Shown here: positions 1 to 57,192 of the stretch, one piece after another
Position numbering within the stretch: the first letter of the stretch is position 1
How the letters are laid out: each line of letters opens with the position of its first letter
From: a virus
IMG/VR virus record: IMGVR_UViG_3300028025_001682
Coordinates: 1-57,192 of that record
Length of the DNA stretch: 57,192 nt
Strand: one strand, 5' to 3'
Notes under the pieces: generated by a model
Database searches by the model: none
What the model was told of the DNA's origin: nothing
Seen by the model: only the letters and a program-made list of their open reading frames with translations
Program-made: the position numbers and the translations under genes

Positions 1-1
1 G

Positions 2-1690
2 GTGCTAGGATCTAACCTAGACCTAGGTGGAGATGACACAGGTTCACGTAACGGCACGGGCAAGACCACAATGATCAATGCACTAAGTTATGCATTGTAC
101 GGGCAGGCTCTAACTAACATCAAAAAAGAGAATTTGATCAATAAAACTAACGGCAAAGCTATGTTAGTCACTGTTGAGTTTGAGAAAAACGGCGTTAATT
201 ATCGCATCGAGCGAGGCCGCAAACCTAATGTTCTTAAATTGTATGTCAACGATCAAGAACTAAAGTCAGAAGAAAAAGAAGACGAAGCTCAGGGCGATAG
301 TCGCGAAACGCAAAAAGCCATTGAACAGATGTTAGAGATGACTCACACTATGTTCAAGCACTTAGTAGCTCTTAACACTTACACAGAACCGTTCCTGAGT
401 ATGAAGGCTGCTGAACAGCGTGAAGTTATTGAACAACTATTGGGCATTACTTTGCTTTCAGAAAAAGCAGAAGCACTAAAAGCACAGATTAAAGAAAGCA
501 AAGATTCTATTCAAATTGAAACTGTTAGAATTGAAGCGATTAAAACTGCCAACAGTAACGTACAAAAAAGTATCGACAGCTTAAAAATTAAAAGTTCAGC
601 TTGGGAATCTAAGAAAGAAGCAGACATAGAAAATCTAGGTCGTGCTATGATGCGACTTGAGAATGTTGACATTGAAGCAGAGCTAGCGGCTCATTTGCGG
701 ATAAGAGAGTGGGCTGAAAATGATACAAAGATTAAAAATCTTAACAAACAGCGAGCTACATTAGAGTCAGCTGTAGGACAAGCTGAAAAGTCTGTTAAGA
801 AATACAGCAAAGATCTTGAAAGTCTAGCAGATAAAAAGTGTCATGCCTGCGAACAACAGCTTCACGATCACAAACACGAAGAAATGTCTGCTACAGCTAA
901 CAAGCATTTGTTAGAAGCAGTAGAATATTTTGAAAAAGTCAGTGTTGGTCTTAATAAAATCATAGAAGAAATTGCTGCCATTGGTGAGTTGCCCCGCAAG
1001 CCGCAGACGTTCTATGACACAGAAGCCGAAGCACTGGGTCATAAAAACAACTTGGACGGTTTAGAAAAGAGTCTAACTGCTAAGATTGATGAACAAAATC
1101 CCTATGAAGAACAGATTGAAGAACTAAACAATACTGCTATTCAAGAAATTAACTGGGAAGAAGTTAACACATTGACCAAGTTAAAGGACCATCAAGAGTT
1201 CTTACACAAACTGTTAACTAACAAAGACTCGTTTATTCGTAAGAAAATCATTGATCAAAACTTGAGTTACTTAAATAAACGACTAAGCTACTATATCGAC
1301 AAGCTAGGACTTCCGCATAGAGTAGTTTTCCAAAATGATCTTAATGTTGAGATTACTCAACTAGGACAAGATCTCGATTTTGATAATCTGAGTCGTGGCG
1401 AACGTAACAGATTAATCTTAAGTATGAGCTTTGCCTTCCGTGATGTATGGGAAGGACTGTATCAAAGTATTAATTTATTGTTTATTGATGAACTTGTAGA
1501 CGCTGGAATGGATAGTGCTGGTGTAGAGTCTGCACTGGCTGTCCTGAAAAAGATGGCCAGGGAGCGCAATAAGAATATATACTTAATATCGCACAAGGAT
1601 GAACTTGTAGGCCGAGTAAACAATGTACTCCGAGTTATCAAAGAGAACGGTTTTACCAGTTATTCAAACGATGTAGACTATGTTGAATGA
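2..1690 (+). CDS. 46: gp46 recombination endonuclease subunit (SbcC/Rad50-like), 5' truncated by window edge
   Basis: This is the ATPase subunit of the T4 gp46-gp47 complex (SbcC/Rad50 family). That complex resects DNA ends for recombination-dependent replication and host DNA degradation. Visible motifs are a Walker A loop near residues 14-23 (GSRNGTGKTT), a long coiled-coil region with a zinc-hook CxxC (C280-H-A-C283), the ABC signature LSRGE at about 463-467 and Walker B LLFIDE with D496/E497. All catalytic motifs are intact. The reading frame is open to the left edge and Walker A lies unusually close to the first residue, so roughly 20-30 N-terminal residues are probably outside the window. 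The GTG at position 2 is not a trusted start. It overlaps the next gene by 11 nt, which suggests translational coupling. Confidence 0.95.
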   Translation: MLGSNLDLGGDDTGSRNGTGKTTMINALSYALYGQALTNIKKENLINKTNGKAMLVTVEFEKNGVNYRIERGRKPNVLKLYVNDQELKSEEKEDEAQGDSRETQKAIEQMLEMTHTMFKHLVALNTYTEPFLSMKAAEQREVIEQLLGITLLSEKAEALKAQIKESKDSIQIETVRIEAIKTANSNVQKSIDSLKIKSSAWESKKEADIENLGRAMMRLENVDIEAELAAHLRIREWAENDTKIKNLNKQRATLESAVGQAEKSVKKYSKDLESLADKKCHACEQQLHDHKHEEMSATANKHLLEAVEYFEKVSVGLNKIIEEIAAIGELPRKPQTFYDTEAEALGHKNNLDGLEKSLTAKIDEQNPYEEQIEELNNTAIQEINWEEVNTLTKLKDHQEFLHKLLTNKDSFIRKKIIDQNLSYLNKRLSYYIDKLGLPHRVVFQNDLNVEITQLGQDLDFDNLSRGERNRLILSMSFAFRDVWEGLYQSINLLFIDELVDAGMDSAGVESALAVLKKMARERNKNIYLISHKDELVGRVNNVLRVIKENGFTSYSNDVDYVE

Positions 1691-1967
1691 AGAGATAAAC
1701 AAGTATAACAATTTGTATTCACAGTTAGTCAGTGCCTTTGCAGAACTACATAATCATAATTTGGTTTTTGTAAAGACGCAGGGCAGAGAACCTGGCTTCC
1801 GCTGTAGAGAACAACTTAGAATTGTTGAAGAAGCGGCCAAGCAATTAAAACGGCAAAGCCAATTAGTCTGCAAAGAAAATTTAGCTAATATAAGATTAGA
1901 AAAGAAACTTAAAAAAGAGGAAAAGAAAAATGTCAAACACCGTAGAACAACTAAAAAGTCAATTTGA
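1680..1967 (+). CDS. Small basic hypothetical protein following gp46
   Basis: I do not recognise this 95-residue protein. It is mostly helical by composition and strongly basic at its C-terminus, where a lysine/arginine-rich tail follows about residue 70. It contains three cysteines (two near residues 42 and 63) but no clear metal-binding spacing. It starts inside the end of gp46 (11-nt overlap) and its 3' end overlaps the next gene by about 38 nt, so the three genes look like one translationally coupled unit. The basic tail could bind nucleic acid, but that is inference only. Confidence 0.7.
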   Translation: MLNEEINKYNNLYSQLVSAFAELHNHNLVFVKTQGREPGFRCREQLRIVEEAAKQLKRQSQLVCKENLANIRLEKKLKKEEKKNVKHRRTTKKSI

Positions 1968-2127
1968 AGCATTCTTAGCAGAAGATGCAAAATTCACAGG
2001 AGGCAATAGCGCAGCCGGAACTCGCAGTCGTAAAGCTCTAGCAGAGTTAAGTAAGCTAGTAAAAGCAAGACGCAATGAGATCACAGAAGAAAAGAATGCC
2101 CGCAAGGAAGCTAAGGCAGCAAAATAA
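1930..2127 (+). CDS. Histone H1/Hc1-like small DNA-binding protein
   Basis: This 65-residue, alanine/lysine/arginine-rich helical protein resembles the N-terminal helical domain of Hc1-type histone-like proteins (chlamydial HctA family), which also occur in T4-like phages of aquatic bacteria. The part that resembles the family runs from about residue 25 (GNSAAGTRSRKALAELSK) to the basic C-terminus. A role in compacting or organising phage or host DNA is inferred from the family. It begins at ATG 1930 behind a purine-rich ribosome-binding site (AAGAGGAAAAG), inside the 3' end of the previous gene. Only 3 nt separate it from the GIY-YIG gene. The Hc1 assignment is by pattern only; another small helical nucleoid protein is possible. 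Confidence 0.7.
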   Translation: MSNTVEQLKSQFEAFLAEDAKFTGGNSAAGTRSRKALAELSKLVKARRNEITEEKNARKEAKAAK

Positions 2128-2130
2128 TTA

Positions 2131-2559
2131 ATGACTTGGACTTATCAAGGACAAGTTGTAAATGAATTACCTGAAGACTGTGTTGGTTTTGTATATTGCA
2201 TTACCAATATAGCTTCGGGGCGCCAATACATTGGCAAAAAATTAGCAAAATTTAGTAAAACGACCTACAAGACTGTAAAGTTGAAGAACGGCACCAAGAA
2301 GAAAAAGAAGATTCGAAGCAAAATCGACAGCGACTGGCAGGAATATTACGGGTCCAGTCCTAATTTAACAGCAGACATCAACGCACTAGGCAAAGACAAT
2401 TTCTCAAGAGAAATACTATACTATTGTACATCTAAAGCACAAACATCTTACATTGAGGCCCGAGAACAATTCGACCGCAAAGTATTAGAATCCGATGATT
2501 ATTATAACGGACATATTCAAGTCCGTGTACATGGCTCCCACATAAAATCTAAAATTTAA
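2131..2559 (+). CDS. GIY-YIG-domain protein (Seg-like endonuclease or relative)
   Basis: The N-terminal half carries a GIY-YIG nuclease signature: GFVYCITN starting at about residue 19 for the first strand and RQYIGKK at about 32-38 for the second. A conserved-looking glutamate in SYIEAREQF near residue 110 could be the metal-binding acid. A lysine-rich insertion (about 48-65) lies between the signature and the helices. The protein is 142 aa, shorter than T4 SegA-F proteins and lacking an obvious C-terminal DNA-binding domain. It may therefore be a free-standing homing endonuclease remnant or a nuclease conserved for another task. It lies directly upstream of the structured non-coding region at 2561-2995, a position where mobile endonucleases are often found, but no intron boundary could be shown. 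Confidence 0.75.
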   Translation: MTWTYQGQVVNELPEDCVGFVYCITNIASGRQYIGKKLAKFSKTTYKTVKLKNGTKKKKKIRSKIDSDWQEYYGSSPNLTADINALGKDNFSREILYYCTSKAQTSYIEAREQFDRKVLESDDYYNGHIQVRVHGSHIKSKI

Positions 2560-2560
2560 G

Positions 2561-2995
2561 GCACCTTAAGCGGTAACAAGCAAGCGTCAGCTAATATCGG
2601 ACGCCCAATACCTGGACCTCGGGTCGCAGGGAACGGAAATCTCTTGCCGCTAAGAGTACTCAACCACTGCCCGGATGGATGAAGATCGCTAATAAGACCT
2701 GCGATTTGGTTGTTTGAAAAGGAATGAATAGGCAAAATGAGGGGATAGAGACACCCCACGTTTACTAATATGTTAGCGTATATTTGTAAACCGCCGCTGG
2801 AATAAGACTGAGCTCGTGGTACAGGCCAACCGCCACTGTAATGCTTTAACGCTAAGTGACATATGTTCGACTCGAATAATGTTTCTTTGCCCGTCCTGGG
2901 CAAAGTGTGACTGAACGATCTGAATAATATTATTTCGTCTTCGACGAAGTATGTGCTCTGAGTGTTAACGAAAGAGCAAATGAGCGTCAGCTCAT
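2561..2995 (+). ncRNA. Candidate large structured RNA with three-way junction and loop pseudoknot
   Basis: This roughly 435-nt stretch lacks a credible gene but is packed with complementary segments. 2565-2580 pairs with 2643-2654 (12 bp with two bulges) and encloses hairpins 2584-2588/2600-2604 (GCGTC/GACGC) and 2611-2618/2622-2630 (CCTGGACC with GGTCgCAGG). 2661-2665/2708-2712 and 2683-2689/2701-2707 form a nested stem. Hairpin 2760-2791 (GTTTAC/GTAAAC and AATAT/ATATT) has loop TTAGCGT (2773-2779), which is complementary to ACGCTAA at 2849-2855: a pseudoknot. Further hairpins are 2885-2905 (CTTTGCCC/GGGCAAAG), 2934-2948, 2954-2978 and 2980-2995. Large phage-borne ornate RNAs (GOLLD, ROOL) are known, but I cannot assign this one. 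The strand is inferred from the flanking genes; its promoter was not identified. Confidence 0.6.
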
Positions 2996-3003
2996 TATAA
3001 ATA
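2996..3003 (+). promoter_or_regulatory. Late promoter box TATAAATA
   Basis: This is an exact match to the T4-type late promoter octamer (recognised by a gp55-type sigma in T4). It sits 26 nt upstream of the ATG at 3030 and directly after the last hairpin of the structured region. It would drive the Pro/Thr-rich gene. Confidence 0.75.
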
Positions 3004-3029
3004 AAAGAAATATTATAGGAATTCCCTAA

Positions 3030-3908
3030 ATGAAAATTAATGAACTTATCGCTGAACAACAAAATATAGAAGAGGGTATTGGGTCGTTCCTCGGTAAAGC
3101 AGCTGGACATGTAGCAGGTGCAACAGGTGCCGCATGGAGAGATGCCAAACAGGGATACAAAGATGCAAAAGCTGTATGGGATCCAAAAGATCCTCCTGGA
3201 ACCTATAATAATGATCCTGCAACAAATGGAGCCGCACCTGCAGGTGGTCCAAATCCTGATGAACTAAGAAAGCAGGCAGCCGAATTAACTAAACAAGCTG
3301 ATCAAATAGAAAAGACTGCTAGTCAACCTGCACCAGCTCCTACTACACCTCCGCCCGCTCCAACAAATACAACAGCTCCTGCACCTAATACTGAACCTGC
3401 TGCTCAAACAGAACCAGCAGCGCCCGATCAATGGCCAGCAGGGCTTCCTAAGTTTAATTCAGTTACAGGACAAAAATTTACAAGCCCTGAAGAAGCAGAA
3501 CAGGTAACTAATTCTCCAGAATTTAAACAACAAATGGCAGACGTTGCCGCTGGCAAAGATCCAGGAGGTGTTCAAGCTACACAACAGCCAGCACCGGCAC
3601 CTACTACTCCTGCGCCAACTGCACCGGCTCCAACAACTCCTGCACCTACAACTCCGCCAGCAAGTACGCCTCCTACAACAGGCGGCAAGTTAACTAAAGC
3701 ACAACAGGATGCTATGAAAGCTAAATTACAAGGTAAGAGAGCAGCAGGTCAAACTACCGCTAGTCAAACAGGTTCTGGATTTAAGGACTACGTAGGTGGC
3801 AGTGGAGAAAGAATGACCGGTGTTGATGCCAGTGGTGCTCCAGTTTATCAAAAGATACAGCGCGAAGGCGTTGAGTTCCGTAGTAACTTCTTGGGAATGA
3901 TGATTTAA
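3030..3908 (+). CDS. Pro/Thr/Ala-rich protein with predicted prohead-protease leader
   Basis: This 292-residue protein is of unknown function. The N-terminal 15 residues form a short charged helix ending in I-E-E|G, which fits the T4 gp21 protease consensus (I/L-x-E before a small residue). A glycine/alanine-rich segment (SFLGKAAGHVAGATG) follows, then long proline/threonine/alanine-rich linkers (about 95-140 and 185-225) that are likely disordered. The C-terminus ends in a compact segment with NFLGMMI. By analogy with T4 internal proteins and Alt, the leader could target it into the prohead; that is inference. It is transcribed from the TATAAATA box at 2996 and converges on the leftward gp26 operon, overlapping that operon's end by 4 nt. 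Confidence 0.8.
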   Translation: MKINELIAEQQNIEEGIGSFLGKAAGHVAGATGAAWRDAKQGYKDAKAVWDPKDPPGTYNNDPATNGAAPAGGPNPDELRKQAAELTKQADQIEKTASQPAPAPTTPPPAPTNTTAPAPNTEPAAQTEPAAPDQWPAGLPKFNSVTGQKFTSPEEAEQVTNSPEFKQQMADVAAGKDPGGVQATQQPAPAPTTPAPTAPAPTTPAPTTPPASTPPTTGGKLTKAQQDAMKAKLQGKRAAGQTTASQTGSGFKDYVGGSGERMTGVDASGAPVYQKIQREGVEFRSNFLGMMI

Positions 3909-4123
3909 AAGAACGGCAAGCCCGAATCTTTGGTTATATTTAAATTCTCTTCGATTAGCTGTCCAATAAGTAATCGATCATCTACGGTCAACATAAATGC
4001 TTCTGATATGGTCATGCCCCCGCGCATGTACCAACATAATTTAAAAAGCTCCTCTCTTAAGGCTTTTGTATCTTTTTCATATTCTTTAACAACGCGATCA
4101 ATGCCTTCGTTGTCAAGATACAA
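3905..4123 (-). CDS. Frameshift extension of gp26 (gp51/gpT-like C-terminal region)
   Basis: This short 72-codon frame follows gp26. Its only available start is a TTG at 4123 with no ribosome-binding site. It is in the -1 frame relative to gp26 and stays open back to the slippery heptamer at 4135-4141. It is therefore most likely translated as a -1 frameshift extension of gp26, entering at about 4135 and adding about 76 residues. The sequence is helical and charged, with the segment ELFKLCWYMRGGMTISEAFM followed by VDDRLLIGQLIEENL. In lambda-like tails, gpG and gpGT made this way are tail-assembly chaperones for the tape measure. An adjacent tape-measure gene supports the same role here. Independent translation from TTG is the alternative. 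Confidence 0.75.
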   Translation of the reverse strand: MYLDNEGIDRVVKEYEKDTKALREELFKLCWYMRGGMTISEAFMLTVDDRLLIGQLIEENLNITKDSGLPFF

Positions 4124-4141
4124 AAGCCTTAGACGAAAAAA
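4058..4141 (-). promoter_or_regulatory. Programmed -1 ribosomal frameshift element in gp26
   Basis: On the leftward mRNA the gp26 frame ends ACT TTT TTC GTC TAA. It contains the canonical slippery heptamer U UUU UUC (4141-4135). Three nt later a perfect 17-bp inverted repeat begins: TAAGGCTTTTGTATCTT at 4131-4115 pairs with its complement at 4074-4058. The loop holds an inner stem ACAACG/CGTTGT. The -1 frame is open straight into the 72-codon downstream ORF. A slippery site, a close downstream stem and an in-frame extension together are the classic arrangement. Confidence 0.8.
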
Positions 4142-5004
4142 GTTGCAGGATCAAATACCATTGGTACTTCAACAGTGTCACCTGTAAATCCTTTTTCACG
4201 CATTTCGTCTGTGACGTTTACAATAACAGGCTTGATAGTATTAATTTCTCTCAACCGATCCAAGTGTTCCTGAATCTTATTAAAGATATCTTTGTCAACA
4301 TTCTCAATAAACTCAGCAATAAATCTTGGATTATCAGTACTGCCTTCGCTAGAATCGATTCTAATGATACTTGACTGTACCATACCTAGTGTAATATCAG
4401 TTAACTTACTAAAACTTTCTTTAAACAGCTTTAACTTTTCTGCTTCTTCAAGTTTATCGTTGTTGACTACTTGTATGATTTTTTGAGTTTCAAAAGTTTT
4501 TAGAGCACTTTCGCTGATTTGTTTATAGGTCATAGGACGTACAAACACAGTTAGATCATCAGTGACTTGTACAACAGGATCCCAAGTAACGTTATTGAGC
4601 AAGGAGTCCATGACAGTTCTTAGGTCAACAGTATATTCCATTTCGATATCATCACCGAATGTAATGGGAGTTGTCATTTTTTCACCGTAGGTTGCTAGTC
4701 TGATAGCAATTAGGGCAACATCTAAATCAATGTTAGGCATGTGCCAAGCATTTTTAATATTTGGAATACAATGCTGGATAACATCTACAACTGCTTGCCC
4801 GCTCATAACAGCGTCTGGAACTTTCAACATTAATTCATCTTTGGCAGTCATGGAGTAAACTGGATATTCTCCAGTTTCTGTAGGAATAATAGTGCCTGCT
4901 GGCCAATATTCACCGTTGCTGGGCAATCTAATATAGATCTTTGGTTGCCTCATAAACGAAGCTAACGGGTTAGGTTGTTGCATTGGTGGGACGTTGGCTA
5001 CCAT
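4129..5004 (-). CDS. 26: gp26-like baseplate hub / tail-assembly chaperone
   Basis: The 291-residue zero-frame product resembles the T4_baseplate family (gp26) of aquatic T4-like phages: an N-terminal MQQPNPLASFMRQPKIYIRL, then LPSNGEYWPAG and TGEYPVYSMTAKDELMLKVP, and a middle region with IRPM-type VRPMTYKQISESALKTFETQ. I chose ATG 5004 because it is preceded by GGAGATA and gives the expected N-terminus; an in-frame ATG 14 codons upstream lacks support and would place the start on top of the late promoter. A -1 frameshift at its last codons would append about 76 residues. In T4, gp26 is needed for baseplate hub assembly. Position next to the tape-measure gene and the frameshift both argue for a tail-assembly chaperone role. 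Confidence 0.85.
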   Translation of the reverse strand: MVANVPPMQQPNPLASFMRQPKIYIRLPSNGEYWPAGTIIPTETGEYPVYSMTAKDELMLKVPDAVMSGQAVVDVIQHCIPNIKNAWHMPNIDLDVALIAIRLATYGEKMTTPITFGDDIEMEYTVDLRTVMDSLLNNVTWDPVVQVTDDLTVFVRPMTYKQISESALKTFETQKIIQVVNNDKLEEAEKLKLFKESFSKLTDITLGMVQSSIIRIDSSEGSTDNPRFIAEFIENVDKDIFNKIQEHLDRLREINTIKPVIVNVTDEMREKGFTGDTVEVPMVFDPATFFV

Positions 5005-5017
5005 GGTTTGTATCTCC

Positions 5018-5025
5018 GATAAATA
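5018..5025 (+). promoter_or_regulatory. Late promoter box GATAAATA for the tape-measure operon
   Basis: This is a 7/8 match to TATAAATA, 53 nt upstream of ATG 5079. It faces the leftward box at 5047-5054, so the two transcripts would start a few bases apart and overlap slightly. Confidence 0.65.
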
Positions 5026-5046
5026 AATGATGCTAAATGAATACAA

Positions 5047-5054
5047 TATTTATC
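5047..5054 (-). promoter_or_regulatory. Late promoter box GATAAATA for the gp26 operon
   Basis: The plus strand reads TATTTATC, giving GATAAATA on the minus strand, 42 nt upstream of the gp26 ATG at 5004. It is arranged face to face with the rightward box at 5018-5025. Confidence 0.65.
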
Positions 5055-5078
5055 TACGCAGATAACCACTGAGAAACA

Positions 5079-7196
5079 ATGGCAGACGTCACCGGATCGA
5101 TAGGCAACGAATATGTAGAACTGAATAATGCAGCCACGGAGGCTACATTAAAGCAACTCGTGCAGGCTGTTCAAAAACAGGCCGGAGCAGGTGCCGCAGG
5201 TGCAGTAGGATCAACAGCTGGAGCCGCTGGTGTTAATACTGCTTCAATTGAAGCAGCCAAAGCCGCAGCCAAAGCCCAAAAAGAGCTTGGCGAAAAAGCA
5301 GATAATCTTAAAAAGACATTCTCCGCCCTAGCAGAAGGCATGATGCAGTTAGGTGGAAAGCTACTTGACGGCACTGACAAGAGCAGCGATCTATTTTCAG
5401 CGTTTGAAAGATTACCAGGTGCCGCAGGATTAGTTGCTAGCGGATTTGCAAAAGTAGCAAGATTTCAAGAAGAAAACTTAGGGGCTTATCAAAAGATTAC
5501 AGATGCTGGAGTTAGCTTTGGCGGCAGTCTAACTGATATGCGAACTGCGGCGGCCAGCACATATATGACATTAGATCAGTTTGCAGGCCTAATGAAACGC
5601 AACAGTGAAACATTTGCAAAGATGGGAGGTACTGCTGAACAGGGCGCAAGAGCGTTTACTGGACTTAGTAATTCATTAATGAAAAGTGAAGCTGGAGATA
5701 ATCTAAGAGCATTGGGATATACTTCAGAACAAGTTAATGAAGGACTTGCAGGATATTTGGCCAACACAGGTGCTCGCACTAAACAAGAAATGCAAAATAC
5801 CGCGGCAATTACCAAAGGTGCTAGCGAGTATTTGACTCAATTAGATGGACTGGCTGCTATTACAGGTAAGAGCAGAGAAGAACAAGAAAAAGCATTAAAA
5901 CAAGCTAATGCTAATGCAGCCTACGAACAATTTAAAATGGGCATGTCTGAAGAACAACGTGCGGCATACGATAAAGGCATGGCAGAAATGAGTGCTAAGT
6001 TTGGTAAAGCAGGCGAAGATTTGTTTAAATCTCAGGCTATGGGATTACCTCCTATGACTGAAGCTGCACAAAAATTACAAGCACTAAGTCCTGAGGTAGC
6101 TAAAGCAAGTCAAGGTATGGCTGATGTAGGTAAGCGAGGAGGGTCGGCTGCTGAAACTCTTAAGCTATCTGCACAAGCAACTGAAGGTGCTGCCAATGCT
6201 GCTAAACGATTATCAGGCGTAGCAGGAGCTTTAAGTTTTTCAACGGACAGCACGAGTCAAGCAATGATGGGATTAACTAAAGAGTCAAATAGAGCAAGAG
6301 CGCAGGGTACAGAAACAGCAGCCGCAGGTGAAAGACAACAACGAGAAATTGCAGAAGAACAAAAGAAACGTCAAGAGTCTGAAGCTAAAGCCGCAGTTGA
6401 ATCTCAGAAAGCTATACAAGAACTTGGTCAGGCACTATTAAGTATTTTAATGCCTGCAATTAAATTATTAACCGCTGTAATAAATCCTTTGGCTAAATTT
6501 GTCAGCGCAGTTATGGTACAGTTTGAAAAGTTAGGCACTACTTTGCAGTTGATAACCGTAGCAGGCTTAGCGTTTCTAGCTTTTAAAAAATTAGAATTAG
6601 CAAGGGCACAGGCAGGACAAATTCCAACAGGCGGTGGTGGTGGAGCAGGCGGTCTTGGTGGCTCAGGTATTGGCAAAGGTATTGGCAGCAGACTAGCCGG
6701 ATCAGTTAAAGGTGGCGTAGGTGGTCTAGTTGGTGGACTTGCTCTTGGTGCAGCCGCAGACTATGCTGCCAGTAACGGAATGGAAAAGACGGGTGCAGGA
6801 TTAGATATTGCAGGCCAGGCAGCTACCTTTGCAGGTACTGGTGCTATGTTGGGTAGTATTGTTCCAGGAGTAGGTACAGCTATAGGTGCTGGACTAGGAG
6901 CAGCGGCAGGTGGCGCATACGGACTTTACCAAAATTGGGGCAAGTTATTTGGCGAGTCTGGACAGAAAAAAGCCGCAGATGGATTAATGGTAAACACTCC
7001 GACTAGTATCCTAGCTGGAGAAGCAGGTCCGGAGATTGTAGCACCGACTAGACACTTTGAAAATTTACAGAACGAGCTACAGACGTTAAATAAACAAACA
7101 GCAGAGATGCTAAGGTACCTTAAAGAAACCTCAGAGTATACTAGAAATACTGCGGATGCTACCAAAGGATTAAGCGGGAACCTTTTTAAATTTTAA
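5079..7196 (+). CDS. Tail tape measure protein (gp29 role)
   Basis: This 705-residue, alanine/glycine-rich, largely helical protein has the hallmarks of a tape measure. A long charged helical region runs to about 440. Two hydrophobic stretches follow (about 451-480 around LLSILMPAIKLLTAVI, and about 490-505 LITVAGLAFLAF), then glycine-rich segments at about 515-620. A GEAGPEIVAP motif near 644 is common close to tape-measure C-termini. It would set tail tube length and be ejected during infection. It is somewhat longer than T4 gp29 (590 aa). It lies divergently next to the frameshifting gp26 gene, as expected for a tape measure and its chaperones. Only 3 nt separate it from gp20. The function is inferred from architecture and position. 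Confidence 0.8.
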   Translation: MADVTGSIGNEYVELNNAATEATLKQLVQAVQKQAGAGAAGAVGSTAGAAGVNTASIEAAKAAAKAQKELGEKADNLKKTFSALAEGMMQLGGKLLDGTDKSSDLFSAFERLPGAAGLVASGFAKVARFQEENLGAYQKITDAGVSFGGSLTDMRTAAASTYMTLDQFAGLMKRNSETFAKMGGTAEQGARAFTGLSNSLMKSEAGDNLRALGYTSEQVNEGLAGYLANTGARTKQEMQNTAAITKGASEYLTQLDGLAAITGKSREEQEKALKQANANAAYEQFKMGMSEEQRAAYDKGMAEMSAKFGKAGEDLFKSQAMGLPPMTEAAQKLQALSPEVAKASQGMADVGKRGGSAAETLKLSAQATEGAANAAKRLSGVAGALSFSTDSTSQAMMGLTKESNRARAQGTETAAAGERQQREIAEEQKKRQESEAKAAVESQKAIQELGQALLSILMPAIKLLTAVINPLAKFVSAVMVQFEKLGTTLQLITVAGLAFLAFKKLELARAQAGQIPTGGGGGAGGLGGSGIGKGIGSRLAGSVKGGVGGLVGGLALGAAADYAASNGMEKTGAGLDIAGQAATFAGTGAMLGSIVPGVGTAIGAGLGAAAGGAYGLYQNWGKLFGESGQKKAADGLMVNTPTSILAGEAGPEIVAPTRHFENLQNELQTLNKQTAEMLRYLKETSEYTRNTADATKGLSGNLFKF

Positions 7197-7199
7197 ATT

Positions 7200-8921
7200 A
7201 TGGCTTGGAAAAAATACTTTACTTTAGTTGATACATCAGGACAAATGAGTCCTATCAACGGTTCTGTTAATTCAGACAGCCGTGCTAATCCTACGCATAG
7301 AAATTATTCAAGCTATTTGCCAGATGTATATTCTGGACATCCAAATCGTTTAGAGCGTTATGGTCAGTACGATACCATGGACAGCGACAGTGAAGTTAAT
7401 GCCGCACTGGACATTCTTGCAGAATTCTGCAGCCAAACAAATGAAGACAGCGGTACTCCGTTCCGTGTATTCTTCAAAGAACAAGCTACAGGTACTGAAA
7501 CTAAGATTATTAAAAAGTTCATGCAACAGTGGACTAAACTTAATAAATTTGACAAACGAATTTTTAAAATTGTAAGAAATACATTCAAGTACGGTGATGC
7601 ATTCTTTGTTCGTGATCCAGAAACACAGGCTTGGATGTTCGTTGATTCACAGAAAGTTGATCGCATTATTGTCAACGAAAGCGAAGGTAAGAAACCTGAA
7701 CAATATGTTATCCGCGATTTTAATCCTAACTTAGAAACATTGGCTACAACTGCTATCAGTCCTAGTAATGTAACAGGTGGTGGAAGCCAATATGCTAGTA
7801 GCTATGCTGCAGGACAAGGCGGTGCAGGCGGCTCACGAGGAATGACTGGTGCGTTCCCTACAAACTTAAATGGAAATAGATTTTCTAAAACAGAAAATCA
7901 GTATAACATTGATGCAAGACACGTTATTCATATCAGTTTAAGTGAAGGTCTTGACAACAATTTTCCTTTTGGAACAAGCCTTTTAGAAAGTATTTTTAAA
8001 GTCTACAAGCAAAAAGAACTGCTTGAAGATGCTATTATTATCTATCGTATACAACGTGCTCCTGAGCGTAGAGTGTTCTATATTGACGTTGGTAACATGC
8101 CAAGTCACTTAGCCATGAGCTTTGTTGAACGAGTTAAAAACGAAGTAAATCAAAGACGAATACCTAGTGTAACAGGTGGTGGACAGACCGTTGTTGACGC
8201 TGGTTACAATCCATTAAGTATCAACGAAGATTACTTCTTCCCACAGACAGCAGAAGGCCGCGGTAGTAAAGTTGAAGTCTTACCAGGCGGCACTAACTTG
8301 GGAGAGATTGATGATCTTAAATATTTTACTAATAAGTTGTTTAGGGCTTTACGCATTCCTAGCAGTTATCTACCTACTGGTCCCGATGACGGCGGATCTA
8401 ACTTTAATGATGGTAGAGTTGGAACAGCCTACATCCAAGAACTCCGATTTAACAAGTACTGCGAACGATTACAAAGCCTAATGAATGATGTATTTGATAC
8501 AGAGTTTAAACTGTATCTACACAACAAAGGCATTAATGTTGACAGCAACATATTTGATGTTAAGTTTAATCCTCCACAGAATTTTGCCGCTTTCCGTCAA
8601 ACAGAAATGGATACTGCCCGTGTAACCACATACACTACAGTAGCAGCCGTTCCGTTTATCAGCAAACGTTTTGCATTAAAACGCTTCTTAGGACTAACAC
8701 AAGAAGAAATTGTAGAAAACGAAACACTATGGAAAGAAGAAAACGTAGACGAGGATACAGAATTGCCAGCAAATGCTGAACTACGTTCAGTAGGTATTAC
8801 AGCAAATGGTATGGGTGCAGACATGAATTCGCTATCAGGTGCAACATCTGCACCTCCTCCAGAAGGTGAACCTGGTGCAGAAGCAGCTCCGGCAGCTCCA
8901 GGATCTGCACCTCCAGCATAA
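7200..8921 (+). CDS. 20: gp20 portal vertex protein
   Basis: This 573-residue protein matches T4-type portals, the dodecameric DNA gate at the capsid vertex that also initiates prohead assembly. Diagnostic segments are HPNRLERYGQYDTMDSDSEV with NAALDILAEFCSQ near residues 55-85, FKYGDAFFVRDP near 130, the VIHISLSEGLD region near 240, APERRVFYIDVGN near 288 and RIPSSYLP near 390. The C-terminus adds an unusual proline/alanine/glutamate-rich tail (from about 540) that is probably disordered. It starts at the ATG 3 nt after the tape measure. Its stop codon overlaps the late-promoter box of the next gene. Confidence 0.97.
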   Translation: MAWKKYFTLVDTSGQMSPINGSVNSDSRANPTHRNYSSYLPDVYSGHPNRLERYGQYDTMDSDSEVNAALDILAEFCSQTNEDSGTPFRVFFKEQATGTETKIIKKFMQQWTKLNKFDKRIFKIVRNTFKYGDAFFVRDPETQAWMFVDSQKVDRIIVNESEGKKPEQYVIRDFNPNLETLATTAISPSNVTGGGSQYASSYAAGQGGAGGSRGMTGAFPTNLNGNRFSKTENQYNIDARHVIHISLSEGLDNNFPFGTSLLESIFKVYKQKELLEDAIIIYRIQRAPERRVFYIDVGNMPSHLAMSFVERVKNEVNQRRIPSVTGGGQTVVDAGYNPLSINEDYFFPQTAEGRGSKVEVLPGGTNLGEIDDLKYFTNKLFRALRIPSSYLPTGPDDGGSNFNDGRVGTAYIQELRFNKYCERLQSLMNDVFDTEFKLYLHNKGINVDSNIFDVKFNPPQNFAAFRQTEMDTARVTTYTTVAAVPFISKRFALKRFLGLTQEEIVENETLWKEENVDEDTELPANAELRSVGITANGMGADMNSLSGATSAPPPEGEPGAEAAPAAPGSAPPA

Positions 8922-8924
8922 ATA
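8917..8924 (+). promoter_or_regulatory. Late promoter box CATAAATA overlapping the gp20 stop
   Basis: TAAATA (8919-8924) ends 5 nt before ATG 8930, and its TAA is the gp20 stop codon. With T4-like spacing the transcript would begin at or next to the ATG, giving an almost leaderless mRNA. Confidence 0.55.
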
Positions 8925-8929
8925 TTACT

Positions 8930-9175
8930 ATGTTTTTAAGAGAATTCATTTACTTTGATAAAAATCAGGCAAGTATGACTGATGATAATCGCTATAATTC
9001 GGACAACGATACTAGCGTTTTAAAGTCTAGTGACCTTAGAAAAACACGGTTAACACTTCGTATGTTAAACGATTTGCGTAAAGCAGGTGACGCTAGAGAG
9101 TCCGAAAAGAAGGAAGAACTAGCATTAGTTAGAAAGATGTACGCTACGCCTCCTCCGGAAGCAGCAGCCGTATAA
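8930..9175 (+). CDS. Small conserved protein between portal and prohead core genes
   Basis: This 81-residue protein starts MFLREFIYFDKNQ. It has a hydrophilic middle (DDNRYNSDND) and a C-terminal charged helix with RKTRLTLRMLNDLRKAG. I do not recognise a domain. In T4 the small prohead core proteins gp67 and gp68 lie between genes 20 and 21, so a core-protein role is possible from position. No prohead-protease site is evident. No Shine-Dalgarno sequence precedes the ATG; the TAAATA box 5 nt upstream suggests a leaderless late transcript. A terminator-like hairpin follows at 9248-9272. Confidence 0.8.
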   Translation: MFLREFIYFDKNQASMTDDNRYNSDNDTSVLKSSDLRKTRLTLRMLNDLRKAGDARESEKKEELALVRKMYATPPPEAAAV

Positions 9176-9247
9176 TCAGGTAGTTTAATATTTTTCGTCA
9201 AGAATTTAAATATTTTAGACAAAAACTTATTAAATTTCATCTTCTTC

Positions 9248-9272
9248 GGTCAAAAAGAGACGCTTTTTGGCC
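9248..9272 (+). terminator. Terminator-like hairpin
   Basis: GGTCAAAAAG pairs with CTTTTTGGCC (10 bp including one G-U) around a 5-nt loop. Only a short TATTT follows, so termination may be weak. It separates the portal transcript from the promoter of the prohead core gene. Confidence 0.5.
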
Positions 9273-9299
9273 TATTTCCAACACGTTTATATAATAGTG

Positions 9300-9307
9300 T
9301 TTAAATA
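9300..9307 (+). promoter_or_regulatory. Late promoter box TTTAAATA for the prohead core/capsid operon
   Basis: This TAAATA core lies 44 nt upstream of ATG 9352. It would start the transcript covering the core protein, gp21, gp22 and gp23, which have no other box between them. Confidence 0.55.
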
Positions 9308-9351
9308 ACAACACAGCCTTGCCGCGAAACTAATTAAGGAGAAAACCCGCA

Positions 9352-10353
9352 ATGTCTACAAAGTTTGAACAACTATTAGACTTGATCGTCAATGAAGAAA
9401 TGGATAAAGCCAATGAGCTATTCCATGAGATCGTTGTTGAGAAGTCAAGAGATATCTATGAGAATTTAATTGCTGAAGAAGCAGAAGAAGAAATGGACGA
9501 AGCCGCTGACGAAGAAATGGACGAAAGCAGCGATGAAGAAGAAATGGATGAGTCCGCTGACGAAGAAGAAATGGACGAGTCTGCAGAAGAAACAGAAGAA
9601 TCCGTTGACCTAGAAGACAGCTACAGCATGGAAGCTGACGACGAAGAAGGCGATATGGGCGGTGACGCTACAGACGACTTCGGCGCTGACGTTGGTGCTA
9701 TGGACGGTGAAATGGGTGGCGAAGAAGGTGAAGACGCAGCCATTTTTGACATCAAGAACGCCATTGAAGAACTAGAAGCAGCCTTTGCTAAACTAGAACA
9801 AGCCCAAGGTTCTGAAGAGCCACACGGTGAGTTCGGTGACGAAGAAGGTGGCGAAGAAGACGAAATGGAAATGATGGGTCAACCAGCATTCGAAGGTCGT
9901 CGTATGACACGTGAGTACACTGAGAACGTTGGTACTAACTGGGAAAAAGGTAGCACACAGAAAGCTCAAGGCCAATACGCAGGTGCTGGTACAGGCGATA
10001 AAGAAGGTGCTCCAGTAGAAGGTAAAAGCCCAATCAGCAGTGGTTCTGGTAAGCCAAACAGCGGCGCTAATGCTAAAAATCTAGCACAAGGCCAAGCTGA
10101 AGGTCAGAGCAACACTGGTACAAGCCCAGGTAAAGTAAACAACGGCATTACAAAAACAGCCGGTGAAAAACTTGCTAGTGGCATGCACAATGTTGACGGA
10201 GTTAAGTCTGGCGTTAAGACACTAAGCAAAGTTGCTGGTGGCCATGGCGCTGAGAAGAAGGGTGCTGCTCCAGGACCAGTAGGTTCCGGAACAGGCGACA
10301 AAGCTGGTCAAACCAGTGTTGCTAAGATCCCTACATTTCTTAAGAAACTATAA
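9352..10353 (+). CDS. Acidic prohead core protein (gp67-like)
   Basis: The first 42 residues form a helix resembling T4 gp67 (FEQLLDLIVNEEMDKANELF, then LIAEE). They end in I-A-E|E, a plausible gp21 cleavage site. An extreme Asp/Glu/Met-rich repeat region follows at about 43-135 (DEEMDES units), then a helix near 138-160, another acidic patch, and a Gly/Ser/Lys-rich C-terminal half (from about 195). T4 gp67 has only 80 residues, so the C-terminal extension is large. The acidic character fits a scaffold or core component inside the prohead, with proteolysis expected at maturation. A strong Shine-Dalgarno (AAGGAG) precedes the ATG. It is the first gene of the gp21-gp22-gp23 run. Confidence 0.75.
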   Translation: MSTKFEQLLDLIVNEEMDKANELFHEIVVEKSRDIYENLIAEEAEEEMDEAADEEMDESSDEEEMDESADEEEMDESAEETEESVDLEDSYSMEADDEEGDMGGDATDDFGADVGAMDGEMGGEEGEDAAIFDIKNAIEELEAAFAKLEQAQGSEEPHGEFGDEEGGEEDEMEMMGQPAFEGRRMTREYTENVGTNWEKGSTQKAQGQYAGAGTGDKEGAPVEGKSPISSGSGKPNSGANAKNLAQGQAEGQSNTGTSPGKVNNGITKTAGEKLASGMHNVDGVKSGVKTLSKVAGGHGAEKKGAAPGPVGSGTGDKAGQTSVAKIPTFLKKL

Positions 10354-10366
10354 TTAGAGAACCTGG

Positions 10367-10996
10367 ATGAAACCCACGTATCTAAGAGAACACCTAAGTT
10401 TTGATCAGTCCGGCATCATTCTTGAGTCGGATGACAAGGATGGCAAGAATCTTCACTTGAAGGGCATTGCCATTCAAGGTGGTATTCGCAACGCTAATCA
10501 ACGTGTCTACCCTGTAGACGAAATTGAACGTGCTGTGAAAACACTTAATGATCAGATTCAGAACGGTTATTCTGTCTTAGGTGAAGTTGATCACCCAGAT
10601 GATCTTAAAGTAAATTTGGACCGTGTGTCCCATATGATAACAAATATGTGGATGGAAGGTCCTAACGGTTATGGTAAGTTTAAAATCTTACCAACACCGA
10701 TGGGTAACTTAATTCGAACTATGTTAGAAGCCGGTGTAAAACTTGGCGTCAGCTCAAGAGGCAGCGGCAACGTTGACGATATGAGCGGCAAAGTATCTGA
10801 CTTCGAAATTATCACAGTTGATATAGTTGCACAGCCAAGCGCACCAGGTGCGTATCCTACACCCGTTTATGAGCATTTGATGAACGCACGTGGTGGATAC
10901 AAAGCATTCCAGGTTGCAAAAGAAGTAAAAGAAGATCCAAAGGCCCAGAAATATTTGCAAGAATCTCTCTTGCAGATTATTAAAGGTCTAAAATAA
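10367..10996 (+). CDS. 21: gp21 prohead core scaffold protease
   Basis: This 209-residue serine protease of the T4 gp21 / U9 family cuts core proteins and the capsid N-terminus during head maturation. The conserved region includes KGIAIQGGIRNANQRVYP near residues 31-50, the catalytic-type GEVDHP with H76, and VSSRGSG with the serine pair at about 129-130. Likely self-cleavage sites are I-L-E|S at residues 18-21 and L-Q-E|S near the C-terminus, as in the T4 enzyme's activation by autocleavage. It lies 13 nt after the core protein gene, and its stop is 16 nt before gp22. Confidence 0.97.
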   Translation: MKPTYLREHLSFDQSGIILESDDKDGKNLHLKGIAIQGGIRNANQRVYPVDEIERAVKTLNDQIQNGYSVLGEVDHPDDLKVNLDRVSHMITNMWMEGPNGYGKFKILPTPMGNLIRTMLEAGVKLGVSSRGSGNVDDMSGKVSDFEIITVDIVAQPSAPGAYPTPVYEHLMNARGGYKAFQVAKEVKEDPKAQKYLQESLLQIIKGLK

Positions 10997-11012
10997 GCCC
11001 GAGGAGAAATTA

Positions 11013-12098
11013 ATGTTGGACGCATTCAAACAATTAGTAGAGTCAGGTGTTATGTCAGAAGAAGTAAAATCTGCTGTCGAAAACGCTTTCACTCAAAAGA
11101 TTCAAGAAAATCGCGACCAAGTAACCGCAGAACTTCGTGAAGAGTTTGCACAAAAATACAGCCATGATAAGTCTGTTATGGTTGAAGCAATCGACAAGAT
11201 GTTAAGCGATAGATTGGCCGCAGAAATGGCCGAATTGCACAATGACAAGAAAGCACTAGCTGAAGCAAAAGCACAATACCAAACACGTATTAGTGAAGAT
11301 GCTAAGAAGTTAGAGAGTTTTGTTATGAACCAATTAGGCAGAGAGTTAGTAGAGTTCCAAGGAGACCGTAAGAAAGTTTCTGAGAACTTTGGTAAGTTAG
11401 AGCAATTTGTTGTACACGCTCTAGCAAAAGAGATCAGTGAATTTGCCGCTGACAAGAAGGATCTAGCTGAAACTAAAGTTAAGTTAGTTCGTGAAGCCAA
11501 GAGCAAGTTTGATGAGATTCGTCAAGCCTTTATTACACAAAGCGCAAAAGTAGTTGAAAGCGTAGTCACTAACAAGTTGACATCTGAAATTCACCAGTTG
11601 AAAGAAGATATTGACAGTGCTCGTAACAACGACTTTGGTCGTAGATTGTATGAAGCGTTTGCACAAGAGTATGCAGGTTCCTTCCTAAACGAGAAGTCTG
11701 AGACAAGTAAATTGTTAAAGATCATTGCTAAGAAAGATCAAGAACTAGCAGAGTCTAAACAAGTTATTGCAGAAAAAGCAAATCTAGTTGAATCCACACA
11801 ACGCGAAATTCGTGTTACTAAGGATTTGATGGAGCGCAAGAATGTAATGGCTGAGTTAGTAGCACCATTAAGTGGTGAAAAGAGAGTCGTAATGCAAGAA
11901 TTGTTAGAGTCTGTACAAACAGGCAAACTACATGCTGCATTTGACAAATACCTACCCGCAGTAATGGAAGGTGCCAAGCCTGTAGCTAAAAAAGCTATGT
12001 TAGCAGAAAGCACTGAAGTAACTGGTAATCGTGAAAGCAAGCCCGAGGTAGGCTTAGATAACATCTTAGACATCCGCAAGTTAGCGGGTCTAAAATAA
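11013..12098 (+). CDS. 22: gp22 prohead core scaffold protein
   Basis: This 361-residue protein is almost entirely charged helix and coiled coil, as expected for the major scaffold of the T4-type prohead core, which is degraded by gp21 before packaging. Its place between gp21 and gp23 is the canonical T4 order. Candidate gp21 sites include the L-A-E|S in MLAESTEV near residue 329. A Shine-Dalgarno (GAGGAG) stands before the ATG. It is somewhat longer than T4 gp22 (269 aa). Identification rests on context and composition rather than on a catalytic motif. Confidence 0.92.
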   Translation: MLDAFKQLVESGVMSEEVKSAVENAFTQKIQENRDQVTAELREEFAQKYSHDKSVMVEAIDKMLSDRLAAEMAELHNDKKALAEAKAQYQTRISEDAKKLESFVMNQLGRELVEFQGDRKKVSENFGKLEQFVVHALAKEISEFAADKKDLAETKVKLVREAKSKFDEIRQAFITQSAKVVESVVTNKLTSEIHQLKEDIDSARNNDFGRRLYEAFAQEYAGSFLNEKSETSKLLKIIAKKDQELAESKQVIAEKANLVESTQREIRVTKDLMERKNVMAELVAPLSGEKRVVMQELLESVQTGKLHAAFDKYLPAVMEGAKPVAKKAMLAESTEVTGNRESKPEVGLDNILDIRKLAGLK

Positions 12099-12122
12099 TT
12101 AAATTCAAGGAGAAGACATAAA

Positions 12123-13304
12123 ATGTCACAATTATTAAATGAAAGATGGTCAGAGACCAAAGAAGCTCTGCTTGAAGGCCTATCTGGTACACGTAAGTCA
12201 TCTATGGCAGTTTGCCTAGAGAACACACGCCGTCACTTGGCTGAGAGCGCAACTGCTGGTGCTACAAGCGCTGGTAACATCGCAACACTTAACCGTGTTA
12301 TTCTTCCAGTAATCCGTCGTGTTATGCCGACTGTTATTGCTAACGAAATCATCGGCGTTCAGCCAATGACTGGACCTGTTGCACAGATCCACACTCTACG
12401 TGTTCGTTATGCTGACGGTGTTGCATCTGGCGACACAGTTACAGCCGGTGAAGAGGCACTAAGCCCATTCAAGATCGCTCAAGCGTATTCTGGTAACAAC
12501 GCTTCTAACGGTGGTGCTAATACCACAGCCGCTCTAGAAGGTACACCAGGTAAGCGTATGAGCATTCAGATCTTAAAGAGCCCAGTTGAAGCTAAGTCTC
12601 GTAAACTAAGCGCTCGCTGGACTTTTGAAGCTGCTCAAGATGCACAAGCCCAACAAGGTATTGACATCGAAGCAGAAATCATGGCTGCTCTAGCACAAGA
12701 AATCACAGCTGAAATCGACCAAGAGATTCTAACATCTCTACGTTCTTTAGCTTCTGTTGAAGAAACTTATGACCAATCTTTAGTATCTGGTACAGCTACT
12801 TTCGTTGGTGATGAGCACGCTGCTCTTGCTATCCAGATCAACCGCGTAAGCAACTTGATCGCCCAACGTACACGTCGTGGCGCAGGTAACTGGGCTGTTG
12901 TTTCTAACCAAGCATTGACAATTCTACAATCTGCTACTACCAGCGCTTTTGCTCGTACAACAGAAGGCACATTCGAAGCTCCTACAAACACTAAGTTTGT
13001 TGGTACATTGAATGGCGCTATGAGAATTTATGTTGACGCATACAAGTCTGACACAGACGACAACAACCAAGTTCTAATTGGTTACAAAGGAACTTCTGAG
13101 GCAGATGCTGCTGCATTCTATTGCCCATACATTCCTCTAATGTCTTCTGGCGTTGTTCTAGACCCAGCAACATTCGAGCCAGTAGTTGGCTTCCTAACAC
13201 GTTACGGCTACGTAGAGTTGAGCAACACTGCTTCTTCTCTAGGTAACGCTGCTGACTATCTAGGTAAAGTTGCTATCACTAGCGCAAACGTAAGCTTCAA
13301 GTAA
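12123..13304 (+). CDS. 23: gp23 major capsid protein
   Basis: This HK97-fold major capsid protein is 393 aa, shorter than T4 gp23 (521). Family segments include NRVILPVIRRVMPTVIANEI near residues 57-76, GVQPMTGPVAQIH at about 78-90, ARWTFEAAQDAQAQQGID near 164 and the C-terminal PATFEPVVGFLTRYGY near 350. The N-terminal 41 residues end in L-A-E|S (RRHLAES), the expected gp21 cleavage site that releases the delta domain. Base composition is slightly more GC-rich and codon use more regular than in neighbouring genes, consistent with very high expression. A strong Shine-Dalgarno (CAAGGAG) precedes the ATG and a strong terminator follows. Confidence 0.98.
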   Translation: MSQLLNERWSETKEALLEGLSGTRKSSMAVCLENTRRHLAESATAGATSAGNIATLNRVILPVIRRVMPTVIANEIIGVQPMTGPVAQIHTLRVRYADGVASGDTVTAGEEALSPFKIAQAYSGNNASNGGANTTAALEGTPGKRMSIQILKSPVEAKSRKLSARWTFEAAQDAQAQQGIDIEAEIMAALAQEITAEIDQEILTSLRSLASVEETYDQSLVSGTATFVGDEHAALAIQINRVSNLIAQRTRRGAGNWAVVSNQALTILQSATTSAFARTTEGTFEAPTNTKFVGTLNGAMRIYVDAYKSDTDDNNQVLIGYKGTSEADAAAFYCPYIPLMSSGVVLDPATFEPVVGFLTRYGYVELSNTASSLGNAADYLGKVAITSANVSFK

Positions 13305-13331
13305 TCCGTTACTTGTTTTTACAAACAAAAC

Positions 13332-13353
13332 AACCCGCTTCGGCGGGTTTTTT
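13332..13353 (+). terminator. Rho-independent terminator after gp23
   Basis: A 7-bp stem AACCCGC/GCGGGTT carries a UUCG tetraloop and is followed by a T tract. It ends the head operon. Confidence 0.92.
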
Positions 13354-13364
13354 GTTGACTATCC

Positions 13365-13372
13365 AATAAATA
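13365..13372 (+). promoter_or_regulatory. Late promoter box AATAAATA
   Basis: This TAAATA core lies between the gp23 terminator and the two-hairpin leader. Expected initiation near 13379 would place the leader element at the very 5' end of the mRNA for the gene at 13439. Confidence 0.6.
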
Positions 13373-13388
13373 AACAGTCTAGATTATT

Positions 13389-13422
13389 ATGCTGTACCCA
13401 CAGCGTATGTCATAGAATGACA
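13389..13422 (+). promoter_or_regulatory. Two-hairpin 5' leader element, copy A
   Basis: Hairpin 1 is GCTGT-ACCC-ACAGC (13391-13404). A GTA linker leads to hairpin 2, TGTCAT-AGA-ATGACA (13408-13422). Copy B upstream of the paralogous gene at 14627 keeps the ATGC lead-in, TACCCA loop and GTA linker but changes both sides of each stem together. This indicates a conserved RNA structure placed just before the ribosome-binding site. Confidence 0.6.
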
Positions 13423-13438
13423 CTTAAGGAATTAAAAA

Positions 13439-14557
13439 ATGGGAAGACCTCTCAAGAAAAAATTGTTTGGCGCTAATGCCAATAACAATCTTAAAGTACA
13501 ATTCAGCACAGGAACTAACGCAAGTGTTCCTGGATACATTGTTGAACAACTGGGTACTAAAAAATTTAAATGCCGAGATGCAAATGGTTATACAGCAATT
13601 TGCAGATTAGTTACAAAGCCAGCCGCACTATTAAGTTCTGGAGAAATGAGTATTACTGTTAAGTATGATGACAACACAGTAAGACAAGTTTACAAAATTG
13701 CGGCACACAGAATTTCTGTCAATCCTATTAGCACAGGTACTACTACAGTAGGTATGGCTACAGCAGGATGGACATTCTCTACAAGCACAACAGATACATT
13801 ATGGCAGATTGAAGAAGCTGGTACTGACACTACAGTTACTGGTGATATTGATCTTGAAGGTGACGACGGCCCAACATTACCGTTTGGAATGGATCGTAAT
13901 GCTCCGTTGCCAGGAAGTGGTGCTCCTCTCTTTACAACAGCAACATCTGGCATTGTAGCCTACACATTAAAAGGTACAGCATACAATCCAGGCGCTGGCG
14001 TAGCAAGTGTTACAAACAGCACAGCTGGTCTATACCGTAAGAAGTATGTTGGTTTAGCTTTAACTGCTGCTGGAAATACAAGTACATGGAACATGAACTT
14101 CTTTAGTACAGGTACATCGATCTCGACAGCAGATAAAGAAGTTGATACTTTTGTTAGCTTTGGACAACGCGATGACTTGCCCTACGAAGATGGTTACAGT
14201 TTTGAGTGGAAAGGTTATATCTACGCAGATACAACAGCTACCTATAACACTGCTATTACCTGCGATGACGATGTAGTTATGTGGGTTGGTAGTGCAGCCT
14301 TAGCACCTGCTAAGACAAACGCTCACCATGCACAGGCCTACATCAATCAAGGTCAAGTTGGATACAATCCTAACAGTTTATCTTTAACTGGCGGTTTGTA
14401 TTATCCAGTTAGAATTTGGTTTACTGAATACGGCGGCAGCGAACGCTTCCAGCTATTCATGAATCGTTCTACAGGAGCTCAAACAATGTTAGGTGGTACT
14501 GGAACAAGTGCAATTACATTTGCTCACAACAGTGCTACACAAGGATACAACCCATAA
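13439..14557 (+). CDS. Virion protein, MGRP family, with PA14/GLEYA-like C-terminal domain
   Basis: This 372-residue protein begins MGRPLKKKLFG, a basic start shared with the next gene. Residues about 30-95 (GYIVEQLGTKKFKC, then SGEMSI and YKIAAHR) form a small beta domain also present in that paralogue. The C-terminal half (about 200-372) has the pattern of a PA14/GLEYA beta domain: FEWKGYIYADTTATYNTAIT, then CDDDVVMWVG, and further on YYPVRIWFTEYGG. Such domains often bind carbohydrate. Position directly after gp23 suggests a capsid-decorating or virion-surface protein that may help bind particles or cells; this is inference. A TTAAGGAA ribosome-binding site precedes the ATG. Confidence 0.8.
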   Translation: MGRPLKKKLFGANANNNLKVQFSTGTNASVPGYIVEQLGTKKFKCRDANGYTAICRLVTKPAALLSSGEMSITVKYDDNTVRQVYKIAAHRISVNPISTGTTTVGMATAGWTFSTSTTDTLWQIEEAGTDTTVTGDIDLEGDDGPTLPFGMDRNAPLPGSGAPLFTTATSGIVAYTLKGTAYNPGAGVASVTNSTAGLYRKKYVGLALTAAGNTSTWNMNFFSTGTSISTADKEVDTFVSFGQRDDLPYEDGYSFEWKGYIYADTTATYNTAITCDDDVVMWVGSAALAPAKTNAHHAQAYINQGQVGYNPNSLSLTGGLYYPVRIWFTEYGGSERFQLFMNRSTGAQTMLGGTGTSAITFAHNSATQGYNP

Positions 14558-14563
14558 TGGGTT
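14549..14563 (+). terminator. Weak terminator-like hairpin over the stop codon
   Basis: AACCCA-TAA-TGGGTT forms a 6-bp stem with the stop codon in the loop and is followed by only two T's. It could attenuate readthrough into the next gene, for which no separate late box was found. Confidence 0.3.
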
Positions 14564-14565
14564 TT

Positions 14566-14602
14566 ATGCGGTACCCACTCCGCGTAGCAGATAGATTCTG
14601 CT
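14566..14602 (+). promoter_or_regulatory. Two-hairpin 5' leader element, copy B
   Basis: Hairpin 1 is GCGG-TACCCACT-CCGC (14568-14583). A GTA linker leads to hairpin 2, AGCAGA-TAGAT-TCTGCT (14586-14602). It has the same architecture as copy A at 13389-13422, with compensatory stem changes. It lies 24 nt before ATG 14627. Confidence 0.6.
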
Positions 14603-14626
14603 AATTTTTATATAAAGGAAAACAAA

Positions 14627-15343
14627 ATGGGACGCCCAATTAAAAAGAAATTCTTCGGTAATCTAATTACCCCTTATCAAAATCAAGCAACCGGTGGCCG
14701 TACTGGTGTCGGCGGTGAAGGTATCACTACTTTATTAGTTACAAACACTGCAACTAACAGCGGATATAGCACAACAACTTCAGTTACTTGGGTAGCAAGT
14801 GCTCCTCAGATTGCTGGTGGTGTTGCTGCCAGCGGTACAGCCGCAGTTACCTATGTAGGTGGCACAGGCCGTATTCAAAGTTTAACTGTTGTTGATTCTG
14901 GTACTGGCTATACAACAACAGGTAGTTTAGCATTAACATTTACACCTAGCTCAGCAGGTACAGCCGCAACTTTTGTTGCTACAACATCTACAACACGTCA
15001 AAATGCTATTGCATTTGTTTCTTACCTAACAACAGGTTCTAGTGCGGTTAATTCTGGTGACATTCTAAAACAAGAAGCCAGCAAGCGTTATCTAGTTCAA
15101 AATTCTCAAGGTCAAGGCCAGTGCAAACTAGTAGCATCACCGACTCTAGCAGCAGGTCAAATGAATATCATTGCTACTGATGCTAATGGAAGCACTTACT
15201 TTGTTAAGAAGCTAACAGCTCGTAAAGCAGTTGTTGCACAATCTACAATGAGTACTGCATTCTTAGTAGGTGACGGTGTATCTACAGGATGGACTTTAGA
15301 TGCGCCATCTGGAACTATTGTCTCTATTAGAGATACTGTCTAA
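14627..15343 (+). CDS. Virion protein, MGRP family
   Basis: This 238-residue protein starts MGRPIKKKFFGN, paralogous to the protein encoded just upstream. A low-complexity Ser/Thr/Gly-rich beta region covers about 25-130. Residues about 150-205 (KRYLVQNSQGQGQCKLV, then AGQMNI and VKKLTARKAVV) correspond to the small N-terminal beta domain of the upstream paralogue. It lacks the PA14-like domain. It is probably a virion surface or decoration protein with a shared anchoring module; function is unknown. It has an AAAGGAA ribosome-binding site and is followed by a strong terminator. Confidence 0.8.
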   Translation: MGRPIKKKFFGNLITPYQNQATGGRTGVGGEGITTLLVTNTATNSGYSTTTSVTWVASAPQIAGGVAASGTAAVTYVGGTGRIQSLTVVDSGTGYTTTGSLALTFTPSSAGTAATFVATTSTTRQNAIAFVSYLTTGSSAVNSGDILKQEASKRYLVQNSQGQGQCKLVASPTLAAGQMNIIATDANGSTYFVKKLTARKAVVAQSTMSTAFLVGDGVSTGWTLDAPSGTIVSIRDTV

Positions 15344-15362
15344 TATTTTTAGATATAATAAA

Positions 15363-15384
15363 GGGACTCTTCGGAGTCCTTTTT
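15363..15384 (+). terminator. Rho-independent terminator
   Basis: The stem GGACTC/GAGTCC carries a UUCG loop and is followed by five T's. It closes the MGRP gene pair. Confidence 0.9.
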
Positions 15385-15410
15385 CATTTAATATGTATAA
15401 AATCTATTTA

Positions 15411-15418
15411 GGTAAATA
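15411..15418 (+). promoter_or_regulatory. Late promoter box GGTAAATA, 5 nt from ATG
   Basis: TAAATA (15413-15418) is followed by TAGGT and then ATG 15424. The short distance implies a leaderless or nearly leaderless transcript. Confidence 0.55.
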
Positions 15419-15423
15419 TAGGT

Positions 15424-15948
15424 ATGACCACTAATTGGACCTTACCTAGATCGATAATTCAATATGCAGAAGTTGGCGGAGAAGATGCTCATGTTTCTTG
15501 GCAGGATGTCAGCGATTTTCATGGATTAAAGAATTTAGATGGCAAGTCTGTAAGAACTACTAGAGATTTAGTTCATATTGCTAGAGAACCTAGACACGAT
15601 ATAACAGAAAAAACTTACTATCTAAAACTTACAAATTTTAATTTTGTAAATTTACCAGCTACGTTATCTGGTATTGAATTAAAACTGTCAATGAATAGAC
15701 TAGGTAGAATTACGGACGAAACTGTTCAACTATGCCGCAACGATGAACTTATAGGTGATAATCATGCATCTTTAAATTTAGATCCTATAAAGATTTATGG
15801 TAGCGAAACAGACAATTGGAACACTAACTTAACTATGTCAGATATACAAAATTCTTCATTTGGAGTTGTAATAAGATTTCAAAGCCATCCAAATTGGCCT
15901 CATAAAAGCAGTCCTTTGATAGACGCAGTTGAACTAAGGATTCACTAA
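15424..15948 (+). CDS. Hypothetical structural protein, beta-rich
   Basis: I do not recognise this 174-residue protein. The sequence reads as alternating beta strands with conserved-looking aromatic and charged positions (TYYLKLTNFNFVNLPATLSG near residues 62-82, and FGVVIRFQSHPNWPHKSSPL near 144-163). It heads the fibre locus and is only 26 nt from the 2214-aa protein, so it could be an adaptor or attachment protein for that structure. It has no signal peptide or membrane segment. A TAAATA box sits 5 nt before the start. Confidence 0.75.
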   Translation: MTTNWTLPRSIIQYAEVGGEDAHVSWQDVSDFHGLKNLDGKSVRTTRDLVHIAREPRHDITEKTYYLKLTNFNFVNLPATLSGIELKLSMNRLGRITDETVQLCRNDELIGDNHASLNLDPIKIYGSETDNWNTNLTMSDIQNSSFGVVIRFQSHPNWPHKSSPLIDAVELRIH

Positions 15949-15951
15949 ACA

Positions 15952-15959
15952 AATAAATA
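15952..15959 (+). promoter_or_regulatory. Late promoter box AATAAATA
   Basis: TAAATA lies 15 nt upstream of ATG 15975. A GAGGA ribosome-binding site falls in the short leader. Confidence 0.6.
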
Positions 15960-15974
15960 CACTGAGGATCAACT

Positions 15975-18900
15975 ATGGCAATCACTACCTATTACTCTAC
16001 CACACCAAACGGCAGCACTGCTACCGGAACTAATCAATCTAATGTTTTAAACATTCCTAACGACTATTTGTTAAATGTTGCTGGAGGAAAAATAAACGTT
16101 ATATCTGGTGGTGATACTATTGTCGAAGCAGGAGGCAATGCAGAAATATATGCAGGCACTGAAATCATTATTGAAGCTACTGGTGATAATGTTACCATTG
16201 AATCAGTTGGCAGTAAGGTTACCATAGATGCTGCTTCTAATATTGAACTAACTGCAAATACAAAAGTAATTGTAGATGCTCCCGACACAGAAATATGGGG
16301 TAATACTCAACTAGGCAACGATTTAAATGGTGATGAAACAGATTTCCAATCTAGAATTATCAGTGATTTTCTTCCTAAAGTAGCCAGCGGTGAAACAACA
16401 TCAACATACAGTATCGGTTCATCTTCAACTCAATGGTTAAAGACAAATATCTCTGAAGGTGAATATTTCAGCGGTAAGAATCCCGGTAACCCATATTTTG
16501 AATTTGGACCAAACGGCCGCCCATACGATCCAGGTGACATTTATGATACAGCTGAACATAGAAAACAAGCATCTGTATATGTTGCAGGTGGAGTGGGTAT
16601 TGAAAAAGATTTGAACGTAGGTGGTAGAATCTATGGTAGAATTGAAATCGCTAATACTTCTTTCCAATTAGTAATTACTTCAACAAACGTAGATCAAGTA
16701 TTCCATCCGCTGTTTGCCTTGAACTCAGGAGAACAGTTTGTTTATGTTGACAACGTTGGACTTGAAAATGGTTTAACTTACAATCCATTTTCTGGAAGAC
16801 TTGGTGTTGAATTATTGAAAGTTGTAAACACACAAACTGCTACAGCGACCACTGGCTCTATAAGAGTTGAAGGTGGTATTAGCGTCGGTGAAAATATTGT
16901 TACCAAAGAAGTTACTCCTCTTGAAGATGCAGAAACAGCCACTGAAGTATATGGACTAGGTACGACTTCTTCACAGTGGGCAGAAGCATACGTACACAAT
17001 CTTTACACTAAAGTAATTGCATCTACTGATAACAGTAATATAGAAATTAAACCTCAAGGTGGTCGAGCTGACATATTTGGAGACCTTAGAGTTAGAGGCA
17101 CTAACCCAATTGGAACTGCTCCTGTAGTTTCAAATACCTTGTATGTTACCATGGACGGTGATGATACCAATGACGGTCGAGCCATGGATGCAAGCCGTGC
17201 TTGCCGCACTATTGGCGGCGCTGTAAACAGCCCGTACTATCAACCAGGTACACAAATTTTAGTCAGTGCCGGCTTCTACTTAGAAGACAATCCTATTAGA
17301 ATGAAGCCTTACACTTCTATTAGAGGCAGTGACATTCGTACAACATTTATTGAACCAATTAATAAAACACAAGATTTATTCCATGTCGACAGTGGATGTT
17401 ATCTAAACTATATGACATTCTTGAACGGACGTTCAGGATTACTTGAAGGTGATTACGAACCTCAATTTAATAGAGGTGCCTATGCTACATCATTCCCTCC
17501 ATTAGAAGGCGATGAGCGTATTGACTTGTTCCACTCTCCATACATTCAAAACTGTACTAATCAAAGTGGCCCATGGTTGAAAGATGGTACAATGTTTGTA
17601 CCAAATCAAACAGTCCAAGTTCCTAGAGCAGTTGGCACAGGCACTTGGGTTGCTAATACTACTACGTTAATTGTTAATGTAAATGCTGGCACAATTACAC
17701 AAGGCGATTCTGTAAATGCAGGACAACAGAATCCAGGGTTCTTCAATGCTCGTACATTGATGTTGGCTAACAAGCCATTCTTACAAGAGCAAGTTGTTGC
17801 CTATGTTGATGCTACATTCAACAGCGGATCATTTACATATAATGTGCCCAAGTGCAGACGAGATCTAGGACTTATTGTAGATTCTATCTCCATGGACATG
17901 TTGTACAACAGTGACAGTGATAGTATATTTGCAGGTCTTCAATATTGGAGTCAAAGCAGTTCTGCTATTCCAGGAGAAGAAACAACTACTACCGCAGCTA
18001 TTACTAATCTAAAAAGTTTGGCAGCAACAGTGGCATTAAATGCTGGTGGTGCAACTCCTCAAACCACTGTTAACACTCTGTTCTCTACAATTACAAATAT
18101 TATCACCAATGGAACAGTTAACATCAGTGATCAAATTTTAGCTAATGGATTACCAAGTACTGATTCAAATACAGTTGCAGCCTATACAGCATTGTTGGCT
18201 AACAAAGCAAGTTTGCAAACTCAAACATTGGCCTGGATCGCTACAAACCATCCAACGTTTGTTTATAACACTACTACATGCGCCAGAGACGTAGGATACA
18301 TTATTGACAGTGTAGCATTTGACTTGTTACACGGTGGAACAAAACAAAGTGTTAAGTCTGGAGTTTATTACTACAACTACAGTACAACCAGCACAACTAT
18401 ACCTAATGAAATTCCGCAGACTACTGCGGCCTACAGTTATCTAAAGAGAATTATTCCTAACATTGTCACGGGTGAACCTCTTGCAACAGTTTATCAAACT
18501 GGAACAACACAGGTAATTATTGGTCAGCCAATTGCCAGCACCTATGAAGCTGAAGCATTGCAGGCTAAGATTGATGTTATCACTAATATTATTAGAAACG
18601 GTCCCGATGTTGTTACAAGTCAAGAACCTATTGATTTAGAAATTAACCCATCTGAAGAAGCAGTACACGCATTCAATCTATTAGAAGCTAATAAAACTTT
18701 TATCAAAGATGAGGTAATTGCTTATATTAATGCAACTACGGGTGTATTTGATTATAGTAGAGAATATTGCTACAGAGACGTGGGTATTCTAGTAGAGAAT
18801 ATTGCCTACGATGCTGCATTTGGTGGAAACCAAAAAGCAGTTGAAAGCGGTCTAGCTTACTATGACGGTGTTATCAGTAAGATATCAGGACAAGAATCAC

Positions 18901-21900
18901 AGACATCAGCAGCCATTGATTATTTGAATCAAATGGTTCAATCTATTATTGTTAACAATACTTGGACTAATATATTAACGGTTCCGACATCAGTTGCACC
19001 GTTTGGTACTAGCTCTCAGGTTAGAAATACAGTATTACTAAACGGTGACATTGCCGCAGCCTCTTTAGACAGTTTGTTTAACACTGTAGTTACAATTATT
19101 AACAATGGTCCAGACGCTGCTCCTGCGGTATACAAATCAGCAGGACCCGACGCTGCCTTTGTTAGTGCTGAAATTTTAATGCAGGCTAATAGAAGATTTA
19201 TTCAGGAAGATACAATCAACTATGTTAATAACTTAGTTAAGGCATTCCCTTATAGTAAAATAGCTTGTAAGAGAGACGTTGGATTAATTGTCGATTCTAT
19301 TGCAACAGATTTACTATACCAGACAACTAACAGAAGTCAGAGTACTTTCTCTGGATTGCAGTACTGGGCTCAAGGAACATACACTGGTGATATTCCAGCG
19401 CAGATTGGCCCTACAATTGATGCAGTAACTTACTTAAAAGAGTTGTCTTTAAAAGTTATTAGAAATATCACACCAGCAGATGACCTAGTTAACAGATATC
19501 AATTTGCTGTTACACAGGATACTTCACTAACTCCTGCTAGTGCAGTTGAAGCCGCAATTATTTCTGCAGACTTTGATATTGTTCTTGAAATTATGAGAGG
19601 CAATAAGAAAGGCTGGACAGACCGCATTGTACCTAATGGAGATGAAACAAATCTACAAGGTGTTAAGAATGCCTACAATTTATTAATTGCAAACAAAGAA
19701 TACATGGCTGCTGAAGTACTAGCCTACATCAATGCAATTCATCCAGACATTACATTTAACACATCTACATGTGCAAGAGATGTTGGACTAATAACTAATT
19801 CAATTGCCTTTGACTTAACACACGGCGGTAACAGACAAGCTATCCAAGCAGGTCTAAGTTATTATGCAGCGTCTGGTTCAACTAGTACCATCCATGGTCA
19901 AGAAACACAGACTATTGTTGCATTCAATAGAATTAAAGATATTGTAGCTGGCATTATGACTGGAACACCAGTTGTACCTACTACAGGTACTAATGTTGCT
20001 CAAGTACTGTCAACATCTACGGCAACTGTCACTGAAGTTGCTTATGTACAAGGTTCTATTACAACAATTACAGATATTATTATCTACGGTGCAACAGTAG
20101 CCGCTGACTTAACCAGCGTTGGCTTAACTGCAACTACTGCAACATCCGTAATCAATGGCTTCAATTTATTAAAAGCCAACAGAGAGTTTATTGTTGATGA
20201 CGTAGTTAAATTTGTTGATTGGACCTACAATCAAGGTAGCTTCAATTACAATGAAGAAAAATGTTTTAGAGATACTGGATTACTAGTTGACGCAGTAAGT
20301 CAGGATATCTTGTTAGGCGGAAATGCTAAATCTATCGAAGCAGGTCTTGGATATTGGGTAGGAAACTACAGTTACATAACTGGCCAGGAAACTACAACAA
20401 CACTAGCCATTAACCATGCAAGAGATATTGCCCTACAAGTTATTGCCAATACTCCTGTAACTGTACAAACTGGTACTGAGATTGCTCAAGTTATTAATAC
20501 TTTCTTCCAATACGGTGGTGACTATATGCCACAAGAGGCTGTTAAGAGAGGATTTAATACTATCACCGATATTATTAATAGAGGTCCAGCGTTTGCTCCT
20601 CCATCATATATCGGTGGCGGCTTGTTTGCATTAACAGGTATCAATGGGGCAGACGTAAAGATTTCTCCAACAGTTACTTCAGTGACTACTATTACTACTG
20701 GAACATATCTTGTATCTCTTGATATGCCTACTATTGGTTTTGGTAACAATGCTACATTATACTTTGGTGATACATTAATTTACCCTCAAAGAGATTCCGA
20801 AGTTGAGGCATTGAGTTTAGAGTACACAGGAAATGCAAGTACTTGGAACCAACGTAAAGTTGATCCTATCGGTAGTATGGGTGGAAGTTTAGTCGACGGT
20901 GGAGTTATTAGTGCTCGTAGTCCTATTAACTCTTTTGTTTATGATGCGTTTACACAAGTTAACCAAGGTGGTCGCGGAGTTAGAATTACCAACGACGGCT
21001 ACGCACAGTTAGTTTCCGTGTTTACAATTTTCTGTTCTACTGGTGTACAAGTTGACAACGGTGGTATTGCCTCCATTGTTAACAGTAACGCTAACTTCGG
21101 TGATCTTTGCTTGGTTGCTAAAGGATTTGGTAAGAGAACATTTAGCGGTACAGTTTATAATCCGATCAACAAAGCATACCCAGACGATGCAGAATTTAAT
21201 CAATATTATCCAACTGGTTACTGGCCAAACAATGCTCAAGTTCGAGTATTCATTCCTGACCTAGATGATCGTCCACACATTTCCTTGGTAATGGAAGTAG
21301 TACCTCCAGACTTGTATACTGATTACACTGGTTCAGTAGTTCCATATGTTAACGAACAAGGATTTGAAGGGTTCTTAAATGCTGTTCCTAACCTAGGAGT
21401 GTTGTCTACAGGAACTATTACTATTACTGGAATTGACACTACTGGTATTGCAGTGGGCAATTCGTTGTACATTAGAGACCAATTTGGTAGCCAAACTGGC
21501 ACCAATGGTATATTATACGTAGCTACCGATACTGTTGTAACTGACATTGGTTATCAAAGTGTTACATTGAGCAAAGCATTAATTAGCGGCGGTGAAGATC
21601 CAACAAATACTACCTCAACTATTAACGCTAACTACTTTAATTTATATTTCTGCGGTAATGCTTACTACACAGTATTAAGTAGCGAAATTGGTGACAATCC
21701 TATTCCAGTAGGAACAAATGTATTGAGAGATGCACCAACAGGCGACCAACGTCCTGAACACATTGCATCACTACAGCGTTTAAATTCTATAGTTGTTCAA
21801 GCAATTAAAAATGAAGCAATTGTTCCTACAACTGGAAATACTAGTACACAGGTTACAATGCCGTTGCTAACTGATGGTGGACTAGCAGAAACATTTATCA

Positions 21901-22619
21901 ATCAAAGATTTGATAATATGATTGAAATTATCAATCCAACACTAGCAACTCCAGTGCAAGCAGATACACTAGCCGGAGCAGAAGCAGTAGTTAAACCAAG
22001 TTTAAGAACTAAGACTGGACCAACAGTGCAAGGTGCTGGCGCTGCCATTGCTTTGATTACAGAAAACTTAGATTACTTTGTTGAAGAAATTAGTGCGTAT
22101 GTGCAAGATGCTTTCCCAACATTAGTGTATAATGATCTCAAGTGTCGTAGAGATACTAAATTAATATTACAACGATTAATTTATGATATTGAAACAGGCG
22201 GAAGATACAATTCAGTTATGATTGGCCTAAGTTACTGGCAACGAGAAGGAACGCATCATCTTGTTCAGCTAGGTGAAAACGTTACAAGAACAGACTTGTT
22301 CCCAGATGGTGCAAGTGTTAACTTCTACCAACGCAGTTATATTAGTGCCAGTGGATACGTATTTGAATACGTAGGTGCAGGAACGAACTATGGTGCATTG
22401 CCACAACGAGGTGTAGCAGATCCTGTTCAATCTAAAGAGGTTGTTCAATTAGACAGTGGTAAAGTATTCTTTACATCAACAGATCAAAACGGTGACTTCC
22501 GTATTGGTCCAGGACTAGTAATTAGCCAGGCAACTGGTGTTCTAAGTGGTAGAACATTTACTAAATCATTATTTGCTAATATGACTCCGTTCATATTAGC
22601 TATCGAGGCCGGAGGCTAA
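15975..22619 (+). CDS. Giant virion/fibre protein with beta-helix segments and CxRD repeats
   Basis: This 2214-residue structural protein has a mosaic layout. Residues about 25-110 form short beta-strand repeats rich in Gly/Ile/Val (GGNAEIYAGTEIIIEA). Two 'GGVGI/GGISV' modules lie near 200 and 295. A pectin-lyase-like segment (DGDDTNDGRAMDASRACRTI) lies near 390, with further beta-helix-like sequence near 1630-1740. Between about 580 and 1480 there are six tandem repeats of about 140-170 residues. Each contains a helix-rich signature C-x-RD-x-G-x-(I/L)-(V/I)-(D/E/N)-x-(I/V) followed by AGLxYW; a seventh, diverged copy lies near 2055. It is probably a long tail fibre or whisker-like adhesin. 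No catalytic motif is certain. Confidence 0.85.
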   Translation: MAITTYYSTTPNGSTATGTNQSNVLNIPNDYLLNVAGGKINVISGGDTIVEAGGNAEIYAGTEIIIEATGDNVTIESVGSKVTIDAASNIELTANTKVIVDAPDTEIWGNTQLGNDLNGDETDFQSRIISDFLPKVASGETTSTYSIGSSSTQWLKTNISEGEYFSGKNPGNPYFEFGPNGRPYDPGDIYDTAEHRKQASVYVAGGVGIEKDLNVGGRIYGRIEIANTSFQLVITSTNVDQVFHPLFALNSGEQFVYVDNVGLENGLTYNPFSGRLGVELLKVVNTQTATATTGSIRVEGGISVGENIVTKEVTPLEDAETATEVYGLGTTSSQWAEAYVHNLYTKVIASTDNSNIEIKPQGGRADIFGDLRVRGTNPIGTAPVVSNTLYVTMDGDDTNDGRAMDASRACRTIGGAVNSPYYQPGTQILVSAGFYLEDNPIRMKPYTSIRGSDIRTTFIEPINKTQDLFHVDSGCYLNYMTFLNGRSGLLEGDYEPQFNRGAYATSFPPLEGDERIDLFHSPYIQNCTNQSGPWLKDGTMFVPNQTVQVPRAVGTGTWVANTTTLIVNVNAGTITQGDSVNAGQQNPGFFNARTLMLANKPFLQEQVVAYVDATFNSGSFTYNVPKCRRDLGLIVDSISMDMLYNSDSDSIFAGLQYWSQSSSAIPGEETTTTAAITNLKSLAATVALNAGGATPQTTVNTLFSTITNIITNGTVNISDQILANGLPSTDSNTVAAYTALLANKASLQTQTLAWIATNHPTFVYNTTTCARDVGYIIDSVAFDLLHGGTKQSVKSGVYYYNYSTTSTTIPNEIPQTTAAYSYLKRIIPNIVTGEPLATVYQTGTTQVIIGQPIASTYEAEALQAKIDVITNIIRNGPDVVTSQEPIDLEINPSEEAVHAFNLLEANKTFIKDEVIAYINATTGVFDYSREYCYRDVGILVENIAYDAAFGGNQKAVESGLAYYDGVISKISGQESQTSAAIDYLNQMVQSIIVNNTWTNILTVPTSVAPFGTSSQVRNTVLLNGDIAAASLDSLFNTVVTIINNGPDAAPAVYKSAGPDAAFVSAEILMQANRRFIQEDTINYVNNLVKAFPYSKIACKRDVGLIVDSIATDLLYQTTNRSQSTFSGLQYWAQGTYTGDIPAQIGPTIDAVTYLKELSLKVIRNITPADDLVNRYQFAVTQDTSLTPASAVEAAIISADFDIVLEIMRGNKKGWTDRIVPNGDETNLQGVKNAYNLLIANKEYMAAEVLAYINAIHPDITFNTSTCARDVGLITNSIAFDLTHGGNRQAIQAGLSYYAASGSTSTIHGQETQTIVAFNRIKDIVAGIMTGTPVVPTTGTNVAQVLSTSTATVTEVAYVQGSITTITDIIIYGATVAADLTSVGLTATTATSVINGFNLLKANREFIVDDVVKFVDWTYNQGSFNYNEEKCFRDTGLLVDAVSQDILLGGNAKSIEAGLGYWVGNYSYITGQETTTTLAINHARDIALQVIANTPVTVQTGTEIAQVINTFFQYGGDYMPQEAVKRGFNTITDIINRGPAFAPPSYIGGGLFALTGINGADVKISPTVTSVTTITTGTYLVSLDMPTIGFGNNATLYFGDTLIYPQRDSEVEALSLEYTGNASTWNQRKVDPIGSMGGSLVDGGVISARSPINSFVYDAFTQVNQGGRGVRITNDGYAQLVSVFTIFCSTGVQVDNGGIASIVNSNANFGDLCLVAKGFGKRTFSGTVYNPINKAYPDDAEFNQYYPTGYWPNNAQVRVFIPDLDDRPHISLVMEVVPPDLYTDYTGSVVPYVNEQGFEGFLNAVPNLGVLSTGTITITGIDTTGIAVGNSLYIRDQFGSQTGTNGILYVATDTVVTDIGYQSVTLSKALISGGEDPTNTTSTINANYFNLYFCGNAYYTVLSSEIGDNPIPVGTNVLRDAPTGDQRPEHIASLQRLNSIVVQAIKNEAIVPTTGNTSTQVTMPLLTDGGLAETFINQRFDNMIEIINPTLATPVQADTLAGAEAVVKPSLRTKTGPTVQGAGAAIALITENLDYFVEEISAYVQDAFPTLVYNDLKCRRDTKLILQRLIYDIETGGRYNSVMIGLSYWQREGTHHLVQLGENVTRTDLFPDGASVNFYQRSYISASGYVFEYVGAGTNYGALPQRGVADPVQSKEVVQLDSGKVFFTSTDQNGDFRIGPGLVISQATGVLSGRTFTKSLFANMTPFILAIEAGG

Positions 22620-22630
22620 AAGGAAATATT

Positions 22631-23026
22631 ATGGCATTGATTCCATTAAACACATTCAAGACAAAGACTAAAATTTTACCGTCGTATACTCCTACGACTT
22701 CAACTGTAACTGCATACGTTGCACCAATTGGTGTAACTTCAATTATATTGATGGCACAGGTAGCTAATGTTAGTACACAAACACAAACGGTAAGTTTTAT
22801 TCATTATAGAAATAGACCCGTGTTACGTGATGCCCAAGGTAACGGTGCTCAAGATGCACAAACTCCGACTTATCTAGTCAAAGATTTTGCAATCCCGGCA
22901 GGTGATGCTGGAACTGTGTTATCAGGTAAACTTATTGTTGAAAGTTTAGATAGTGTTCAAGCATTTGCTAGTACTACTGGAACATGTCAGCTAACATTGA
23001 GCATCTTAGAAACTGCTAACAATTAA
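22631..23026 (+). CDS. Small beta-rich virion protein
   Basis: This 131-residue protein begins MALIPLNTFKTKTKIL and reads as a single beta-sandwich domain with repeated Thr/Val strands (TQTQTVSFIHYRN) and a C-terminal CQLTLSILE strand. I do not recognise the family. It lies 11 nt after the giant fibre gene and 14 nt before the next fibre-like gene, behind an AAAAGGAA ribosome-binding site, so it belongs to the same late transcript. It may be a fibre cap or connector, which is inference from its size and position. Confidence 0.75.
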   Translation: MALIPLNTFKTKTKILPSYTPTTSTVTAYVAPIGVTSIILMAQVANVSTQTQTVSFIHYRNRPVLRDAQGNGAQDAQTPTYLVKDFAIPAGDAGTVLSGKLIVESLDSVQAFASTTGTCQLTLSILETANN

Positions 23027-23040
23027 TAGGATAATATATA

Positions 23041-24438
23041 ATGCCAGGATTATTAAGTGGATCATTACTACGACGAGGAGGCAGCGGGGAATTCATTGAC
23101 CTTGCAAGCGCCCAGCCTCAATTGCCGCCAACTGACACCACGTCCACGGGCTACACACTGGTAACAGATGGATTATTAAGAACTTCGTATCGTTCAAGTT
23201 TAGGTAACGTTGAATTTAGAAATGCCGAACTTTGGAGCAATTTAACCACAGGTACAATTAGAATTCTTGCCACAGGCACAGATATTATATCAACGAGTAC
23301 TAACACTGGGTTGTTCGTAGTTAATGGAGATGTTGGTGTTTGGGGAACAATGAACATTGGCGAAGATATTGTTGTTAACGGCATCACTATTGGTCAAGGT
23401 TACGAAGGAATTAATAATATTGTTGTTAGAGGCGCAGCACTGCCCTTACCTAACGATTTTGAAACTGGACAATCGAGCATTGCTGTTGGCCACGACACTC
23501 TGTTAGGAATTGCAACTTCTTATAAAACTATTGCCGTTGGTAGGTATGCGCTAAGTTCTGGAACAGAAATATCAAATTCTATTGCCATAGGTGACAGTGC
23601 ATTAAAACTTGCAGGAGTTTATCAAAGTGTAGTTATAACAACAATTACAAATGTTACGTTATCTAATCCAGTATTAATTACAGCGCCTAATCATAATCTA
23701 ACAACCGGTACTGCTATTAAGTTGTTTAATATTGACGGCACCGTCGAATTGAATGATGTTGTTTATTATGTTGGAACTCCAACAACATCAACATTTGTAC
23801 TGTATTCAGATATTCTAGCAACAACACCAATTGACGGTACTGGATTTACTCCGTATATTAGTGGAACAACTGGAACTGTTAATAGATTATACTATCAAGA
23901 CAGCAACATTGCCATAGGTGCTGGTGCAGGTGAGTTATTAATAGATGGCGAAGATAATATTTTCATTGCACATAGAGCAGCCAGACTTTGGACCACAGGA
24001 TCTAACAACATTATTCTAGGACAGAATACTGCGAAGTTTATTAACAGTGGCTCTGGAATAATCAGCATCGGTGGTGACAACCTAGTAGATGGACTAGACA
24101 ACCAAGTCAACATTGGATCAGTATTCTATTATGATGGTAGAGGTTACGCATATATTGCTGCCGAGGTATCCGTTGGACTAGGAACCGACTCTACTGGTAC
24201 AAGTTCTGGAGCATTGATAGTAGCAGGCGGCGTAGGTATTGCTGGAAACGTGTATAGCGAGCCTTGTGGTAATCCGGATGAAAACTATCTGTTGTATACT
24301 CCTAGAGTGACTACTACTTCAACAGCACCAACAGGTGCACGAATTGGAGATATTTGGATTGATGAAACTATTCCTGCATACCTCCAATATATTAAAGACG
24401 GCACTAGCACTTTCTGGATTCAGGTAGGTGCAGTATAA
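23041..24438 (+). CDS. Fibre/adhesin protein with trimeric head-like repeats
   Basis: This 465-residue virion protein contains YadA-like head repeats (SSIAVGHDTLLGIATSY, TIAVGRYALSSG, SNSIAIGDSALKLAG, SNIAIGAGAGELL) at about residues 145-310, typical of trimeric left-handed beta-roll adhesins. An inserted beta domain at about 195-285 carries a repeated LSNPVLITAPNHNLTTG-type strand pair. Near 385-400 it has the GALIVAGGVGIAG module shared with several neighbouring fibre proteins, and it ends in a small GDIWID-type domain. It is predicted to be part of the tail-fibre or adhesin apparatus. It follows the previous gene by 14 nt. Confidence 0.8.
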   Translation: MPGLLSGSLLRRGGSGEFIDLASAQPQLPPTDTTSTGYTLVTDGLLRTSYRSSLGNVEFRNAELWSNLTTGTIRILATGTDIISTSTNTGLFVVNGDVGVWGTMNIGEDIVVNGITIGQGYEGINNIVVRGAALPLPNDFETGQSSIAVGHDTLLGIATSYKTIAVGRYALSSGTEISNSIAIGDSALKLAGVYQSVVITTITNVTLSNPVLITAPNHNLTTGTAIKLFNIDGTVELNDVVYYVGTPTTSTFVLYSDILATTPIDGTGFTPYISGTTGTVNRLYYQDSNIAIGAGAGELLIDGEDNIFIAHRAARLWTTGSNNIILGQNTAKFINSGSGIISIGGDNLVDGLDNQVNIGSVFYYDGRGYAYIAAEVSVGLGTDSTGTSSGALIVAGGVGIAGNVYSEPCGNPDENYLLYTPRVTTTSTAPTGARIGDIWIDETIPAYLQYIKDGTSTFWIQVGAV

Positions 24439-24460
24439 ATTATGAAACGAGTAAACTAAC

Positions 24461-25336
24461 ATGGCATTAAATTTTCCAACAAATCCAGCTATTGGCGATC
24501 AATGGACCGTGGGTTCAAAAGTGTATCAGTGGAGTGGCGAGGCTTGGTTAGTAGTATCACAGGCATCGTCTGCAGCAACATTAATTGTTACTTCATCTAC
24601 TAATGCAACCTCTACTAACTCCGGTGCTCTGCAAGTTGTAGGTGGCGCAGGTATTGGGGGCGACTTATGGATTGGTGGTACGCTATATTCGAATAATGCC
24701 CCTGTACTTACTACATCTACACTGAACGCTTCTATCTTTGGTGGTACTGACATTAATATTACTACTATAAGCACTGGATCCGTAACTTATCTAAGATTTG
24801 ACAATACTAGTACGCTACAATCAGTAACTGGCCGTGGATTTACAACTACTAATAAAATAAATGTTACAAACATCACTGAATCTACGAATACCACAACAGG
24901 TGCTGTAACTATTGCAGGTGGCCTAGGAGTTGGTAAGAGAGTAAATTGTGAAAGTTTAAGAATAGCAGATAGTATTTTTGATTCAACATTAATTATAGTA
25001 AACGATACTAGCCCAGCATTGATAGATAGTTTCTCAGCAGCTGATTTTAGATCTGCAAAATACTTTATTCAAATATCATCAGGTGGTGGTGCAAATCACA
25101 CAGCATCAACTGCAACTTTTCAAGCAGTTGAATTAATTTTAATTACTGACAATGTAGGCACAGTATATTCTACAGAATACGGGTTGGTTAGTACAGGCGG
25201 AGTTGGCAGCAGCGGTAGTCTAGGAGCATTTACTTCAGATTTAAGTATTATTGACAATACTGCAAGATTATATTTTACAGCATCGGCAGCAACAAACAAA
25301 ACTATAAAAGTTCTCAGAACCGGCATGGCATCTTAA
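24461..25336 (+). CDS. Fibre-like structural protein with GGVGI modules
   Basis: This 291-residue protein opens with a short phage adhesin motif (NFPTNPAIGDQWTVGSKVYQ, then SGEAW). It carries two 'GAL/GAV..GGAGIGGDLWIGG' modules at about 48-70 and 145-165 and ends in a beta-rich domain (about 180-291). Segments such as ITTISTGSVTYLRFDNTSTL recur in the next fibre protein. It is predicted to be a fibre subunit or adaptor. It sits 22 nt downstream of its neighbour in the same orientation and is followed 14 nt later by another fibre gene, with an AAGGAG ribosome-binding site between them. Confidence 0.8.
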   Translation: MALNFPTNPAIGDQWTVGSKVYQWSGEAWLVVSQASSAATLIVTSSTNATSTNSGALQVVGGAGIGGDLWIGGTLYSNNAPVLTTSTLNASIFGGTDINITTISTGSVTYLRFDNTSTLQSVTGRGFTTTNKINVTNITESTNTTTGAVTIAGGLGVGKRVNCESLRIADSIFDSTLIIVNDTSPALIDSFSAADFRSAKYFIQISSGGGANHTASTATFQAVELILITDNVGTVYSTEYGLVSTGGVGSSGSLGAFTSDLSIIDNTARLYFTASAATNKTIKVLRTGMAS

Positions 25337-25350
25337 GGAGATAATTAGGC

Positions 25351-27972
25351 ATGGCAACAGCTCCAACGCAAGACTTTATTGTAAAGTCTGGATTAAATGT
25401 CCAAGGTACATCTACTGTAACATCCTCTACAGGAAATACCAGCACGTTACAAGTTGACGGCGGAGCCGCCATCGCTCAAAATCTTATAGTCGGTACTGAT
25501 GCTACTGTTTATGGAGATTTAACTGTTTATGGAAGCATTCCTAATGTAAGTATTACAACAGGAACTTTTACAAATTTAATAGTTACAGACCTTAGTACAC
25601 TGAATGCAGTAACCGCAGGTGTAACTACAGCGACATCACTTGATGTTTCCGCTAGACTAGCAGTAGGCGGCTTGAGTCAACTTAATAATGCAACTCTAGC
25701 CAACGCTACAAACTCTACTTCTTCAACAACGGGCGCATTAACTGTCACTGGCGGCGTAGGAATACAAAAAGATTTATGGGTTGGCGGGCGTGCCTATGTT
25801 AACGGATTTGAAGTTGTAACTACAGCCACAGTTATTGCCAGTACATTGCAGGCAGTAAGTGAACAAGGTTCGACTACCACAGTAGCACTAGCTCTTTTAA
25901 ACACATCTTCCTCTACTTCAACAACCACAGGCGCATTAGTAGTCAGCGGAGGTGTAGGAGTTGGCGGATCTATCAACGTTGAGTCAACTAGTTATATCAG
26001 CGGTTCAAAGATTTTAACTGCTGGAGATCTAGAAACTGTTACATATACTGCTACGTACTTGACCAATGATCCAACATCTGTCACTGGATTAGTAGCTGTA
26101 GCTGGTACAAGTACAGCCTACGGTACCTACAATTTTGGTACAGTAACAGACATACAAACATTCAACGATTATAATACAGCAACAAACACCGGCTTCTATA
26201 GCATAAATGATGCTACAGGTGCACCTGGTGCAATGACCTATATTGGATTCACCGGAATTGTAGATTTTAATCGCTTTGTTTTAAACATTAATTACACTCA
26301 GAATTCAGGACACACACAAGAGCTTGATATCTACAACTGGGTAACTGCAACTTGGGATACTTTTACAACATATTCTGGAAGCACTGGATGGTTCCAATTT
26401 ATTTTAGGTATCATTGATCCAGCTCCTTATATTTCTAGCGGCGATGTTTGGACCAGAGTATATCACGTATCCAACGGCAGTCCAAGTCATAGAACATGGA
26501 TTGATTATGCTGCCTTAGAAAAGAGTATTCAAGGTGGTCAAGGTCCTAGGGGTGCAACAGGCGCCACAGGTGCTCAAGGTCCACAAGGTCTAACGACTAC
26601 CACCACTAGCACATTCTTATTCAATAATTTTACTGAAAGCAACAGCACTGATACTGGAGCAGTAGTTGTATATGGCGGCGTTGGTATTGGTAAAAACTTA
26701 AATGTAGGTAAAGATCTACGTGTAACTGGTAAGACAATATTCGATGACACAGTAACATTTAGCGGCAGTGCAACCTATGTTTTAAGCACGAATACTTACT
26801 ATACAGATAACTTAATTGAATTGCATCTACACTCAAGTGATGTTAATTCTGTTTGGCCCAGTGACGATGGCAAAGATATTGGACTACGTTTCCACTACTA
26901 TTCAGGTACTGATACAAATGGTGCATTGATACTTGCCAATGACAGCAAATATCTAGTTTGGTACGAAAACGCCAGTTCTACAAATACAAATGTAATAAGC
27001 AACGGTGTTTACGGAACATTTAAAACTGGTGCAATAGTACTAACAAGTACCACTGGTTCAGTGTCAACAAATACAGGAGCATTAACTGTAGCAGGTGGCG
27101 TGGGCATTGGCGAAAGTATATATGTAGGCAGCAATGCTACAGTAACAAATAATGTAAGAATACTAGGAACAACTAATGCTACTTCAACTACTACTGGTGC
27201 ATTAACTGTAGCAGGTGGTGTAGGTATAGGCAAAGATTTACACGTTGGCGGACAAATTGTTGCTGCTTCAATTACCGCAACTATAATTACTGCTACTCAT
27301 TTAACAGTATTAGGATCAGCATCAATACCAGGTGGCTTAACAGCTACTAACTTTACAACAACAGAATTAGTAGTTGTTGGAGTTGCAACTTTAAATGCTT
27401 TTGTTGCTGCAATTGCCACTGTTACTAATTTAACAGTATCAGGTTTGCGCGACACTGGCAACATGTCAGTGGAAGGTTGGTTTACAGCCAGCACTGCTAC
27501 TGTTTACAGTTTAAACATACTCAGTAATCAGGCATCTACAAGTACAACAACAGGTGCGCTAGTAGTTGCTGGGGGAGTTGGAGTAGGCGGAAGCATTTAT
27601 GCCGGCGACATTTATTCTAATGGATCTAAAGTATTAACCAGTGCAGGTGGCGGCGGCTACGTAAGTGCTATTAATGCTGGTACAGATACTGCGGTTAGTA
27701 GTTCAACTGGTATTATTACTATATGGAACACTAGTACACTTCAATCAGTGACCAGCAGAGGAGCTACTACTAACGTTGCTGTAAGTATAACAAACTTAAC
27801 AGCAAGTACTGGAACAACTACTGGAGCACTAAAAGTAAGCGGCGGAGTTGGTGTTGGTGGTAGTGTCTACGTTGGGAACAGAGTAGGATTTGTAAACACA
27901 GCAGGTAATGCCAGTGCGGTCTATCAATTCTACAATACTCTTACAAATAGTTTAGACACGGTGTTTGGCTAA
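25351..27972 (+). CDS. Tail-fibre protein with repeated GGVGI modules and a collagen-like stretch
   Basis: This 873-residue fibre protein is built largely from a repeated module, approximately TSTTTGALTVAGGVGIGKDL followed by VGG. At least eight copies are present (near residues 27, 128, 190, 434, 570, 610, 730 and 825). A beta-sandwich-like insertion of about 150 residues (about 230-390) precedes a short collagen-like Gly-x-y run (GPRGATGATGAQGPQG) near 398. The modules probably form strands of a trimeric shaft. Near-identical DNA copies close together would allow recombination and length variation. It ends abruptly at the next gene, whose ATG lies 1 nt after the stop. Confidence 0.85.
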   Translation: MATAPTQDFIVKSGLNVQGTSTVTSSTGNTSTLQVDGGAAIAQNLIVGTDATVYGDLTVYGSIPNVSITTGTFTNLIVTDLSTLNAVTAGVTTATSLDVSARLAVGGLSQLNNATLANATNSTSSTTGALTVTGGVGIQKDLWVGGRAYVNGFEVVTTATVIASTLQAVSEQGSTTTVALALLNTSSSTSTTTGALVVSGGVGVGGSINVESTSYISGSKILTAGDLETVTYTATYLTNDPTSVTGLVAVAGTSTAYGTYNFGTVTDIQTFNDYNTATNTGFYSINDATGAPGAMTYIGFTGIVDFNRFVLNINYTQNSGHTQELDIYNWVTATWDTFTTYSGSTGWFQFILGIIDPAPYISSGDVWTRVYHVSNGSPSHRTWIDYAALEKSIQGGQGPRGATGATGAQGPQGLTTTTTSTFLFNNFTESNSTDTGAVVVYGGVGIGKNLNVGKDLRVTGKTIFDDTVTFSGSATYVLSTNTYYTDNLIELHLHSSDVNSVWPSDDGKDIGLRFHYYSGTDTNGALILANDSKYLVWYENASSTNTNVISNGVYGTFKTGAIVLTSTTGSVSTNTGALTVAGGVGIGESIYVGSNATVTNNVRILGTTNATSTTTGALTVAGGVGIGKDLHVGGQIVAASITATIITATHLTVLGSASIPGGLTATNFTTTELVVVGVATLNAFVAAIATVTNLTVSGLRDTGNMSVEGWFTASTATVYSLNILSNQASTSTTTGALVVAGGVGVGGSIYAGDIYSNGSKVLTSAGGGGYVSAINAGTDTAVSSSTGIITIWNTSTLQSVTSRGATTNVAVSITNLTASTGTTTGALKVSGGVGVGGSVYVGNRVGFVNTAGNASAVYQFYNTLTNSLDTVFG

Positions 27973-27973
27973 C

Positions 27974-28531
27974 ATGGCAACAACATTAACTAAACTGTTT
28001 CCCAACGGGGTACTTCAAACAAGAGTAGAATTAGACGAAATAACGTATAGTTCTATTAAAGTAGGACCTAGCGGTGTTTATGCAGCACAGTTTGATGAAA
28101 TTAGTTTATCTACTAGCACTGCCGAACGCAGAACTAGTACAGGCACATACCTAGTCAGTGGGTACTTTGACGAATATACTATTGCTCCACCTCCTCCGAT
28201 AACGTATTATACCAACAAGCAGGTATTTGGTGATCCTTCTTATTATTTGCCTATTACTAGATTGGGCGGAAAATACACAGACGGTACACATTTTAACGAC
28301 GCTATTTTCGACGACTTAATAGTATTAGGATCAAGGGTAATAGTTAAGTGGAATAATCAACCTAACGAAATTGACATGGGCATAGTTACACTGGTTGACA
28401 AAGCTCCGTATTCATTTAGTAATCATTATGTTTATGTAACTAATCCAAGTAATTTTGCCGTGTCAGAACCATTTAACGGATCTCCTCTTGTTGATTATCA
28501 AGCATCGTATTTTAGAATAGTAGCACCATAA
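27974..28531 (+). CDS. Hypothetical structural protein of the fibre locus
   Basis: This 185-residue protein has no recognised family. It is beta-rich, with a proline hinge (IAPPPPITYYTNKQ) near residue 75 and aromatic-rich strands at the C-terminus. I chose ATG 27974 rather than an in-frame TTG 9 nt upstream that overlaps the preceding gene; there is no clear Shine-Dalgarno for either, so coupling to the upstream stop is likely. It lies between two large fibre genes and could be a hinge or receptor-tip protein. The downstream gap contains a separate late promoter. Confidence 0.75.
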   Translation: MATTLTKLFPNGVLQTRVELDEITYSSIKVGPSGVYAAQFDEISLSTSTAERRTSTGTYLVSGYFDEYTIAPPPPITYYTNKQVFGDPSYYLPITRLGGKYTDGTHFNDAIFDDLIVLGSRVIVKWNNQPNEIDMGIVTLVDKAPYSFSNHYVYVTNPSNFAVSEPFNGSPLVDYQASYFRIVAP

Positions 28532-28557
28532 CATGTAATTTTTTGTTTTAAAATATG

Positions 28558-28565
28558 AATAAATA
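28558..28565 (+). promoter_or_regulatory. Late promoter box AATAAATA
   Basis: TAAATA (28560-28565) ends 8 nt before ATG 28574. This leaves little or no room for a leader and no Shine-Dalgarno is visible. Confidence 0.55.
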
Positions 28566-28573
28566 GACATACT

Positions 28574-31500
28574 ATGGCAAAACTCTTAACAGGAACACGA
28601 ATTTATGGTACCGGCACAGTTGACACTCAACTGTTTGTAAGCGGATCTAATGCGGCAACATCAACTATTACCGGTGCTCTACAAATTGTAGGAGGCCTGG
28701 GAGTTGGGGGTGCTGGCTATTTTGGCGGCAACGTTAATGCATCAACATTTATTGGTAATTTAACTGGAGTTGCAACTACAGCCACGCTGGCTTTAAATGC
28801 TAATACTGCTACAAATCTAGCAGGCGGCGCAACAGGAAGTCTTCCTTATCAAAGTACTACAGGAACAACAGCAATGTTGTCTCTTAGCACCAGCGGATAT
28901 ATTTTAACCGCAGGCGCAACAGCTCCCCAATGGACTTCTACTAGTAGTTTAAGTGTAGGATCTGCTACTAATGCAGACAATGTTAAGACAGTTTTACAAA
29001 CAGCAAGTGCTAGTTATTATCCAACATTTGTTGATGCAAATAATTCAACAGGCGCTTATGAAGCGTTATATACTACAAGTAGTTTTGTAGTCAATCCGGC
29101 AACAGGCGCAATTACTATTAGCGGATTAACAGTAAATGGTGTATCATCTTTAAATGGTAGAACTACTGTAAAGGATACAATCAATGCTGACACATCATAC
29201 CCATTAGGTATTCAAAATGGTTCTCAGCAAATATGGTGGCTACGAGCACAAACAACTTCAAACAAATTTTCTCTACACTTGAACGGCACTGGCGATTTAG
29301 TAACAGTCGATACTAGTGGCACTGTCGGTATTGGATTTACTGCTCCTAACGGTAAACTAGATGTAGCAGGCGATTTATATGTTGGCGCAACACAGAATAC
29401 TGCACGTTTTAAATCTGACGGTACAGATACTTTTGTAGATTCTATTCCGGTTGCCGGCGGAGTGGTTATTAGAACTGGTGGCAGTGTTGAGAGATTGAGA
29501 GTAACTGCCAACGGGGGCGTGGCCTTTGGTGGCGCAAGTAATTATGGTCTTGTTGGACAAGTACTACAAAGCAACGGCGATGCAGCTCCTACATGGACAG
29601 CTATCAGTGGTTTGTCTGCTGGTAACGCAACTACTGCTACAAATTTAGCAGGAGGTACAGCAGGTCAAGTTCCTTATCAAACTGCTCCGGGCGTAACAAG
29701 TTTTTATGGACCAGGCACAGCCGGCAATGTACTAGTTAGTAACGGCACAGGTGCTCCAACTTATAACAACACATTAACCCTAACAGGAACAACGGCAGCT
29801 ACTTCAACTACTACAGGTGCATTACAGGTAGTAGGTGGATTTGGTCTAGGTGGTGATTTATTCATTCGTGGTGATATTGCCACCAATGACACTACATTTA
29901 ATTTAATCAATGCCACTGCTACTACGGTTAATTTTGCCGGAGCTGCCACTGCACTCAATGTTGGTGCAACATCTGGTTCTACCAACGTAAGAAATAATTT
30001 AACAGTTAGTGGTAATCTAACAGTACAGGGCACCACAACCATTGTAGACAGTACTGTTACTAACGTTGCTGATCCTATTTTAACTCTAGGTGGCGGTGCA
30101 AATAATGCTGCTCCTACAGTAGACGACAACAAAGATCGTGGTATTGCATTCAAGTGGATGAACAACGGCGGTACAACAAGTACCGGATTCTTTGGATATG
30201 ATGATAGCACCGGTTATTTTACCTACATTCAGACTGCTACAATTGCCAACGAAGTTGTCAGCGGAACTAAAGGTGCCATAGATGCTAATATTGCTGGTGG
30301 ATCGGCACAGGCTTTGGTATATCAAAGTGCGGCTGATACTACAGCTTTCTTACCCGCAGGAACAAGCGGTTATGTATTACAAACCAACGGTACAGGCGCA
30401 GCTCCAAGTTGGGTAGCAGCCAGTGGTATTGGAGCAGGCAGTGCTACCTATGCTGACAATGTAAGAACTATTGCACAAACTGCCAGCGCAACTTATTATC
30501 CAACATTTGTTGATAGTAACAATGCTACTAATGCCTATGAGTTAGTTTATACTACTTCAACTTTTACTATCAACGCTGCCACAGGAGCAGTAGCCATCGG
30601 TGGAGCAGTCAGTATCAGCAGTGGTAATAATACTGTTACTACTCCTACATGGGAAAAATTTAAATTAGTAACAACCGGAGTTACTGCCGCAGCTCGTCAA
30701 GGCAGTGACGGCAACGGATTAAACTTCACAAGTAATGCACTATGGAATGGTGCATGGAGTGAAGACGATGCTACTAAAAAGAAATTTGCCTACATACAAC
30801 ATTTAGGCAATAGCAGACACGAATTTAGAACCGCTGCCTCAGGGGCAGGCGTTTCTTGGATTACAAGTTTAACGTTAGATGACAATGCTGGTACATTTAA
30901 CGTACCAGTAACAATCACTGCTACTACTGCTAGTGTATCTACTTCAACTGGTGCGTTAATAGTTAACGGTGGCGTTGGCATTGCTGGAACATTGTTTGTT
31001 GGCGCATTAAGAGCTGACTCGTCAACTAGTGCAACAACCTGGACAGTTAACTATAATCCGGTTACTAAAGAACTAACGACGGCTACGGCAGGTTCAACAA
31101 CATCTGCCAGTGGTACAGGAACAACCAGTACATTTGTAATTCAAAACTCTACTAATGCTACGTCAACTAACACAGGCGCACTACAAGTATGGGGTGGTGC
31201 TGGCATTGGCCGAGATTTATATGTTGGCGGCACAATTTACTCAGGCGGCAATCCTGTTTCACCACTGGCATCAACTACACAAGAGATTATTGCTACGGCA
31301 GGTCAAACATCATTTACTTTAAGTGCTGGTTATATTGTTGGTTATGTACAAGTGTTTGCTAACGGTATATTGTTGAACACTGGTGATTATACAGCTACCA
31401 ATGGAACAACTGTAGTAGTTGTTGAACCACGTAAGGCCGGTGATGTCATGCGTTTTGTTGCTCCAGTGACTTATGTTGTAAATTCCGGTAGCAACGCAAT

Positions 31501-34027
31501 AACAGCAGGACAGGTTAGTGTAATAGCACAAACAGCCAGCGCAACTTATTATCCAACATTTGTTGACAGTAACAATGCAACATCTCAATATGAATTAGTC
31601 TACACTACATCAAGTTTCTCTATTAATCCTGCAACAGGACTGGTAACTATAGCGGCTCCTGCAGGCGGAGATGGTATCCCTGCATTCAGAATAACACAGG
31701 GCACAGCACCTAGTACATTTAACTGGGCTAGTTCAATTCTAAATTCTAGTCTGTCTGGTGGTAAGAATTTACTTAATATAGTCGGACAGGCAGAAAGCGG
31801 CAACAATTCTGCATACTTTGGATTTAAGTATGTAGGTGCCGGCAATGCATTAAACTTTGCAACCATAGGTTTGTTTGGTGCCGATAACCTACTTAACGTA
31901 TTAGGTAACGGTAACGTTGGTGTTGGTACAACCAGCCCCGGCTACAAACTTGTTGTTTCAGGAAGCACAGCGGCATCTGCGACCACAGCAAGTTCAATAT
32001 TATTACATTTGTTTAATTCTGCAACAGACGGAACCTCACCAGCAAACCAGGTTGGTATTGGATTTGGACAAAGTACTACTCGTTCAGCTATCGTTGCCGG
32101 TACATACGGAAATGATTATATAGACTTTTACACCAACGGTGATATAACAACTCCTAAAGTAAGAATGCGTTCCACTGGTGCGATTGCATTTAACGGAGTT
32201 AGTAATTATGGTACTAGCGGTTATGTATTAAAGAGTAACGGTGATGCTGCTCCAACCTGGGTTGATCCAGCAACGTTGAGTGCATCTGCTACAACTTCTA
32301 CTTATTTGGCCACAGTACGACAAACTGCCAGCGGCACATACTATCCTGCGTTTGTTGACAGTAATAATAGTAGCATTGCCTACGAAGCATATTACACAAC
32401 AAGTACCTTTACAATTAATCCCGCAACAGGTGTAGTAGGTATTAATGGTGTTGGCGGCACAGCTCTTAATATTACTGTTCCTTCTACAGTCACTGATAGA
32501 TACTTTATTAATGCAACTGCCGCAGTAAACTCTTTTAGTATCTACGATAATGCCAATACTCCATACATAAACAGTTATGCTGGTATGACATTCCGCGCAA
32601 ATCAAATTGGCGGAAGCGGCGGACTAATTAACTTCACAGGCGGTAACGTTTATGTTGCAAGCAACCTTGGAGTTGGTATAAACGTACCTAGTACAAAACT
32701 CGAAGTTTCTGGAAATATTGGCCTTTCCCCGGGTGCCACTGCTGGTATCATCAGAAGAACTGCTGTTAACGGTAGCAATGGCATACGAATCCAAGGTAAT
32801 GCTACTGATACGATAAACACTGATGCAGCCGCAGGTGCATATATAACTGTTGGCGGTGGTGTAATTGGTGATACATATGAGGGCAATATTGACATTGTTG
32901 CCTACGGTGGAAATGTTGATGCTAACCGCAATCAAATTAGATTTAGTAATCGTTCCGGTACCAATACTATTGCAGAACGTATGCGTATTGACAAAGACGG
33001 TAATGTTGGTATTGGAAATGCATCGCCGACTGCAAAATTAGACGTTAGCGGTACTATCCGTACTGAATTCTACGGAACTGACACGTCGAGTCCAGCAGAT
33101 GCAATGAACATTACAGGCAATGGTGTTGCAAGAGCACTAGGTACAGGTGCAAGCCTTACATTCACAGCTCCTGCTAATACAGATGGCTCTAACATGTGGG
33201 CACAGGCTAGAATTATAGGCGGCGGCGACAACAGTAGTAACGGTGATGCTAACGGTGCCTTAACATTCCAAACAAGATCATTATATAATCCTGGCGGCGG
33301 AGGCTCTTGGAACTGGCGTACTGTTATGACCCTAAGGGCATCTGGCGCAGTTTCTTTTGGTAACGGTGGCACATCTGTTGGCACTAGCGGATATATATTA
33401 AAGAGCAATGGTAATGCTGCCCCAAGTTGGGTTGATCCGAGTACTGTAGGTGCAAGTGTTTCGTTAACTAATACCTATATTGGGTATGGTTCAGCAAGTA
33501 ATACTGTTACAGGTAGTAGTAGTCTAACATGGAGTGGATCACAATTATACGTATCCGGTACCAATACATCTAGTGTTCCGTTACTGGCTCTAAGAGCAAC
33601 CGGAACTGGCTCATTCCAACGTGGTGTTCAACTATTCAATACCAGTTTAGGTGTTGGTGATTCTATTATGTATTCAGTAGGTATCGCTGACAGTTCTAGA
33701 CAAATGGGACAGATGTATTATGTCTATGCTGGCTCGAACTCTGTTAACAATAGATTGTCATTTGGTCTGCACAGTGTTGACGATGTATTAAACATCACAG
33801 GAAATGGATATGTCGGTATTGGAACTACATCCCCAGCAGCCAAATTAGATATTAAACTAGCGTCTGATGGAGATTTCCTAGTAGGTCGACATAGTGCTAG
33901 TACTGCAAAATTAATTTATGCATATCAATCAGGTTCTGACGGGTATCTAGAACTAAGAACTGGTGCAGACGCTATTGTTAACAAAACTATCTGGTTACAC
34001 AGGTACTGCCGGATACACCTTAGCTAA
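28574..34027 (+). CDS. Large S74-type tail fibre, N-terminal part, interrupted by a frameshift
   Basis: This open frame of 1817 codons encodes a fibre shaft. It contains GGLGVGG/GGVGI modules near residues 25, 405, 785 and 855, and four copies of a second module resembling QTASATYYPTFVDSNNAT with YTTSTF and an NPATG turn (near 140, 635, 980 and 1250). There are several 'VGIGTTSPxxKLDVSG' repeats typical of fibres that end in an intramolecular chaperone. The frame runs out with an unrelated tail after about residue 1804, where an AAAA tract (33983-33986) appears to carry one base too many. Removing one A joins it to the S74 domain in the next frame, giving a protein of about 2161 residues. This could be a sequencing error, a real mutation, or recoding. 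Confidence 0.85.
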   Translation: MAKLLTGTRIYGTGTVDTQLFVSGSNAATSTITGALQIVGGLGVGGAGYFGGNVNASTFIGNLTGVATTATLALNANTATNLAGGATGSLPYQSTTGTTAMLSLSTSGYILTAGATAPQWTSTSSLSVGSATNADNVKTVLQTASASYYPTFVDANNSTGAYEALYTTSSFVVNPATGAITISGLTVNGVSSLNGRTTVKDTINADTSYPLGIQNGSQQIWWLRAQTTSNKFSLHLNGTGDLVTVDTSGTVGIGFTAPNGKLDVAGDLYVGATQNTARFKSDGTDTFVDSIPVAGGVVIRTGGSVERLRVTANGGVAFGGASNYGLVGQVLQSNGDAAPTWTAISGLSAGNATTATNLAGGTAGQVPYQTAPGVTSFYGPGTAGNVLVSNGTGAPTYNNTLTLTGTTAATSTTTGALQVVGGFGLGGDLFIRGDIATNDTTFNLINATATTVNFAGAATALNVGATSGSTNVRNNLTVSGNLTVQGTTTIVDSTVTNVADPILTLGGGANNAAPTVDDNKDRGIAFKWMNNGGTTSTGFFGYDDSTGYFTYIQTATIANEVVSGTKGAIDANIAGGSAQALVYQSAADTTAFLPAGTSGYVLQTNGTGAAPSWVAASGIGAGSATYADNVRTIAQTASATYYPTFVDSNNATNAYELVYTTSTFTINAATGAVAIGGAVSISSGNNTVTTPTWEKFKLVTTGVTAAARQGSDGNGLNFTSNALWNGAWSEDDATKKKFAYIQHLGNSRHEFRTAASGAGVSWITSLTLDDNAGTFNVPVTITATTASVSTSTGALIVNGGVGIAGTLFVGALRADSSTSATTWTVNYNPVTKELTTATAGSTTSASGTGTTSTFVIQNSTNATSTNTGALQVWGGAGIGRDLYVGGTIYSGGNPVSPLASTTQEIIATAGQTSFTLSAGYIVGYVQVFANGILLNTGDYTATNGTTVVVVEPRKAGDVMRFVAPVTYVVNSGSNAITAGQVSVIAQTASATYYPTFVDSNNATSQYELVYTTSSFSINPATGLVTIAAPAGGDGIPAFRITQGTAPSTFNWASSILNSSLSGGKNLLNIVGQAESGNNSAYFGFKYVGAGNALNFATIGLFGADNLLNVLGNGNVGVGTTSPGYKLVVSGSTAASATTASSILLHLFNSATDGTSPANQVGIGFGQSTTRSAIVAGTYGNDYIDFYTNGDITTPKVRMRSTGAIAFNGVSNYGTSGYVLKSNGDAAPTWVDPATLSASATTSTYLATVRQTASGTYYPAFVDSNNSSIAYEAYYTTSTFTINPATGVVGINGVGGTALNITVPSTVTDRYFINATAAVNSFSIYDNANTPYINSYAGMTFRANQIGGSGGLINFTGGNVYVASNLGVGINVPSTKLEVSGNIGLSPGATAGIIRRTAVNGSNGIRIQGNATDTINTDAAAGAYITVGGGVIGDTYEGNIDIVAYGGNVDANRNQIRFSNRSGTNTIAERMRIDKDGNVGIGNASPTAKLDVSGTIRTEFYGTDTSSPADAMNITGNGVARALGTGASLTFTAPANTDGSNMWAQARIIGGGDNSSNGDANGALTFQTRSLYNPGGGGSWNWRTVMTLRASGAVSFGNGGTSVGTSGYILKSNGNAAPSWVDPSTVGASVSLTNTYIGYGSASNTVTGSSSLTWSGSQLYVSGTNTSSVPLLALRATGTGSFQRGVQLFNTSLGVGDSIMYSVGIADSSRQMGQMYYVYAGSNSVNNRLSFGLHSVDDVLNITGNGYVGIGTTSPAAKLDIKLASDGDFLVGRHSASTAKLIYAYQSGSDGYLELRTGADAIVNKTIWLHRYCRIHLS

Positions 34028-35060
34028 CTTTGGTGTTGGCCTTACTTCACCAACTACTAGATTGCACGTTCAAGAAACAGGCGCAACTATCTCCGGTGGC
34101 AATGCTATTAACGGTACTTCCATGAAGGGTATCATGGTTAACAATGCGCTTAACGGAGACGAGTCAGTTGGTCTTTGGTTTAGCACTGGACCTGGAAGTC
34201 ACTGGAGCGGCATTAGTGGACAAAGAACTGCAAGTGCATCGACCTGGGGTACACATTTATCGTTCTACACACACGAAGACGCCGCCGTAGATTTAACTTA
34301 CACGCGAGAAAGAATGCGTATCAGTTCTGCGGGTAACGTCGGTATTGGACAAACATCGCCGACTTACAAATTAGATGTCAGTGGTACAGGTAGATTTACA
34401 AATACTTTAACTGTTGGTATACCGAATGGTAGCGGCTCTGGCGATAATAACGTAGCAACATTATTCAGCCAAGACTACAGTGGTTGGGCAACAATGTTTG
34501 CAGGATCTAGTGGTAGCTCTAACGGCTGGGGTATATTCTGGGCAGGAAATCAAAGTGCTGCCTACGGTACCAACGGTACAGGCGGCCCTGGTAATATCTG
34601 GAGTAACAGTACTAATCCCAACGAACTAGTATTTGTAGGTAATGGTAGAACAGACTGGACTCTCCAATTGTACGACGGTAGAGTATGGCAGCGTGGTGCA
34701 TTCTATTGTGCAGGTGACGTTTATTCTAGCTATTCTGATCTACGATTAAAAACTGTTGTAGGTAAGATAGAACGTGCTGTAGATAAAGTACAGGCAATTG
34801 AAACATTCTACTACGAAGCCAACGAAACAGCATTAGAACTGGGAGCAAGCAAAGGTCGCAAGATTGGCGTAAGTGCTCAAAGTGTTAAAGAGGTTGTACC
34901 CGAAGTTGTAAATACAAGTCCACTATCGGAAGAGTACATGACTGTACAGTACGAAAGACTGGTACCGTTATTAATTGAAGCAACTAAAGAACAACAAACT
35001 ATGATTGAACTACTACAGAAAGAACTAGCAGAACTGAAAAGCAAGTTGGGAGTAGAATAA
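33963..35060 (+). CDS. S74 chaperone-bearing C-terminal part of the large tail fibre
   Basis: This frame continues the preceding fibre after a +1 frame change at 33983-33986. Its apparent GTG start at 33963 has no ribosome-binding site and a stop lies just upstream in the same frame, so it is unlikely to start independently. Sequence from LSGYTGTAGYTLANFGVG onward continues the shaft. There are two more 'VGIGQTSPTYKLDVSG'-type repeats and a receptor-like beta region. The C-terminal 110 residues form the peptidase S74 intramolecular chaperone (YSDLRLKTVVGKIERAVDKV, then IGVSAQSVKEVVPEVV and a final coiled coil). This domain trimerises the fibre and cleaves itself off; the serine of the SDLRLK motif is the expected nucleophile. 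Confidence 0.85.
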   Translation: MQTLLLTKLSGYTGTAGYTLANFGVGLTSPTTRLHVQETGATISGGNAINGTSMKGIMVNNALNGDESVGLWFSTGPGSHWSGISGQRTASASTWGTHLSFYTHEDAAVDLTYTRERMRISSAGNVGIGQTSPTYKLDVSGTGRFTNTLTVGIPNGSGSGDNNVATLFSQDYSGWATMFAGSSGSSNGWGIFWAGNQSAAYGTNGTGGPGNIWSNSTNPNELVFVGNGRTDWTLQLYDGRVWQRGAFYCAGDVYSSYSDLRLKTVVGKIERAVDKVQAIETFYYEANETALELGASKGRKIGVSAQSVKEVVPEVVNTSPLSEEYMTVQYERLVPLLIEATKEQQTMIELLQKELAELKSKLGVE

Positions 35061-35061
35061 C

Positions 35062-36219
35062 ATGGCATTTATTATAGGTGGCGCTAATGCAGGATCAACC
35101 GGTGTTACTGCCCCTTCATTTACAACAGCTACTAGACCCAGCAGTCCAATTGAGGGACAGATAATCTACAATACTTCTAATCAACTATTGGAAGTATATG
35201 CTAACGGTGCATGGCGTCCTGTTAATAACAATGCAACTTCTTCTGGTTTCTTATATAGACAAATTATCACAACTAGTTACGTTATGGGAGGCTACAAAGA
35301 TAGCAGTCCCTGGCGTAATGTTAATAGAATGGTACACGCTACAGATATCTGCACCAATTTGGGCGATCTATTAACCCATGTTGCAGTTTACACCAGCGGT
35401 GCATGTAGTTTAACCAAAGGATTTATTTGGGGTACAAATACGTTTGGTGCCGGTACAGTAACCTGCGCTATAAATCTTGCCACTGAAACTTCAGCAGGAA
35501 CTAACAGTGTTTGGGATATAAGGAACAGTCGTGATGATATGGGCACAGGTTTTCAAGAACATCTGTATGCCTATATCACAGGTGGTGGAACTACTGCTGT
35601 TGACGTATTCAATTTGACCAACGAAACTATGTTGTCAAATCTCAGTCAAGCTAGTTATGTAGGCGCAGGAACTGGCGCAAGTGCAATCAGCGATGAAAAA
35701 TGTTGCTACTTCTGGGGAGACAGCGGCGCTGTTACTAAATTTATTTTTAACACTCACACTTATTATTATGATCAAACACAACGAGCGCTGGATAGAAACA
35801 CAGGCTTGGGCAGTGGTGGAACATTGTTTGGACCTGAATATATTAGACAAACATACTACGGATCGGGATCTAATCTAAATGTATCTCCGGGAGCTCATGG
35901 CCAACAAAAAGGCATCAATAGTAAAGTAGGTAAAGGTTATGGCGGCAATGAAGGTACATATAATGGCGGCTATAATCTACGAAGATTTGTATTCAGTACT
36001 GAAACTTATACCACGGTGGCTAAACCTATAGGTAATAGTGGAGAAGAAAATTTCGATATGGGACAAGCTCATCAATATATGATGGGCATGTATGATGGAG
36101 CACAAAATAATCGTGGATGGAAATTTACCTATGCCACAGATAACGGATTTGAATTAAGCACGGGCTCACTGAGAACAGGAGTACCCGGCGGGAGCTCCGG
36201 CCACTGCGTATGGAAGTAA
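35062..36219 (+). CDS. Putative receptor-binding/adhesin protein, paralogue 1
   Basis: The 385-residue protein begins with a short fibre-attachment motif (GQIIYNTSNQLLEVYANGAW) near residue 32. A large beta domain with alternating FLYRQII, SYVMGGYKD and ATETSAG-like segments follows, suggesting a propeller or kelch-like fold. The C-terminal 95 residues, ending RTGVPGGSSGHCVWK, are nearly the same as in the protein encoded next, so the two arose by tandem duplication. Position after an S74 fibre suggests a tip or accessory adhesin; this is inference. It starts 1 nt after the fibre stop. Confidence 0.75.
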   Translation: MAFIIGGANAGSTGVTAPSFTTATRPSSPIEGQIIYNTSNQLLEVYANGAWRPVNNNATSSGFLYRQIITTSYVMGGYKDSSPWRNVNRMVHATDICTNLGDLLTHVAVYTSGACSLTKGFIWGTNTFGAGTVTCAINLATETSAGTNSVWDIRNSRDDMGTGFQEHLYAYITGGGTTAVDVFNLTNETMLSNLSQASYVGAGTGASAISDEKCCYFWGDSGAVTKFIFNTHTYYYDQTQRALDRNTGLGSGGTLFGPEYIRQTYYGSGSNLNVSPGAHGQQKGINSKVGKGYGGNEGTYNGGYNLRRFVFSTETYTTVAKPIGNSGEENFDMGQAHQYMMGMYDGAQNNRGWKFTYATDNGFELSTGSLRTGVPGGSSGHCVWK

Positions 36220-36231
36220 TTTGGAGATAAC

Positions 36232-37305
36232 ATGGCATTTAAGATCAATAATACAACAATTATGGATACTACGGGAATTAATGTTCCTACGTTTGTATCA
36301 TCAGGGCGCCCAGCGAGTCCAGTAACCGGTCAGATAATTTACAACACACAAACAAACTTCATGGAAATCTATGACCAGGGGTTATGGAAAGACGTTACGC
36401 AAAACGTTAGCGGAGGCGCATTCTTGTATAGACAAATTATAACGTCTAGCTATGTCATGGGAGGTTATAAAGATCTCAGCCCGTGGAAAAACGTAAACCG
36501 CATGGTCCATTCTACAGACATTACGACTAACTTAGGGGACTTATTATCATATGCTGGAGTTTATACCAGTGGAGTAAACAGCTTAACTAGAGGTTTCCTA
36601 TGGAGTGCTGATGATAGTTGGCCAGGAACTAGCGCACAAACTGTGGCAATCAACCTTGCTACTGAAACAAATGCTGGCATTAACAGCGCTTGGAATATGA
36701 GCACGGGTCGCAACGATTGCGGTACTTGTTTTAAAGAACATTTGTATGCGTATATCACAGGCGGCGGCAGCGGATCATTAGATTTATTTAATTTAACCAC
36801 AGAAACAATGAGTGTTGGAGCAACTAGTCCGGGAGTTGGCGGCGATGAACAAGGTGCTATAACATCAATAAATGATGAAACTGTAGGATATTTCTTGTCA
36901 ACATCTGCCAGGAAGATTAATTTTGCAAATGCCACAAGTTACACTATATCTACTCCTGGTGGAGGCGCCAATCAAACTAGTGGACAGCAGAAAGGTATTA
37001 ACTCTAAATTAGGCCGTGGCTATTTTGGCAACGAAGGAACTTACAACGGAGGTTACAATCTTCGAAGATATGTGATCTCAACCGAAACATACACTACTGT
37101 AGCCAAACCCATAGGTGATTCCGGCGAAGAAAACTTTGATATGGGACAGGCTTGGCAATATATGATGGGAATGTATAACTCCGCTGGACAAAATAACCGC
37201 GGTTGGAAATTTACCTATGCTACAGATTCTGGATTTGAACTAGGAGCCGGTTCTATCAGAACCGGAGTACCAGGCGGAAGTTCTGGCCACTGTGTCTGGA
37301 AATGA
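36232..37305 (+). CDS. Putative receptor-binding/adhesin protein, paralogue 2
   Basis: This 357-residue paralogue of the protein encoded upstream has the same attachment motif (GQIIYNTQTNFMEIYDQGLW), the same beta-domain landmarks (FLYRQIITSSYVMGGYKDLS) and a nearly identical C-terminus. The middle third differs most, including a shorter loop where paralogue 1 has a tyrosine-rich insertion. Divergence concentrated in the middle with conserved ends is what receptor-binding diversification would produce, but selection was not tested. It has a GGAG ribosome-binding site. Confidence 0.75.
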   Translation: MAFKINNTTIMDTTGINVPTFVSSGRPASPVTGQIIYNTQTNFMEIYDQGLWKDVTQNVSGGAFLYRQIITSSYVMGGYKDLSPWKNVNRMVHSTDITTNLGDLLSYAGVYTSGVNSLTRGFLWSADDSWPGTSAQTVAINLATETNAGINSAWNMSTGRNDCGTCFKEHLYAYITGGGSGSLDLFNLTTETMSVGATSPGVGGDEQGAITSINDETVGYFLSTSARKINFANATSYTISTPGGGANQTSGQQKGINSKLGRGYFGNEGTYNGGYNLRRYVISTETYTTVAKPIGDSGEENFDMGQAWQYMMGMYNSAGQNNRGWKFTYATDSGFELGAGSIRTGVPGGSSGHCVWK

Positions 37306-37334
37306 TAATTATATACATACAAAAGAGGAAGTAA

Positions 37335-38081
37335 ATGCCAAAAGAATTAACCACAGAACACGATAATTTAATAAATTTGTCTATTAGCAGATCTTGGACT
37401 ATGCCCGAATTTAAAATTAAAAACTTTGTGGGCAATGCTCAGATTACACCGTATGCTAAACTCAAGCAGTACTTAACTGAATTAAGCGGACGACAATCTG
37501 CAGTTGAAAACATGGAATACGAGCACAGTAAGTTACAATTACAGATAGAACTAGAAAAAGAATTTGCAGAATTAGCAGATAGTCCTGCTAAAAGAAAATT
37601 ACACGAGTTAGAAGTATTTAAATTAACAACTATGTTTGAAAAATCTTCGTATCGTCTGCGTGATACGTATGCAGAAAGAGACTTGTATATAAAAGTGATT
37701 GAAGATTTTAATAACAGCCCCGAAGCCACTCTGCCTGATGGTCGTCGGTTAATGGACGTATTAGATGATCCAATAACATGCGAACAGTTAGAAAGAGAAC
37801 ACTGGACACTACGATTGGCAAAACAAACAGCTATGGACATGATTGCCTATGGTCGTGCTGGAGTGGGTAATATGGAAGCCGTAACTATGTTAGAACCTGA
37901 TCAACAAATGGATGTAATGAAGATGGCCTGCGAGTTCTTCATTAGAAATGAAAATAGAACAACAGCATTATTGAATGCTACTAACGAAGCATTAATGTCA
38001 AATAGACTGCCACCGTCCGCACTAACAGCACAGTTAGTATTCAATGGACAGCAAATATCTGTTTCACAACAGGGAGAATAA
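37335..38081 (+). CDS. Hypothetical helical protein of the fibre locus
   Basis: This 248-residue protein is mostly helical and charged, with a likely coiled coil at about 60-120 (ENMEYEHSKLQLQIELEKEF). An RDTYAERDLYIKVIEDFNNS segment and a helix near 170-190 (LRLAKQTAMDMIAYGRAGVG) follow. I do not recognise the family. Its helical nature contrasts with the beta-rich fibres upstream and fits an assembly factor. It is followed 1 nt later by a DUF4376-like gene, so the two may work together. An AGAGGAAG ribosome-binding site precedes the ATG. Confidence 0.75.
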   Translation: MPKELTTEHDNLINLSISRSWTMPEFKIKNFVGNAQITPYAKLKQYLTELSGRQSAVENMEYEHSKLQLQIELEKEFAELADSPAKRKLHELEVFKLTTMFEKSSYRLRDTYAERDLYIKVIEDFNNSPEATLPDGRRLMDVLDDPITCEQLEREHWTLRLAKQTAMDMIAYGRAGVGNMEAVTMLEPDQQMDVMKMACEFFIRNENRTTALLNATNEALMSNRLPPSALTAQLVFNGQQISVSQQGE

Positions 38082-38082
38082 A

Positions 38083-38811
38083 ATGTACCTACTATTTAAA
38101 AATCCAGGAGAACAACGACAGGGAATAATTAAACGTGTTGGCGACTATCTTGACTATGTAGTGGGATTTCTCGATGATTCAGTTAAGGATATTGTTCCAA
38201 TTTCTCATTTGGATGCAACAATAATAGAAGATGAAGCAGTAGCATTAGCATGGAAATTTGTAGGAAACTATGCAGGGTATGTAACAGTTAGAGCAAATAC
38301 ATTAGCCGATGACCAGTTAAATATTATTTCTAGCGCAGAGCCCGATGCTATAAAAGTTAAGTATTACTTAACTGATGATGACAAAACAAATGCTGCTAAG
38401 TTTATGAAAATTGCTCTAAGAAAAATTCTTGACGAAGTTTATGATCGCAGACTCGAACAACTAAATCTCGAAGTATCTACATTAGAAACAAAAACGTGGG
38501 CGGCCCAATTGTCTGAAGCCCAGGCATTTCAACTTGATAATACCAAACCGACTCCGACTTTAGACGCTCTTGCAACCGCCAGAGGAATTACAGTATCTGA
38601 AATGGCTGTAAAGGTAATTGCCGCATCTAACAACTACAATGCACAAGTAGCCAACATGTTAGCATCCAAACAGACTGTTGAGGCTGAAATTAAGGCTTGC
38701 CAAAATATAAGTGATTTAAACATATTAATACATCAGAGATTTGGTTATAATATGCCTGTAAAACAGCAAGAAGCTCTTGGATATCAAGGAAGTTCAGTGT
38801 ATAATTTGTAA
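38083..38811 (+). CDS. DUF4376-like putative tail-fibre assembly protein
   Basis: This 242-residue protein has a small N-terminal beta domain (MYLLFKNPGEQRQGIIKRVG onward). Its C-terminal helical domain (about 140-225) follows the pattern of DUF4376/tail-fibre-assembly proteins: TKTWAAQLSEAQAF, then PTPTLDALATARGITVSEMA, then VIAASNNYNAQVANML. ATG 38083 was chosen over an in-frame ATG 13 codons upstream because it has a GGGAGAA ribosome-binding site and avoids a long overlap with the previous gene. A role as a chaperone for the neighbouring fibres is inferred. It ends directly against the start of the fusion enzyme gene (TAA then ATG). Confidence 0.7.
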   Translation: MYLLFKNPGEQRQGIIKRVGDYLDYVVGFLDDSVKDIVPISHLDATIIEDEAVALAWKFVGNYAGYVTVRANTLADDQLNIISSAEPDAIKVKYYLTDDDKTNAAKFMKIALRKILDEVYDRRLEQLNLEVSTLETKTWAAQLSEAQAFQLDNTKPTPTLDALATARGITVSEMAVKVIAASNNYNAQVANMLASKQTVEAEIKACQNISDLNILIHQRFGYNMPVKQQEALGYQGSSVYNL

Positions 38812-40431
38812 ATGTTCTCCATACCAATTAACTTCAAATTAGACGAAAAACAATTTAAAGAATTTTACGACTTCCTAAGTGAACATAAAGATGTTATACA
38901 TGATCTTTATTTTACTTCGAGAATGCCTCCGTTTGTGCAGGATGCCATGGGCGATGTTTTCGACATCAATGATACTGCACCTATCGAAGCGGCCTTGTAT
39001 ATTCAAAATACGCTAGGCATCCCTGTATCAGCAACTTTTAATAATATCATGGTTAGACCTAGTCAAGAAAATCTTGACTTGTTTATACATAATTTTAAAA
39101 TGCTCTACGATGCAGGGGTGCGTTCTGCAACTATTCCCCACACGCATTGGATTGCTACAGGACAAATACAGCGGGCATTCCCCGACCTGTTCATTAAGAA
39201 TACAATTCTAAGGAATGTTGTACAAGCCAATGATGCAGCCAAACTAGCAGAAGCAGGCTTCCATTATGTAAACCTTGATCGAGACTTAATGAGAGACAGA
39301 GATGCTCTCATTAAGATGAAAAAGGTCAAAGACAAGTACGGTATTAAATTAAGTCTATTAGCCAATGAAGGCTGTCTAGGTGGTTGTGCTGTAATGGACG
39401 AACACTTTCAATTCAACAACACTAGAGGTCCAGATGGAGCACAGTACTTTAATGATACAATCAGTAGAGTGAGTTGTACTAAATGGGACTACGAAGATCC
39501 TAGCACTCCATTAAAGACTGCAAACTTTACACCTTGGAGAGAAGATTGGGTTGAATTATTAGAATTTGTTGATGTTATTAAAATGCACGGTCGCGAGTCA
39601 GTGTCTAGACTCTATGAAACTATGGATATTGTTAGACGTTATAAAAAGAATGAAGAAATATTGTTTGATACATTCAATGAATACCTAACAGATACAAATT
39701 TAAAAGATCGCCCGATTGACGCTTGGCGTAAGAAAATTAAAAATTGTAAGTTTGATTGCTGGGACTGTAATTTTTGCGATAACTTATATGCTGTCAAATC
39801 TAAAATAACCGCAGATCCTAAAGTATTAGCAGTAACAGAAGAACTGGTAAATTCTGTTAACAGTGATTTTAGTTCAGACGTGCAAGGATTAACATCTCCT
39901 AGAGTTCAAAAATTAATATATGCCCTAGCAAAGCGTAGTTCTAAATATCTAGAAGTAGGCAGTGCTTTAGGTGCAACGGCAATTGCAGCCCTAACAGCCG
40001 GAGTTGAAACTCATTGCGTAGACAACTGGGGCGAAAATGTACAGCCTATGAGTCATGAATTCACTTTGCCCGATAATACTAAAGATGAATTCTTAAATAA
40101 TATCAAAGGATACAACGCACACATTCACGATAATGATATGATGGCCACAGATCTCAGCAAGATTAAAGATGTAGACTTGTTCTTCTATGATGGTCCCCAT
40201 GATGTTAATGCCACAGTCCGAGCAGTAAAGTACTATTCAGAATGTCTAGCAAAAACAGCAATACTAATCTTTGATGATGCAAATTGGAAAGGTGTAGTAC
40301 AGGGCGCAGATATGGGAATATCGTTGGCAAAGTTAACTCCTATCTATAAAAAGATGATGTTAAATTCTCCAGAAAACAAAGGTCAATGGTGGAACGGATT
40401 GTACATAGTTGTAGTACAAAAAAATGATTAA
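38812..40431 (+). CDS. U32-like Cys-cluster TIM-barrel protein fused to SAM methyltransferase
   Basis: This is a two-domain enzyme of 539 residues. Residues 1 to about 345 resemble peptidase-U32-type barrels: alternating strands and helices, then LLANEGCLGGCAVMDEH with C188, C192 and H198, C222, and a second cluster C312-x3-C316-x2-C319-x2-C322. In characterised U32 relatives (UbiU/UbiV, RlhA, TrhP) such cysteines bind an Fe-S cluster and the proteins act in hydroxylation rather than proteolysis. Residues about 370-539 form a class I SAM methyltransferase with YLEVGSALGATAIAAL (SAM loop) and DLFFYDGPHD. The substrate is unknown. It overlaps the oxygenase gene by 8 nt (ATGATTAA), so a joint pathway is likely. 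The U32 call is moderate; the methyltransferase call is stronger. Confidence 0.7.
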   Translation: MFSIPINFKLDEKQFKEFYDFLSEHKDVIHDLYFTSRMPPFVQDAMGDVFDINDTAPIEAALYIQNTLGIPVSATFNNIMVRPSQENLDLFIHNFKMLYDAGVRSATIPHTHWIATGQIQRAFPDLFIKNTILRNVVQANDAAKLAEAGFHYVNLDRDLMRDRDALIKMKKVKDKYGIKLSLLANEGCLGGCAVMDEHFQFNNTRGPDGAQYFNDTISRVSCTKWDYEDPSTPLKTANFTPWREDWVELLEFVDVIKMHGRESVSRLYETMDIVRRYKKNEEILFDTFNEYLTDTNLKDRPIDAWRKKIKNCKFDCWDCNFCDNLYAVKSKITADPKVLAVTEELVNSVNSDFSSDVQGLTSPRVQKLIYALAKRSSKYLEVGSALGATAIAALTAGVETHCVDNWGENVQPMSHEFTLPDNTKDEFLNNIKGYNAHIHDNDMMATDLSKIKDVDLFFYDGPHDVNATVRAVKYYSECLAKTAILIFDDANWKGVVQGADMGISLAKLTPIYKKMMLNSPENKGQWWNGLYIVVVQKND

Positions 40432-41026
40432 AAAATTTCCCATAGTAGCAGCAGATGTATTTGCTAAAACAAATGTTGGTACATCTGAACAACGACAGCA
40501 ATTACTAGACGAGGCATGGGGTGCATTTATGGCCAACGATGCTGAAATGAGCTTTAGTAATAGAGGCAGCTGGCGCAGTTATTTTAAGTACAAGAATTTA
40601 GACTGGTTCATGAATGAACTAAAACTGCTAGTCAATGAAGCAGGAATACATTATCAATCAATGGATCCTATCTACAAAGAAAAGACCACTCATTTTATTG
40701 CTCCTGAAATCAAGTACTGGACTAATATTAACAAACCCGGCAGCAGGAATTCTTTACATGATCACAAACTATACCATTATGTAGCAGTCTACTATCTGCA
40801 AGGTACTGGTACAGGCGATATTGTATTTTCTAATCCTAACAATGTATTAGAAGGTTGTAATCCTTATGCTCCTTTTGTAAGTCCTATAGCGTTTAGTCCC
40901 AACGACGGAGACTTGTATTTGTGGCCAGCTTGGCTACCTCACGAAACTGAAGTAAACACATCCGACCGCCATAGAATAAACATTGCGATAAACATTAGAT
41001 TTACCGCTCCAGGAAACTTTGATTAG
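40424..41026 (+). CDS. 2OG-Fe(II) oxygenase
   Basis: This 200-residue protein fits the 2OG-FeII_Oxy_5 type common in aquatic T4-like phages. The first metal-binding region is SLHDHKLYHYVAVYYLQGTG (H112, D113, H114). The second is GDLYLWPAWLPHETEVNTSD with H173, followed by RHRINIAINIRF, where R184 would bind 2-oxoglutarate. Such enzymes hydroxylate protein, nucleic acid or small-molecule substrates; the substrate here is unknown. Its start overlaps the end of the U32/methyltransferase gene and its end nearly touches the DUF6065-like gene, so all three are probably co-translated. The exact choice of iron ligands between H112 and H114 is uncertain. Confidence 0.85.
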   Translation: MIKKFPIVAADVFAKTNVGTSEQRQQLLDEAWGAFMANDAEMSFSNRGSWRSYFKYKNLDWFMNELKLLVNEAGIHYQSMDPIYKEKTTHFIAPEIKYWTNINKPGSRNSLHDHKLYHYVAVYYLQGTGTGDIVFSNPNNVLEGCNPYAPFVSPIAFSPNDGDLYLWPAWLPHETEVNTSDRHRINIAINIRFTAPGNFD

Positions 41027-41030
41027 TAAT

Positions 41031-41795
41031 ATGAAAAAAATAGAATTCTATAGCGATATACACGGGTTAACAAGTACAGTACCTATTTTAAAAACCAGTG
41101 AAGCACTGCCTAAATGGGTTAATACTCTAAGAGCAGATTACAAACAAAATTCCAAAGAAAAGTCACATCTATATCGTTGTCCGGGAGTATTTGATCTGTT
41201 TACCACGGGCTACATTGTTACTGCCTGGCACGATATTACTCTAAAAACTGACGGTGAAAACTACGGCTGGGAATTGCCTAGTGCAGAACTGCAAATTTTA
41301 ATGGGTGCTAATCAACTGGCACAGGCACACAGCCACAGAACTACTGCTAAACATTTGCCTAGACCACCTTGGGCACATCCTAGTGTACTAAAATTAAACA
41401 CACCTTGGCATGTAGTTGCTCCTAAGGGTGTTAAGTTTTTAATAACACATGCCCCTTACCCTGATAGTTTTGAATTTCAAGCCATGAACGGTATATTAGA
41501 TCCTGGAATTAGTACTGAAATTAACATACAATTAGACTGGCATGTCCCTGCAGGTACGCACGTTATTCGTGCAGGTACTCCGCTGGCACAGCTTATACCC
41601 TTATCAGAAGAAAATTTTGAACTGGTTGTACGGGATAAAACACCGCACGATGAAGAATGGTCTCTAAAACGTAGATTTGTCAATGGTATGAGCTATATGC
41701 TAAACAGACCTAGAATTAAAAGACTCTACGAAGAGCACTTTAACCTAGACAAACCGCAGAAAACTTGTCCATTTAGCTTCTGGAAAAAGAAGTAA
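41031..41795 (+). CDS. DUF6065-like protein of unknown function
   Basis: This 254-residue protein resembles the DUF6065 family: IEFYSDIHGLTSTVPILKTS at the start, then LYRCPGVFDLFTTGYIVTAW, a histidine-rich segment (QAHSHRTTAKHLPRPPWAHP) and a DWHVPAGTHVIRAGTPLAQL beta segment resembling a cupin or dUTPase-like strand set. No function is established. ATG 41031 was chosen over an in-frame TTG at 41019 because it lies 4 nt past the upstream stop behind AGGAAA. Conserved His, Trp and Cys positions could bind metal, but this is inference. It closes the three-gene enzyme cassette; a palindrome and a late promoter follow. Confidence 0.75.
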   Translation: MKKIEFYSDIHGLTSTVPILKTSEALPKWVNTLRADYKQNSKEKSHLYRCPGVFDLFTTGYIVTAWHDITLKTDGENYGWELPSAELQILMGANQLAQAHSHRTTAKHLPRPPWAHPSVLKLNTPWHVVAPKGVKFLITHAPYPDSFEFQAMNGILDPGISTEINIQLDWHVPAGTHVIRAGTPLAQLIPLSEENFELVVRDKTPHDEEWSLKRRFVNGMSYMLNRPRIKRLYEEHFNLDKPQKTCPFSFWKKK

Positions 41796-41835
41796 TTTAG
41801 CTCATTTCCTGTAGGCTAATAAGAGTTTAACTCTT

Positions 41836-41843
41836 AATAAATA
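41836..41843 (+). promoter_or_regulatory. Late promoter box AATAAATA
   Basis: This TAAATA core lies 20 nt upstream of ATG 41864, immediately after the palindrome AAGAGTTTAACTCTT (41821-41835). The palindrome may be a weak terminator for the enzyme cassette or an operator-like site. Confidence 0.55.
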
Positions 41844-41863
41844 GCTTATAATTGGAACATTAA

Positions 41864-43483
41864 ATGAGCATAGCTAGTCAACTATCGTTTTCAACCGCGA
41901 CATCCTTGTTAGCCGGAGCCGCGGGCTCAATCCCCTATCAAACAGCATCGAGTGCTACTACATTTTTAGCTATCGGTACTAACGGTTATGTATTAACTAG
42001 TAACGGATCAGCACCTTATTGGGCAGTGTCTAGCGGTGGATCTAGCGGGTCAAGTACTAGTACTAATACTATATTACAAACAGCTAATGCAAGTTATTAT
42101 CCGACATTTGTTGATGCTAATAATGCAACAGCAACCGGAGAATTATTCTATACTACAAGTAGCTTTGTAATTAATCCACAGAGTGGTAGAGTTGGTATCG
42201 GCACAACATCTCCCGGTTCGAGGCTGGAAATAAAATATGGAGTACAAGGTGCGCTAACACTTCCTCTTACAATCAACCCAGGGTTTTATCAATCAGGATC
42301 TTCTACAGGAATAGGGTTTCTAACAGACGGTGATACAACATACACAAAGGGCGCTCTAGTTTATACAAGTAATGGCACTGGTTGGAATATCGGAGATTTC
42401 CAATTCTTAATGCGTAATGACAATAATACTAACCCTGTAACCTTGTCCGATGCAGTAATGACTATCTATCGTAACGGTAATGTAGGCATCGGTAACACTA
42501 GTCCTGCAAATAAATTTGTCGTTAGTAATAGTGGTGCAGCTGGTTTAGAAATCGCACCAACTGGTGGATTAAGTTCAGGACCTGCTATTATTTCTTATAA
42601 TCGCAGTGGTGCAGCCTACACCCCAATTACTAGTTATGGACTAAATCATGCATGGTACGCAGGCAGCGCAGGTACTACTCGAGCAGTTGATATCGATTCA
42701 AGCGGTAATGTATTTGTTGCAACAACTGCTCAGTTAAACACTGGATTTACTCATAAATTAACAGTCAATGGAAGTATTGTTTCAGGATCGTCTGCAAGTA
42801 CTAACGGCACTATTATGTTGCAAGGTTATTACGGATCTAATGGTGCGTTAACAAACTTTGGTACAGAATATAGCAGTGGCGGGCCTTCTATTGGGTATGC
42901 GTGTTATCCATCAAATGCAGGAGCTGGAGCATTTTTCTCATCATATAATGCAGGAGCAATCGGTAGAGCAGCAATGAATATGAGTGATTCTGTAAAATGG
43001 TATACAGGATCGAGTCAAAACATAGCAATTGGTTCTGCGCTAACAATGTCTGAAAAAATGCGGTTAAGTAACGCAGGGGGTCTTAGTGTAGGAACAGCAT
43101 CGGATGGTGTTGCAGGAGAAATTCGAGCATCTAATGAAATCACAGCCTACTATAGTTCAGATATTAACTTAAAAGAAAATATTAAATTAATTGTAGATCC
43201 TCTGGGTAAGTTAGAACAGATTCGTGGAGTAAGCTACGATTGGAAAGATGAACATATCCAACAGCGCGGCGGCGAAGATGGGTATTTTGTAAGGAAACAT
43301 GACATAGGTGTTATAGCACAAGAAGTAGAAGCAGTGCTTCCGGAAATTGTAGCCACAAGAGACGACGGTACAAAAGTGGTTAAATACGAGAAGCTTGTAG
43401 CTTTGTTAATCGAAGCTGTCAAGGATCAGCAACGCCAAATTAATCAGATCTCACAGGCGCTGCAAAACATGGCCGTTAAATAA
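41864..43483 (+). CDS. Second S74 chaperone-bearing tail fibre
   Basis: This 539-residue fibre opens with ASQLSFSTATSLLAGAAGSI. Near residue 70 it carries the same YYPTFVDANNAT module seen four times in the large fibre at 28574. Two 'VGIGTTSPGSRLEI'-type repeats and a Gly/Ser/Tyr-rich beta region (about 220-420) likely to form the receptor-facing part follow. The final 110 residues are a peptidase S74 chaperone (YYSSDINLKENIKLIVDPLG, then HDIGVIAQEVEAVLPEIV and a terminal coiled coil). The S74 domain probably directs trimerisation and is then autocleaved. It has its own late promoter and is followed by a chain of ATGA-coupled small genes. Confidence 0.9.
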   Translation: MSIASQLSFSTATSLLAGAAGSIPYQTASSATTFLAIGTNGYVLTSNGSAPYWAVSSGGSSGSSTSTNTILQTANASYYPTFVDANNATATGELFYTTSSFVINPQSGRVGIGTTSPGSRLEIKYGVQGALTLPLTINPGFYQSGSSTGIGFLTDGDTTYTKGALVYTSNGTGWNIGDFQFLMRNDNNTNPVTLSDAVMTIYRNGNVGIGNTSPANKFVVSNSGAAGLEIAPTGGLSSGPAIISYNRSGAAYTPITSYGLNHAWYAGSAGTTRAVDIDSSGNVFVATTAQLNTGFTHKLTVNGSIVSGSSASTNGTIMLQGYYGSNGALTNFGTEYSSGGPSIGYACYPSNAGAGAFFSSYNAGAIGRAAMNMSDSVKWYTGSSQNIAIGSALTMSEKMRLSNAGGLSVGTASDGVAGEIRASNEITAYYSSDINLKENIKLIVDPLGKLEQIRGVSYDWKDEHIQQRGGEDGYFVRKHDIGVIAQEVEAVLPEIVATRDDGTKVVKYEKLVALLIEAVKDQQRQINQISQALQNMAVK

Positions 43484-43503
43484 GGAGGCCGCAAGAGAAC
43501 TTT

Positions 43504-43731
43504 ATGCCAGGAATTTTACCAGCAACAGGATCAGCAATTGCCATGGGCAAGGTCCAACAAGCATTTAATAACGTAACCCCAGGAACGGGAGGTAATGCCC
43601 CTACAGGTACACAGAACGTTAAGTTAAGTGCAGTGCTTGGTGTTAACTATGGCGGTAAAGTAGCTGGAGCATCAATTCCGTTCTCCTCAACTCTTGGTGG
43701 CAAAGTTACTCCAAATCCTTACGTACCATGA
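43504..43731 (+). CDS. Small Gly/Ala/Pro-rich protein of unknown function
   Basis: This 75-residue protein starts MPGILPATGSAIAMGKVQQA and is rich in small residues. I do not recognise a family. A small GTGG loop and C-terminal beta segment (KLSAVLGVNYGGKVAGASIP) are visible. A strong GGAGG ribosome-binding site lies 15 nt upstream. Its stop overlaps the next ATG (ATGA). It may be a minor virion component linked to the fibres. Confidence 0.7.
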   Translation: MPGILPATGSAIAMGKVQQAFNNVTPGTGGNAPTGTQNVKLSAVLGVNYGGKVAGASIPFSSTLGGKVTPNPYVP

Positions 43732-44201
43732 AATTAACACAAATAAAAAACATACTGCCTAAAATTATCGTCGGACCAAGTAAATGGGAATTAGATTCTA
43801 TCACTTACTACGATAGAACATCCAATCTCCAAACGTTAACTAAATTTTTAACAAGAATTCAAGACCTTCAAAGTTTAAAAACTAAAGCAACTGCTGAGGA
43901 AAAACAAGAACTTGAATACCTTGTTCAATTATTAGAAGACCTAGACGAAGAAGAATGTTTAGAACTTTTAGGCAGAACTGAAGAAGACCACAAAACTTCA
44001 TTTATCGAAAACCTAGCAAGAACTAGCGCCATTGAAATCTTAACTGGAGGAAAAATCAGCTTTGAATCAATGAATACCGCTTGCAAATTGAGTCCTACTG
44101 ACTTTATACTATGTGCTAAACGCACTCAAGATTTAATCAATGCTATCCAAAGTTTGGTTATCAAGGGTGAAACACTTAGTATGGATGTTGCAGGCACATG
44201 A
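43728..44201 (+). CDS. Hypothetical helical protein
   Basis: This 157-residue protein is mainly helical and acidic in the middle (EYLVQLLEDLDEEECLELLG), with a central coiled-coil-like region (about 30-80). I do not recognise the family. It is coupled to both neighbours by ATGA overlaps, upstream to the small Gly/Ala protein and downstream to the glycosyltransferase. It may be an assembly or adaptor factor; no direct evidence. Confidence 0.7.
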   Translation: MKLTQIKNILPKIIVGPSKWELDSITYYDRTSNLQTLTKFLTRIQDLQSLKTKATAEEKQELEYLVQLLEDLDEEECLELLGRTEEDHKTSFIENLARTSAIEILTGGKISFESMNTACKLSPTDFILCAKRTQDLINAIQSLVIKGETLSMDVAGT

Positions 44202-44854
44202 AGAATAAAAGCGTATTTTCATCAAGCAGTTGGTCAAATAAAAAAGGTAAGTTAGCAGTATTAATTCCGTGTAGAGATACACTGCATTCTGCTCACGCCC
44301 TTGCACTAGCTGAACTGGTTAAATTTAATACAATGAATAACATAGACACTCATGTGTTTATGGATGCCAGTACTATTTTGCTCACACAACGAGAACGTTT
44401 AGCCACTGCCGCAGTCGAATTGGATGCAGAATATGCACTATGGTTAGACAGCGACATGGTATTCCCTGCAACCACAGCAGTTAGACTTATGAGTCATAAT
44501 GAACCTGTAGTGGCGGCTAACTATGTTCGACGTCAAAAACCTTACAAAGGTGTTGCCTACGAAACTATCGGCGACTGGGAAAATCCCCTATCATTTGATG
44601 TGCAAGACGAACTAGTTCCAGTTGCAGGTATAGGTATGGGATGTATATTAACCAAAGTCAGCATTTTTAAAGAACTTAGCAAACCCTGGTTTGATTTCCA
44701 GTGGAGTCCTGAGTCAAATGATTTTCTCGGTGAAGACATGTACCTATGTCAAAAAATAGCCAACGCTGGATATACGGTTAAAGTTGATACAACATTAAGT
44801 CAAGAATTGCATCATCTTGGCACATACGCATTTAACGTAGATTTGTTAGATTAA
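44198..44854 (+). CDS. GT-A fold glycosyltransferase (family 2-like)
   Basis: This 218-residue protein has a GT-A nucleotide-sugar fold: KLAVLIPCRDTLHSAHALAL at residues 18-37, the metal-binding DxD in ALWLDSDMVF near 88, and GIGMGCILTKVSIF, where the acceptor region usually lies, then FLGEDMYLCQKIANAGYTVK with the ED pair typical of the catalytic base region. Its place beside fibre genes suggests glycosylation of a virion or host-surface target; the acceptor is unknown. It overlaps the preceding gene by ATGA and converges on the Nudix gene with a 9-nt overlap. Confidence 0.85.
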   Translation: MKNKSVFSSSSWSNKKGKLAVLIPCRDTLHSAHALALAELVKFNTMNNIDTHVFMDASTILLTQRERLATAAVELDAEYALWLDSDMVFPATTAVRLMSHNEPVVAANYVRRQKPYKGVAYETIGDWENPLSFDVQDELVPVAGIGMGCILTKVSIFKELSKPWFDFQWSPESNDFLGEDMYLCQKIANAGYTVKVDTTLSQELHHLGTYAFNVDLLD

Positions 44855-45286
44855 ATCTAACAGCAATTCTAGTTTAGCTCTAATAATTTTATTTGTAAAA
44901 GAGTTCTTAACGCCCTGGTGCAAGGGCTTAGGGTAGTTTTCGTAATCGCACCAAGCATACCCTGAATGTTCTTCATTGAGTGTTGGGGTAAATTCTCGAT
45001 CAACTAACAACACGTAGGTGTTATACTGAAAGTGTTGATCATTGCTAACAAACAGTTCTAAGGGAATAATCTTTTTAATAGTAGGAGCTTTTCCTACTTC
45101 TTCTTCTATTTCTCTTGTTAACGCATCGTAGGCAGTGTTATCAGTGGGTTCTTTCTTGCCGCCAACAAGACCCCAAGTACCAGCTGTCTTACCTTGTGTG
45201 CGTAGTAGAAATAAAAATCGACGAGTATCTTTGGCAAGAAAGATCCCGCCACTGCATATAACTTGATTTAAAGAATTAGTCGCCAT
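44846..45286 (-). CDS. Nudix hydrolase
   Basis: This 146-residue Nudix-family protein has the hydrolase box region GGKKEPTDNTAYDALTRE followed by IEEEVG. The REIEEEVG core is intact. The upstream loop is one residue longer than the usual G-x5-E-x7-REUxEExGU, so the first glutamate position is replaced. Nudix enzymes cleave nucleoside diphosphates linked to other groups; this phage enzyme could act on nucleotides or coenzymes. It is the last gene of a leftward operon after gp14 and gp15, overlapping the end of gp15 by 19 nt. A Nudix gene cotranscribed with late neck genes is unusual compared with T4. Confidence 0.85.
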   Translation of the reverse strand: MATNSLNQVICSGGIFLAKDTRRFLFLLRTQGKTAGTWGLVGGKKEPTDNTAYDALTREIEEEVGKAPTIKKIIPLELFVSNDQHFQYNTYVLLVDREFTPTLNEEHSGYAWCDYENYPKPLHQGVKNSFTNKIIRAKLELLLDLI

Positions 45287-46668
45287 AGTTTTGCTTCGTA
45301 GATACCTTCATAACTCTTACTCCAAGAACCTTCATTCCACTTGTACTGTGTTCCTGTATATGAGTTAGTTATGTAAGTTACTTCCGTAGCGGCTGCAGAA
45401 TCGAATACAATGCTCCATGCACCGCTATTCCATTCTATGATGTCATTAGCATGTGCTTGAAAATCACTGAGGTCTGTGTTCTTCCAAGCGTCTGGACCAT
45501 CGTAACCTGGTTGCCCGTAATGACTGTTAATATTAATATCTTCTAAGATTAGATACCTTGTACCGTTAGCAACTCCTGTGGGATTAAATGTTTCTGGATT
45601 TATAACGGCATCAACTGTACCCCTACCTGAAATGGTAGTATTGCTTGGTATCGTATCGTTGTCGATACTTAATCTCATGGCAAAATCATCGCTGGGATCT
45701 AAGCTGAGATAAGCAATAACATCGTTGCCAGCAGGTTGTGTAAATCTCAATTGACTTAGCCCGGCTCTAAACTTGCCAGGATACATGTCTAATAATCTAG
45801 GCCATGAAGAAATATTGTTTGGATTAGCAACGTCTATGTCATCACCTTGACCATTTCTAGAAATCAATCTTGCTGTGTTATTAAGCACTAATAAATCAAA
45901 GTCTCCAGGAGTAACTGTTATAGTAGCATCCGGACTTGCGTTCTCAAACATCTCTGCGGCATTTACATCACTGTATTCAGTATGTATAGTACCTTGGACA
46001 GTTTCAGCAAACATGTTAGAAATAATTTTAGTAATGATACCTAATTTTTTAACTTTAGCAGGTGGAGTGATCCATATAGGTGCAGAGAACGTTATAGTCA
46101 TTATGTCAATATCTTCGTTGACGCCTTGTGGGACTGTTCTGCTACTCCACGTTTGATTTTCCAATGTTATAGTTGATAAACTTGTCCAATCAAGATAGTT
46201 GTCTGTTGTTTGAATTTCAAAACTAGGATTAAAAAATACAACTAACTGTTCCCATATTTGTAGTTTTTGTTCAGTGTTAGTTGACCATATGTCTGCAGAA
46301 AATGTTATCTTATAAGGACTAGGCATTATACGCTCAATAGTATAATTATTACCCTGAACGTTTAAGTATTCGTTGTTGTCTTCATCGAACGCACGTTCTC
46401 TAATATGGACTTTACTGACAAATGTAGGATCTTGTAATCTACTAAGATCATATTGCATGTCTTTAATGTAGCAAGAAATAAAAGGAGCACTGGGAATTGT
46501 GTTCTCGCTGTTCTTTTTAAGAATCTGACTAACTTGTCTAGTCATGTCTCCATACCGTACAGGTACACGAACTAACTGCCCTTTGGCATCTTTATAAGCA
46601 AAGTTGCTCATAATCTGTATAAACTGTGACAAGTATCTTCTTACTTGCCCGTCGTAAAAATAGTCCAT
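45268..46668 (-). CDS. 15: gp15 tail sheath stabilizer / tail completion protein with C-terminal extension
   Basis: Residues 1 to about 240 match T4 gp15, the hexamer that caps the tail and joins it to the head: MDYFYDGQVRRYLSQFIQIM, then VRVPVRYGDMTRQ, IPSAPFISCYIKDMQYDLSR, YTIERIMPSPYKITFSADIW and WTPP-type PIWITPPAKVKKLG. The protein is 466 aa against 272 in T4. The extra C-terminal region (about 245-466) is beta-rich and carries two W-containing modules (IIEWNSGAWSIVF and YKWNEGSWSKSY) like those in the fibre, gp14 and gp18 proteins here. It would localise to the head-tail joint. It overlaps gp14 by one base (46668). Confidence 0.93.
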   Translation of the reverse strand: MDYFYDGQVRRYLSQFIQIMSNFAYKDAKGQLVRVPVRYGDMTRQVSQILKKNSENTIPSAPFISCYIKDMQYDLSRLQDPTFVSKVHIRERAFDEDNNEYLNVQGNNYTIERIMPSPYKITFSADIWSTNTEQKLQIWEQLVVFFNPSFEIQTTDNYLDWTSLSTITLENQTWSSRTVPQGVNEDIDIMTITFSAPIWITPPAKVKKLGIITKIISNMFAETVQGTIHTEYSDVNAAEMFENASPDATITVTPGDFDLLVLNNTARLISRNGQGDDIDVANPNNISSWPRLLDMYPGKFRAGLSQLRFTQPAGNDVIAYLSLDPSDDFAMRLSIDNDTIPSNTTISGRGTVDAVINPETFNPTGVANGTRYLILEDININSHYGQPGYDGPDAWKNTDLSDFQAHANDIIEWNSGAWSIVFDSAAATEVTYITNSYTGTQYKWNEGSWSKSYEGIYEAKLWRLIL

Positions 46669-47855
46669 TAATTATCTGCCCTTGCTTTTAATGCTTTGCT
46701 CAATGCCTGTCTTTCTTGAACAACTTCACCGCCTATAGTTGCAGTTGATGTGTTATTAACAAAGCCTGACTTCTGTGTTTTTCTTACTTTAGTAGAGTCT
46801 GCAGTCTGCGTTTCGCCCAACATACTATTAGTCATTCTTACATTATCTTCAAACTTGATCCAATTCTTACCATCATATCTAAACAATCTGTTTGGCAAAT
46901 AATCAGTTCTAAGATAAAACTGTCCGGGTATAGCGCCACCTGGGAATGCTATACCAAAACCATACGGAGCACCGTTTGGCGGAACGCCGTCACCTGTTAG
47001 GTATCCTAGGTAATAATTCTTATCAGGAGTTGAAAGGACTGCACTGGCATCTAAAGCAGTTGAGCTAACATCGACTTCACCACTGGCAACATCTTCAACA
47101 TCAACTAGTCCGTTTTCATCTTTAGGGATTACATAAAATTGGTTTGTTACGTAACCGCTAGCACCAGTGTCTTCTTGTGCCTGTGCTATAATCTGATCAT
47201 TAATATCAATATTCTTTTGGTATGTGGACAACAGATCTCGTAGAGTGCTACCATCGCCTGCTCCAGAATCTCCGTCAAGTATTTCTTTAAATTCTTGAGT
47301 ATCAACAAGCGGTTGACATTTAGCACGAATTAAGTGCGGGTACCAAGTCTGACTGTAACCGCTAGCAGGACGAGTTACTTCGCTGACTACATAAAATCTT
47401 TTTAGTGCTACTAGACTGTCATCTAGTGCATACTCATCTTTCTGATGCGGCAGTTCAATGACATCACCTGCCATGATTTTTCTACCTATAGAATCATAAC
47501 TTCCACGTAAGTGGAATGTGATCATAATATTATCGTTTTGTAAAAATAACCCAAACTGGCTTAGGTTAAAATCAATGTCTTGTAGTGTATAAATTCCACG
47601 GATAACATAAACATCAGGATCATAATGCCGATCCCTGTTTTCCATGAATAGTACATCTTGAATGCCTAGCTCGCCTGCTTCAGCAACGTTTGCTGGTTTT
47701 GTAGGACTACTTTCGCCCTCTGCTGGATTTACTGCTCCTAGATATTTGTGTAGGTATACATCAGTGCCGCCAACCTGAAATTGCTCGTTGATTGTACGAT
47801 CTAGAAATTTAAAATCATTGCCCTTTTCGGGACGGTAAAGAGAAAGTCTTGGCAT
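46668..47855 (-). CDS. 14: gp14 neck protein
   Basis: This 395-residue protein is of the type annotated as neck gp14 in aquatic T4-like phages: an N-terminal PRLSLYRPEKGNDFKFLDRT, VGGTDVYLHKYLG at about 29-41, LFLQNDNIMITFHLRGSY near 112 and GDVIELPHQKDEY near 140. It is longer than T4 gp14 (256 aa), with an added middle and C-terminal part including FRYDGKNWIKFED. In T4, gp13 and gp14 complete the neck where tail joins head. It is transcribed leftward from a TATAAATA box only 7 nt upstream, opposite to gp13, whereas in T4 genes 13-15 run together. The T4 gene number is a fairly confident pattern match. Confidence 0.85.
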   Translation of the reverse strand: MPRLSLYRPEKGNDFKFLDRTINEQFQVGGTDVYLHKYLGAVNPAEGESSPTKPANVAEAGELGIQDVLFMENRDRHYDPDVYVIRGIYTLQDIDFNLSQFGLFLQNDNIMITFHLRGSYDSIGRKIMAGDVIELPHQKDEYALDDSLVALKRFYVVSEVTRPASGYSQTWYPHLIRAKCQPLVDTQEFKEILDGDSGAGDGSTLRDLLSTYQKNIDINDQIIAQAQEDTGASGYVTNQFYVIPKDENGLVDVEDVASGEVDVSSTALDASAVLSTPDKNYYLGYLTGDGVPPNGAPYGFGIAFPGGAIPGQFYLRTDYLPNRLFRYDGKNWIKFEDNVRMTNSMLGETQTADSTKVRKTQKSGFVNNTSTATIGGEVVQERQALSKALKARADN

Positions 47856-47862
47856 AGTCTAC

Positions 47863-47870
47863 TATTTATA
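47863..47870 (-). promoter_or_regulatory. Late promoter box TATAAATA for gp14-gp15-Nudix
   Basis: This is an exact late-promoter octamer on the minus strand, ending 7 nt before the gp14 ATG at 47855. It abuts the rightward box at 47873-47878 that serves gp13. Confidence 0.7.
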
Positions 47871-47878
47871 GCTAAATA
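47871..47878 (+). promoter_or_regulatory. Late promoter box GCTAAATA, 5 nt from gp13 ATG
   Basis: TAAATA (47873-47878) is followed by TTGAT and ATG 47884, with no ribosome-binding site, suggesting a leaderless gp13 mRNA. Back-to-back with the leftward TATAAATA box. Confidence 0.55.
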
Positions 47879-47883
47879 TTGAT

Positions 47884-48642
47884 ATGACTGAGAACGAAAA
47901 CGAACGCCAAAAAGTAATAGACTATTGCAAACTGATGCTAGGTGATGGCATGGTTGACGTAGAGCTAGATCCTGCCCACTATAACACTGCCATTGACCGT
48001 GCTTTAAATAAGTTCCGTCAACGTAGCAGTAATGCGGTAGAAGAAAGTTTCGGCTTTTTAATGATAGAAATTGATAAAAACGACTACATTTTGCCTCAAG
48101 AAGTAACAAATGTACGTCAAATCTTTAGACGCAGTATCGGTTCTAGGTCAGGGGGCGGACAAGGTGGAACTTTGTTTGAACCATTTAATTTAGCGTATTC
48201 AAATACCTATCTATTAACTTCTTCGAACATGGGCGGCTTAGCTACCTATTATGCTTTTGCTTCATATCAGAAGCAAGTAGGCAAAATGTTCGGTAGTGAT
48301 ATTAATTTTACATTTAATAAAACTACTAAAAAACTAACTATCATGCAACGTCCTAGAAGTGAAGAAGAAGTGCTTCTGTGGTTGTTCAACTATCGTCCTG
48401 ACTTTAATCTATTACAGGACCCTTTTGCTAACCAGTGGCTCAAGGACTATTCGCTGGCTACCTGCAAGATGATGCTAGGTGAAGCCCGTGAAAAATTCAA
48501 TCAGATTGCTAGTCCGCAAGGCGGCACCGCTCTAAACGGTACTGCATTAAAAGGCGAAGGCAAAGCCGAAATGGAAACACTAGAGATGGATCTAGTAAAC
48601 TACAAAGACGGCGGCACACCACTTACATTCGTAATTGGTTAA
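47884..48642 (+). CDS. 13: gp13 neck protein
   Basis: This 252-residue protein matches the gp13 head-completion/neck type. The N-terminus has a helical segment (VIDYCKLMLGDGMVDVELDP) followed by YNTAIDRALNKFRQRSS. The middle contains the DYILPQEVTNVRQIF strand and YLLTSSNMGGLATYYAFASY. The C-terminal half has FNYRPDFNLLQDPFANQWLK and YSLATCKMMLGEAREKF, where family proteins carry a conserved assembly helix. It is shorter than T4 gp13 (309 aa). It lies divergent from gp14 with no leader, followed by a sigma70-type promoter for the kinase gene. Confidence 0.85.
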   Translation: MTENENERQKVIDYCKLMLGDGMVDVELDPAHYNTAIDRALNKFRQRSSNAVEESFGFLMIEIDKNDYILPQEVTNVRQIFRRSIGSRSGGGQGGTLFEPFNLAYSNTYLLTSSNMGGLATYYAFASYQKQVGKMFGSDINFTFNKTTKKLTIMQRPRSEEEVLLWLFNYRPDFNLLQDPFANQWLKDYSLATCKMMLGEAREKFNQIASPQGGTALNGTALKGEGKAEMETLEMDLVNYKDGGTPLTFVIG

Positions 48643-48650
48643 TAAAAATC

Positions 48651-48679
48651 TTGACATCGCAGTAAAAAACCTATAAATT
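48651..48679 (+). promoter_or_regulatory. Sigma70-type (early) promoter for dNMP kinase
   Basis: A perfect -35 TTGACA (48651-48656) with a 17-nt spacer leads to TAAATT, or with 15 nt to TATAAA. It differs from the late boxes and would let the host polymerase transcribe the kinase early. It is followed by AAGGAG before ATG 48701. Confidence 0.7.
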
Positions 48680-48700
48680 ATAGTATCGCAAGGAGATGCT

Positions 48701-49339
48701 ATGATTATCGGATTCGTGGGTTTTATTGGCTCTGGCAAAGACACTGCCGCAGATTATTTGGTTAACTTTCACGGATTTCGTCGAGACTCGTTTGCTAATA
48801 CTCTTAAAGATGCTGTAGCCGCAGTGTTTGGATGGGACCGCACACTCCTAGAAGGCCGTACCAAAGAAGCTCGTGAATGGCGTGAACAAGTAGATCCTTG
48901 GTGGGCAAAACGCTTAGATATGCCGCAGTTAACTCCCCGTTGGATTTTACAATACTGGGGCACTGAAGTTTGCCGTCAAGGTTTCCACGACGATATTTGG
49001 ATTGCTTCAGTAGAAAACAAAATGCGTAAAACCACTGACAACATTGTTATCAGTGATGTACGTTTTCCTAACGAAATTAAGGCTATTCATAATGCAGGCG
49101 GAAAAGTAATCTGGGTGCAACGTGGTGAATTACCTAGCTGGCATATTATGGCTGGCAAAGCAAATAATGGTGATACGTTTGCCGCCGAAAAACTTAAAGC
49201 ACTAGGCGTGCATGCCAGCGAAACTGCATGGGTGGGCAAAGACATCGACTACACTATACAGAACAATTCATCCATAGACGACTTATTTGAGCAGATTAAA
49301 AATCTGGTCGAAGATCGCCCTGTTTCCAAGGTAGCTTGA
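48701..49339 (+). CDS. 1: Deoxynucleoside monophosphate kinase (T4 gp1-like)
   Basis: This 212-residue P-loop kinase phosphorylates dNMPs to feed phage DNA synthesis. The P-loop is GFVGFIGSGKDTAA (residues 4-17), followed by the LID/substrate region FRRDSFANTLKDAVAAVFGW (residues 26-45) and the WILQYWGTEVCRQGF and VISDVRFPNEIKAI segments typical of T4 gp1-type kinases. The protein is a little shorter than T4 gp1 (241 aa). Uniquely in this region it has a host-type -35/-10 promoter and a strong AAGGAG ribosome-binding site, so it is probably expressed early although it sits among late virion genes. Its 3' end overlaps the opposing HNH-like gene by 44 nt. Confidence 0.93.
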   Translation: MIIGFVGFIGSGKDTAADYLVNFHGFRRDSFANTLKDAVAAVFGWDRTLLEGRTKEAREWREQVDPWWAKRLDMPQLTPRWILQYWGTEVCRQGFHDDIWIASVENKMRKTTDNIVISDVRFPNEIKAIHNAGGKVIWVQRGELPSWHIMAGKANNGDTFAAEKLKALGVHASETAWVGKDIDYTIQNNSSIDDLFEQIKNLVEDRPVSKVA

Positions 49340-49631
49340 GCCTGTGCAATAGTCGTTGGCAGTTAGCACACACTGTTTTTAAATTTGTATATCTACAATT
49401 ACTAGGGTCTCCATCAACGTAGAACACATTAAACTGTTCACTGTATTTAGAAGTGTAGTTACACTTATCGCAGACAGTTTTCTTTTTGTAACCAGCTAAC
49501 TCCCACTTTGGAGTACCGTCACTTCGATTATTAGCACAGTGGTCGCATTTTGACCTGTAGAATGCACGACCTTCTTTGTAGTAGTTAACTGCTACAGGTC
49601 TTTGTTTACATATTCTACATAAATTTCTCAT
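49296..49631 (-). CDS. HNH-fold zinc protein with degenerate active site
   Basis: This 111-residue protein carries four CxxC pairs (CRIC, CDHC, CDKC, CANC) that likely bind structural zinc. The core QFNVFYVDGDPSNCRYTNLK followed by TVCANCQ follows the HNH pattern (VxHxDGNxxNxxxxNL), but the catalytic histidine position is tyrosine (FYVDG) and the last histidine is glutamine (NCQ). It therefore looks like an HNH relative that may no longer cut DNA. Similar proteins are seen in T4-like aquatic phages. It is leftward, opposing the kinase, and has a TAAATA box at 49662-49667 on its own strand. A DNA- or RNA-binding role is inference. Confidence 0.75.
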   Translation of the reverse strand: MRNLCRICKQRPVAVNYYKEGRAFYRSKCDHCANNRSDGTPKWELAGYKKKTVCDKCNYTSKYSEQFNVFYVDGDPSNCRYTNLKTVCANCQRLLHRLKLPWKQGDLRPDF

Positions 49632-49661
49632 ACCCCGCCCTTTTTGCGCCCTTTTGTTACG

Positions 49662-49669
49662 TATTTAAC
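49662..49669 (-). promoter_or_regulatory. Late promoter box GTTAAATA for the HNH-like gene
   Basis: The plus strand reads TATTTAAC, giving GTTAAATA on the minus strand, 30 nt upstream of the ATG at 49631. Confidence 0.45.
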
Positions 49670-49691
49670 CAGGAGTTTTTATCATCATCTT

Positions 49692-49699
49692 GGTAAATA
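49692..49699 (+). promoter_or_regulatory. Late promoter box GGTAAATA for tail sheath gp18
   Basis: This TAAATA core lies 30 nt upstream of ATG 49730, with a TAGGAGA ribosome-binding site in the leader. Confidence 0.65.
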
Positions 49700-49729
49700 A
49701 CTCAAGTAATCCATATAGGAGACAGTTAA

Positions 49730-52675
49730 ATGGCAACATTGAATTCACCAGGCGTACAAGTAAGCGTTATTGACGAGAGTTTTTACACTCCGTCAGCCCC
49801 CGGCACGGTGCCGATGCTATTTGTAGCCACACAAGAAGATAAAACAAACCCAAGCGGAACAACAGCTTTGGGTACCACAGCCGCTAATGCAGGTAAAGTA
49901 TGGTTAATCACAAGTCAACGTGATCTAACAGATACATTCGGAACACCTTTGTTCTACACTGACAGCAGTGGCAATCCATTACACGGTAATGAATTAAACG
50001 AATATGGCTTACAAGCTGCCTATAGTGCATTAGGTGTAAGCTCACGTGCATACATAGTACGTGCAGACATGGACCTAGCTGCGTTAACACCGACTAGTAC
50101 AGAACCAGTAGGCGCACCAGTTAGCGGAACATATTGGGTAGATACTGCATCGTCAGTATTTGGTGTCAAAGAGTGGAATGCAACTACACAGAAATTTACT
50201 GCTAAGACTCCTATTGTTTTAGATGATAATTCACAGGCAGCTAACTTTGACGGAAGTGCCCCTGCAGCCAGTGTTGGTCAGATTGGTGATTATTGCATGG
50301 TTGTAACCAGCAACAATACAAATCAGTTATACTACAAGAGATCAAATAACACTTGGACAGCAGTAGCTGATGGTTTTGATAGCGGTAAACAAGTTGCAAT
50401 TAGTCAACACTATTCTTATCCAAACTTTAACGGTAGTACTGCTACTGGCAGCGTTTGGGTAACAACAACCACTCCTGCAAATGGTGCAAACTGGTCAATC
50501 AAATTATACAATAGTTCAAGTCAGTCTTGGACTACTGTAACTACACCGATTTATTCTAATATCCCTAGTGCTAACTATGCATTAGATGCTACAGGCGGCG
50601 GTAAAAATATTCCAGTAGGATCGTTATTCATTGAATCTAACTACGATCACAGTGTTACTGAATCTGCTAGTTTTAAAGTTTGGAGAAAAGCTGTAACAGG
50701 TGTTACAACAATCACTGGATCAGCTAGTGGTAACATTGCAAATCCTTCAACAGATTATAAATTTGTTGTAAGAGAAACAACATTATCTGGTACTTGGAGT
50801 AGCACACAAACTGTAACTGTTAACACCTTAAATACCGGACTAAAATTAGGATCATTAATTCCAGCAGCTCTTTCAGCGGCAGGTTTAACTTACCTAAGCG
50901 CAACCTGGGATAACACTACAAACGTGTTATCTATCACACACTCTGGTGGTGGCGCTTTTGAGTTATACGACGATACTAATACCCCATTAGGAAACTTCTT
51001 TGCCCTAGGGTCAACTGCAAATCTATATTCAACACCTACCAATGATTTTGTCTTTGGCACAACACAATTCAACTATATTGCTACTGCTTGGAAGTCATTA
51101 GTCTATGAAGCAACTCCAACTGCTCCATATACAGTTCCTGCAGACGGAGCATTATGGTACAACAGTGTTGTCGATGAAGTGGATGTTATGTATCACAACG
51201 GTACAACATGGGTTGGCTATAGCAACTCATTCCCTAACGCTGATCCAGCTGGTCCAATCATTAGTGCCACAGAGCCTGACAAAACTACAGGACAATCTGA
51301 TGGTTCAGCACTAGTCACGGGCGATATCTGGGTTGACACTAGTGATATCGATCAGTATGGTAGAAACATTTATGTTTACAGCGGTACTGAGTGGGTCAAA
51401 CAAGATGTAACAGATCAATCAACACCAGATGGATGGTTGTTTGCCGATGCACGTTGGGCAGAGCAAGGTTCTAGCTCTACACCATCTAGCATTTCAAGAT
51501 TGTTAGGCAGTAACAACCTAGATCCAGATGCACCAGATCCAGCATTGTATCCAAAAGGTATGCGTCTATGGAACACACGCCGTAGCGGATTCAACGTTAA
51601 GAGATATGTTTCTGGTTACATCGATGTTACTGAAACAAACCCTCGACTTAACAATGCTAGCATGTCTTCATATGCAGCTGATCGCTGGGTATCACAGAAT
51701 GCTGTAGCCGCTGACGGTGGTCCGCAGTTTGGTAGACTAAGTCAACGAGCACAAGTAATTGAGGCTATGAAATCTCTAATTGATACTAATCAAAGTATCC
51801 GTGATAATGACACGCTAGGATTTAATTTGCTAGCAACTCCTGGTTATCCTGAAGTTATTCAGAACATGATTGGATTGAACACTGATCGCGGTATTACTGC
51901 GTTTGTTGTAGGTGATACACCATTCCGCTTAGAGCCAACTGGCACTGCGTTGAATGCTTGGGGTTTAAACACTGCTGGTGCATTAGACAACGGTGATGCA
52001 GGTGCTACAAGCTATGACGAATACATGGCCATGTACTACCCAAGTGGCTATGCTACTGACAACACAGGCAACAAGATTGTTGTTCCACCAAGTCACATGA
52101 TGTTGCGTACAATCATTAACAGTGATGCTAAGAGCTACCCATGGTTTGCTCCAGCAGGAACACGTCGTGGTGGTGTTGACAATGCAACTAGTGTTGGTTA
52201 TATCAATGCTGAAGGCGAGTTCAAGACTACTGCATTGCCACAAGGTCTACGTGACGTACTTGACGATGTTAAGATTAACCCAATTGCTACACTAACTGGT
52301 GTTGGCGTATTGGCCTATGGTCAGCGTACTCGTGCTAGAAATGCCAGCGCACTAGATAGAATTAACGTAGCACGTTTAGTTTGCTATCTACGTAAACAAC
52401 TAGATGTTCTTGCAAGACCATTCTTGTTTGAACCTAACGATGCTCAGACACGTCGCGAAATTAAAGCAGCAGCCGAAAGTCTAATGCTTGAGTTAGTAGG
52501 ACAAAGAGCACTATATGATTATGTTGTAGTCTGCGATGAGACAAACAACACTCCTTCTAGAATTGACAGAAATGAGTTGTATGTTGACATTGCCATTGAG
52601 CCAGTAAAAGCTATTGAATACATTTATATTCCACTACGCTTGAAAAATACTGGTGACATTGCAGCCGGACTATAA
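49730..52675 (+). CDS. 18: gp18 contractile tail sheath protein
   Basis: This is the contractile sheath subunit of 981 residues, well above the 659 of T4 gp18. The N-terminus (MATLNSPGVQVSVIDESFYT) and the C-terminal third (NLDPDAPDPALYPKGMRLWN, GVGVLAYGQRTRA, LARPFLFEPNDAQTRREIKA) are typical of sheath proteins. The middle (about 120-560) contains insertions with W-rich beta modules (SGTYWVDTA near 130, GSVWVTTTTP near 240, GALWYNS near 472, GDIWVDTSD near 530), each followed by a Y/F-x-G-x-x-W strand. These are likely surface-exposed domains on the tail. The gene sits in the canonical 18-19 order. Confidence 0.97.
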   Translation: MATLNSPGVQVSVIDESFYTPSAPGTVPMLFVATQEDKTNPSGTTALGTTAANAGKVWLITSQRDLTDTFGTPLFYTDSSGNPLHGNELNEYGLQAAYSALGVSSRAYIVRADMDLAALTPTSTEPVGAPVSGTYWVDTASSVFGVKEWNATTQKFTAKTPIVLDDNSQAANFDGSAPAASVGQIGDYCMVVTSNNTNQLYYKRSNNTWTAVADGFDSGKQVAISQHYSYPNFNGSTATGSVWVTTTTPANGANWSIKLYNSSSQSWTTVTTPIYSNIPSANYALDATGGGKNIPVGSLFIESNYDHSVTESASFKVWRKAVTGVTTITGSASGNIANPSTDYKFVVRETTLSGTWSSTQTVTVNTLNTGLKLGSLIPAALSAAGLTYLSATWDNTTNVLSITHSGGGAFELYDDTNTPLGNFFALGSTANLYSTPTNDFVFGTTQFNYIATAWKSLVYEATPTAPYTVPADGALWYNSVVDEVDVMYHNGTTWVGYSNSFPNADPAGPIISATEPDKTTGQSDGSALVTGDIWVDTSDIDQYGRNIYVYSGTEWVKQDVTDQSTPDGWLFADARWAEQGSSSTPSSISRLLGSNNLDPDAPDPALYPKGMRLWNTRRSGFNVKRYVSGYIDVTETNPRLNNASMSSYAADRWVSQNAVAADGGPQFGRLSQRAQVIEAMKSLIDTNQSIRDNDTLGFNLLATPGYPEVIQNMIGLNTDRGITAFVVGDTPFRLEPTGTALNAWGLNTAGALDNGDAGATSYDEYMAMYYPSGYATDNTGNKIVVPPSHMMLRTIINSDAKSYPWFAPAGTRRGGVDNATSVGYINAEGEFKTTALPQGLRDVLDDVKINPIATLTGVGVLAYGQRTRARNASALDRINVARLVCYLRKQLDVLARPFLFEPNDAQTRREIKAAAESLMLELVGQRALYDYVVVCDETNNTPSRIDRNELYVDIAIEPVKAIEYIYIPLRLKNTGDIAAGL

Positions 52676-52677
52676 TA

Positions 52678-52685
52678 GGTAAATA
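52678..52685 (+). promoter_or_regulatory. Late promoter box GGTAAATA for tail tube gp19
   Basis: TAAATA lies 21 nt upstream of ATG 52707, with an AAGGAG ribosome-binding site between them. Confidence 0.6.
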
Positions 52686-52706
52686 CAAAGAATAAGGAGC
52701 ATTTAT

Positions 52707-53357
52707 ATGCCAATCGCAAGTTTATCAAGATTTACAGTACCTATTAGTGGAAGTCAGGCTTCCACTACACAGGGTCTGTTGATGCCAAAACTAAAGTACC
52801 GCTTCCGTGTTACTTTAGACAGTTTTGGTGTTCCAGGGCAACCTACAACTGAACTAACTAAACAGGTAATGAACGTTAGCCGTCCTGAAGTTAGTTTTGA
52901 AGAAATCAAATTACCTGTTTACAACAGCACAGTTAAGCTATTAGGTAAGCACAATTTTGCAGATGCAAAATTAACTATCCGTGATGACGCGAGCGGTGTT
53001 GTTAGTCGCAAGGTAGGTGAGCAACTACAGAAACAATTTGACTTCTTTGAACAAAGCGGTGCTGCTAGCGGTATTGATTATAAGTTCAGAATGCGTGTTG
53101 AAATGCTTGACGGTGGTAACGGTCAATTTGAACCAGTTACACTAGAAAGTTTTGAATTCTTAGGATGCTTTATTAAGCAGGCTACTTATCAAGGCGGTGA
53201 CTACGCAGATGCAACTAACCCAATGGATATTGCACTAACTATCACTTATGATAATGCTATTCAACTAGATGCTCCAGGTGGTGCAGCCAGCGGCATTGGT
53301 ATCGACGTAGGTCGTGTAGTACGTCCGGCAGGCGCACAAGGTCTAAGTACAGGTTAA
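52707..53357 (+). CDS. 19: gp19 tail tube protein
   Basis: The 216-residue tube subunit polymerises inside the sheath. Family landmarks are LMPKLKYRFRVTLDSFG near 27-43, LTKQVMNVSRPEVSFEEIKL near 50-70, the GKHNFADAKLTIRDDASG segment at about 80-97 and SFEFLGCFIKQATYQGGDYA near 149-168. It is slightly longer than T4 gp19 (163), with a short N-terminal extension (SLSRFTVPISGSQASTTQG) and a C-terminal tail (GGAASGIGIDVGRVV). It follows gp18 directly, as in T4, and is closed by a terminator. Confidence 0.97.
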   Translation: MPIASLSRFTVPISGSQASTTQGLLMPKLKYRFRVTLDSFGVPGQPTTELTKQVMNVSRPEVSFEEIKLPVYNSTVKLLGKHNFADAKLTIRDDASGVVSRKVGEQLQKQFDFFEQSGAASGIDYKFRMRVEMLDGGNGQFEPVTLESFEFLGCFIKQATYQGGDYADATNPMDIALTITYDNAIQLDAPGGAASGIGIDVGRVVRPAGAQGLSTG

Positions 53358-53374
53358 TAGTTAAATTAACTATC

Positions 53375-53405
53375 AAAAAGCTCGGCATAAAAACCCGGGC
53401 TTTTT
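53375..53405 (+). terminator. Rho-independent terminator after gp19
   Basis: AAAAAGCTCGG pairs with CCGGGCTTTTT (11 bp with one G-U), and the T tract is part of the stem. It ends the sheath/tube transcript. Confidence 0.85.
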
Positions 53406-53410
53406 ATTTG

Positions 53411-53418
53411 GCTAAATA
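53411..53418 (+). promoter_or_regulatory. Late promoter box GCTAAATA, 5 nt from ATG
   Basis: TAAATA (53413-53418), then TTTGT and ATG 53424. The layout is the same as that upstream of gp13 (TAAATA + 5 nt + ATG), with no ribosome-binding site. Confidence 0.55.
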
Positions 53419-53423
53419 TTTGT

Positions 53424-54569
53424 ATGAGTAATGCGTTCAATAACTTTTTAGCGTCAACAGGATATACTAGTGGTTATCCTAATTTAAAAGACTACCAACA
53501 TGCTAGTCGACTTTATGTTGACGATAATTATGCATATTCTCCCAAAGTTGGTTTCCTCTACTATGTAGTATTCAATATCAATCCTAATGCTATTATAGAT
53601 CAAGAATGGAGGAATAAAAGTTCAATGGATGTTGGGCTGTTGGTTAAAAAAGTCGACCTTCCTAAATTTACCATTGCTACTGAGACATTAAATCAGTACA
53701 ATAGAAAAACAGTAGTACCTACTAAATTAACCTATACTCCAGTGGGGGTTGAGTTCCATGATGACAACATCGATATCATTAATAAACTATGGATCAACTA
53801 TTACAAACATTATTTTGCAGACAGTAGTTACGGAACAAATGGCGAAGTACCTGTAGAATTTAGAGATACTAAGTACGGTGAAACAGATTATCAATATGGT
53901 ATCTACGATAACAATGTCAAAGTTCCTTTCTTAACTTCTATAGAAATTTATAGTCTACATCAACAGAATTTTACGCAGGTAACTTTGATTAATCCTAAGA
54001 TTACAGAATGGGCACATGATAGTTTAAATCAAAGTGAAGGCAGCAAGACTATGCAGAATAGAATGCAGGTTGCCTATGAAAACGTCCTTTATGATTATGG
54101 TCAGATTGTTGCAGAAACTAATCCTCCAGGTTTTACAACAGTGTATTATGATAAGACGCCAAGTCCACTGCAGATTGCCGGCAACCCTATAAACAATCCC
54201 TACTATGTTAAAAAAGAAACAGGCTTTGATAAACCGGGCGCTCAGCGAGTGTTTGGCAAAGTAGGCGGCCAATATAATTCGCCTAACCCACTGTTAGATA
54301 TTGCTACAATCCTTGCTAAGAATTATGTAAACACTAAAGGTATTGTTCGAACCAAGGCTACAGGTTATAATATTGCCAGCGGAGCACTTGGTGCTCTAAC
54401 TAAAACATCTCCAGGAAAATATTATACACCTCCAAGCACGGAATACAATCCAGGAGTGTTCAATTTGCCAGGCGGGGTGGGTATCAACATCTTCAAAGCG
54501 TTTAATACCAGTGTTGACGGGAAGATTAGAGCAAATCCTGCCGCACTTATATTTCCTCCTAAAAGGTAA
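53424..54569 (+). CDS. Tail-tube-like structural protein (possible baseplate/tube initiator)
   Basis: This 381-residue protein has a middle domain resembling tail-tube folds (VGFLYYVVFNINPNA, then VKKVDLPKFTIATETLNQYN and LTYTPVGVEFHDDN), reminiscent of the tube-like domains of T4 gp48/gp54. A C-terminal part (about 250-381) is Gly/Pro/Asn-rich with several NPLLDIATILAKNYV-like helices. I cannot assign it confidently to gp48 or gp54. It might initiate the tube at the baseplate or be a distinct tail component. It follows the gp19 terminator under its own late box and is 2 nt from the next gene. Confidence 0.7.
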   Translation: MSNAFNNFLASTGYTSGYPNLKDYQHASRLYVDDNYAYSPKVGFLYYVVFNINPNAIIDQEWRNKSSMDVGLLVKKVDLPKFTIATETLNQYNRKTVVPTKLTYTPVGVEFHDDNIDIINKLWINYYKHYFADSSYGTNGEVPVEFRDTKYGETDYQYGIYDNNVKVPFLTSIEIYSLHQQNFTQVTLINPKITEWAHDSLNQSEGSKTMQNRMQVAYENVLYDYGQIVAETNPPGFTTVYYDKTPSPLQIAGNPINNPYYVKKETGFDKPGAQRVFGKVGGQYNSPNPLLDIATILAKNYVNTKGIVRTKATGYNIASGALGALTKTSPGKYYTPPSTEYNPGVFNLPGGVGINIFKAFNTSVDGKIRANPAALIFPPKR

Positions 54570-54571
54570 TT

Positions 54572-54940
54572 ATGAATCAAAATTATTCTAACATCCCTGT
54601 TAGTAAATCTCAAGACTCAACAGTACAAGCATTTGACTCATATATGAGTGCACCAGTTGAAATTAATTCATCTGTACTAGCCGCTATGAAGGGCTATTTT
54701 ACTAATAGAGATTTCGGCGAAGTAGCCGCAGAATCTATTGCTGTTACAATTATTAGACAGGCCAAACAAGACGGCTATAATCCTATGCAAATTTTAGATA
54801 CACTAAAAGGATTAGACAACGTACAGTTATCTGGACTAGTTTCTGAGATACTAAATTACAATAGATTTAAAAGTAGCAGTCTAGGTTACGCTGAAAAATT
54901 CCAAACACATCCTGAAATTCAAAGAAACATTGTAGCATGA
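54572..54940 (+). CDS. Conserved hypothetical protein upstream of gp4
   Basis: This 122-residue mainly helical protein has the segments FDSYMSAPVEINSSVLAAMK and AVTIIRQAKQDGYNPMQILD at about 25-45 and 68-87, ending with FQTHPEIQRNIVA. I recognise this as a type commonly found next to gp4 or tail-tube genes in aquatic T4-like phages, but its function is unknown. It overlaps gp4 by ATGA (54937), so expression is probably coupled. A role in tail or head completion is possible from context. Confidence 0.75.
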   Translation: MNQNYSNIPVSKSQDSTVQAFDSYMSAPVEINSSVLAAMKGYFTNRDFGEVAAESIAVTIIRQAKQDGYNPMQILDTLKGLDNVQLSGLVSEILNYNRFKSSSLGYAEKFQTHPEIQRNIVA

Positions 54941-55383
54941 GCTTAAAGTTTAGTCAGGGTGTTTATAAAATAAAAAATCCCGAAAAATATATAGGACAAG
55001 GTGCTCCTAGGTATAGAAGTTCTTGGGAATTCACATTTATGACTTTCTGCGATAACAATCCTAGCATACAGCAGTGGGCCAGTGAAAGTGTAAAGATACC
55101 TTATAGAGATCCATTAACTGGCAAGCATACAATATACGTTCCTGATTTCTTAATTTCTTATGTCGATAAGAATATGAAAAAGCACGTTGAGATTGTAGAA
55201 ATAAAACCTGCTAATCAAACCCTAAAAGAACGTGTGGGTAAAAACCCCTACAATCAAGCACAGTTTATTAAGAATCAAGCCAAATGGTCAGCAGCCGCAG
55301 ATTGGTGCAGTCAGCAGGGCATTAAGTTTAGGATTGTCAACGAAAGCGATATTTTCCAGAATGGTGGAAAACGGAATAAGTAA
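54937..55383 (+). CDS. 4: gp4 head completion protein
   Basis: This 148-residue protein (T4 gp4/gp50 type) is close to the T4 length. It begins SLKFSQGVYKIKNPEKYIGQ and contains RYRSSWEFTFM with E30, PDFLISYVDK with D69 and VEIVEIKPAN with E87 and K89, which together form a PD-(D/E)xK nuclease core resembling TnsA-like enzymes. In T4 it is needed to finish packaged heads before tail joining and probably trims or caps DNA ends. It is coupled to the preceding gene by ATGA and followed by gp16, 4 nt away, as part of the packaging gene set. Confidence 0.95.
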   Translation: MSLKFSQGVYKIKNPEKYIGQGAPRYRSSWEFTFMTFCDNNPSIQQWASESVKIPYRDPLTGKHTIYVPDFLISYVDKNMKKHVEIVEIKPANQTLKERVGKNPYNQAQFIKNQAKWSAAADWCSQQGIKFRIVNESDIFQNGGKRNK

Positions 55384-55387
55384 AAAT

Positions 55388-55867
55388 ATGACAAAAAAGT
55401 TAGAAGAACTCTTAAACATAGAACCAGCTGAGCCTGTTATTCAAGCAGAAGCAGTTGATGTAAGTCCAGTGCCTACAATTAATCTAGAAGAAAAGTTAGA
55501 AGAATTTGATAAGATTGCAGCCGCGTTACCTCGTGTAAAAGGGCTGGGAGATATCAGTGATGCAGAGCTAGATGCACTTGCAGACAAAGCTGAAAAAGCC
55601 TACGATGACTTAATGGACCTAGGAATGAACGTAGAAGCACGCTACGGTTCTCGTATGTTTGAAGTAGCCGCACAGATGATGAATGCCGCTATCACAGCTA
55701 AAACTAACAAAATCGATAAGAAGTTAAAGATGGTTGATTTACAGCTTAAGAAGCTGGCCATAGACAAAAAACACGGTGAAGGTAGCGGAAATACCGTTGA
55801 GGGCGAAGGATATATTATTACAGATCGTAATAGCATCCTGGAGAAACTAAAGAATCTTAATAAATAA
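55388..55867 (+). CDS. 16: gp16 terminase small subunit
   Basis: The 159-residue protein matches the gp16 type (T4: 164 aa): an acidic N-terminus with INLEEKLEEFDKIAAALPRV, a central coiled-coil helix pair (about 60-120; AYDDLMDLGMNVEARYGSRM) typical of the oligomerising domain, and a C-terminal KLKMVDLQLKKLAIDKKHGE helix. In T4, gp16 regulates gp17 packaging and DNA recognition. ATG 55388 was chosen because upstream in-frame codons lie inside gp4 and encode unrelated sequence. Its last codons overlap the TAAATA box of the following gene. The large subunit gp17 is not in the window. Confidence 0.93.
   Translation: MTKKLEELLNIEPAEPVIQAEAVDVSPVPTINLEEKLEEFDKIAAALPRVKGLGDISDAELDALADKAEKAYDDLMDLGMNVEARYGSRMFEVAAQMMNAAITAKTNKIDKKLKMVDLQLKKLAIDKKHGEGSGNTVEGEGYIITDRNSILEKLKNLNK
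55861..55866 (+). promoter_or_regulatory. Late promoter box AATAAATA (core TAAATA)
   Basis: This TAAATA core overlaps the gp16 stop codon and lies 7 nt from ATG 55874, giving a near-leaderless transcript for the gene at 55874. Confidence 0.5.
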
Positions 55868-55873
55868 TACACT

Positions 55874-56461
55874 ATGAAATCATTCAAAGAACACCTAACC
55901 GAATCTAAAAAGAAGTATGACTTCCGTATCAAAATTGCCGGCGAAATGACCACTGAGCAAGAAGATACTATGAAGAGCTTACTAAGCCGTTTCACTACAG
56001 GCAATGCTCCAGCAGGATTCAAAAAATCAAAGACTCCTATTCAAGCGCTACCATTAGATTTCCCCCAAGTTAAAAATTGCGAAGTTAATATCTATGAAGT
56101 TGTATTAGACTATCCAACTACACAATTTGAACTAACAGAATATCTAAGTTCAGGTCTTGGTGTAGGTAAACAACATTTAGTAGTTCGCAGTCCTATGGAA
56201 CCTACTGAAGAATATCAAAATATTGAACCTAAAAGAGAAGGCGCTTTGTTAGCTGATCCAGATTACAAAGAAGCTCCTAATGCTCAAATGGAAGATTTTT
56301 ACGGTGACAAATACAACAGTGGATTTGTCAAAGAATTGAATGATATCTTGAAATTACAAAGACGCGAGCGTGGAGAAGAAATTCCCACAGACGGTCCTGC
56401 CAAGTTCAATACAGATGCAGAACCAGGAAACATTGGCCCTATAAGTGGCAAAGGAAAATAA
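55874..56461 (+). CDS. Hypothetical protein with prohead-protease leader (likely head-packaged)
   Basis: This 195-residue protein starts MKSFKEHLTE|S, an L-T-E|S site for gp21 cleavage after residue 10, the pattern of capsid-targeting leaders. The rest is an unrecognised mixed alpha/beta domain with YDFRIKIAGEMTTEQEDTMK at about 14-33, FPQVKNCEVNIYEVVLDYPT near 65-85 and a C-terminal segment ending in GKGK. I do not know its function. It lies between gp16 and the next leader-bearing gene, so the two might be packaged or core-associated proteins. Mass spectrometry for the N-terminus would show if residue S11 is the mature end. Confidence 0.75.
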   Translation: MKSFKEHLTESKKKYDFRIKIAGEMTTEQEDTMKSLLSRFTTGNAPAGFKKSKTPIQALPLDFPQVKNCEVNIYEVVLDYPTTQFELTEYLSSGLGVGKQHLVVRSPMEPTEEYQNIEPKREGALLADPDYKEAPNAQMEDFYGDKYNSGFVKELNDILKLQRRERGEEIPTDGPAKFNTDAEPGNIGPISGKGK

Positions 56462-56462
56462 T

Positions 56463-57122
56463 ATGCAAATGATTGACGTACTAAAAAGATTGGCAGAACT
56501 AGATGCCGACAATCCTAACATTATCAAGGAAAGTCAGCAAGTTGAAGAGTGTGGTATGATGCCAGGTATGGTTCCAGAAATGGGCATGGACATTGCTCCA
56601 GAGAAGCCATCTATGCCAGCAAGCATTAACATGTCAGCAGGCAGCGGTGATGAACTAAGCAACATGTTAGCTACTATCATGCAACTTGCAGGTCAAAACA
56701 AACCTGTATCAGCATCTCCTCCATTAGACAATGCACCACCAGCACCGGGAACACTAGAGCCAGCAGGCAGCGGAAGCCCAGCAGATACTATGCGTAGTGT
56801 TATTGACAAGTTAAATCCAATGGATGGCGATGACGAAGGCGGTGATGATGTTAACAAAGCACACGGCGACCTAGACAATGACGGTGATCACGACATGGAT
56901 GATCATGACATGGAAAAGAAAGAGCCAGTTGACGAGTATGACAACACTCCATCTGACCCTAACAAAAAGAATGAGTTCGATGCAAACCAGTTTGCACATC
57001 AAGAGAATCAGCCAGGGCAAGGCGATAGAATGGACGGAACAAGTCCAAAAGCATACGCAGATATGAACGAAGCAGTAACAGATCTATTTGCACAATACAA
57101 AAGGTTTGTCAGCGAAAACTGA
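56463..57122 (+). CDS. Acidic Met/Pro-rich protein with prohead-protease leader and EF-hand-like motif
   Basis: This 219-residue protein begins MQMIDVLKRLAELDADNPNI and reaches I-K-E|S near residue 23, a candidate gp21 site. Met/Pro/Ala-rich disordered sequence follows to about 120. An acidic segment at about 130-165 includes HGDLDNDGDHDMDDHDMEKK, a DxDNDGD EF-hand-like calcium-loop pattern. The C-terminus has a helix with AYADMNEAVTDLFAQYKRFV. ATG 56463 was chosen over an upstream in-frame start inside the previous gene because AAAGGAAAA precedes it. It looks like a prohead-associated or packaged protein that may bind divalent cations; this is inference. It is closed by a strong terminator. 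Confidence 0.75.
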   Translation: MQMIDVLKRLAELDADNPNIIKESQQVEECGMMPGMVPEMGMDIAPEKPSMPASINMSAGSGDELSNMLATIMQLAGQNKPVSASPPLDNAPPAPGTLEPAGSGSPADTMRSVIDKLNPMDGDDEGGDDVNKAHGDLDNDGDHDMDDHDMEKKEPVDEYDNTPSDPNKKNEFDANQFAHQENQPGQGDRMDGTSPKAYADMNEAVTDLFAQYKRFVSEN

Positions 57123-57140
57123 TAAGTTTTACCTTTACCA

Positions 57141-57167
57141 AATAGACCCTTCGGGGTCTATTTTTTT
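57141..57167 (+). terminator. Rho-independent terminator
   Basis: The 9-bp stem AATAGACCC/GGGTCTATT carries a UUCG loop and is followed by a T tract. It separates this unit from the late box and gene that begin at the right edge. Confidence 0.92.
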
Positions 57168-57170
57168 CAT

Positions 57171-57176
57171 TAAATA
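57171..57176 (+). promoter_or_regulatory. Late promoter core TAAATA at right edge
   Basis: TAAATA lies immediately upstream of ATG candidates at 57178 and 57182. The gene that follows continues beyond the window, plausibly gp17 or another packaging gene. Confidence 0.4.
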
Positions 57177-57192
57177 AATGCATGGCATATAC

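Follow-up and report, generated by a model that had tools for sequence, protein, structure and literature searches.

The window is the whole stretch of DNA analysed, 57,192 nucleotides of IMG/VR virus record IMGVR_UViG_3300028025_001682. It derives from a T4-like phage, with an SbcC-like gene upstream of the locus described here and relatives of the T4 baseplate and portal genes downstream. The locus comprises the following elements:

2131..2559, + strand: SegE-type GIY-YIG endonuclease gene (Pfam PF19835, E 2.4e-33), immediately upstream of the RNA
2565..2998, + strand: whole structured RNA, about 434 nt, covered over its full length by the homologue profile in several hundred IMG/VR loci
2579..2715, + strand: match to the full model (positions 1-141) of Rfam family RF01718, Polynucleobacter-1 (105 bits, gathering score 37, E 1e-22)
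2996..3003, + strand: T4-type late promoter box, TATAAATA, read directly from the sequence; it serves the downstream gene and overlaps the 3' end of the RNA
3030..3908, + strand: downstream gene, with the MKINEL- start common to the most frequent downstream family

The sequence-only reading had placed a large, unassigned structured RNA between a GIY-YIG gene and a late promoter, and this arrangement was confirmed. The 5' end of the RNA lies at the stop codon of the GIY-YIG gene (2559) and the 3' end at the last conserved hairpin (2980-2995). The GIY-YIG protein has 142 amino acids and consists of this domain alone. SegE-type proteins of this sort (phrog_447) are widely annotated as "NAD synthetase", apparently a misannotation that has been propagated. 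The downstream gene has no match in Pfam or PHROG. The commonest downstream family, which includes this gene and most of the + strand genes at this position, begins with MKI(x)E(I/L)(I/L), and several members end with FxSKFLG; these may be internal head proteins with a targeting peptide.

The label "unassigned" does not fit the whole RNA, as the 5' third is RF01718, matched at full length by covariance-model score. The term does hold for the remaining 280 nt or so downstream of 2715, where no Rfam family was found at E up to 1. In four homologues of the same type, RF01718 was likewise the only family at E up to 0.5. The sequence-only reading had been unable to match the RNA to GOLLD or ROOL, and it is neither of these: the GOLLD, ROOL and OLE covariance models gave no match in the interval at E up to 1, and RF01718 was the only family that did. 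Group I intron and tRNA mimicry were dropped as candidates because neither found any Rfam match; ARAGORN detected no tRNA or tmRNA in the window. Elsewhere in the window, a freshwater-2 RNA (RF02980, 59.3 bits) was recognised by Rfam at 14548-14629 on the + strand, at the junction of two structural-type genes (13439-14557 and 14627-15343). Both genes begin with MGRP, and the position fits a 5'-UTR element of the second.

Homologues were collected in two ways. A search with the GIY-YIG protein yielded 80 IMG/VR loci, 65 of which carry the RNA, whole or in part and often end to end, just downstream of the gene (nhmmer). A scan with 17-mers from the most conserved hairpin, independent of the protein, added several hundred loci. 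The RNA profile matches 482 of the 559 loci collected, some of these matches being partial, redundant or divergent, and the whole RNA of about 440 nt is carried by several hundred IMG/VR contigs. All homologues are uncultivated metagenomic contigs. Cultured phages gave no DNA match, and a 17-mer scan of bacterial species genomes returned 25 matches, a chance level, with no full-length homologue among them. Sampling 393 genomes of the family to which a Herminiimonas belongs turned up no RF01718, a weak negative.

Alignment of these homologues defined the fold of the RNA, whose main elements, all on the + strand, are:

2570..2573: 5' strand of pseudoknot PK1, pairing with 2647-2650 in the loop of the hairpin 2641-2644/2653-2656
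2579..2592: pseudoknot PK2, pairing 2579-2581 with 2590-2592, the latter being part of the P2 loop (stem 2584-2588/2600-2604)
2760..2791: hairpin P8, the 11-bp hairpin already seen in the single sequence; all 10 of its scored pairs change two-sidedly
2773..2779 (P8 loop strand) with 2849..2855 (partner strand): pseudoknot PK3
2796..2799: pseudoknot PK4, whose partner 2827-2830 belongs to the conserved GGUACCGG..AACCGCC hairpin
2869..2881: first copy of the concerted repeat, x A CUC n1 G A U n2 A n3 G
2885..2905: P10, an 8-bp hairpin that separates the repeat copies
2917..2929: second copy of the concerted repeat, x A UCU n1 G A U n2 A n3 A
2980..2995: P12, the 3'-terminal hairpin, 93% paired, with two-sided changes in five of six pairs

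In 100 non-redundant homologues, the model of 95 pairs with four pseudoknots has 92.2% of its cells paired, and 70 of the 95 pairs show two-sided changes. The corresponding figure is 79% for shuffled sequences and 35-41% when partners are slid along the alignment; the covariation score is 0.396 against 0.167 and 0.06-0.08, respectively. The slid controls are lenient to the structure, some of which had been derived from a previous alignment whose homologues overlap with these. A home-made test resembling R-scape, in which substitutions were re-dealt along the branches of a FastTree tree (122 sequences, 20 simulated null alignments), identified 41 significant column pairs. Among them are pairs 2777-2851 and 2778-2850 of PK3, the loop pseudoknot proposed from the single sequence; this element is 98% paired in the 100 homologues, with two-sided changes in all seven pairs. 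The hairpins at 2760-2791 and 2885-2905 were also found to be conserved (89-92% and 94% of cells paired in the same set). By contrast, the 12-bp closing stem suggested for 2565-2580/2643-2654 can be written in this sequence and is not the pairing used by the family: across homologues 2570-2573 pairs with the loop of a local hairpin, so that this region is another pseudoknot, PK1 (90% of cells paired, GC/AU/UA/CG exchanges, two-sided changes in three of four pairs). PK2 is 91% paired, with a GC/AU exchange at 2580-2591, and PK4 is 95% paired, with two-sided changes in two pairs. A non-canonical pair was noted at 2670/2680, where U-C and C-U replace each other in 122 of 122 homologues and U-U or C-C never occurs.

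The strong evidence for structure is this covariation; folding energy is weak evidence. On the + strand the energy is modestly better than that of shuffled sequences (z -2.1, with 4 of 100 shuffles as good), and on the - strand z is -0.4. The impression that the RNA is richer in G+C than its neighbours was only partly right: its 45.6% exceeds the 37% of the GIY-YIG gene and the 40% of the window overall, whereas the downstream gene has 47%. No conserved ORF was found on either strand. The - strand frame at 2556-3110, translation of which would have spoken against an RNA, is not conserved as a protein, and coding on either strand can be ruled out: just one of 122 homologues has, on either strand, 135 or more codons without a stop running through the RNA. 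Missing covariation, which would also have told against the sequence-only reading, is not what the homologues show.

The position of the RNA relative to the flanking genes was then compared across loci. In nearly all of them the GIY-YIG reading frame stops within a span that reaches from about 35 nt ahead of the first profile position to 22 nt beyond it; hence, gene and RNA abut or overlap. No excess of sigma-70 promoters precedes the RNA (76 loci, where shuffles predict 92), and no run of U follows P12 in the homologues. On the other side, the next gene is convergent in 57 of 117 non-redundant loci and lies on the + strand in 60. A late-promoter-like box within 70 nt accompanies 46 of the 60 + strand genes (15.8 expected) and one of the 57 - strand genes. 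These downstream genes are unrelated across loci, falling into 54 clusters, while the genes next upstream of the GIY-YIG gene fall into 27.

These data bear on the possibility that the RNA acts in cis, either as a leader or riboswitch ahead of the downstream gene or as an element governing stability or processing in the 3'-UTR of the GIY-YIG operon. Polynucleobacter-1 was indeed marked "probably cis-reg" by Weinberg et al. 2010 (PMC2864571), and the GIY-YIG gene always has the RNA at its 3' end, on the same strand. Yet half of the loci have a convergent gene downstream, and in the others this gene usually has its own late-promoter box, located between the RNA and the gene, which makes a role as 5'-UTR regulator unlikely. 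Of the roles suggested by the sequence-only reading, which were a packaged RNA, a regulator or a ribozyme, these data speak solely against a 5'-UTR regulator of the next gene. The placement that defines a riboswitch or 5'-UTR element, on the same strand before a conserved gene, is thus not what is seen here, nor is the position upstream of a gene implied by the class given to RF01718 in 2010. Membership in RF01718 stands nonetheless, because the cis-regulatory class was the authors' judgement and lies outside the model. As for the 3'-UTR version, which may still apply to the upstream operon, the structure goes far beyond what a stabiliser needs. Altogether we consider action in cis improbable. 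Beyond the 2010 paper (PMC2864571), neither RF01718 nor Polynucleobacter-1 is mentioned in the open-licence PMC literature.

The strongest non-canonical covariation in the RNA links columns that carry the same letter, 48 positions apart in the window (2874/2922, 2878/2926 and 2880/2928), and it marks the two copies of a repeat in the 3' module. Letters 2874, 2875, 2878 and 2880 are identical to letters 2922, 2923, 2926 and 2928, respectively, in all 122 non-redundant RNAs. By parsimony, these four positions have changed 23, 2, 8 and 13 times, always jointly; thus, more than 40 paired changes occurred in the non-redundant set with no one-sided change. In a wider collection of distinct RNAs the letters agree in 328 of 330, the two exceptions being, by their sequences, mis-hits of the search pattern. 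Identity is kept regardless of the letter: n1 is A or G, the next position G, A, C or U (A in the window, at 2875/2923), n2 A or G, and n3 U, A or G. Simple homogenisation does not explain it, since the CUC of copy 1 and the UCU of copy 2 always differ. The spacing between copies varies from 47 to 60 nt, with outliers of 61, 65 and 79, and is not locked to a reading frame; a translational hop from one copy to the other, of the kind known from T4 gene 60, was rejected because 47-60 nt spacings are not a multiple of three. Antiparallel pairing between the copies was also rejected as the cause, as A and C letters at 2875/2923 break the pairs and leave the identity intact. Given the letters observed, the identity of the repeats is not accounted for by ordinary pairing inside the RNA.

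Both elements might instead pair with one and the same target in trans, as in an antisense or decoy RNA, which would drive their identity whatever the letter, just as observed. Such pairing should tolerate mixed A/G states through G-U wobble, and the non-redundant set has none; simple base pairing with a target is therefore less likely than a same-letter contact or another strict reader. Nor did 3.3 Mb of flanking sequence or seven large contigs, all phage sequence, contain an excess of complementary matches of each RNA's own type. One contig has a single 16-nt complementary match in its tail-sheath gene, which homologues do not keep. On this search of phage sequence and the lack of mixed states, an antisense or decoy function appears doubtful. 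Somewhat better placed, and still tentative, is the idea that the copies touch through same-letter contacts, that is, parallel homo-pairs within one RNA or between the subunits of an assembly. If so, selection would be keeping identity rather than complementarity in modular phage RNAs with exchangeable 5' domains. Nowhere in the RNA, the GIY-YIG protein, 470 nt upstream or 240 nt downstream did a third column track the repeat letters. Whatever its cause, the concerted repeat is a clear and testable signature, and this cause would tell how such RNAs assemble or what they bind. It is found in hundreds of related phages and may point to a kind of RNA interaction still to be understood.

Some GIY-YIG loci lacking a good full-length match were found to carry a second type of RNA at the same place (L014, L040, L060 and at least 110 others, L606 onward). 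Its 5' 250-330 nt are unrelated by sequence to those of the first type, and it shares the 3' module with the same repeat. A pattern of 24 positions derived from this second type retrieved at least 120 further contigs, some of them probably marine, judging from sample names. Thirteen column pairs are significant, all of them canonical. The repeat letters are identical in 108 of 110 RNAs among the matches listed, the second letter being usually C and also U. Rfam has no family for the second type: six loci of RNA types other than the first were without a match at E up to 0.5. There is also a third variant (L057, L021, L023, L059, L070, L078), which shares the middle hairpin GGUACCGG..AACCGCC and the 3' module and has another 5' part. 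The 3' module with its two-copy concerted repeat is new here, as is the second RNA type, which joins this module to a different 5' domain and is absent from Rfam.

Both types follow the nuclease gene. The GIY-YIG gene precedes the RNA in 302 of 309 first-type loci with enough upstream sequence (a set of mixed origin, most found by RNA pattern), with one other gene between in nine. In L113, L118, L142, L143, L167 and L183 a gene of about 257-308 amino acids intervenes, and L171 has a 72-aa ORF there instead. Among the second-type loci listed, which were found by RNA pattern alone, the gene lies just upstream on the same strand in 94 of the 94 with enough upstream sequence; the protein has a median identity of 55% to that of the window.

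The HNH nucleases IsrB and IscB work with omega RNA, first seen as HEARO RNA. By analogy, the RNA could be the partner of the GIY-YIG nuclease in a two-component RNP. The linked nuclease gene looked for in an RNA-guided system is present, and the linkage holds for two different 5' domains while the other neighbours on either side vary, although gene order is generally conserved in T4-like phages. The RNA alignment reveals no hypervariable, guide-like end, the protein has only the GIY-YIG domain, and none of its columns follows the repeat letters. Moreover, the protein can exist without the RNA, as close relatives in cultured phages have none: Melnitz, whose GIY-YIG protein is 75% identical to one from a second-type locus, contains neither RF01718 nor the second-type signature. 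A two-component RNP of this kind seems unlikely.

Taken together, the comparisons establish a conserved, pseudoknotted non-coding RNA of modular build with a fixed gene neighbour and a concerted repeat. We favour, at a probability of roughly 0.55, a stand-alone phage RNA that acts in trans, with a scaffold, oligomer or RNP role during infection rather than a cis-regulatory one. The RNA would arise at the 3' end of the transcript of the GIY-YIG operon, since no conserved promoter precedes it and the coding end of the gene often runs into it, and would be cut from that transcript or form its end. Covariation shows a pseudoknotted 5' body linked to a 3' module in which one 7-nt element appears twice. 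Presumably both elements make the same contact, by holding the same partner or by touching each other, within or between molecules; doing the same job on the same contact, they would have to be identical. The neighbouring SegE-type nuclease could be a partner of the RNA.

Several known systems resemble the RNA in part. GOLLD is also a large ornate phage RNA, found in lakes and in the sea, and combines a conserved 3' region with a variable 5' region (PMC12286853). Unlike GOLLD, the RNA described here is shorter, is without a match to that family in Rfam at E up to 1, lies beside a GIY-YIG gene and has no tRNA in its window. ROOL is likewise a large phage RNA with multiple pseudoknots; Rfam gives no match to it in sequence or structure, and the neighbours differ. 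With HEARO, the omega RNA of IsrB-IscB, the likeness is that of a structured RNA beside a small nuclease gene, conserved as a pair; here, however, the nuclease is of another family, the RNA lies downstream of the gene and no guide-like variable end is seen. The closest relation is to Polynucleobacter-1 itself, whose whole model of 141 positions is matched. The RNA of the window is three times longer, phage-borne, not placed as a 5' UTR and provided with a fixed GIY-YIG neighbour, and it has the 3' module, the pseudoknots and the concerted repeat that the RF01718 model lacks. An orphan Rfam entry of 141 nt thus becomes a large and common phage-encoded RNA with a fixed gene partner, and its likely class is corrected.
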